A stretch of 32,116 nucleotides of DNA from a virus, in IMG/VR virus record IMGVR_UViG_3300028895_000097, positions 1 through 32,116 of that record, one strand, 5' to 3'. A model generated the notes under the pieces. It saw only the letters and a program-made list of their open reading frames with translations, was not told the DNA's origin and ran no database searches. The first letter of the stretch is position 1, and each line of letters opens with the position of its first letter. Below, piece after piece: positions 1-32,116 of the stretch. Position numbers and translations under genes: made by a program.

Positions 1-426
1 CTGGAATACATACGTGACAAATTTCAGATAGGTGCTGGTGAAATATATGAATTAGATTGCGAACCACAAAAGGTGGTAGATAAGTGTGCTATTCTAGTGC
101 TGGAAAAATTTGGTTTGTGTAATTTCAAAAACTATGTTAATGCGGCCCATACCACGCACTGCGAATCACAACGTAAACAAGGGTTTCTGGATGATCTAAC
201 TAAAACTACGTTGAAGGATTTACCGAAACCCCCTATCGAGGGCACTGACTATAGTTTAGTTACGAAGTTATTTGGTCAGCAAACAAAGCCGGAAGTTAAG
301 AAGATTTCATGGCTTGACAAGCTGAAGAAAATATGGTATCTTATAAGTAACAAGAAAGAAAAAAGATTGAAACCTATAAAGAAACGATTACGGAGAGACT
401 CATGGAACTATCAAGCAGCAGAATAA
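1..426 (+). CDS. Partial hypothetical protein (3' part, 141 codons in window)
   Basis: The reading frame is open from base 1, so the gene begins upstream of the window; the first internal GTG at 73 is probably not its start. The visible part has no domain I recognise. Its C-terminal 50 residues are strongly basic (WLDKLKKIWYLISNKKEKR and following), suggesting nucleic acid or membrane contact, but this is only composition. The last 25 bases overlap the start of the nuclease gene in another frame, so the two are probably co-transcribed and translationally coupled. Function unknown. Confidence 0.75.
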   Translation: MEYIRDKFQIGAGEIYELDCEPQKVVDKCAILVLEKFGLCNFKNYVNAAHTTHCESQRKQGFLDDLTKTTLKDLPKPPIEGTDYSLVTKLFGQQTKPEVKKISWLDKLKKIWYLISNKKEKRLKPIKKRLRRDSWNYQAAE

Positions 427-1556
427 ACGATTTTCTCGGCTGCCCCTATTCTCTTCATCTATTCCTCGACTATGGATTGGTGACGCTGGATGAGAAGGAC
501 GCTACCCGGATCGGCACACTATACCATAAGCTTCACGAGCTATGTGAGGCGGTTGAGAGTGGGTACGATGAAGGAGACGACTGCGACGATGCAGTACAGG
601 CTGAGCTTGTGAAGTACCTGAACAAACAGTATGCTGAGTGTCCGCCCAACAAGACGATGGATGAGTGGGCTATCGAACGGACGATGGTACTGTATGGATT
701 CTTGGTTTACCGCTGGCACTACTCCGATCAGAAATACGACATTCTTGGTGCCGAGCTTGCTTTCGGTGGGCTTAGTGACAGTAGCCTCCCCGGTGTGCCG
801 ATCATTCACCCCGACACAGGTGAAGAATCTGGTGTGTATCTTAAAGGACGGATTGATAACTTGATCCTGTCAGGTCGTCGCCCGATGATACATGACTTCA
901 AATCTACCGGACGTAACATACACGATAAGGCGTACTGGAATGAACGGGCTGCAAACATGCAAATGAAAGCCTACATCTATGCTGCTCGTTGGCTGCAACA
1001 AGAAGGCTTCCTTGAAGACTACGGTCTTGAACGAAACGGCTTCCTCACTAAGGGTGCGATCATCGATGCATGGAAACGCCCTTCGACTACAGCAGTGTTG
1101 CTGACACAGAAGGCATCACAGGAATTCATCGAGACAGGTGAATACTATGATACTGAGTTCAAGGTAGAATATGAGCTTGGCGACGATGGGCCTGAGGTTT
1201 ACATCGATGCTAAACGTGCTGCGATCAAGCCCGGAAAGAAAGGATTCCAGATTCGAGAAACTGTGGATATGATGGGAGCAAGAGTGCTGGATATGATGGC
1301 AGAAAATCCTGACGATTATTTCCAGCGTCGAGAATTGCCTATCACTGATACTGATATGTATAACTTCCAGATGGATTTGTGGAACGTGGTGCAGAATATC
1401 AAGTACATGCAAGACAATGATGGTTGGTACCATAACCGATTGAACTGTAGAAAAACGTATCACTGTTCTTACATCCCGATCTGTGACAACAATGTGGATG
1501 TCAGTGATGGCCAAGTACCGAATGGTTTTCGGTGTGTATTTAACAAGGAGAAGTAA
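402..1556 (+). CDS. RecB/Cas4-type PD-(D/E)XK nuclease with probable 4Fe-4S cluster
   Basis: A 384-residue DNA exonuclease-like protein. The RecB-family motifs appear in order: G38-x3-H42 in an N-terminal helix, E118, GRID with D152, DFK with D165 and K167 (metal-binding D and catalytic K), and a Q187-x3-Y191 motif in the helix that follows. C14 near the N-terminus and C349, C355 and C361 near the C-terminus are placed as in Cas4/AddB proteins, where four cysteines hold an iron-sulphur cluster; the C-x5-C-x5-C spacing is a variant, and C378 is a further candidate. ATG 402 follows a GGAG at 393-396. Next to a Sak4-like ATPase and a probable SSB, it likely resects DNA ends for recombination-dependent replication. 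The family is clear; the exact polarity and substrate are not. Confidence 0.85.
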   Translation: MELSSSRINDFLGCPYSLHLFLDYGLVTLDEKDATRIGTLYHKLHELCEAVESGYDEGDDCDDAVQAELVKYLNKQYAECPPNKTMDEWAIERTMVLYGFLVYRWHYSDQKYDILGAELAFGGLSDSSLPGVPIIHPDTGEESGVYLKGRIDNLILSGRRPMIHDFKSTGRNIHDKAYWNERAANMQMKAYIYAARWLQQEGFLEDYGLERNGFLTKGAIIDAWKRPSTTAVLLTQKASQEFIETGEYYDTEFKVEYELGDDGPEVYIDAKRAAIKPGKKGFQIRETVDMMGARVLDMMAENPDDYFQRRELPITDTDMYNFQMDLWNVVQNIKYMQDNDGWYHNRLNCRKTYHCSYIPICDNNVDVSDGQVPNGFRCVFNKEK

Positions 1557-1557
1557 C

Positions 1558-1767
1558 ATGGAATTCGGATATCTAAGACAGGATCAAAGCTGCCATTGGT
1601 ATCTTGTACCGGAAAAATTTATTGAGGGTTTTGACCGAATGACCGTCAACGATTTAGAAGACGTTGATGATGTTAATGAATTTGAGAATAGATACGAGCG
1701 GTTTAGATTGGGTGCGGGGTATCAGGATATACGTTGTGTAATTGAAAACGGACATTGTGTAAGATAA
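1558..1767 (+). CDS. Small acidic hypothetical protein (69 aa)
   Basis: It starts one base after the nuclease stop codon. ATG 1558 is chosen because AAGGAG at 1545-1550 lies at normal distance; the longer frame upstream overlaps the nuclease and has no such site. The protein begins MEFGYLRQDQSCHWYL and has an acidic middle (DLEDVDDVNEFE). Three cysteines (12, 60, 67) and one histidine near each end could bind metal, but there is no recognisable zinc-finger spacing. Its position inside the recombination cluster suggests an accessory role. Function unknown. Confidence 0.7.
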   Translation: MEFGYLRQDQSCHWYLVPEKFIEGFDRMTVNDLEDVDDVNEFENRYERFRLGAGYQDIRCVIENGHCVR

Positions 1768-1776
1768 GGAGAAATA

Positions 1777-2721
1777 ATGGCAAGACCACCTAAAATTGGT
1801 AGTAAACGTGGGGCATTGAACAAGAAGAAAAAGACCACGAGTGCTAAGACTGAAGAATCAATGGAATTTGAGATAGGATCGTGGGGTAATGAAGATGGGC
1901 TATTTGTTATGGTTTATGGGCCATCAGGTAGAGGCAAGTCCTCCCTTGCTTCCCTATTGGACGATGTGGTATTCGTTGCAGTGGATGAAGGCGTGAAGCG
2001 GATTCGCTCACCTAAGACTAACGAACCTATCCCCTGCATTAGACCGAAGGGCAAGGCTATGACGTTCGAGGCTGTACGGAATATCTTACAGAATCACGAG
2101 CTACTCGATCCTTACCAAAATATAGTAATCGATACAGGTACGAAGCTTGAACACTTGGCTGAAGAATACGTATTAGCCAACTTCAAGAAGGGTAATGGTG
2201 GAGAGGCTAAGAGCTTGAAGCATTACGGATACGGTGATGGGTTCGGTCACTTGGTCACAGTTATGCGGTACATTCTTTCAGATATCCAAGAGCTATTGAA
2301 GCTTGGGAAGAATGTAATCATGCTGTGTCAGGCTGACGACAAACGCATCGCATCATCCGAAGGTGTGGATGAGTTCCTGAAGTCTGCCCCTGCCCTGTAC
2401 CATGATCGTAATAATTCTGTGATGCTGACGTTTTACGAGGAATGTGATTTTGTATTCCGACTAGACTACAGCAACGTATCTGTCATATCTGACAAAGCGT
2501 TTGGACAGAAGAAAGTGGGGCGGGTGGTAGGTGATACTACCCGTGCAATCTTTGTCGCTGACGAACCACATTTCTTTGCGAAGACTCGTGACACCAAACA
2601 CGGATACCCAGTACCCCCAATTGTCACCTTCGACGACACAACAGATGATAGTATCTGGGTGTACCTGTTTGATGGTGTGGATCAAGAAGACCTTGAAGAA
2701 GCAGGAGATGAGAATGAGTAA
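1777..2721 (+). CDS. Sak4-like RecA-fold ATPase (AAA_24 type)
   Basis: A 314-residue NTPase. A lysine-rich N-terminus (residues 3-25) precedes the Walker A motif GPSGRGKS at 48-55. A Walker B-like strand NIVIDT lies at 115-120, and a second strand (NVIMLCQAD) fits the RecA core. Length and motif layout match phage Sak4/AAA_24 ATPases, which assist single-strand annealing or strand exchange together with phage SSB. TAAGGAG precedes the ATG by the usual distance. The neighbours, a RecB-type nuclease upstream and a probable ssDNA-binding protein downstream, support a recombination role. A generic RecA-like recombinase or replicative ATPase loader is the main alternative. Confidence 0.8.
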   Translation: MARPPKIGSKRGALNKKKKTTSAKTEESMEFEIGSWGNEDGLFVMVYGPSGRGKSSLASLLDDVVFVAVDEGVKRIRSPKTNEPIPCIRPKGKAMTFEAVRNILQNHELLDPYQNIVIDTGTKLEHLAEEYVLANFKKGNGGEAKSLKHYGYGDGFGHLVTVMRYILSDIQELLKLGKNVIMLCQADDKRIASSEGVDEFLKSAPALYHDRNNSVMLTFYEECDFVFRLDYSNVSVISDKAFGQKKVGRVVGDTTRAIFVADEPHFFAKTRDTKHGYPVPPIVTFDDTTDDSIWVYLFDGVDQEDLEEAGDENE

Positions 2722-2965
2722 AGTTAATCCAAAGTATCTGGCTGTCCTAATTACAAAAGATGGTTTGACATTAAAGCATCCACTATTAGATGATGATAAA
2801 TTGGCCCAGTTCAAAAACATAACACGTGACGGTGGCGAGATCGAGAATGATCTAGCTTGCCTGATTCTGGAAAAGGGTGACGTTAAACAATATAATATCG
2901 CCAGGAGCAAAACTGCTGGGACTATTGTAAAAGCCCCGGCTGGTGCAGACAAGTTAATCAAGTAA
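2714..2965 (+). CDS. Small hypothetical protein (83 aa)
   Basis: ATG 2714 overlaps the end of the ATPase gene by 8 bases. It is preferred over ATG 2708 because the AGGAG ending at 2706 lies 7 bases upstream of 2714 but only 1 base from 2708. The product starts MSKVNPKYLAVLITKDG and is mixed in charge with a basic end (APAGADKLIK); no transmembrane segment or known motif is visible. The tight overlap implies translation coupled to the Sak4-like gene. It lies between the ATPase and the probable SSB, so it may act in the same recombination complex, but this is inference from position only. Confidence 0.7.
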   Translation: MSKVNPKYLAVLITKDGLTLKHPLLDDDKLAQFKNITRDGGEIENDLACLILEKGDVKQYNIARSKTAGTIVKAPAGADKLIK

Positions 2966-2975
2966 GGAGATCAAT

Positions 2976-3818
2976 ATGAGTAAGTTAATGGCCGAAGGTA
3001 TTTTCAAATTTCAGATTCTCGATCACGGCATCAAGCTGACCAAAGACAATGAATTGCCCATGTGGGTAGCAGACTTCCGGGCTATCGCTATGTACGACAG
3101 TACATCCGGTGAATGGTCTGAGACATTTACAAATGATGATGGGGATGAAGTAAACTTCCTCGAAGCTGACCTGCAAACTCGCGGGCATTTCGTACTGGCT
3201 AACAAAGATGGAGAAGACTTCTTCCACGTAGATCGTTTGACCAAAGCTACGCCGTGGGATGGCCAGTCATTTAGAGAACTGGCCGAGCTTGCTCTGTCTG
3301 AAGTACAAGTCATCGGTGCCACCGAAGAAGGTGAGTACAACGGCAACGCCACGTTCAACGTAAACTGGATCGACCACATCGACGCTGATCCTGTACGCAA
3401 GATTGACAGTCTCGAAGCTGACGCACTGGATGCGTTGGATGCTAAGTTCGGTCGTAAGAAAGCTACGACGAAGGGTGCGAAGGCTAGTAAACCCAAAGCT
3501 ACTGCCAAGAAGAACGAGGAAGACAAACCCAAACGTGGCCGCCCCACAGTAGGCGGGAAGAAAACCGAAGAAAAGGAAGCCACGCCTACCGATGTGAATA
3601 AAGAAATCGACGGCCTGATCCCGGATGGTGATCTGGACATCGACGGTGCCTACTCCCTCTGTGTCGAACATGGGGAGAAGTGGAAAAAGAGCGAGGAAGA
3701 TGTCGGCAAGATTTGGATCGAACAGGGTGAAAGACTCTACGACGACCGTGACCCGGAAAACTCCGACGAGTGCAAGACACTAACGAAAGCTGTATTAGGG
3801 GGGATCATTAAGTTCTAA
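2976..3818 (+). CDS. Probable ssDNA-binding protein with AT-hook-like motif
   Basis: A 280-residue protein in three parts. Residues 1-140 are rich in beta-forming segments and begin MSKLMAEGIFKFQILDHGIK, compatible with an OB-fold or DUF669-like phage DNA-binding domain. Residues 158-208 are a Lys/Ala/Thr-rich flexible linker containing KRGRP at 186-190, the core of an AT-hook that inserts in the minor groove of A/T-rich DNA. Residues 210-280 are acidic and helical. Phage SSBs commonly lie between the Sak4-type ATPase and the primase-helicase, as here. The stop codon overlaps the next start (TAATG at 3816-3820). No signature residue proves the SSB call; a DNA-organising protein is possible. 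Confidence 0.55.
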   Translation: MSKLMAEGIFKFQILDHGIKLTKDNELPMWVADFRAIAMYDSTSGEWSETFTNDDGDEVNFLEADLQTRGHFVLANKDGEDFFHVDRLTKATPWDGQSFRELAELALSEVQVIGATEEGEYNGNATFNVNWIDHIDADPVRKIDSLEADALDALDAKFGRKKATTKGAKASKPKATAKKNEEDKPKRGRPTVGGKKTEEKEATPTDVNKEIDGLIPDGDLDIDGAYSLCVEHGEKWKKSEEDVGKIWIEQGERLYDDRDPENSDECKTLTKAVLGGIIKF

Positions 3819-6199
3819 TGAATAACCAGAAGAAAGAAACCTTAACCGCAAAACAAAAGGCTGCTACACTTCAGATAGCTCAGAACAATATGCTTGGTGG
3901 AATGTCGGCCCTGTTTGCAAAAGGGTTAGGGCTGTCTTCTGCGGAACCTATTGAGCAGTTGGGGGTGGGATTCTCTCCTATCCGTCAGGCATGGATCATA
4001 CCGGAGTATGATGCAGACGGTAAGGTAGTCGGCTTGAGCCAACGATGTGATGGATTAGCAGCGAAGTATCGTGAGTTTAATTATCACAAACGGCAGTACA
4101 GAGGTACTGGTCGTGGCTTGACCTACGTTCCAAACCCAGACTTCTCTGAAGATACACAGCAACGATATGCTGGTGCCAAGCATCGCCATATTCGGGTATC
4201 GCACCATCGACCCTGCCCCATATGCGGCAAGCCAGACTGGTGCGTGATTGTTGAGAATGATGAAGGCGAAGAAATCTCTGTGATCTGCGGTCGTACTGAG
4301 ACTGCATCCATCAAGGAGATTGAAGGTGCAGGATACTTACACTTGTTGAAACCAGAGGGGGATTTTTCCTTCTCTGGTTCAGCGGTGAATCGATTTGATA
4401 GCGACATCGTATTTCTGCCAGAAGGATTTGCTGATTGGTCTGTGTTTCATTCATTAGGTATGAATGCTATCGCTCGACCGAGTAGTAAAATTCTCATGGC
4501 CAAAGAGACTACGGCATTGATTGAACGGATGAGTGTGAAGACTATTATTATCGTTGGAGATAATGATGAGGCTGGCATAAGCAGCGTATTCAAACTCCGT
4601 TCTGCTCTTGGTAGTTACCAGAATCTCAAGCACCATAAAATTCTAGCGGTATTTCCCCCGGAAGAATTTAGGGATGCACGAGAATGGTACAATAAGCAAG
4701 GGTTCGATGTCACTGAGTTCATGCTACACGTTGAGGCTAACGCACAAGAGACTCCCCCGGATGGGACTATCGAAGGATGTAGTGCGGGCGAGTTAGCTGA
4801 TCGGTTCGTCGCCCTGAACAAACAAGACGGACACCCGCTGTACCGCTACTACAAGAATAACTGGTATCAGTATGACGGTAGTAAGTACGCCTTGATTGGT
4901 GCGGATCGACAAATGGATAGCGTTGAAGCTATGCGTCATCAGGTATATGAGATGTCCGGCACTATCCGATGTATCGGCGAAGGATATAATGGGCCGGTGC
5001 GTAACAAAATGAGTATCGGCTTAGCAAATAATGTTCTGGATATGGCGGCAGGAGATTTGGCTATCACTCGTACACCTCCGTACTGGATGACGGACCAGCC
5101 CCGCCCGAACCCACGGCATGTGTGGTCGTTTCGGAACGGTATCCTTGACATCGACGCATACCTACAAAATGGCGAGATCACACTGCTTGATTCGACACCG
5201 GAGTTATTCTCCCTGCATTCGTTTGATTTCGATTTTGATATCGATGCACCTTGCCCCCTGGCTGATGATAAAGTGTGGGCGATACTGAATGAAGACGAGG
5301 ATTGCTGGAATCTATGGTGGGAGTGGGTGGCGTATAATACGCTGACTGACAATCACATGGAGAAGTTTATGTTAATGGTTGGTAAATCAGGGTACGGCAA
5401 GGGTACGCTGTTAGATGTGATGACTGCTATCATTGGTTACGAACAAATGGTATCAACTACATTCAAGTCTATGTGTGGTGAGTTCGGGCTATCCCCGCTA
5501 GTCGATAAACTATCGATTCAGTTGCGAGATGCCTCATTAGGAGATCGAAGCAAGGATGCGGTCACTGCTATGGAGACTATCAAGTGTATTACCGGGAATG
5601 ATCCTATTGTGATTAACCGTAAAAATAAGATACACATACCAAATGAGAAGATCAATGGCAAGTTTACATTCACAGTGAACACACTGCCAAAGCTTCCTGA
5701 TTACGCACGAGCATTAGAACGAAGGTTGCTCCTGTTGCACTTTGTACGAGATTTCACTGAGGTTCGTGATCCGTTGTTGAAAACGAAACTTATTTCCGAA
5801 GTGCCGGGGATGATGAAGTATGTCCTAGAGGGACTGAAACGCATACACCATAAGGATAAGTTCACTGAACCCGAAGCATCGACGTATATGCGTACACAGT
5901 TCAAGAATATTACATCACCAATGGAATCATTCCTTGAAGAAACCTGCATACATGGTGGGCCGGTCAAGAAAGTAGAAGATCAGCAACTATTCCAAGCATG
6001 GTTATTGTGGTGCGACGAAGAAAACAGGACGTATCGTGGGAATCGTGATGAGTTCCGGGCTAACTTATTATCACTGTCGTCAAAGATTTACAAGAATATC
6101 GACAGTACAGTGAAGACAGTGGCGGGACTCACCGGACGATACTATACGAGGATTGAACTAAATGATAGATGGAAAGATAAACTGCGAGGACAAGATTAA
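3818..6199 (+). CDS. Zinc-finger/Toprim primase fused to SF3 (D5/P4-type) helicase
   Basis: A 793-residue replication protein. Residues 129-160 hold a probable zinc site (C133, C136, C142, C157). Residues 195-275 are a Toprim domain: E202 in FLPEGFAD and D248/D250 in VGDNDEAG are the expected metal-binding residues. A linker region leads to a C-terminal SF3 helicase with Walker A VGKSGYGKGT at 521-530, a conserved asparagine strand (FTVNTLPKLP, 618-627) and arginine-finger candidates R636/R637 (LERRLLLLHF). It should prime and unwind phage DNA as a hexamer. The start overlaps the previous stop by one base (TAATG) without a strong own SD, so translation is likely coupled. Domains are clear; whether priming is active cannot be judged from sequence. 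Confidence 0.88.
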   Translation: MNNQKKETLTAKQKAATLQIAQNNMLGGMSALFAKGLGLSSAEPIEQLGVGFSPIRQAWIIPEYDADGKVVGLSQRCDGLAAKYREFNYHKRQYRGTGRGLTYVPNPDFSEDTQQRYAGAKHRHIRVSHHRPCPICGKPDWCVIVENDEGEEISVICGRTETASIKEIEGAGYLHLLKPEGDFSFSGSAVNRFDSDIVFLPEGFADWSVFHSLGMNAIARPSSKILMAKETTALIERMSVKTIIIVGDNDEAGISSVFKLRSALGSYQNLKHHKILAVFPPEEFRDAREWYNKQGFDVTEFMLHVEANAQETPPDGTIEGCSAGELADRFVALNKQDGHPLYRYYKNNWYQYDGSKYALIGADRQMDSVEAMRHQVYEMSGTIRCIGEGYNGPVRNKMSIGLANNVLDMAAGDLAITRTPPYWMTDQPRPNPRHVWSFRNGILDIDAYLQNGEITLLDSTPELFSLHSFDFDFDIDAPCPLADDKVWAILNEDEDCWNLWWEWVAYNTLTDNHMEKFMLMVGKSGYGKGTLLDVMTAIIGYEQMVSTTFKSMCGEFGLSPLVDKLSIQLRDASLGDRSKDAVTAMETIKCITGNDPIVINRKNKIHIPNEKINGKFTFTVNTLPKLPDYARALERRLLLLHFVRDFTEVRDPLLKTKLISEVPGMMKYVLEGLKRIHHKDKFTEPEASTYMRTQFKNITSPMESFLEETCIHGGPVKKVEDQQLFQAWLLWCDEENRTYRGNRDEFRANLLSLSSKIYKNIDSTVKTVAGLTGRYYTRIELNDRWKDKLRGQD

Positions 6200-6732
6200 T
6201 GGACAGACGAGGCGATCCCGGTCTATGGGATAAATACGGATGGTATTACCTGACATGGTTAGCCTTCCTTATCTTCGCCCTTCTTATAAGTGCAAGCGGT
6301 TGTAGCAATCTGGGGGGTATCTTCTCCCCAGATGTTACGCCCGAACTGACACCTGAACAACGTATTACCGAAGCCGTCAAGAATACCAACTGGCTTGTTA
6401 CTCTATCCATACTGGGGATGGCTATATCAGTTGCAGCTATTATGAACGGCAGTAAGATGGGGATCGGGGCCTTGCTTGGCTCCCTGACCTCCCTTACCCT
6501 ATCACTTATGGTGATTAAATACGCTGGCCTGATCGCTATCATTGGATTGGTAGCGAGTGTTGGTGTGTTTGGGTACGCGGTGTATGTGAAACGTAAGGCG
6601 TTGATAGAAGTGGTGGAGAATGTAGAAGGAATTAAAAGAAAAGATTTAGTCCCCGGTATTGAGGCTTGTTTACATGCACAAAGTCCTACTACACAAAAGA
6701 TTATTAAAAATATTAAGGAGAAATTAAAATGA
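6199..6732 (+). CDS. Membrane protein with about four helices and lipobox-like N-terminus
   Basis: A 177-residue protein that starts by TAATG overlap with the primase-helicase stop. Residues 17-33 are hydrophobic and end in SASGC with C35, resembling a lipoprotein signal, although the -3 position is Ala rather than Leu. Further hydrophobic segments lie near 65-82, 88-106 and 109-130. The C-terminal 45 residues are charged and probably cytoplasmic. I recognise no family. Membrane anchoring of replication, superinfection exclusion or a holin-like role are all possible, but its place in the early operon argues against a simple late lysis function. Confidence 0.7.
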   Translation: MDRRGDPGLWDKYGWYYLTWLAFLIFALLISASGCSNLGGIFSPDVTPELTPEQRITEAVKNTNWLVTLSILGMAISVAAIMNGSKMGIGALLGSLTSLTLSLMVIKYAGLIAIIGLVASVGVFGYAVYVKRKALIEVVENVEGIKRKDLVPGIEACLHAQSPTTQKIIKNIKEKLK

Positions 6733-6830
6733 CAATTTTATATTCATTAACTATTGGATTCGTGGCCGGCGCATTGGTTGGGCCCAAACTGTTAGAACTG
6801 TTGAAACGTACAATGGAGAAATGGGGATGA
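6729..6830 (+). CDS. 33-residue single-helix membrane microprotein
   Basis: ATG 6729 overlaps the previous stop region by four bases and has a clear AAGGAG at 6716-6721. The product begins MTILYSLTIGFVAGALVGPK: one hydrophobic helix with small-residue spacing (G10, G14, G18) suited to helix packing, then an amphipathic basic tail (LLELLKRTMEKWG). Its stop overlaps the next start (ATGA at 6827-6830). The two-sided coupling and ribosome site support a real gene despite its length. It may be a partner of the adjacent four-helix membrane protein. Function unknown. Confidence 0.6.
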   Translation: MTILYSLTIGFVAGALVGPKLLELLKRTMEKWG

Positions 6831-7171
6831 TTCGACTTGATAGGTGTACACGAGATTCATTGATCGATTGGTTACTCGTGGAAGTACCTCGTAGGCACCT
6901 GCGTCGAGCTATCGAAGAAGAACGTGTGGAAGTCTTGGGCCTGTTTCGACAGGTCCGGGGCTTTCCTGCGGTACTCGTAAGGGTGACTACAAAACATGGT
7001 ACAGATGTGATCCTTGCCTTAGCCCAAGTCCGACCGCATAAAATCAATATGATGATTGTGGAGGATGTGCAGTGGGAAAACTATATAGGTATGGAGCATG
7101 GTACCCCGGTACTGGCTGGGGATTTCCCCGATCAGTACGTGGCCATGAGAGAGGAACACCAACGATGTTAG
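6827..7171 (+). CDS. Hypothetical basic protein (114 aa)
   Basis: ATG 6827 forms an ATGA overlap with the microprotein stop and has GGAG at 6815-6818 at good distance; ATG 6821 in the same frame lies too close to that site. The protein starts MIRLDRCTRDSLIDWLLVEV, has an Arg-rich helix (PRRHLRRAIEEERVEVLGL) and then alternating beta segments, resembling a small alpha/beta domain. No known motif. Co-transcribed with the genes on both sides. Confidence 0.65.
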   Translation: MIRLDRCTRDSLIDWLLVEVPRRHLRRAIEEERVEVLGLFRQVRGFPAVLVRVTTKHGTDVILALAQVRPHKINMMIVEDVQWENYIGMEHGTPVLAGDFPDQYVAMREEHQRC

Positions 7172-7407
7172 GAATGTTTTTTATACGTGGAGTTTTTTGG
7201 AAGCGGAAAAACTTGGGCGACGATCCCCCGCACATACACTTCATGCATGTACCAGAAAATAAACAATACGCACAGCCTGATCCGAGGCAGAATGCACTTA
7301 ATATGAAGTTCACGAAACGGGTACAGCAGCCGTGGCGGGGTAAACCGTATGAATCAATCTTATATGATTGTGACGAGAAGGAAGCATTGGGAGTATTCAA
7401 AGAATGA
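7165..7407 (+). CDS. Hypothetical basic protein (80 aa)
   Basis: ATG 7165 is chosen: GAGG at 7151-7154 precedes it and it overlaps the previous gene by only 7 bases. A GTG at 7072 would give 111 residues but would overlap the previous gene by 100 bases. The product begins MLGMFFIRGVFWKRKNLG, is rich in His, Pro and basic residues, and ends acidic. No family recognised. Its stop overlaps the next start (ATGA at 7404-7407). Confidence 0.6.
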   Translation: MLGMFFIRGVFWKRKNLGDDPPHIHFMHVPENKQYAQPDPRQNALNMKFTKRVQQPWRGKPYESILYDCDEKEALGVFKE

Positions 7408-7655
7408 TTTGTTACGCAATTAATAGACTGCCCATTAACGTGCCAGCCGATATCGGGTTGTCCGAGCTAGAGGATAACCATATGATCCTATTCGATTACA
7501 AAGGTGCATTAGGGCTTTTACACGAAGCAGTGCGACAGGATTTAATACGTCAATTAAAAGAAAGGGATGAGCATCTCAAACAGTATCGAGAACACCCACC
7601 CCTTTATGTTGACTTCGATCACTTAACGCCTGTCTCACGAGTAAAATTAAATTAG
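7404..7655 (+). CDS. Hypothetical protein (83 aa), last gene of the plus-strand operon
   Basis: Starts by ATGA overlap with the preceding stop. The product begins MICYAINRLPINVPADIGLS. A charged helix at roughly residues 43-62 (EAVRQDLIRQLKERDEHLKQ) may form a short coiled coil. No known domain. Its stop (TAG at 7653-7655) lies inside the hairpin that ends the opposite, late operon: the two final genes overlap tail to tail by 9 bases, leaving no separate intergenic space. Confidence 0.6.
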   Translation: MICYAINRLPINVPADIGLSELEDNHMILFDYKGALGLLHEAVRQDLIRQLKERDEHLKQYREHPPLYVDFDHLTPVSRVKLN

Positions 7656-7677
7656 CGGGATAATCATCCTCGCTAAT
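7641..7677 (-). terminator. Rho-independent terminator of the late operon, embedded in coding sequence
   Basis: Read on the minus strand, ATTAGCG (7677-7671) pairs with CGCTAAT (7657-7651). An inner GGA/TCC extension carries one bulged base, and the loop is short. The hairpin is followed by a T-rich run, TTAATTTTAC (7650-7641). It sits in the last codons of the 72-residue minus gene, whose stop is at 7647-7649, and covers the stop of the plus gene. On the plus strand the hairpin is followed by ATCGGTGAAG, so it should mainly stop leftward late transcripts. Confidence 0.65.
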
Positions 7678-7865
7678 ATCGGTGAAGTAATGACTCCAAC
7701 GGCTAGTAGTACGCCTACTGCTATCCAGCGGAGTCTATTCACCCTTTGTCCATGAGGACACGCATTGATGTGTGCATCGAGTATCTTCGGTAGTTGGTCC
7801 TTTGACCACTGATCGAAATACTCTCGTACAATTAAATGCACCTGATCCTTATCTTGGCTGTTCAT
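7647..7865 (-). CDS. Small membrane protein with C-terminal helix, holin-like candidate
   Basis: A 72-residue protein, last in the late operon. Residues 1-40 are charged and helical, followed by an HINACPHG motif (32-39) and one hydrophobic segment at about 46-69 (LRWIAVGVLLAVGVITSPIL). The layout, a short soluble N-terminus with one C-terminal membrane helix, resembles small phage holin or XhlA-like proteins, but many phages carry such proteins of unproven role. AGGAGA upstream of ATG 7865 fits. No endolysin is seen nearby, which weakens the lysis call. Confidence 0.65.
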   Translation of the reverse strand: MNSQDKDQVHLIVREYFDQWSKDQLPKILDAHINACPHGQRVNRLRWIAVGVLLAVGVITSPILARMIIPLI

Positions 7866-7866
7866 A

Positions 7867-10800
7867 TTATTTCTCTCCTATTGCGTACCCACTCCAAATT
7901 AATCGTCGTGGATCATCCGTGTTTCCTTCGATAAGATCAATAGCACCTTCAGCAGTACGCCACGGTTGGCTAACTGGGACACCTTTATACATGGCAGCAG
8001 CCTTCGCAAATCGTAACGCAGCAAGAGCAGCATCGGGGTTATCTCCGACCATGTTCCCCCACCCACGCTGCATCTCTTTGATAAACCCACCGGCAACGGT
8101 ACTTGGCTCAAACCCCTGTATGATATTGGCGGCCACACGGCCTACCCCAAAGATCGGGGCGATAGTATTTGTCGCCATATCCAGACCGTAGGTTGCGAGT
8201 GCTTCTTCTCCATCCTCTGGTACATCGAATCCACGAGACATAAGAGAGATCAGGAACAAAGGCATCATATAGCCCATTAGGATACGGTATGACGCTTCTT
8301 TCGTTGATATATGCCCCTTCTTTTTAGCTCCGATTATATCATGGGTCCAATAGTTAAGATTCTGATTAAGCTGGTTCTGGAATGTGCTGAGTAATTTCTC
8401 AATGGCACCACCCCTGAAAAAGTCAGGGAGGTCTTCGACATTAGCCATCGGTTGTGTGCGGGCCGCCCATTTTTCTGCGTAAGCGATTGCACGTTTCTCG
8501 TCACCGTTAAATTTACTTAGGCCAACATCCTTGAGAGATTGTAGCGACACCGCTACAGTCATCTTATCGACCGCCTTAATTAAACCCATCGATTTTTCCG
8601 ATAGAGTCTTACGCCCAGAGGCTTGTCGAGAAGCTTTCTTGGTACGAGCGAGTTCCCGTACCTCTCGTTCGAAACTACGATCACTAAGCTGTGTCGTCCA
8701 TTCATTTACGGAGTCTATGAACGCCTTCGGATTTTTCGCAAATGCTATAAAGTTACGGGGCATAGCTACCATCATGCCAGGATCAACGGACATGGCCTGT
8801 GCCGCAGATGCGGCCTGCTTGAGAGAGGTAACTATGTTAAACCCAAGAGCAGCGGTAACACCACGCACTCTGAATTTGTTTAACTGTCTCGCCCACCAGC
8901 TAGTGTCCACGGTACCGGAACCCCGAACAACATCCTGGTACCATTTTTGGGTGATATCAAAGCCAAACTTACGGGTAGCCCCATCAATACCTGCTTGCAA
9001 CTCCTTGTTACTAAGCATCTCACCCACCGCTTTAGCTGTAGGAGCCATATTAATATATCGCTCCACACGAGCTACATTCTGGAGGTACGATGCAATAGCG
9101 TCAAGGTGCATAGGTTCAGTTGCTTTACCTGTACGCTCAATGGTCATCTTGTCTTTCGGTTTTGCTTTAACCTTTTTCTCACCCGCTTCGGTCGTAAAAG
9201 GATCGGCGATAAGGTCGCCCATACCGTCTGCGAATTCCGTATTACCCTTACCACGATCCACGAGGATTGGAGAGTATCCGCTTTCAAGCGTGAGGTCTTC
9301 TCCCGTTACTTCTTTGAATACCTGTGCCAAGCGTGGGCCTTGTTCCTGATACTGCTGGATCAGGTAGTCGCCCATAGCGATAAGCGTAGGGTCCATCTCC
9401 GCAATAATTTGATTCATCTGATCTTCGCTGATCTTATTACCTTCAGCCAAATGTAACTTTGCGTTGTCATTTTTACTGGCAAGGTAAACACCAATACGCT
9501 GCGAACCAGTAAGAACCTGTCCACTCGTATCACCTGGGATACCGGAGGTAGCTTCGAGCAGTTGCTCTACATTTTTCTGGTTGCCAGCAAGAGCAGTGAA
9601 GTCTGTTTGTAATGCTTTATATCGGGAATCAATAGCTTGACGTACAGCGGTACTCGCTGCTTTCATCGGCGAATATATATACTCCCGTAATTTTAAGCCG
9701 GTCTTTTCGTCGATAGATTCAAACATACGCTCGACACGAGTTTGTCGCAAAGCGTACTCAACCGCTTTATCTTTCATGGCTTTCAGCCCTTCAGTTTGAT
9801 GATTGGGGATAATCGGCCCCCTATCTGCCCCCTGCTTAATCATGCTGCCCATTACACTGCCCGTATTATCGAGTTGTTCTGGAGTAGCAGTGAGCATCTG
9901 CGAAGGACTGGAAACTATGGTCTGCTCCTGTTCCATCGCCTCATCCGCACGAGCCGCAGTTAATTCGATTATCTGATCGTCGAGTTGCTGGTACATTGCG
10001 TCCTTCACCAACTCATCGATATTCGGATCGTGGTAAATCTCCGACCTACGTTTTTCCAGCACTTCCACCTGTTGTTCAATCGGATGTACAACGGGTGCTT
10101 CCTCTACCTGTTGCTGCTGATCTTGTTCACTAAGTTGCCCGCCGAAAGTACGGGATGCAATACCCATAGGCAGGCCCGTAACGACGGGCTGTAATGCACC
10201 CAGCATAGCGGAGTGAACTACATGATTCATCGGATCAGTTTTGGGGAACACCCCCGTAAATTTATCCACGAGGTTCTGCCCAAAGGTTGTTACCGCTTCT
10301 TCAGTAGCACCCGCCGGGGCGTGTCTCAATGCGGGGCGTAGTACGCCACGATCAAACCATTTCAACGCTGCACCTACACCTCGTGTAGCGATAGCGTCTT
10401 TCAATAGTGGCATGTTCTTCAGTAATGTACTACCAGCACCACGAGCGATAGACCAGCCGAACATTTCTCCGACCGCTTCCATCGCCCCACCACCCAGAGC
10501 ATACGCCAATTCTTCAGGCACAGTAATCTCTTGGCCCATGTCACGCAACCGTTCCGCTTGACCAAACCGACGACCAGCTTCAGAAATACCGAACGCACCG
10601 CCGACACCGCCGGAAGTCTTGATTGTATTTTTCAACCAGCCACGCCACCCGCCGCCGCCGCCAGCCCCACCTTTGGGGCCGACACCACCAACGAGCAGGG
10701 AGAACATGGCGTTGCCGACCAACTGACCGGCGACACCACTAACTCCACCTTGCGGAGCGAGGATACGTTCCATCTCCTGCATCTGGTTATCCCAGTATTC

Positions 10801-11283
10801 TGTTGCGTGATCGGTAATGCCTAATGCATCCGATACCTTCGCACCAAACTGAGTAATGCCACCAGCCTGAGACATCACGGTATTTGATATGTTAGATGTA
10901 AAGTTCTTCCAGCCTGAGTCGCTCGTACCCTGCCTACGAATCTCCGCAAAGAAATCCTTCGGCACTGCACCCTTATCAGTCATGGTATAGAATGCAGGGT
11001 CGTCACCGGATAGTTGCTTGAACATATCCGCGATAGCTACGCCCTTCATCGCCTCTATATCAGCGTCGGGGAATTCTCGTTTCTGGTCCTCTATATACTG
11101 AGCAGCGTAGTGGTAGTAATTATCCTTGTTTAACCCAAAGAATCTATTATTTTTTAACTCAGTATTAATAGTAGCTAATGGTTTTCCAACCAGATTAGCT
11201 TCCATCCATTTTATTTTTTCTTCTTCTGTGTTAATGGTTGGGGGTATTGCTGCTTTTAAGCGTTCAATAAATTCCGTAGCCAT
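7867..11283 (-). CDS. Large internal virion / DNA-ejection protein (1138 aa)
   Basis: By far the largest gene, at the end of the morphogenesis operon just after two other probable internal proteins, the usual place of podovirus ejection proteins. The N-terminal 180 residues are helical and charged. A hydrophobic and glycine-rich stretch at 183-213 could touch membrane. A long helical middle contains Gln-rich segments. Residues 900-1015 (VDKMT at 905-909, YAEKW at 935-939, NQLNQNLNYW at 970-979, then hydrophobic ILMGYMMPLFLISLM at 1001-1015) resemble the LPD38-type domain found at the end of large phage polyvalent or ejection proteins. It is probably packed in the capsid and injected with DNA to form a channel across the envelope. 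I see no lysozyme or transglycosylase motif. Family assignment is from memory of motif style. Confidence 0.7.
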   Translation of the reverse strand: MATEFIERLKAAIPPTINTEEEKIKWMEANLVGKPLATINTELKNNRFFGLNKDNYYHYAAQYIEDQKREFPDADIEAMKGVAIADMFKQLSGDDPAFYTMTDKGAVPKDFFAEIRRQGTSDSGWKNFTSNISNTVMSQAGGITQFGAKVSDALGITDHATEYWDNQMQEMERILAPQGGVSGVAGQLVGNAMFSLLVGGVGPKGGAGGGGGWRGWLKNTIKTSGGVGGAFGISEAGRRFGQAERLRDMGQEITVPEELAYALGGGAMEAVGEMFGWSIARGAGSTLLKNMPLLKDAIATRGVGAALKWFDRGVLRPALRHAPAGATEEAVTTFGQNLVDKFTGVFPKTDPMNHVVHSAMLGALQPVVTGLPMGIASRTFGGQLSEQDQQQQVEEAPVVHPIEQQVEVLEKRRSEIYHDPNIDELVKDAMYQQLDDQIIELTAARADEAMEQEQTIVSSPSQMLTATPEQLDNTGSVMGSMIKQGADRGPIIPNHQTEGLKAMKDKAVEYALRQTRVERMFESIDEKTGLKLREYIYSPMKAASTAVRQAIDSRYKALQTDFTALAGNQKNVEQLLEATSGIPGDTSGQVLTGSQRIGVYLASKNDNAKLHLAEGNKISEDQMNQIIAEMDPTLIAMGDYLIQQYQEQGPRLAQVFKEVTGEDLTLESGYSPILVDRGKGNTEFADGMGDLIADPFTTEAGEKKVKAKPKDKMTIERTGKATEPMHLDAIASYLQNVARVERYINMAPTAKAVGEMLSNKELQAGIDGATRKFGFDITQKWYQDVVRGSGTVDTSWWARQLNKFRVRGVTAALGFNIVTSLKQAASAAQAMSVDPGMMVAMPRNFIAFAKNPKAFIDSVNEWTTQLSDRSFEREVRELARTKKASRQASGRKTLSEKSMGLIKAVDKMTVAVSLQSLKDVGLSKFNGDEKRAIAYAEKWAARTQPMANVEDLPDFFRGGAIEKLLSTFQNQLNQNLNYWTHDIIGAKKKGHISTKEASYRILMGYMMPLFLISLMSRGFDVPEDGEEALATYGLDMATNTIAPIFGVGRVAANIIQGFEPSTVAGGFIKEMQRGWGNMVGDNPDAALAALRFAKAAAMYKGVPVSQPWRTAEGAIDLIEGNTDDPRRLIWSGYAIGEK

Positions 11284-11294
11284 AGGTTATCCTT

Positions 11295-12212
11295 TTATTT
11301 ATGAAGTAATTCCTTCATCATACCGGCAGTGAATACTTGCGACTCAGGGACTTTGCCACTGTCACCACCCATATTTACAGTGTATCGTTTAATAGGTGGA
11401 GATGGGATCATTTGTATTACACGATCAGAGTATCCCTTCTCACGGGCTTTCATTTGTGCAGCAGCCCGAAGTTCTTGGGCTTGTGCAATTGACTGTGCGG
11501 GATACGCCCCCATTACTTCGGCGATAAATTTAATAGCTTGGTCGGCATTTTCATTCACACCGGTAATCCATTCTTTCCCTTCAGACTCAGGCATCCCATC
11601 GAGCATACGATTTAGGTTGTTCATATCCGCACCACGAAATCCGGCTACTGCTTCTTCCAAATCTTCCTTTTGCTGCTCTTGAAATTTTCTCGCGGATTCT
11701 TGGCGACGAATTCCGATCATAGCTTCCTGATACGCTGACAAACCTTGTGGGTCTTCGACCTTCGGGGGCTGTTTACCTTGTAGGATAGAGATACGCCCAC
11801 GAGTCCAATCCTCCGGGTCCATATCCTTCTTCATCATATCCCATTCCTGTAACTGTTGCATCCGGTTCTTACTGATACGAGCCTGTTCGCCACGCTGCGA
11901 TTCCAATCCTTCAATCGACAACTCTGTGCGTCGAACCTGATCGGCTAATGCTCTATCAGCACGAGTGGCCGCGGCCTCTTGTAAAGCCATCGAGCGATTT
12001 TGTAGGTTTTGATTCGCAGCAAATTGTTTTCGTTGCATCGTTCGCTGAATAGCCTGATTCGCAATCTGATCTCTGATCTGTGTTTTCTGCAACTCTAGGT
12101 TCGCTTCAGCCATCGACTCAGAGAACAATCGGCTTTGTAGATCGCCCTTACCAGCCCATCGAGATAAGCCAAGAGCAATCGGTGCTATGTTACTTGATAC
12201 ATTAATAGCCAT
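11295..12212 (-). CDS. Probable internal virion protein, coiled coil (305 aa)
   Basis: A helical protein: residues 30-185 are rich in Glu, Gln, Arg and Ala with heptad-like spacing, consistent with long coiled coils. The N-terminus (MAINVSSNIAPIALGLSRWA) is weakly hydrophobic. There is no catalytic motif. It stands between a Gly-rich protein and the giant ejection protein, in the position of the middle ejection proteins of podoviruses such as P22 and T7. This function is inferred from order and composition, not homology. Confidence 0.6.
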   Translation of the reverse strand: MAINVSSNIAPIALGLSRWAGKGDLQSRLFSESMAEANLELQKTQIRDQIANQAIQRTMQRKQFAANQNLQNRSMALQEAAATRADRALADQVRRTELSIEGLESQRGEQARISKNRMQQLQEWDMMKKDMDPEDWTRGRISILQGKQPPKVEDPQGLSAYQEAMIGIRRQESARKFQEQQKEDLEEAVAGFRGADMNNLNRMLDGMPESEGKEWITGVNENADQAIKFIAEVMGAYPAQSIAQAQELRAAAQMKAREKGYSDRVIQMIPSPPIKRYTVNMGGDSGKVPESQVFTAGMMKELLHK

Positions 12213-12222
12213 ATATCACTCC

Positions 12223-13317
12223 TTACTTCTTGGGGGCCAATACCTGGGATAGCGGGGCAGCCGAAAACTGCGTACCATCAGGCATAGTGTTAAGTGTAGT
12301 ACCGGCAGGGGCGGGACTTCCCGGCGTACCCGGATTAGGTACGGCGGTTGTGCCAGCCGGTCCCATGATCGTACCACCCGTTGCTCCGGGCGATCCAGCA
12401 CTGCTCTTGAATTGATTAGCAAAGCCGCTGCCACCCGCCCGGAATAATATATCTTTCGCCTCATCCAGTCTGCCCTGCGTGGCAAGGGAGCCTGCTAACC
12501 GAATCGATGGTACGGCCATATTCCCTTTGGCTTCCCTCAAGGCAGCCGACAAAGAGTTAATACCTTCAATACCAGTATAGGTAGGGGGCCCACCTTTACC
12601 GGCTTCTGGCCCTGCGAAATGCCCGTATGTTACGCCACCGCCCCCAGATGGTGTGCCAGCCGAAGGGGTGTCACCCGAAAAATTTCCAATAGATGCACCT
12701 CCCCCACCCTGCGAAGGTGGAGTTCCCGGCACGAATACATTGACGGGATCGATTTTACCAGTGGGTAACTGGCCGCCGCCCGTAGTACCAGCACCCTGTC
12801 CAGCAGTGCTACCAGCAGCCATCTGGATCAATTGGGAGAGCATCCCCATATCAGGACCAGCAGTATTCGCACGCTCAATCATCCCCGCCTTCTGAGCAGA
12901 GATACCTTCTTCTAGTTGCTGCCTTGCTCGTTCAGCATCAGAGGCAGCCGCACGTTCAAGATCAACGCCCATCGTCGTATTAAATAAACCACGAGAGATA
13001 AGGTTCTGCGTACCGGACGCAACTTGTTTCTGTTCCGTATCAGCGATACGCTGACGGCCCGATTCGCCAAGTCCCTCCATCTCTCCCATCATCGCACCAA
13101 ACCGTTGTAGATTGGCACTGTTCGCCCAGTCTGCAAGCTGCCCCACAGCCTGTGAGATCGCCTGATACTTGGGCTTGCCCTCACCGCCAAAGAATGAAGC
13201 GTAGTCAATCGATGGGGGAGTCATAGCAGCGATCAACTCCTGTAGTGGGTTCACTACCGGGGCTGAAGGATCGCCTTGCGTTGGGTCCAGAGGACCAGTA
13301 CCTAATGCTGTAGGCAT
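12223..13317 (-). CDS. Probable internal virion protein with Gly/Pro-rich linker (364 aa)
   Basis: Residues 45-175 are Ala-, Glu- and Gln-rich and helical (for example ASDAERARQQLEEGISAQKA). Residues 175-245 and 305-350 are disordered Gly/Pro/Ser/Thr stretches with runs of glycine. A further helical block (ALREAKGNMAVPSIRLAGSL) resembles a small TPR-like pair. It is the first of three consecutive genes after the fibre module that together look like an ejection-protein set. A structural tail or fibre-accessory role is the alternative. Confidence 0.55.
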   Translation of the reverse strand: MPTALGTGPLDPTQGDPSAPVVNPLQELIAAMTPPSIDYASFFGGEGKPKYQAISQAVGQLADWANSANLQRFGAMMGEMEGLGESGRQRIADTEQKQVASGTQNLISRGLFNTTMGVDLERAAASDAERARQQLEEGISAQKAGMIERANTAGPDMGMLSQLIQMAAGSTAGQGAGTTGGGQLPTGKIDPVNVFVPGTPPSQGGGGASIGNFSGDTPSAGTPSGGGGVTYGHFAGPEAGKGGPPTYTGIEGINSLSAALREAKGNMAVPSIRLAGSLATQGRLDEAKDILFRAGGSGFANQFKSSAGSPGATGGTIMGPAGTTAVPNPGTPGSPAPAGTTLNTMPDGTQFSAAPLSQVLAPKK

Positions 13318-13328
13318 GATTAGTCTCC

Positions 13329-13790
13329 TTAGTTTCCTACGAATACATCGATGTTAGCTTCACTACCTGATTTGTTATAGATAGCGATACGATCTATGGT
13401 GTCCTCTGTACCAGCAGCGGGGGCAGCCGGGACTGCCATCTGGACGTAATCGGAATCATAAGCATCATCCGATGTCATAATAAGTGGCACGTTAGCAGAA
13501 ATCTTGAATGCAATCACATTCTCTTTCGCTTCGCCATCGGCCACATTTAATTCAACATATACATCCTGATCGGACAGAATGTAAACGAACTGCATTGCGG
13601 TCACAGGACTATTCGCTTTATCCCACACATCTACTGACGCAGCAGTTGCCAGTTTCAATGAGCGGTTCTCCACTTCTTCACTGGTAAGGGTCAGCGTCTT
13701 AGCAGTTGTCTTGGTCGTGGGACTTTCATAACTCTTGCCGCTATCCGTGGTGACTTCATAATGCACAGTAATATTTGCACTAATAGACAT
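13329..13790 (-). CDS. Small beta-rich virion-like protein (153 aa)
   Basis: Alternating hydrophobic/polar residues throughout (begins MSISANITVHYEVTTDSGKS) predict an all-beta sandwich with no signal peptide and no cysteines. A Pro/Ala hinge (VPAAPAAGTED) precedes the final strands, which end in IDVFVGN. Similar small beta proteins sit among phage tail and fibre genes and act as adaptors or decoration. It is flanked by the fibre cluster and the ejection genes; a fibre-attachment role is plausible but unproven. Confidence 0.55.
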   Translation of the reverse strand: MSISANITVHYEVTTDSGKSYESPTTKTTAKTLTLTSEEVENRSLKLATAASVDVWDKANSPVTAMQFVYILSDQDVYVELNVADGEAKENVIAFKISANVPLIMTSDDAYDSDYVQMAVPAAPAAGTEDTIDRIAIYNKSGSEANIDVFVGN

Positions 13791-13800
13791 TCGCCTCTCC

Positions 13801-14016
13801 TTATGTTAAGGGTACATCATCCGGTTCTACGACAGTAGCGAGAGCCGCTGTTTCCGCATCTCGTCGCTCTGACGCTATCACCATATTTTTAATTTGCAAT
13901 CTTATCGTTTGTTCGATCTCGTTCTTGGTACTAACACCGTAGTTTTTCGCGTAGGCCGCTTGCACACGAGCAACGTGAGCATCGGGTACGGTAATTTGTA
14001 ACGTAATATCAGCCAT
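13801..14016 (-). CDS. Small phage protein (71 aa)
   Basis: Two consecutive ATG codons occur. The inner one (14014-14016) is preferred because AAGGAGG at 14021-14027 is only one base from the outer ATG. The product, starting MADITLQITVPDAHVARVQA, opens with a beta strand then helices, and ends acidic and proline-containing. Small proteins with a VPDAHVARV-like opening are frequent beside phage structural genes; their role is not established. No DNA-binding function is shown despite the strand-helix-helix look. Confidence 0.6.
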   Translation of the reverse strand: MADITLQITVPDAHVARVQAAYAKNYGVSTKNEIEQTIRLQIKNMVIASERRDAETAALATVVEPDDVPLT

Positions 14017-14025
14017 CATTCCTCC

Positions 14026-16323
14026 TTATTTTGTTAATATCGCACGACTGCCGAGCGTATCCATTTCGTAGTGTATGTCGAATTCCCTGAATAGGGCGTC
14101 CGCAGTATAAGTATCTAACACATCCCCCCCGATACGGGATACTTTCATTATAAGCATACTGCTTATAGTCTTCCCGGCCCCGCTAATTGTCCCGAAGGAC
14201 GCGACCTGATGTTTTAGGTTGGTTCCATCACCAGCATCCTGTATGTTCACAGTGGTAAAAGCCCCGGCATCTGTACCATTAATGTTTGTCCATTTATACT
14301 CTAAACGCCAATAGACATCGCCCGTATTTGTGGATGTCGGCCACCAGTGTATATGGGGCGTAACATCTGAACCCTCTTTCCAACTATGCGGCATTTGGCC
14401 AATAATCCATAACTGTTCTGTACTCCCGCTATCAAACAACCACCCACCATTTGTATTATCCCAATCAGGATCAGATACCAATCCGGGTGGATTAACGGAA
14501 GTTGCAGGAAATCGTAAATCGTCAAAGACAGTTGCCGAACCATTCATCTTCAAAGTGCCGTCTGCCTCGAACTCCATATAGTTCGTAGCGATATTGCCGG
14601 GGGAGCCAATCTTCAAAGTATCAGTATGAAAGGTGAGAGACTCGCTACCACTGGCAAAACTACCCAATATTAACGGAGTAGCTGATTCAGTCGAAGCATT
14701 ATGAATCCTTAGTGTACTGGACTCAGTAGCAGTTTCTCCTGATTTATACCCGATGTAAATATTATCGTTCTGAGTAGTAAGAGCCTCGCCAGTTTCTCTC
14801 CCGATGCATATGTTGCGGTTGCCCGTAGTAATACTGCCGAGACTTTGGAACCCACATGCGAAATTATAGTCGCCGTTTGTAAGATTTTGTGCGGCCCGAA
14901 ATCCAAAAGCAACATTATAGAATGCTTCTGTAATATCCTTACCCGCCTCAAAACCGATCATAATATTTCCTGGTGCGGTTGTCCAACCACCAGACATTAC
15001 TGAATCGCCTATAGCGATATTGTAATTTCCAGTCGCATCAGTAATTGCATCGCCGACAAGACACTGGGCACCCAAGCCGATATTCTGAGCAATGGAAGTA
15101 GCATTTTGTCCCGCACCACTTCCGATTATAACATTCCTTGATCCAGTAACATCATAAGCGGATTGGTACCCCAGCACCACATTATTCGCAGGGGCCGTTG
15201 CTGTATAAAGAGCTTGCACCCCGAACACAATATTTTGGTTTCCTGTTATATTATTATATAGCGATTCTTTTCCAAAGCATATATTAGAAAGGGCGGTGGT
15301 CATATTCAAACCGGCTTCTTCGCCCACACCAATATTAGCATTGCCGGTAGTTACATTAGCGAGTGCAGCAAACCCAAGAGCTATATTGTCGCTCCCAGAG
15401 GTACAATCTTGTAACGCACCAGCACCAACAGCAACATTGTTAAAACCCGTACAATTCTGTAGGGTAGCACTGCCAATAGCAACAGTATTCGCTAGGTTGG
15501 TAGAAGTGTTATTACAGGCATTACTGCCGATAATAGTGTTGTTACTACCAGTTGTAACTTTTTCTCCCGCCGATGTTCCGATACCCAGATTATCAGCACC
15601 GGAACTATTTACTACCAAAGCCTTGTAGCCAATAGCAATAATACTATTAGTTTGTGTCGCCTCTGCTGCACGATACCCCATTGCGGTACAAAAATTACGG
15701 CTGCCAGAGGCACTCCGCATAGCGTAGGCCCCCATCGCTATATTATATAGTCCGGTCGATAAAGTTCTATACGCATCGGCTCCGATGCACACATTCAAAC
15801 TTGCACTGGTGCAGGACTCCGCTGCTTGATGGCCAATAAATACATTCTCTTGGCCAGAAGTCATGTTACTTCCACAGGCAGCACCGAGTACCACGTTTTC
15901 AATTCCCGTTGCCGCAGAGGGCATACCCGGAGTGCCGAAACTTTCATTATTTGCACCAGTCCCACCTGTACTTGTAATAACACAATCAGCGGCAAATGTC
16001 CACGTACCAGTATTTAACGTATAGTTGCCGGTACTGGTATCGCCAGTGTTAAACAGATAGTCATCATCGATATATAAACCGTCCTCATCGATGGTAAGGT
16101 GCTGCCCCCATGCGGGAGCATAGAGATCAATACGCAAACCATCGGGATCAATAACTTCTAACCCCGATGGCTGTGCCAGTTTAATTGTAAGTTTGCCATC
16201 GTTGTTAATTTCTAAATCTGATAATGTAAATAGAGTATCAAATTTATAAGTGAGTTGCTGTGACAAACGACGACCTTGCTTATCTTTTTTAATCCTTCCA
16301 AGTTTATCAAATCCACCGGGCAT
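14026..16323 (-). CDS. Tail fibre/spike with about 23 repeats of 17 residues
   Basis: A 765-residue receptor-binding candidate. Residues 1-140 form a basic then beta-rich attachment domain. From N143 to about 530 a repeat of the form N-I/V-x-x-G-x-x-A-x4-T-T-G recurs. The conserved Asn positions (143, 160, 177, 194, 210, 227 as Ser, 245, 262, 279 and on to 521) are almost all exactly 17 apart, with a 4-residue insertion near 425. This predicts a long beta-roll or beta-helix shaft, as in YadA-like heads and other repeat fibres, probably trimeric. Residues 600-765 form a beta-sandwich tip with a Trp-rich centre (PHIHWWP, 656-662). No S74 chaperone motif is evident. Its one-base overlap with the nozzle gene places it in the tail module. 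Confidence 0.8.
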   Translation of the reverse strand: MPGGFDKLGRIKKDKQGRRLSQQLTYKFDTLFTLSDLEINNDGKLTIKLAQPSGLEVIDPDGLRIDLYAPAWGQHLTIDEDGLYIDDDYLFNTGDTSTGNYTLNTGTWTFAADCVITSTGGTGANNESFGTPGMPSAATGIENVVLGAACGSNMTSGQENVFIGHQAAESCTSASLNVCIGADAYRTLSTGLYNIAMGAYAMRSASGSRNFCTAMGYRAAEATQTNSIIAIGYKALVVNSSGADNLGIGTSAGEKVTTGSNNTIIGSNACNNTSTNLANTVAIGSATLQNCTGFNNVAVGAGALQDCTSGSDNIALGFAALANVTTGNANIGVGEEAGLNMTTALSNICFGKESLYNNITGNQNIVFGVQALYTATAPANNVVLGYQSAYDVTGSRNVIIGSGAGQNATSIAQNIGLGAQCLVGDAITDATGNYNIAIGDSVMSGGWTTAPGNIMIGFEAGKDITEAFYNVAFGFRAAQNLTNGDYNFACGFQSLGSITTGNRNICIGRETGEALTTQNDNIYIGYKSGETATESSTLRIHNASTESATPLILGSFASGSESLTFHTDTLKIGSPGNIATNYMEFEADGTLKMNGSATVFDDLRFPATSVNPPGLVSDPDWDNTNGGWLFDSGSTEQLWIIGQMPHSWKEGSDVTPHIHWWPTSTNTGDVYWRLEYKWTNINGTDAGAFTTVNIQDAGDGTNLKHQVASFGTISGAGKTISSMLIMKVSRIGGDVLDTYTADALFREFDIHYEMDTLGSRAILTK

Positions 16324-18929
16324 TAGCGTTTCCTCCGCCTAGTTTTTCCAGCAGATGATACGAATCCGGTAAAGTAATCGGCGGCCCACGTTGCGGTATC
16401 TGAGGAATACAATTCTAACTGTAGGGTGTTCGCCCGTACTTTACGTTTGATATCAGGATTACGCCCCGGCCCCAATGCCTTCACGAATCGTGGTGAGGAC
16501 TGTGCCAGCGTTTTTTCCGCCGTTTCATCTGCGTAAACTTTCATAGTCACTGCCCCAGAATCCTCGCCCATTACAGCGGTGATATGGGATAGTTCTGTAT
16601 TGAGTAAGTTACTGCCAATCGCAGTTGGTGCATACCGTACTCGTGCCGTAATCGCATTACCATCATCACTATCTGCCGATAAATTAGTCTCCCGGATATA
16701 ACCGTCGATCCCACCCACTAATAAAGTGCGGTCATCAGGATCGTCAGCATCGTAGGCATACATTGTAGATAGTCCGATGGTTGCTGGATACTCGTCCTCC
16801 CACCACGCATCTGACCGTTGCTCCCAAAAGAATACATCAGAAGCAATATATGTTGTATCATCGATATTAAGAACATACAACCCACGTTGCCGCGAGTCCC
16901 ACCGCAACTCAATATGTTTGCCATTGCGGTCCATATTCGCTAACAGACGGTTAATACGGCTACTGGTAAGGCTCTCCATAGAGCCATCTCGTGCCATCAT
17001 ATAAATATTATTATCCGCACCGTAGAAATATAATGTACCAGTCAAATCGTAAGTCCATGCCTTCCCAAAAGCGATACCCAGCGTATCAGAAATTTGGTCA
17101 ATGGCCCCACCTGCCGCTGGATCACCAGATAACATCCAAATGGAACTATCACATCCGAACAAAAGCTCGTCATCATTATGGGGAATCATCGCCGTAATTA
17201 CATCGCCAATCTCTCCCGCATCAGAATTATTCCCGGCGACAGGTTGTAGTACATCTGTGGTTGAGGGTATGTAATTAAAATCATATGGATCGCCGCTACG
17301 AGCCATGTACCAATTATGCGGGTCATCCTCGTTGTTCATTACAATTCGTCCACGGTACAATGTAATAAGAGATGGGGCAAGCGGAAGCGTTCCATCATTC
17401 GCTGTCCAGTCCTCTACGGTATCCGTTGCACCACCATCGTAGGTAAGGGTAAAGTCTTTCTTATTCAAGCCATCAACAAAAAAGATATGTCCGAATGCTT
17501 CTTGGGACATAACTAAACCCGTATCACTCAGCACATCATCACTACCTGTAGGCGTTCCTACCACGCCCTCTCGTATCGTGCGAATCGAACCATCCGATAC
17601 CACAGTGACAGCATCCTTCGTATCGTACACCGCACCATAGCCCTCAATTCTCGCCCCGATATCCCATCCGGGTTCGGAACTCGCTTCAGTATCCCACGAA
17701 GCGTCGATACTACCATCAGTCAAAAGTAAACGGAAGACCGTTTTCGCTGCACCCGCTCCGGTATAAGTCGAGGTTCGGTACCCAGATATGTAAACAGAAA
17801 GATCATCAAAACTAATTGACATACCTTCGACCGGATCATTAGCCGTTGAGTAAGTAAATGTCCAATCTACCGTACTGTCAGACTGTACCTTTTTAATAGC
17901 ACAGTCAACCGCCGCAGAGAAATTCCTGTTGCCCACCACCGCCTTACTGTCGGATGTCCAGCGGCAGGTATGCACTCGCTCGTTGGTATCAATGCCGGTC
18001 CCGAAATTAACCAGTTGGGACCAATTAACCGAACCATCGGAATCGACGCTAAACAAGTTCTGGGCGGAACCTGACAGTGCCCCATCTACGCCCCACTGAG
18101 TTACCTTACCCATACCAACTAAAAGGTTGCCGCTCGCGTCAATGTCTAATGCGTTACTGTCAACTTGAAGTCCTATTCCTGCTATGTCCCACCGCCATTT
18201 TGCCACGCCCGTTTTCGGGTTTATGCGTTGGAGCACGTACTGATCTTGACAGCCAATATAGTAATCGCCATCCAGCCCCACTACTACACTTAGGACCGCA
18301 GTCAGATCGGGTATATCAAATTTATAGACTAGGGCACCCGTACTCGCATTAAACACATGGACTTCTTCGCCGCCCACATTGTCCGGCCCTACGGCTACGA
18401 TACGACCTCGATGATAATCATATGCAAGGTTAGAAACGGCGGATAAATCGGCGAGTGCGGACCACTGTAACGTTCCTGCGGAATCTACCTTCCAGATATT
18501 TTTTCCACCGGCAGAATTCCCGCCAGCGTAGAAGTATCCATCATCATCCTTGACAACAGATTGTACAAAATCAGTGGTATCATACAGGGATGCAATCGCA
18601 TCCCCATCTTCATCGATCACCGTTACGGAATCATAGGTCGCCCCAGTATCCTGCCCGACCACTACAAGATCGGGATTTGCAGCAGATTTTACAACCTTTG
18701 ATTTAATTCTATTTATATCTTGAATGGGATTAGCCCCATTTATTGTCGAGAGATTCCATTTCGACAACCCTGCACGACGACCGCCCCGAAGACGGTCAAG
18801 TAAGGTATCATAAGACCGTACATTGACCGCATCGGGCGTAGTGCCGTCAGGCTGTTGTCCATGCAACCAGTTTTGATCCAGCCCCTTAATCGGAAATGGA
18901 AAAGCAATCGGTTGTATTTTACCAGCCAT
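16323..18929 (-). CDS. Tail nozzle-like protein with inserted PQQ-type beta-propeller
   Basis: An 868-residue structural protein. The N-terminal 55 residues (FPIKGLDQN at 12-20, DGTTPDAVNVRS at 28-39, RLRGGRRAGL at 46-55) have the style of podovirus tail nozzle/stabilisation proteins. Residues about 85-455 form propeller-like repeats of PQQ type (for example INPKTGVAKWRWDI, 236-249). Residues 475-868 carry features of the nozzle body: LYRGRIVMNNEDDPHNWYMA, 524-543, and a second propeller-like section. It would sit below the adaptor and carry fibres. The overlap with the fibre gene and the adjacent adaptor support this. The nozzle assignment is an inference from layout. Confidence 0.65.
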   Translation of the reverse strand: MAGKIQPIAFPFPIKGLDQNWLHGQQPDGTTPDAVNVRSYDTLLDRLRGGRRAGLSKWNLSTINGANPIQDINRIKSKVVKSAANPDLVVVGQDTGATYDSVTVIDEDGDAIASLYDTTDFVQSVVKDDDGYFYAGGNSAGGKNIWKVDSAGTLQWSALADLSAVSNLAYDYHRGRIVAVGPDNVGGEEVHVFNASTGALVYKFDIPDLTAVLSVVVGLDGDYYIGCQDQYVLQRINPKTGVAKWRWDIAGIGLQVDSNALDIDASGNLLVGMGKVTQWGVDGALSGSAQNLFSVDSDGSVNWSQLVNFGTGIDTNERVHTCRWTSDSKAVVGNRNFSAAVDCAIKKVQSDSTVDWTFTYSTANDPVEGMSISFDDLSVYISGYRTSTYTGAGAAKTVFRLLLTDGSIDASWDTEASSEPGWDIGARIEGYGAVYDTKDAVTVVSDGSIRTIREGVVGTPTGSDDVLSDTGLVMSQEAFGHIFFVDGLNKKDFTLTYDGGATDTVEDWTANDGTLPLAPSLITLYRGRIVMNNEDDPHNWYMARSGDPYDFNYIPSTTDVLQPVAGNNSDAGEIGDVITAMIPHNDDELLFGCDSSIWMLSGDPAAGGAIDQISDTLGIAFGKAWTYDLTGTLYFYGADNNIYMMARDGSMESLTSSRINRLLANMDRNGKHIELRWDSRQRGLYVLNIDDTTYIASDVFFWEQRSDAWWEDEYPATIGLSTMYAYDADDPDDRTLLVGGIDGYIRETNLSADSDDGNAITARVRYAPTAIGSNLLNTELSHITAVMGEDSGAVTMKVYADETAEKTLAQSSPRFVKALGPGRNPDIKRKVRANTLQLELYSSDTATWAADYFTGFVSSAGKTRRRKR

Positions 18930-18940
18930 AGTTATCTTCC

Positions 18941-19483
18941 TTATCGGTTAGATTTGGAATACGCTACCAGAGTGGATTTGTATTCCATTTTCATACCATA
19001 TACTTCAATGGCGTCTGTGCCGTGCGTTGCAGGGGTAAATGTCAACTGGACGATATCGCCCGCTGTTAAACTATTACCCGACAGATCAATCTCTTTCCAC
19101 GTTGCTGTAGCACTTAAAGCCGTGATAGCATCGGGGGCGAGGTCAGTTGAGGGGTCATCATCGACGAACGCCTCGATAGCAATAGTTGGCGTATCTGTTG
19201 CTCCACTCATTAAACATTTAACTTTCACAATTAAGTGATCGTTCGCTTCATCATAATCATGCGGAACCTGAATCGTGTAGCCAGCAGCCACTACTTTTGC
19301 AGCAGCCCAAGTTAGCCCGACCAGATTCGTCTCGAATACATCGAAACCGGGATTCGTGGTAATCGTGGTGGTCAAAGTCGAACCATCCGACTGCAAGTGA
19401 AACTCACGAATCGGAAGGGGTTTTTCAACTTTGATACCGGGGAGAGACTGCCACTGGTTAATACCACGTAGTTGATTCTTCAT
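18941..19483 (-). CDS. Beta-sandwich virion protein (180 aa)
   Basis: A mainly beta protein, starting MKNQLRGINQWQSLPGIKVE, with many Thr/Val/Asp strands and a motif typical of jelly-roll virion proteins (WKEIDLSGNSLTAGDIVQL). There is one cysteine and no membrane segment. AAGGAG lies 5 bases before its ATG. It lies between the adaptor and nozzle genes, so it may be a tail or head-fibre component. Its general style matches the 170-residue protein encoded at 29134, also a thin beta protein, but I cannot claim homology. Confidence 0.6.
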   Translation of the reverse strand: MKNQLRGINQWQSLPGIKVEKPLPIREFHLQSDGSTLTTTITTNPGFDVFETNLVGLTWAAAKVVAAGYTIQVPHDYDEANDHLIVKVKCLMSGATDTPTIAIEAFVDDDPSTDLAPDAITALSATATWKEIDLSGNSLTAGDIVQLTFTPATHGTDAIEVYGMKMEYKSTLVAYSKSNR

Positions 19484-19494
19484 GGTTTCTCCTT

Positions 19495-20307
19495 TTATGC
19501 ATCATATGTTACATTGTTCCAAATTCTATCCATTTGTCGTGTACCTAAGCGGCCACGCCTATTCTTAACATAGCCAAGAGTACGGGGCGACTTCTTCGCG
19601 TCCTTCGTCCACGCAGACGGCAGAGCAATATTACGGTAGTAATCACCCCACCCACCGGATACATCATCGAATTCCATCTCAGCCCTTGCCTTACATGCAG
19701 CAAGAACTATATCATCAAACTCCACACCATTCGGCAGCTTGTCAGTAAGCTTATCAATCTTCTCAAACTCTGCCTCGTATGGAAATTCAAGTGAATCCGC
19801 TACGGCTGGTTTAGGGTACACCAGCATCTCATAGTTAGTATCAGTCAAGGGACGAATAGCAGCCCATGTTGGATAACCAGAGTAATCTGTATCCAATTCA
19901 CGAGCTTGTCGTATCCGCTGTTCTGATACCCAGTTGATCGTAGCACCGTTATTCGATTGTGGTCCGTAAGTGATCTGTCCTTGCGGTGTACCATTGAAAT
20001 CATACGGAAGCTTATACCGCCCCGCATCACCTTCTATGTTAAGTGGCCCATCGGCATCGGGTTCCATCGCTATCGAAAGAATTCTCTTTCGCCACCTCCA
20101 GAATCCTGTGGGCTGTGGTACGTCAGTGTACATGAATTGGCGAATAGCATTTGTAATCACACGCTTAACCTTTTCAAGATCGTGTGCATCGGTAGGCAGC
20201 GTAGCGGCCCCGGCACCTCCATCATCGTAGTCAGCTACACCAACAAGTTCGGCAACTTCGATAATAACATCCTGAAAAGTCAACGCAGAAGGTGAATATT
20301 CGGCCAT
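19495..20307 (-). CDS. Head-to-tail adaptor (connector) protein
   Basis: A 270-residue protein with the pattern of podovirus adaptors (gp4/gp11-like): an N-terminal helical part that includes VKRVITNAIRQFMYTD (47-62), FWRWRKRILSIA (69-80), then a short YKLPYDF (98-104) where these proteins show a Y-x-LP-x-DF motif, further helices, and a basic C-terminus (GYVKNRRGRLGTRQMDRIW). It would bind the portal ring and receive the nozzle. Its place between the capsid block and the tail genes is as expected. TAGGAG precedes the ATG; a stable hairpin lies directly upstream of that site. Confidence 0.72.
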   Translation of the reverse strand: MAEYSPSALTFQDVIIEVAELVGVADYDDGGAGAATLPTDAHDLEKVKRVITNAIRQFMYTDVPQPTGFWRWRKRILSIAMEPDADGPLNIEGDAGRYKLPYDFNGTPQGQITYGPQSNNGATINWVSEQRIRQARELDTDYSGYPTWAAIRPLTDTNYEMLVYPKPAVADSLEFPYEAEFEKIDKLTDKLPNGVEFDDIVLAACKARAEMEFDDVSGGWGDYYRNIALPSAWTKDAKKSPRTLGYVKNRRGRLGTRQMDRIWNNVTYDA

Positions 20308-20323
20308 AGTAAACTCCTAAAGA

Positions 20324-20345
20324 TGGGGAGAGCGAACTCTCCCCA
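20324..20345 (-). promoter_or_regulatory. Intergenic hairpin with UUCG loop
   Basis: On the minus-strand RNA a perfect 9-base-pair stem, TGGGGAGAG with CTCTCCCCA, encloses the loop TTCG. UUCG tetraloops are unusually stable. It lies between the LamG-like capsid-adjacent gene and the adaptor gene. The bases after it (TCTTTAGGAG) are only weakly T-rich and run into the adaptor ribosome site, so it may be a partial terminator, an RNA-processing or stability element, or a translation modulator rather than a strong terminator. Confidence 0.65.
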
Positions 20346-20359
20346 ATTACTCACAATTC

Positions 20360-21619
20360 TTATAACTGAGCCGCACGAATCCAGTCGAGAGTAACGCTAA
20401 GATCAGCGGCATTTCCGCTCTTGAAGTAAATCGCGGGATGCAGGATTGCACCAGTCGGAAAGTCGGCAGCAGCAATATCTGCTGCACTGATCGCCGTACC
20501 AGTAGCAACACCATCGAGATACCCTTGAATGGTTGTACCATTGTGATACATACCCAGAGTATTGTAGGTATCTGCAACAGGCGTGACGTAATCAGCATCA
20601 TGCTCATTCTGAGCCTGACCGGATTCATCATAGATAAAATCGATCTTATCCCCATCGGCTTCTTTACGTTGGAATCCTATCGCTCCGCCATCAATCAAAG
20701 CACCAGCATCAGTAATCTGATCGCCAGCTAAGGGTCCAGTTGCATCGGCTAAACCGAGGAACCACCCACCGAGATTGTCACCAATAAGGCTCGTTTTGAT
20801 ACGAGCTTCAAAGGCCCACGGCTGTCCACCAGAAATAGTAACTGGGCAGGGCCATTGAAGTTCAACAGCTTGATTATCCGTGGTCGTAAACAGAATCAAT
20901 TCACCAATCGCAGCGGTACCCGGATAAATAGCTTCGGTCATCGTCTTACCGCCAGCAGCCGCAGCATAAGTAGCATCAACAAAGTTCGGGGGCAAAGCCT
21001 CACCACGCCGAAAATCAGTTTCAAACAGAGTGCCTAGAAACGGATTCTTACGCATGTCTTCGATTGGGAAGTTATTCCAGATACCGGCAGTCGGCAACTG
21101 TACGGCGGTACGTGAACTGGCCGTGAATTTATTAGCTGAACCCAACTGGGTGTCCTCGCCAATTCCGAAAAACTCAGCCTGTACCAGCCCATTCGTACCA
21201 GAACGGTCAACCGTCTGTAACGCACGAGCAATGACTGGACCCTGTGTATCCCCACCAGCAATGTGACTGGCTTTAAGACTCAACAGAGTGGTATCTTGCG
21301 TACAATTCTGGTCGGTAAAGATATTAATTTTTTGTCCACGTTTAGATGGAACAATAACATCGACTTTCTGAGTTTTGCCATTGGGGACCGTAATTGCCCG
21401 CCCGCCTGTGGCGATTACTCCGGCGTAATTTTTACGATTCGCAGCGGTAGGTAATTCAACCCGCATTGCCCGAAGACCATCTTCAGCGGTTGCAGTACCA
21501 TAGTCTGCATCGTAACATACATTCCAGCCGTCGTTGATATCTACACTGGAACCAGTGGCGTTCACAAAGATACAAGCTTTCTTGGTAATTTTCTCATTAT
21601 CATATACTACCTGAGTCAT
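20360..21619 (-). CDS. Probable capsid decoration protein with LamG-like C-terminal domain
   Basis: A 419-residue protein directly downstream of the capsid gene. ATG 21619 (starting MTQVVYDNEK) follows AAAGGAG; the frame extends 9 codons further up without such a site. Residues 1-150 are beta-rich and resemble small head-decoration folds. Residues about 195-419 look like a concanavalin/LamG beta-sandwich: PWAFEARIKTS (268-278), GGWFLGLAD, and near the end YNTLGMYHNGTTIQGYLDG. Such domains bind carbohydrate or help capsid surface contacts. A terminator precedes it, so it may be expressed below the level of the capsid protein. A head-fibre role is the alternative. Confidence 0.65.
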   Translation of the reverse strand: MTQVVYDNEKITKKACIFVNATGSSVDINDGWNVCYDADYGTATAEDGLRAMRVELPTAANRKNYAGVIATGGRAITVPNGKTQKVDVIVPSKRGQKINIFTDQNCTQDTTLLSLKASHIAGGDTQGPVIARALQTVDRSGTNGLVQAEFFGIGEDTQLGSANKFTASSRTAVQLPTAGIWNNFPIEDMRKNPFLGTLFETDFRRGEALPPNFVDATYAAAAGGKTMTEAIYPGTAAIGELILFTTTDNQAVELQWPCPVTISGGQPWAFEARIKTSLIGDNLGGWFLGLADATGPLAGDQITDAGALIDGGAIGFQRKEADGDKIDFIYDESGQAQNEHDADYVTPVADTYNTLGMYHNGTTIQGYLDGVATGTAISAADIAAADFPTGAILHPAIYFKSGNAADLSVTLDWIRAAQL

Positions 21620-21629
21620 CGTTACTCCT

Positions 21630-21646
21630 TTGGGGGTTGACCCCAA
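21630..21646 (-). promoter_or_regulatory. Hairpin abutting the ribosome site of the LamG-like gene
   Basis: A 6-base-pair stem, TTGGGG with CCCCAA on the minus-strand RNA, has a 5-base loop. The 3' arm overlaps the first two bases of AAAGGAG (21631-21625), the ribosome site for ATG 21619. Partial occlusion could lower or time translation. Short, so moderate confidence. Confidence 0.5.
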
Positions 21647-21650
21647 TAAG

Positions 21651-21692
21651 AATATAAAATAAAATAATGCGGGGGGAGTTGATCCCCCTCGC
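21651..21692 (-). terminator. Rho-independent terminator after the major capsid gene
   Basis: The minus-strand RNA reads GCGAGGGGG (21692-21684), then ATCAACT, then CCCCCCGC (21676-21669): about eight pairs with one mismatch. A run ATTATTTTATTTTATATT (21668-21651) follows. This is a classic intrinsic terminator right after the capsid stop at 21708-21710. Readthrough must occur if the downstream tail genes use the same promoter, so it probably tunes capsid excess. Confidence 0.8.
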
Positions 21693-21707
21693 CCTAAAAA
21701 CTATTTC

Positions 21708-22793
21708 TTACTTATGTAAGACGAAGCCGACCTTCCGACGAGAAGTACACAGGTTATTGTGTGAACCATCGAGGAAGACGGTGAACACAGTATGCTGGCT
21801 CTTGTCGTACATAGGTTCGGATTCTTCCATCCAGTAGCCATCCTGCACAACCGGAATGAAGCGTTTGAAGTCGATGCAGTAGAACGGATCGCTTGTATCA
21901 CTGTTCAACTGCGGAATACCCAGAACCGGGAGACTGTTAATCATAACGGTCATGCCGATACGGGCCAGAACGCCGCCCATCATATCCTTCGGAGCGGTAT
22001 TATCATCACGATCATCCAGCAACTCTTGCAGTGCGACCAGAGTATCAAAGTTGCAGTAGCAACCTTTCTTGGCGGCACGAAGTTTGGCGGGATCAGTGAT
22101 GAAGTACGGGGCTTGGAAGTTGGTTTCGATGAAAGCCCGACGAGCTTTGGCGAGGAAGTCATTCGCAACCGTGGTGTACTGGGCAGCGTAGTTATTCCAT
22201 TTCGCCTGAGTCGAGGCATCGATACCAGCACAAGTCGTACCAGTCGAAGCATCCTGATACACAATCGTCTGGCCAGCAAAACCGCTAGTCGTGCCAGCAG
22301 CGATCTGAGCGGCAGTCAACTGGTTCAGGTAATAGGGAACGCCATACGGATACAGATCATCCGAGGCGTTCTGAGGGGTTTTCCACCCACGGTCTTCAAT
22401 CAGTTCAGCCAGCGACCACAGGCCGTCGATCCGACGAGATTTCAGCAAGTTGACGAAGCCTTTGGAACTGTTAGCGTTCCGTTTGATTTCCAGTTTGTCC
22501 CAAGAGTAGTCGGTACTCAACTGGGTCCACGGAACAGTAATCTGCACCTGCGTATCGCCAACGGCAGGGGTGTCCGTATCATAAAGCCGACGATACCGAG
22601 CATTCCCGGTGTGATCGAGCATTACGTTACGCACGATACTGGTTCCACCATCTACACGCAGCGAATCTTTATTGTAGATACGGCAGAATTCGTAATCTTG
22701 AGAATCCCATTCCACTTCAAATTCCTGCTTGGGCAGGTCTTCCAGAGTGGTTGCCAGCAGATCGGCGAGGTCAGCATTTTTAACACCAGCCAT
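21708..22793 (-). CDS. Major capsid protein
   Basis: A 361-residue protein that follows an acidic scaffold gene and is followed by a terminator, the usual setting of a highly expressed capsid gene. The N-terminus (MAGVKNADLADLLATTLEDL) is helical. The rest shows mixed alpha/beta content compatible with an HK97-type fold, including a long extended segment around residues 90-130 and a well-ordered C-terminus ending VGFVLHK. There is no long N-terminal delta domain and no head-protease gene of the usual fold. Assembly probably relies on the separate scaffold without processing, as in P22 and T7. Identification rests on position, length and layout. Confidence 0.82.
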   Translation of the reverse strand: MAGVKNADLADLLATTLEDLPKQEFEVEWDSQDYEFCRIYNKDSLRVDGGTSIVRNVMLDHTGNARYRRLYDTDTPAVGDTQVQITVPWTQLSTDYSWDKLEIKRNANSSKGFVNLLKSRRIDGLWSLAELIEDRGWKTPQNASDDLYPYGVPYYLNQLTAAQIAAGTTSGFAGQTIVYQDASTGTTCAGIDASTQAKWNNYAAQYTTVANDFLAKARRAFIETNFQAPYFITDPAKLRAAKKGCYCNFDTLVALQELLDDRDDNTAPKDMMGGVLARIGMTVMINSLPVLGIPQLNSDTSDPFYCIDFKRFIPVVQDGYWMEESEPMYDKSQHTVFTVFLDGSHNNLCTSRRKVGFVLHK

Positions 22794-22812
22794 ATTAAAA
22801 CTCCTATCTTAA

Positions 22813-23937
22813 TTAGAATCCTTTAGCACGAAGCTTTTTCAGTCCTTTGTCAGCCGTGTCCAGAGCCTGTTCTTCCGCAGATTTCTTTTTCTTCTGCGGT
22901 CCCTTCTGGTTAGTCTTACCCTTCGCTCTGAAAGTACGGCTATCATTACGTTTCTTCAGTTTCTTTTGGGTTTTCTTTACTGCTTTATCTTCCATAACCG
23001 GAGCAGTAATTGCCATGTGTGCAAACTCAAGGGCTTCCAACACAGACATATCTTCACCTTGAACCATCGCACCAGTACGAATCTTATCAGCCAAGTTAAA
23101 CAATTCACGACGATGCATGGTTTGGATCGGGGTGAGATTCTCATCGGTTCTACCGTAGAATTCGCCGTCCATTGTTATGTCTTCGTCGCTCATAAATTGG
23201 TCGATAGATTTAAGTACCTGTGCTTTTGATTCTTCAGGTATTTCTACTTGCTGTTGTCGCACTTCCTGTGCGGGTACAGCCGATGATGCTTTGTCAGCCA
23301 TTTTCTTCATGGCCTTATACGTTGCACTATCTTCACCGTGTTCTTCCTTAACAGCTTTCAGTTCTTCCTCGAACTCATTAGTCGGGTGAGCCGGGGCGTT
23401 CTGCTGTTCTATTTGTTGGTTCAGAGTATTCTGACCTAACTGAGCGAACTTAGCAGATAGTTTATTCGTACTCTCGTGCATCTTTTTGAAGGTCTTCATT
23501 GCACCTTCAGCGTCAGCGTTCAACGCCCGTTCAATGTCGTCGTCAGTCCAACCTTGATGGATAGCAGCACGACGAAGTGCGTGATCCAGTTTGGGGGTTT
23601 CAGGCTTTTTCTTTTTCTTCTTAGGTTGAGGTTCCCCATCTTCGTCTTCTTCCTCGTCTTCATCCTCACCCCCGTCCTCATCTTCTTCTAGCTCATCGTC
23701 ATCGTCTTCGATGTCTTCATCCTCGTCTTCGAGGTCTTCATCCTCAATTTCCTCGTCTTCGACTTCTTCGTTGCCGTCCTCATCGTCCGGGGTAACTTTG
23801 TCATCGACGGGGAAACCAAGTTTCGCTAGTCGTTCTTGGACATTAGAAATCGCTGCTTCCTCTCCCACACCTTCATCACTAACACGTTCGATCTTACCAG
23901 CTTCATCAATCAGTTTCTTCTGAACATCATCACTCAT
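22813..23937 (-). CDS. Scaffolding protein
   Basis: ATG 23937 (starting MSDDVQKKLIDEAGK) is chosen for its AAGGAG; an in-frame ATG 8 codons earlier has no comparable site. The 374-residue product has an extremely acidic tract at about 50-101 (Asp/Glu runs), a lysine cluster (106-111), helical regions in the middle, and a very basic C-terminus. Scaffolding proteins are typically helical and charged, with a basic C-terminal segment that contacts the coat protein. The gene lies directly upstream of the capsid gene, as in most podoviruses. The acidic part is encoded by low-complexity GAT/GAA repeats at about 23640-23790. Confidence 0.82.
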   Translation of the reverse strand: MSDDVQKKLIDEAGKIERVSDEGVGEEAAISNVQERLAKLGFPVDDKVTPDDEDGNEEVEDEEIEDEDLEDEDEDIEDDDDELEEDEDGGEDEDEEEDEDGEPQPKKKKKKPETPKLDHALRRAAIHQGWTDDDIERALNADAEGAMKTFKKMHESTNKLSAKFAQLGQNTLNQQIEQQNAPAHPTNEFEEELKAVKEEHGEDSATYKAMKKMADKASSAVPAQEVRQQQVEIPEESKAQVLKSIDQFMSDEDITMDGEFYGRTDENLTPIQTMHRRELFNLADKIRTGAMVQGEDMSVLEALEFAHMAITAPVMEDKAVKKTQKKLKKRNDSRTFRAKGKTNQKGPQKKKKSAEEQALDTADKGLKKLRAKGF

Positions 23938-23970
23938 TGCATTCTCCTTTTTGATTGCCATCTCTCGTTC

Positions 23971-23998
23971 GGGGATAAGGGTAACTCCACCCTTGCCC
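23971..23998 (-). promoter_or_regulatory. Hairpin between zinc-ribbon and scaffold genes
   Basis: AAGGGT (minus strand 23994-23989) pairs with ACCCTT (23982-23977) around a 6-base loop, with additional GGG/CCC pairing outside across an internal bulge. It lies in the 80-base gap upstream of the scaffold gene, one of the two largest gaps in the late operon. No T-run follows, so a terminator is unlikely; an RNA-processing or start-region element for the capsid genes is possible. Confidence 0.4.
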
Positions 23999-24017
23999 TA
24001 CTAGAATTCCGGGGTAA

Positions 24018-24371
24018 TCAACTTCTTATACGATACTTTCTTTGGCGTTGTGGTTTCTTATACATACCACGCTTGTTATAGTAATCATCCTCTTGCTTCG
24101 TATTGTCAAACAACAAAGCTCCATCTCCACGCACCCTTATATCGGGATGATCCCTTTGATGGTCCTTGATCTGACTTGGGGTGATACCAAGAGATTCACA
24201 TACCTTCGGTACAGCGTAGTCTATACTCCCTGCATTGGGGCGTTCCTCCCTATAATCCCGATTCATAACGGCACCACAATCACAGCATTCTTCGGAATCA
24301 GATAAAGCCATAGGCTTTGTGATATCGAAGTTGTCGTCACATTCGGGGCATCTATAGGCGTATATAGGCAT
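24018..24371 (-). CDS. FmdB-type zinc-ribbon protein
   Basis: A 117-residue protein. The first 33 residues match the FmdB-like ribbon: MPIYAYRC opening, then C8-x2-C11 and C29-x2-C32, which would bind one zinc. The remainder is charged, with a basic end (KKPQRQRKYRIRS). Proteins of this type appear in many phage head-gene clusters, where their function is unknown; they may act in capsid assembly or bind nucleic acid. Its start overlaps the portal stop by one base (TAATG), so translation is coupled to the portal gene. Confidence 0.8.
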   Translation of the reverse strand: MPIYAYRCPECDDNFDITKPMALSDSEECCDCGAVMNRDYREERPNAGSIDYAVPKVCESLGITPSQIKDHQRDHPDIRVRGDGALLFDNTKQEDDYYNKRGMYKKPQRQRKYRIRS

Positions 24372-26134
24372 TACATCATTCCTCCGAGTCTTGCGGATTG
24401 CGAGTCGTTCGCCCCGGCTTGAGCTTGCATGTTGCTAAACTCTCCCGGCGAAGGGGTCGTACCACCAACAATTCCCGGTTGTCCATTTTGTAAAATCTCG
24501 TCCACACCACCGGCCCCGCCCACAACCTTATTAGAGTTGCCGGGACTCATCATGCCCATCTGGTGTACGAGCATCATTCGATTTAAGAACTCAGGGTCAT
24601 TGAATACTTCATCGAACCAATCAGCGATATCCAAGTCCTCGGCAAGTTTGGTAATCGCCACTTGCAGATTAAATGGTTGCCCCATTTGCTGGGCCATTAA
24701 CGCAGTCTGCATTGTAGCCGGGAGCAACTGTGTCATAAAGTCCATAATACGTTTCGTCTTAATCGCTGGATCAAGACGCTGCATAGAACGAGCTTTAATC
24801 TTAAATGTCAGGAATAAGAAATCTTCTCTATCAACATCCGTGAATTCAACAGGGTTCGTCCAGATGTAGTAAGCATGTTTCTTACTCACGCTGGATGCAC
24901 AATCATAAAGGATAGATCGTGCGTCCTCGATACTCATGCTCTGGTTGGCTTGCAGCATCTCAGCCTGTGTAGCCGTGGGTGCTTGCGAACTCGCACCACC
25001 TACCAGATCAGCGTTGCCTGTGACATAATTAAACCATGTATGTAAGTGGGACAACATGACTTCGTTTGTCTGTTGCTGTCCACCGAAGGATACATTATTA
25101 AAGGCTGAAGGATCAGTAGTAGCTACAGCATCGCCATCTTCTGCTTCACGAATATCATCCGCTTCATCAGCATGGGCGGGCTTGTACAGCAAAATGTCTT
25201 TCTGCCGTTCAGCCTGATCCATCGTTTTCTTGAACATATCATTTGCAATAGTGTGTAAATCGTACCACATGGATACGGGAGCAATCGGTAATGGGTCGTT
25301 TACAGGTGGCGAGAATGATAAATAATCATACGGTCCTGCATCTACCCCATCGTACTCTGCCGCCCCCACAAAATCTGGAAAAATGGTTTCTCGTGGGTCA
25401 GGGCAGTACACGATCTGCTCATAAGACGGAATCCACAACTCTAACAGCGTCACCATATCTCGTGCGGCGTTAAAGTCCATTGCGTAGGAATCCCGATTTT
25501 CGTGTGGGTCTTTGTCTTTGGGGTCCGGCCTTCCTATTGCTTCAGGTAACTGCATAACCAAGTCGTCATCGAATCGATCATCGTCCAGCAATAATTGTCG
25601 CGGCATCGTCACTAGATCACCAGTGAAGAATGCATCACGAAACAGATGTTTTTCGGCAGATGGGTCAAATGTAAAGTTATCCAGATCGACCACATCACTG
25701 TATTGTTCGCCGGGATCAATGACGGAATCGCCATACTCCATTACATAGCCACTCTCTGCTAAACCTGTCTTCATAATACCGAAACCGAAGAATGCATCGA
25801 CGAGCCACGCACGATAGATTTCTTTCAATCGCATAGCTTCCTGAGATTCATCCAGTTTCGTCTTAAGCAGTTGAGCATGTAGCTCGTAATCGCTGTACGC
25901 AGTCGTCACGATATTACGGGGGTTCTGCATAACCAGTGCGGGGATGTAGGCCGAGATAGCCCTGAAGATCATGTTGATCGGTTCCTCGCCGGTTAAACCC
26001 TCGAACTCCTGCCAATACTGTCCAACATATGCTTTGAGATACATGGCCCTCGCGTTTCTGTAGTTACGCATCCGCTCAAAACCCATACGTGCAGCTTCCT
26101 GAATGTCGCTTGCTTTTAGTTTTGTTCGAGCCAT
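24371..26134 (-). CDS. Portal protein
   Basis: A 587-residue protein directly after large terminase, the normal place of the portal. The N-terminal helix (FERMRNYRNARAMYLKAYVG, 19-38) is typical of podovirus portals. A long central part is followed by a helical region and a glycine/methionine/glutamine-rich disordered tail (residues 540-587, ending LGGMM). It should form the dodecameric ring at one capsid vertex, dock the terminase during packaging, and later bind the adaptor. The start has GAGG upstream. Coupling with the terminase gene is tight, with one base between the two genes. Confidence 0.85.
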   Translation of the reverse strand: MARTKLKASDIQEAARMGFERMRNYRNARAMYLKAYVGQYWQEFEGLTGEEPINMIFRAISAYIPALVMQNPRNIVTTAYSDYELHAQLLKTKLDESQEAMRLKEIYRAWLVDAFFGFGIMKTGLAESGYVMEYGDSVIDPGEQYSDVVDLDNFTFDPSAEKHLFRDAFFTGDLVTMPRQLLLDDDRFDDDLVMQLPEAIGRPDPKDKDPHENRDSYAMDFNAARDMVTLLELWIPSYEQIVYCPDPRETIFPDFVGAAEYDGVDAGPYDYLSFSPPVNDPLPIAPVSMWYDLHTIANDMFKKTMDQAERQKDILLYKPAHADEADDIREAEDGDAVATTDPSAFNNVSFGGQQQTNEVMLSHLHTWFNYVTGNADLVGGASSQAPTATQAEMLQANQSMSIEDARSILYDCASSVSKKHAYYIWTNPVEFTDVDREDFLFLTFKIKARSMQRLDPAIKTKRIMDFMTQLLPATMQTALMAQQMGQPFNLQVAITKLAEDLDIADWFDEVFNDPEFLNRMMLVHQMGMMSPGNSNKVVGGAGGVDEILQNGQPGIVGGTTPSPGEFSNMQAQAGANDSQSARLGGMM

Positions 26135-26135
26135 A

Positions 26136-28088
26136 TTAAACCTCTATAAAGTTAAATTGTTGTCGCCAAGACTTCTGCCGTTTCTTACGTGCGTCAGTCC
26201 TGCGTTTTCTTAACGCCTGTTGCCGCCGATACGCGGCAGATTTCTGCGGCACTTCGGGCAGCTTAGTTTCTTTCTCAAACTTAACGTCATCGAGAATCCA
26301 TAGACATAGGGCATCAGCTATTACCCTGTCACCGTGTGTCTTCTTCGCACTCTCGCTTTCTTGTTGTAGCCCTGCTGGGCCAATTGCCATCTTCCCTGAT
26401 GATTTCTCATAATAGATGTAGGCCATCGCTTCATCGATTGCGATCTCACAATGATTAACAAACCCACCATGAGCTAAGTTTCGGCGATACACACTAAGCA
26501 GTGCTTCTTTCTTCGCACCGCCACTATTATGCCAGCCGTACTTATTAGTATTACGCTCCGTCACGGTTCCATCGGTCTTATCTATATAGAAACATGGATA
26601 CTTAAAATCCTTTACCATAATCTTACCGAAGTCCCAACCGGGGCCATTCATTTCCCAGATCAGAAACGGCAACTTATTCTTCCCCGTGCCACCTATCCAA
26701 AGGGCAAGGGCAACTACCATACGGGCAAACTCATAAGGGGGCACAGTCGCTATTGCTAACTCTGCTACCTTCTCTCGTGTCTCCACGCAGGATACACTCG
26801 CTACTGAATTCGACGCACTCTGCCCTTTGGACAGGTCGATCCCAATAACATACGATTTGGTTTGGTCCAATCGTCCCTTAATAAGATTGCCCCACACTTT
26901 CAAGTGACCCTGTTTCTTTCGGCGTTTCTTTACGCAAGTCAGATTGTTCGTCCGTATCAATCGAGCGACCTGTGTATTGGGTACATTGCCATCCATGTCA
27001 ATATCCCAAGCAGACAGCGGTTCTTTCCCGAACAATGCCTTATGTTGCATCAATACGGGGGCTTCAAAGAACAGATCGCCCGAACCAAGATGGTCCATAT
27101 CAACTTCCTGTGCCAGTTCTTTAGGGCTTCGCCGGGCATCCTCAAGATCATACCACGGCGACCGAATCGACCATTTCTTCGTCACAGAATCCTGCACGTA
27201 TTTACGCCCCCGACCTTTATCGGGATGCTCCCACCATGCCAGTTTGAATACTTTGATCTGCCCGGACTGCATCCACTTACTGTACTCCGTACCCGCTTGC
27301 GGTGTCGAGTTCACAATACGGCAAGGCGTTACATCAGATGTAGCACTACGCATGGCCTCGCCATTTTCAACCGCAGCAAACTCATCCAATAATATCGCAG
27401 TACGTCTATCACCACGAGCAGCATGTTTCGTTGTCGATTCACCATCAATCGTACTACCTGTCAGGCAGTTATGCATGTGCATCGATGTTCGATACTTCTG
27501 TCGTGATCCAACTTGCGGTGGACACATCCAATCGGGCAGGTTCTGGTTTAAGTAATCTAATTTCCAGAACAACGCTTTATGGTTTCCAGCCTTATCCACA
27601 TAGTCTTCAGTACGGGATAACAGTAATAACTGTTGGTCCTCGAAGAACAGCCATCGATGGTGGAAACTCGTAAGAACGATCCACGATGCACCCATATCAC
27701 GAGACTTATCTATCCCTAGATCACGCCCGAACTCCATTGCATCATAGATTTCCGTAATAGCCCTGTCTTGAACCTCCCAAGTAATAAACGGCACATGGTT
27801 GATTCTGGCTGCTATCTCCCGCCCATCATCCAGCACTTCATTCTGCCGGTAGGTCCAGCAGAATGCGTTAAAGTAATACAGGGGCGACTCCTTGCACGCC
27901 CACATTAATTCTCGTTGCAATCCTTCGTCTTCCGATGCTTGCGTTATGATCTTCTTACGATAATCAAGATTAGCAAGGGGGGTCTTCGGCACTACAAGCC
28001 CCGTCTTTGTACACTTCCATGTGTCCGGGACGTTCGGGAAATCTACTGGTAATGATGGTTTTACGACAAAATTATTCGCTCCGGCCAT
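26136..28088 (-). CDS. terL: Large terminase subunit (DNA packaging ATPase-nuclease)
   Basis: A 650-residue packaging motor. The ATPase part shows a variant Walker A KSRDMGAS (128-135), a Walker B AILLDE (231-236, with D235 and E236), and a motif III-like SR-T element after the central strand. The RNase H-like nuclease part shows GIDLS with D418, an acidic IWEMNGPGWD with E479, and HGDRVIADAL with D587/D592. Together these are the expected metal-binding acidic residues. The C-terminus is very basic. The gene sits after the small subunit and before the portal. AAGGAG (28100-28095) precedes the ATG. The family is secure; the packaging strategy cannot be read from the sequence alone. Confidence 0.93.
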   Translation of the reverse strand: MAGANNFVVKPSLPVDFPNVPDTWKCTKTGLVVPKTPLANLDYRKKIITQASEDEGLQRELMWACKESPLYYFNAFCWTYRQNEVLDDGREIAARINHVPFITWEVQDRAITEIYDAMEFGRDLGIDKSRDMGASWIVLTSFHHRWLFFEDQQLLLLSRTEDYVDKAGNHKALFWKLDYLNQNLPDWMCPPQVGSRQKYRTSMHMHNCLTGSTIDGESTTKHAARGDRRTAILLDEFAAVENGEAMRSATSDVTPCRIVNSTPQAGTEYSKWMQSGQIKVFKLAWWEHPDKGRGRKYVQDSVTKKWSIRSPWYDLEDARRSPKELAQEVDMDHLGSGDLFFEAPVLMQHKALFGKEPLSAWDIDMDGNVPNTQVARLIRTNNLTCVKKRRKKQGHLKVWGNLIKGRLDQTKSYVIGIDLSKGQSASNSVASVSCVETREKVAELAIATVPPYEFARMVVALALWIGGTGKNKLPFLIWEMNGPGWDFGKIMVKDFKYPCFYIDKTDGTVTERNTNKYGWHNSGGAKKEALLSVYRRNLAHGGFVNHCEIAIDEAMAYIYYEKSSGKMAIGPAGLQQESESAKKTHGDRVIADALCLWILDDVKFEKETKLPEVPQKSAAYRRQQALRKRRTDARKKRQKSWRQQFNFIEV

Positions 28089-28091
28089 ACA

Positions 28092-28436
28092 TTACTCCTT
28101 ATTCTTACGTGCGGAATCCTTTGCCATAGCGTTGAGTGTCTTCGCTTTGGTATCGTCAATACGTTCACCGATACCAGCACTCGAACCTTTCTCCGCACTA
28201 TCTGAGCCAAGCTTACCATCGCAGCGATCAAGTACAAGTCTCATCGCCCACGGTTCAGGTTTCTTTGTAATCTTGTCGCCCGATACTGGATCAAACTCAA
28301 CTCCACCAATAGCCTTCTGCCAGATGGTTTCCGCTAACTTATAGTTACGTGTAACGGCCTCACCAAGTTCATTCTTCTCAGTAATCTCATTACCAAGTTG
28401 TTTTAAGAAAGCAGTCACGCTTGTTTTCTTACCCAT
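28092..28436 (-). CDS. terS: Probable small terminase subunit
   Basis: A 114-residue protein directly upstream of large terminase (3 bases between). It is helical and charged, starting MGKKTSVTAFLKQLGNEITE. It carries an AETIWQKAIGG and WAMRLVLDRCDGK segment similar to the conserved 'ldR-x-dGK' element seen in phage small terminase and DUF5681-like proteins. It should recognise packaging sites and regulate the motor. The C-terminus is basic. Confidence comes mostly from position and that element. Confidence 0.65.
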   Translation of the reverse strand: MGKKTSVTAFLKQLGNEITEKNELGEAVTRNYKLAETIWQKAIGGVEFDPVSGDKITKKPEPWAMRLVLDRCDGKLGSDSAEKGSSAGIGERIDDTKAKTLNAMAKDSARKNKE

Positions 28437-28438
28437 AA

Positions 28439-29131
28439 TTACCTCGTCATTTGGTAGATAAAGGAATTAAGCTCGTCAATGAGATAGCTATCGAACATGG
28501 TAGCAAAACTAATATCAGTATTGCCATAACCAGAAACCAAAATACCAATAACAGTATCTTCAAGAAATAGCGGGCCGCCGCTATTCCCACCATTAGCGTC
28601 CACATCAAGCTCATACTCAAACTCCCCTTCATCGACTGTTGCCGCGATATCCCCAAAAGACCAATGCCACTCATTTACACCAAGCGGCATCCCGATAATA
28701 TAAACGTCAGTTCCGGGAACCACGGTATCAGTAGCATTGCTAATGGTAACAGTTTCAAACGTGTCTTCCGTGTCCAGTTTAATAAACGCATAATCTCGAT
28801 CCTCACCTATACTATACTGGATAGGGGAGGCGTAGCCCGCATGAAACTCGTACTCTCGCCCGTCCTTAAATATAACTCTACCCTCAACGGGAATCTCTAT
28901 GCCCCGGTACTCATCCCAGAACATATGCCCCGCTGTTACGATTACTCCAGACTCATGCACGACAAATCCCGTACCTGTACCAACGTCAGTGATGATCTTC
29001 ACCACCCCGTACTCCGGGCCGTAGGTCGCAGACGGGCCGCATTCCTCTAACGATATCCTTGCTCCCACTCCTAACAGACTCACGAAGAAAATCATTAGCA
29101 CGATCCATACTGTTAAGACTTTAGCATTCAT
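28439..29131 (-). CDS. Signal-anchored trypsin-like serine protease (S1/HtrA type)
   Basis: A 230-residue protein. Residues 5-23 are a strongly hydrophobic signal or anchor segment, so the protease domain would face the periplasm or outside. The complete catalytic triad is visible: H69 in TAGH, D113 in DRDYAFIKL (111-119) and S184 in GGNSGGPL (181-188), spaced as in trypsin-like PF13365/HtrA peptidases. No PDZ domain follows, so it is a minimal protease. Two cysteine positions near the start could not form the usual trypsin disulphides. It overlaps no neighbour but sits 2 bases from both, inside the packaging operon. A morphogenesis, envelope-modifying or anti-host role is possible. This is the clearest unexpected gene in the window. 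Confidence 0.88.
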   Translation of the reverse strand: MNAKVLTVWIVLMIFFVSLLGVGARISLEECGPSATYGPEYGVVKIITDVGTGTGFVVHESGVIVTAGHMFWDEYRGIEIPVEGRVIFKDGREYEFHAGYASPIQYSIGEDRDYAFIKLDTEDTFETVTISNATDTVVPGTDVYIIGMPLGVNEWHWSFGDIAATVDEGEFEYELDVDANGGNSGGPLFLEDTVIGILVSGYGNTDISFATMFDSYLIDELNSFIYQMTR

Positions 29132-29133
29132 AA

Positions 29134-29646
29134 TTAACTCCCAGCGGCAAGAGGTTTCGCAAATATAGTTACCTTAGTTGAGTTGATTGTTTGGCCAGCC
29201 ACATAAAGCCAGCGATTTTCCAGCAGATCAAAGTAGGCAACCTGCATACGATCATTCGCATTGTCCGGTCCCACGTTAAGACCTGAAGGCCAACCATCTG
29301 TAGTGACGGTGATCGAGTCCACAAATAAATCCAAATCAGTCGAAGCTTCCAAAGTTTCGGGGTCCGTGTTCACTTCCATTAGCCCAGCCGTAGTTGTCAA
29401 TCGCCCAACATAGAGGCTCGGTCCCTCGTTCTCATTGGCCCCGGCATACAGATCGAGAACGTTTGAATCGCCGTCAGCCCCATCGACTGCAATACACAGC
29501 ATGAGTTCTTTCGCCCTGTGCCATTCTACCGGGATGTCAAACGCCCCAGCCGGTTTCGAGTCTAGTGTCGTGGCAGCGAGGGCGGTATCTGCCGCAGTAA
29601 TCGCTCGTACACGTTTCCACCCTGCATACAAACCTAATTCGCTCAT
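29134..29646 (-). CDS. Beta-rich virion-like protein (170 aa)
   Basis: The product starts MSELGLYAGWKRVRAITAAD and continues with alternating beta strands rich in Thr, Val, Asp and Ala, with one cysteine and no membrane segment. It resembles small phage capsid or tail accessory proteins rather than an enzyme. Its stop is 2 bases from the serine protease start. It may be a protein of the particle surface that is displayed with, or processed by, the protease; this is only suggested by adjacency. CAGGAG precedes the ATG. Confidence 0.55.
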   Translation of the reverse strand: MSELGLYAGWKRVRAITAADTALAATTLDSKPAGAFDIPVEWHRAKELMLCIAVDGADGDSNVLDLYAGANENEGPSLYVGRLTTTAGLMEVNTDPETLEASTDLDLFVDSITVTTDGWPSGLNVGPDNANDRMQVAYFDLLENRWLYVAGQTINSTKVTIFAKPLAAGS

Positions 29647-29648
29647 TA

Positions 29649-30491
29649 TTATTCTCCTGTGAATATTGTTACGTTACCATTTAATGTCGCATTCGACCAG
29701 CCCGATTTAGCAACGCCGGTTGTAATTTCTCGCGGTACAATTCCAGTGGTCGCGTTGTTGAGATACCAGCACACGCCGTCAATATTATTATCACAATCCA
29801 CAATAGCCTTACGCAGCATGTTTGGGTCAAAGTTATATTGATCTGCCGTACGTTTAATCCGGGTACATAATGCAGTCGTAAACGCGGTTATAGCGGCACT
29901 ACCCGTACCTATGGTTACGCCGGTTAAATCTAAAAGGGCAGTGAAACCAAATCCGCCCACACTTCGCCATGCTGTAGTAAAATCAAACGCTTCTGCACCA
30001 AGAGCAAGTATTGTTGAGTGGGCAGCATCCGGCGTATTATACGCATCGTCCTGTGCCGTCCCGTAATCAAGAGCCGAAGCCCCAAGACCAGTTCCAGATG
30101 CATCGTTCATAACCGTCACGCCGACATTCCGCTCGTCTAAGGCGTATGTAAGTTTCTCATAATACTGTTCCGTGCCAGTATTACGCCACTGCCAATCTGT
30201 CTTAGTTGCACTGTTATATACATAGAACCCAGTGTTATGTGCTGTCTCCGCACTTATATAGTGTCCAAAGTTCGTAGTCGTTGCATTCGGTAATGCGATA
30301 CTCACTATGCCCCACTGTGCGAGATTATTAATGTAGTTGGCTGAAGTCGTTAGCTCAATCGCCGTGCCCGATGAGCCATCCGTAGTCAGGTACCCATTCA
30401 GTTCTCGTTTGTTAAGATCGAATCGAGATACACGAGGTTTGAACCCAGTCGTAAATCGACTCTTTGTATAATCAAGTCGTGTTGATCTCAT
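29649..30491 (-). CDS. Beta-rich virion-like protein, possible lectin-type fold (280 aa)
   Basis: Residues 40-250 alternate beta strands and loops, with a Gly/Thr/Ala/Asn-rich composition similar to concanavalin/LamG-like or head-fibre proteins, but without a motif strong enough to name it. The basic N-terminal 25 residues (MRSTRLDYTKSRFTTGFKPR) may be an attachment segment. Its start is inside the 94-residue gene upstream (20-base overlap) and it has GAGAGG upstream of the ATG. Confidence 0.5.
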   Translation of the reverse strand: MRSTRLDYTKSRFTTGFKPRVSRFDLNKRELNGYLTTDGSSGTAIELTTSANYINNLAQWGIVSIALPNATTTNFGHYISAETAHNTGFYVYNSATKTDWQWRNTGTEQYYEKLTYALDERNVGVTVMNDASGTGLGASALDYGTAQDDAYNTPDAAHSTILALGAEAFDFTTAWRSVGGFGFTALLDLTGVTIGTGSAAITAFTTALCTRIKRTADQYNFDPNMLRKAIVDCDNNIDGVCWYLNNATTGIVPREITTGVAKSGWSNATLNGNVTIFTGE

Positions 30492-30756
30492 CTACAATCC
30501 TCTCTAAATCCGTAATCTTCTTTATGCATCCTTTGGGGATAACGGTAACATCCCGTTCCCCATCGCTTATCGTTGAACTGAGTCGAAGTACGTGCTGGTT
30601 CGCATTGAGGAAGTAACCCACCGTTCGGCAATAAGCGGGTTCTTCCTTCTCACGCTTATCTTCTGCTTCCCAACCGGAATGTTGTATAATGTCCACCCAC
30701 TCGACTTCGATGGGCCTGTCTTTTTTTAATTCGCTAAACCGTGACTTTTTAACCAA
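30472..30756 (-). CDS. Small phage protein (94 aa), TTG start
   Basis: The start is TTG at 30756-30754, chosen because GGGAGG lies 8 bases upstream and no ATG gives a similar context. The product starts MVKKSRFSELKKDRPIEVEW and contains VEWVDIIQHSGWEAED, a pattern I associate with small phage proteins near packaging genes; no biochemical role is known. It overlaps the previous gene by 31 bases and the next by 20, so the three are translationally linked. Confidence 0.6.
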   Translation of the reverse strand: MVKKSRFSELKKDRPIEVEWVDIIQHSGWEAEDKREKEEPAYCRTVGYFLNANQHVLRLSSTISDGERDVTVIPKGCIKKITDLERIVDEINTT

Positions 30757-31232
30757 GACCGAATCCTCCCAATATTGTCGAGATCGTAAACCCGTTTCAA
30801 CAATTCTTTCCGGCCTTGCTTCCTACCACGTTCCAACGCAAGCTTCAGTTCGTCTTCTCTTGTTGGGGCAATAGTGATTTCTGAAACTACTCGCTGCTGC
30901 CCCGCAACGTAACCCGACTTAAAAGCTTCCTCATACTTTTCCGGGGGAACGTGGGCTTGCCCATCATCATAACCTTTTTCATAAGCTTGCTCATACGCCT
31001 CTGCCCTGAATTCTTCGGTTCGTTTATCCGTGGTTTCTCCTTCGGCTTCCTGTGCCTCCACCGCTTTATCTTCAATGTCCTCGATAATGTCTTCCGGTAA
31101 ATCATTATCATCTACCTTCCCATGTGGTATGGCCATGCCCGTACCAGTGGTAGGTTTAGTTGCGTAATCCATACCTATAACGATATTCTTCGCACGTTCA
31201 CCACGCACCCCATTATTTTCGTTCTCACTCAT
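30726..31232 (-). CDS. Charged protein with paired FliH/YscL-like repeats (168 aa)
   Basis: A highly charged, helical protein with AAAGGAG before ATG 31232. It contains two copies of the pattern Y-E-x-A-Y/F-x2-G-Y-x2-G-Q, at 80-92 (YEQAYEKGYDDGQ) and 100-112 (YEEAFKSGYVAGQ), exactly 20 residues apart; a weaker third copy may lie at 131-143. Such repeats occur in FliH/YscL-type stator proteins and some phage proteins. The N-terminal 75 residues are acidic and disordered. Function in the phage is unknown. Confidence 0.6.
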   Translation of the reverse strand: MSENENNGVRGERAKNIVIGMDYATKPTTGTGMAIPHGKVDDNDLPEDIIEDIEDKAVEAQEAEGETTDKRTEEFRAEAYEQAYEKGYDDGQAHVPPEKYEEAFKSGYVAGQQRVVSEITIAPTREDELKLALERGRKQGRKELLKRVYDLDNIGRIRSWLKSHGLAN

Positions 31233-31362
31233 ATGGTTCTCCTTTATTTAATCCGCACTTCCACTTCACTGTTCTGATTGGTTCATACATCTTCCACCAC
31301 CAATCCATCCAAAGATGCAACCATGTGAAGTTCTTCCAGTTGTAGATCCCGCCACGGCGAAA

Positions 31363-31479
31363 TTATTCTTGATCTGAGAGCGTTTCTAGCGTTTCGGGTA
31401 CATCGGCACCCTTTTCTATATAAAGTAGCTCAGATTCGATCCTGAGATCATCTGGCATGTGTATCGTCTTCGGGTCCAT
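31363..31479 (-). CDS. Acidic micro-ORF (38 aa)
   Basis: Begins MDPKTIHMPDDLRIESELLY and ends GADVPETLETLSDQE. AAGGA lies about 9 bases upstream of the ATG. It overlaps the end of the next upstream micro-ORF by 32 bases in another frame. The same frame stays open after its TAA for 45 more codons, up to and just into the 168-residue gene. Reasonable composition and a ribosome site support coding, but there is no known family. Confidence 0.5.
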   Translation of the reverse strand: MDPKTIHMPDDLRIESELLYIEKGADVPETLETLSDQE

Positions 31480-31567
31480 TCTCAATTATCCTTCCGGGTT
31501 CTTCCCGCGGGCGGGGTGGCCTTAATTTGTTTTCCTTCGGGGGTTTATATTTATCAAATCCACACAT
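31448..31567 (-). CDS. Pro/Arg-rich micro-ORF (39 aa), first gene of the late operon
   Basis: Begins MCGFDKYKPPKENKLRPPRP and ends GPEDDTHAR. AAAGGA lies about 10 bases upstream of the ATG, and the predicted late promoter is about 40 bases upstream of it. Small proteins with an MC- start and a proline-rich body occur at the beginning of head-gene operons in several podovirus groups; the resemblance is from memory. The 32-base overlap with the next micro-ORF suggests coupled translation. Confidence 0.5.
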   Translation of the reverse strand: MCGFDKYKPPKENKLRPPRPREEPGRIIENGPEDDTHAR

Positions 31568-31606
31568 AGGTGACTATTCCTTTGCATTTATCAATAAGTG
31601 TCGAGG

Positions 31607-31635
31607 TTTATAGACTGTATATATAAGGGTAACAA
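31607..31635 (-). promoter_or_regulatory. Predicted sigma70-like late promoter
   Basis: On the minus strand, TTGTTA (31635-31630; four of six consensus bases) is separated by 17 bases from TATAAA (31612-31607; five of six). Transcription would start near 31600, giving a leader of about 33 bases before ATG 31567 with its ribosome site. This is the best promoter-like sequence I found in the region, and it supports 31567 as the first late gene. Confidence 0.55.
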
Positions 31636-31833
31636 AATTGTAAGGAAAAGTCAAGGTTTTTTCCCTCAAAATTTATAAGTCATTTTTTCATAAGTGGTTG
31701 GGGACCCGTTAGTTACCTTAATTCCTACCTACCCTGGGGGGTATAAGAGTAGATTTGAGTTCGTCGTGGTGGTCCTTTTTAATAAATAGGACCCATATGG
31801 GACCCACGAATGAAAAGGGTACTACCCCGCCCC

Positions 31834-31935
31834 TACAATCGTTACAATCCCAACCTACAATCCCTACAATCGGCCCATCCGTTCCAAACCCATGTTAATA
31901 TAGGTAGAATATAACGATTATAACGCCATACAATC
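31834..31935. repeat. TACAATC repeat cluster
   Basis: TACAATC occurs at 31834, 31843, 31856, 31865 and 31929, and a variant CTAGAATCG lies at 31960-31968. The first four copies are 9, 13 and 9 bases apart. Clustered short direct repeats in a gene-free A/T-rich region resemble iterons of a replication origin or sites for a phage regulator. Confidence 0.55.
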
Positions 31936-32071
31936 CTTTTAATCAGGATATTCCTAAGCCTAGAATCGTAGTTTATGTCGATTATCCTTATTATAAGGGA
32001 TTAAAAATCAGTGTGTTTGTTGGTTTGGTCCAGGAAAACAACCCTATTATCACCAATTTAATCTGTTAAGA

Positions 32072-32088
32072 TAGATAAGATTTATCTA
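32072..32088. promoter_or_regulatory. Operator-like 17-base palindrome
   Basis: TAGATAA-GAT-TTATCTA is a perfect inverted repeat of 7-base arms around 3 bases. It overlaps the last base of a weak -10-like TAAGAT (32067-32072) and lies just before the possible rightward gene start. Its form suits a dimeric regulator; no regulator gene is seen in the window. Confidence 0.4.
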
Positions 32089-32116
32089 GGGGGTGAGCCA
32101 AACTGCCATTATGACA

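Follow-up and report, generated by a model that had tools for sequence, protein, structure and literature searches.

The window analysed here, a 32,116-nucleotide stretch of viral DNA (positions 1 to 32,116 of IMG/VR record IMGVR_UViG_3300028895_000097), carries a gene for a trypsin-like protease directly before its terminase genes. The hydrophobic N-terminus of the product raises the question of what an apparently exported protease does in an operon of terminase and capsid genes. A preliminary description of the locus had proposed a secreted enzyme that is not an obvious head protease and that could act on host envelope or surface proteins, exclude other phages, or mature the two beta-rich proteins encoded just before it.

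The protease gene and its operon

The open reading frame at 28439–29131 (minus strand) is complete from ATG to stop, encodes 230 amino acids and is preceded by a GGGAG motif resembling a ribosome-binding site. In a Pfam scan, residues 53–196 matched Trypsin_2 (PF13365; E = 1.6e-20, 75 bits; model positions 1–143/144), with a second match to Trypsin (E = 1.3e-12) and no further family. The catalytic residues are predicted to be His69 (codon at 28925–28927, minus strand), Asp113 (28793–28795, minus) and Ser184 (28580–28582, minus), which sit in the motifs TAGH (residues 66–69), RDYAF (112–116) and GNSGG (182–186), exactly where the preliminary description had placed them. Because the 75-bit family match and the complete triad are joined by a confident fold, the reading frame is not a chance one: the window gene is a real member of the protease family with a complete His-Asp-Ser triad, and activity is predicted from its sequence. 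Asp178 lies six residues before Ser184, a position that is mostly Ala or Pro in relatives. By motif spacing, it would take the place of Asp189 of trypsin and would predict cleavage at Arg or Lys for the window enzyme.

The gene is separated by a gap of 2 nt from each of its same-strand neighbours, and the order given in the preliminary description (two beta-rich genes, protease, terminase genes) is right. All of these genes lie on the minus strand. On the upstream side are a 280-aa beta-rich protein (29649–30491), for which a search across the loci of the clade found no relatives, and a 170-aa beta-sandwich protein (29134–29646), which belongs to family c3 (HMM match 1.1e-37), often the upstream neighbour of the protease. 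On the downstream side, a 114-aa putative small terminase subunit (terS-like; 28092–28436) is followed by the 650-aa large subunit TerL (26136–28088; Pfam Terminase_6N, 5.2e-7; phrog_5989, 3.2e-12). Next come an inferred portal gene (24371–26134), conserved after TerL with homologues in 72 of 73 TerL relatives, a putative scaffold-like acidic protein (22813–23961) and the major capsid protein (21708–22793; phrog_9953, 7.5e-6). The labels "small terminase" and "classical scaffold" had been used without qualification. Position and conservation fit the former, of which most of the clade has a homologue before TerL, and composition and a place upstream of the major capsid gene fit the latter, but neither protein has a family match. 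Elsewhere in the window, a 177-aa protein (6199–6732, plus strand), predicted to cross the membrane several times, is encoded directly after the primase gene and is possibly a holin or another membrane protein; in relatives G018 and G015, membrane proteins likewise follow a primase-sized gene.

A probably exported protease resembling DegS without its PDZ domain

An AlphaFold model of the protease, built from an alignment of 28 homologues, has a mean pLDDT of 81 and a pTM of 0.76. It contains a single N-terminal helix (residues 3–30, with pLDDT above 90 for residues 1–20) followed by the beta strands of a trypsin-type domain, in agreement with the trypsin fold originally claimed. A Foldseek search with this model ranked HtrA1 first (4e-12) and found PDZ-deleted DegS (2r3u) at about 1e-10, while the closest PDB sequence was HTRA1 (3.9e-7); taking sequence and fold together, the best matches are HtrA1, HtrA2 and DegS. 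Consistent with the preliminary description, the Pfam scan found no PDZ domain in the window protease, and in the model the chain stops soon after the protease domain. The enzyme thus shares with the periplasmic DegS/HtrA (Deg) proteases the trypsin fold, the His-Asp-Ser triad, the GNSGG motif and an N-terminal membrane or export segment, whereas it has no PDZ domain, is about 25% identical to them, and is phage-encoded within a terminase operon. For want of the PDZ domain, it does not qualify as an HtrA protein, but it may still work like a PDZ-less DegS.

The hydrophobic segment, which had also been noted before, spans residues 3–25 (29057–29125, minus strand) and coincides with the helix of the model. 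A comparable segment is present in 76 of 77 full-length homologues linked to a terminase locus, as counted with a Kyte-Doolittle window rather than a trained signal-peptide predictor. Among the 76, a positive-inside charge pattern indicative of an N-in orientation occurs in 61 and a lipobox-like sequence in 7. The window protease has a signal-peptidase-like site, VGA followed by R, at which it may be cleaved. The term "secreted" therefore stands in part: the segment and the site point to export, but the sequence does not separate a secreted from a membrane-anchored form, and most relatives look anchored. In either form, we infer that the protease domain lies outside the cytoplasm.

An accessory gene under constraint in a clade of uncultured phages

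Used as a lone query, the window protease retrieved no relatives from IMG/VR or from isolated phages in direct searches, and tblastn gave no match to the isolated-phage homologues discussed below. A search of IMG/VR with the window TerL recovered 73 relatives at 42–54% identity, which constitute a clade of uncultured phages, and many of them encode a protein of the Trypsin_2 type just before TerL. We assembled a locus set from these relatives together with loci recruited by a protease alignment and loci recruited by a TerL alignment; genes were called mechanically as open reading frames, and many of the contigs are fragments. Among the 128 distinct TerL loci, the protease is found before terL in 74 and after the portal gene in 9, is absent despite enough flank in 19, and could not be decided in 26. 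In the unbiased subset, comprising the 65 TerL-recruited loci whose upstream flank is 2.5 kb or longer, 46 carry the protease, usually just before terS-terL, so that homologues with the same neighbours, as sought by the preliminary description, are common and about 30% of relatives do without the gene. There is exactly one Trypsin_2 protein per contig in all 16 positive records, and none anywhere in 14 records that have no protease near TerL, several of which are fragments shorter than 25 kb.

On the TerL tree, the presence of the protease changes about ten times. The six after-portal loci with a full-length TerL form one fully supported TerL clade. Co-evolution of protease and TerL is unsupported (Mantel rho 0.08), and in the tree of the proteases no branch is longer than that of the window protein. 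Because the protease does not track TerL, we make no claim of a single vertical acquisition; an equally likely history is exchange at one fixed position. The protease is thus an accessory enzyme that has been repeatedly lost or exchanged. A host assignment from MAG contigs was rejected, as searches of about 400 genomes of two phyla gave one match each, in both cases the query genome itself.

The homologues are about 25% identical to each other, and their catalytic residues are nevertheless intact. Among the linked homologues that reach the respective site, His is retained in 82/82, Asp in 85/85 and Ser in 89/89, and each of the three in 27/27 unlinked untruncated homologues. The seven homologues that lack one of the sites all begin at a contig edge, and no untruncated homologue lacks the catalytic Ser or His, a loss that would have spoken against the original proposal. 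Pairs at 72–77% identity have dN of about 0.15–0.22 and dS of about 0.8–1.4, giving dN/dS of about 0.15–0.25, whereas two nearly identical pairs have higher ratios that rest on very few changes. At the sequence level, the close pairs show purifying selection.

Several other genes recur around the protease in this clade. Family c2 (L196:695-1234, L055, L057, L132 and others) encodes an SPFH/Band_7 protein of about 179 aa (PF01145, 7.2e-17) near the protease and terminase genes in a minority of relatives, which is unexpected for a phage of 40–50 kb. In members of the after-portal clade (L079, L084, L087, L088 and L098), a Polysacc_synt_2/NDP-sugar epimerase-like gene comes after the protease, inserted between the portal and capsid genes (E = 8.7e-72 for the L087 copy). 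Family c5 (L192:336-686) comprises proteins of about 100 aa that have no Pfam match but contain the sequence HEMIH (HExxH, mini-zincin-like), and lies upstream of family c0 and the protease in many relatives. A short GroES-like protein (family c6; L040:6492-6770) is encoded near terS in several relatives, with a Cpn10 match (E = 0.0075) below the curated cut-off. Finally, family c14, a small one-helix membrane protein, precedes terS in five protease-less genomes (L024:331-579, L029, L031, L046 and L188). It occurs in 0/46 loci with the protease versus 4/19 without (p = 0.006), and the members placed on the tree all fall in one TerL clade. Family c14 is a possible replacement of the protease at the same slot.

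A probable role at the host envelope

Taken together, these properties are probably best explained by a late-expressed, exported, PDZ-less DegS/HtrA-like accessory protease that most likely cleaves proteins of the host envelope late in infection. The enzyme would probably be made late, from a compact operon that it shares with the terminase and capsid genes and with which it is presumably co-expressed. Its N-terminal segment would carry it across, or anchor it in, the cytoplasmic membrane, leaving a protease domain with the architecture of DegS minus PDZ outside the cytoplasm, where host envelope proteins would be the most likely substrates. Our leading specific guess is that the protease weakens or clears envelope proteins and so aids lysis or particle release.

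Aid to lysis or egress ranks first among the roles considered, but its support is weak. A hint comes from Sulfitobacter phage pCB2047-A, in which a homologue bearing a signal peptide (SUAG_00063) is encoded directly after a lysozyme/XhlA-like cassette; in lambda and T7, it is lysis genes that lie next to terS. On the other side, no endolysin, holin or spanin is recognisable beside the protease in the window clade, and no endolysin among 69 small and medium proteins of two near-complete relatives, a set that excludes the largest virion proteins. A match to phrog_2252, "endolysin; inhibits RNA polymerase", in two relatives was not taken as an endolysin, given that it overlaps matches to dATP/dGTP pyrophosphohydrolase (Pfam PF18909); the phrog_2252 label looks wrong for the members matched (L201:364-1092 and L203:6397-6987). 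The homologues of Rhizobium phages lie about 3 kb from a lysozyme gene or among early genes, and on other viral contigs homologues are found near genes for DNA polymerase, exonuclease or ribonucleotide reductase. Because of these early or replication-gene neighbourhoods, no lysis timing is implied in those phages and contigs. The stronger proposal that, in this clade, the exported protease beside terS is a dedicated lysis or egress factor that shares in opening the envelope, a proteolytic counterpart of spanins or endolysin, seems unlikely to us.

An envelope protease could also act on the cell surface rather than in release, trimming receptors or other surface proteins and thereby blocking later phages or the rebinding of released particles to debris. 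Such superinfection exclusion or surface remodelling is conceivable, though doubtful. The export segment and the accessory distribution, with its roughly ten changes on the TerL tree, would suit an interaction gene, as would the different slots that the protease occupies in the after-portal variants and in other phages, and the nucleotide-sugar/polysaccharide enzyme gene (family c15, PF02719) that follows it in some relatives. However, exclusion genes are usually early or lysogenic, while the protease gene sits in the capsid/terminase operon.

The likeness to DegS suggests another envelope role, in which the phage enzyme is a constitutively active, PDZ-less DegS that cuts an anti-sigma factor or a regulator of that sort, or that rids the envelope of misfolded proteins during infection. 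The layout of anchor plus protease and the Foldseek match to 2r3u fit this reading, and the membrane-type Band_7/SPFH gene neighbours the protease in a minority of loci. But the likeness is one of fold alone, with HtrA1 outranking DegS, and the Band_7 association is not significant (15/46 loci with the protease versus 3/19 without). Members of the family differ at the sixth residue before the catalytic Ser, which argues against one conserved host target. Envelope-stress signalling appears distinctly unlikely, and cleavage of envelope proteins late in infection remains our preferred reading.

Virion maturation and defence

Given its place in a morphogenesis module, the protease might instead serve the virion, either as a head-maturation enzyme or by processing the beta-rich proteins encoded upstream. 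Phage head-maturation proteases (T4 gp21, HK97 S78 and ClpP-like S14) are likewise serine proteases and often lie beside portal or capsid genes, and in one clade of relatives the protease gene directly follows the portal gene, a frequent place of head proteases. Those enzymes have different folds and are cytoplasmic. They are needed by their capsids, whereas the type of protease described here is dispensable and carries an export segment. Head genes for capsid, scaffold-like protein and portal are unchanged in relatives that lack the protease: the capsid, scaffold-like, portal and zinc-ribbon proteins are equally long whether or not it is present, and the capsid has the same N-terminus. Moreover, in Sinorhizobium phage phiM9 a separate trypsin-like protease is encoded alongside a prohead protease of the T4 gp21 type. 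The unchanged head genes, the gp21 of phiM9 and the conserved export segment speak strongly against a general head-maturation role, which we rejected, in line with the original view that this is no obvious head protease.

Processing of the upstream proteins had been a further suggestion. A beta-rich gene of family c0 (about 116 aa) or c3 (about 167 aa) lies immediately upstream of the protease in 38 of 58 non-edge loci, and c3 is found in 13 unbiased loci with the protease versus none without (Fisher p = 0.007). The model of the window c3 protein (29134–29646) is a beta-sandwich (pLDDT 84) with weak Foldseek matches to prophage YomS and to Agrobacterium phage capsid/neck proteins (E = 0.005–0.02), which make a virion role of this protein plausible. 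As a substrate it is unlikely, because it has no export signal, because locus L167 has c3 directly before terS and no protease, and because a tree-aware test of the c3–protease pair was not significant. On account of L167, a strict link between the protease and c3 was dropped. A hydrophobic N-terminus was found in only 4 of 100 c0/c3 proteins, families without export signals, and the 280-aa protein (29649–30491) has no export signal either. The membrane would hence separate both window proteins from the exported protease, and no locus contains a relative of the 280-aa protein. The suggestion is weakened by these results, and virion maturation in either sense is very improbable.

Trypsin-like proteases of defence systems (CARD-NLR, RT-protease and similar) are multidomain and, so far as is known, cytoplasmic. 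That the window enzyme is a phage-carried anti-phage or anti-defence protease of this kind is hardly credible, and membership in a defence system was rejected: PADLOC profiles with trypsin domains match it weakly (best 1e-9), but the match covers the shared trypsin domain alone (about 150 of 506 model positions), with neither the multidomain architecture nor partner genes, and the window protease has an export segment. In Caulobacter gene transfer agents, lysis depends on the catalytic Ser of the trypsin-like LypA, so that release can require proteolysis by such an enzyme. The precedent lends this idea some appeal, but LypA belongs to a CARD-NLR-like complex and differs in architecture from the window protease (PMC13236601).

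Counterparts in isolated phages and implications

Trypsin-like proteases are annotated in Rhizobium phages 16-3 (p036), RHph_TM3_3_14B, P10VF and AF3, in Sinorhizobium phage phiM9 and in Sulfitobacter phages pCB2047-A/C, and the protein P0001 matches phrog_9683 (PHROG 9683, "protease") at 1.8e-10. Matches in "Salmonella", "Staphylococcus", "Listeria" and "Acinetobacter" phages were set aside, as these phage records appear to contain bacterial DegP/DegQ/DegS sequence. The proteases of 16-3, RHph_TM3_3_14B, phiM9 and pCB2047-A/C have in common with the window enzyme a single trypsin-like domain in about 230–300 aa and, where the sequence was examined, an N-terminal export segment, whereas their genes are lysis-proximal or among early genes. 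Our literature search found no function assigned to such phage proteases. The window protease thus belongs to a type of phage enzyme that is known but functionally unstudied, within which it is divergent. The literature searched contained no description of its recurrent position beside the terminase genes in a large clade of uncultured phages.

Phages of very different kinds encode exported trypsin-like proteases, whose catalytic residues never degenerate in the terminase clade studied here. That the enzyme is accessory, carries an export segment and is not a head protease reduces the problem to finding the envelope protein that it cuts. Should such proteases turn out to aid lysis, phage release would have a new component, a lysis factor that acts by proteolysis.
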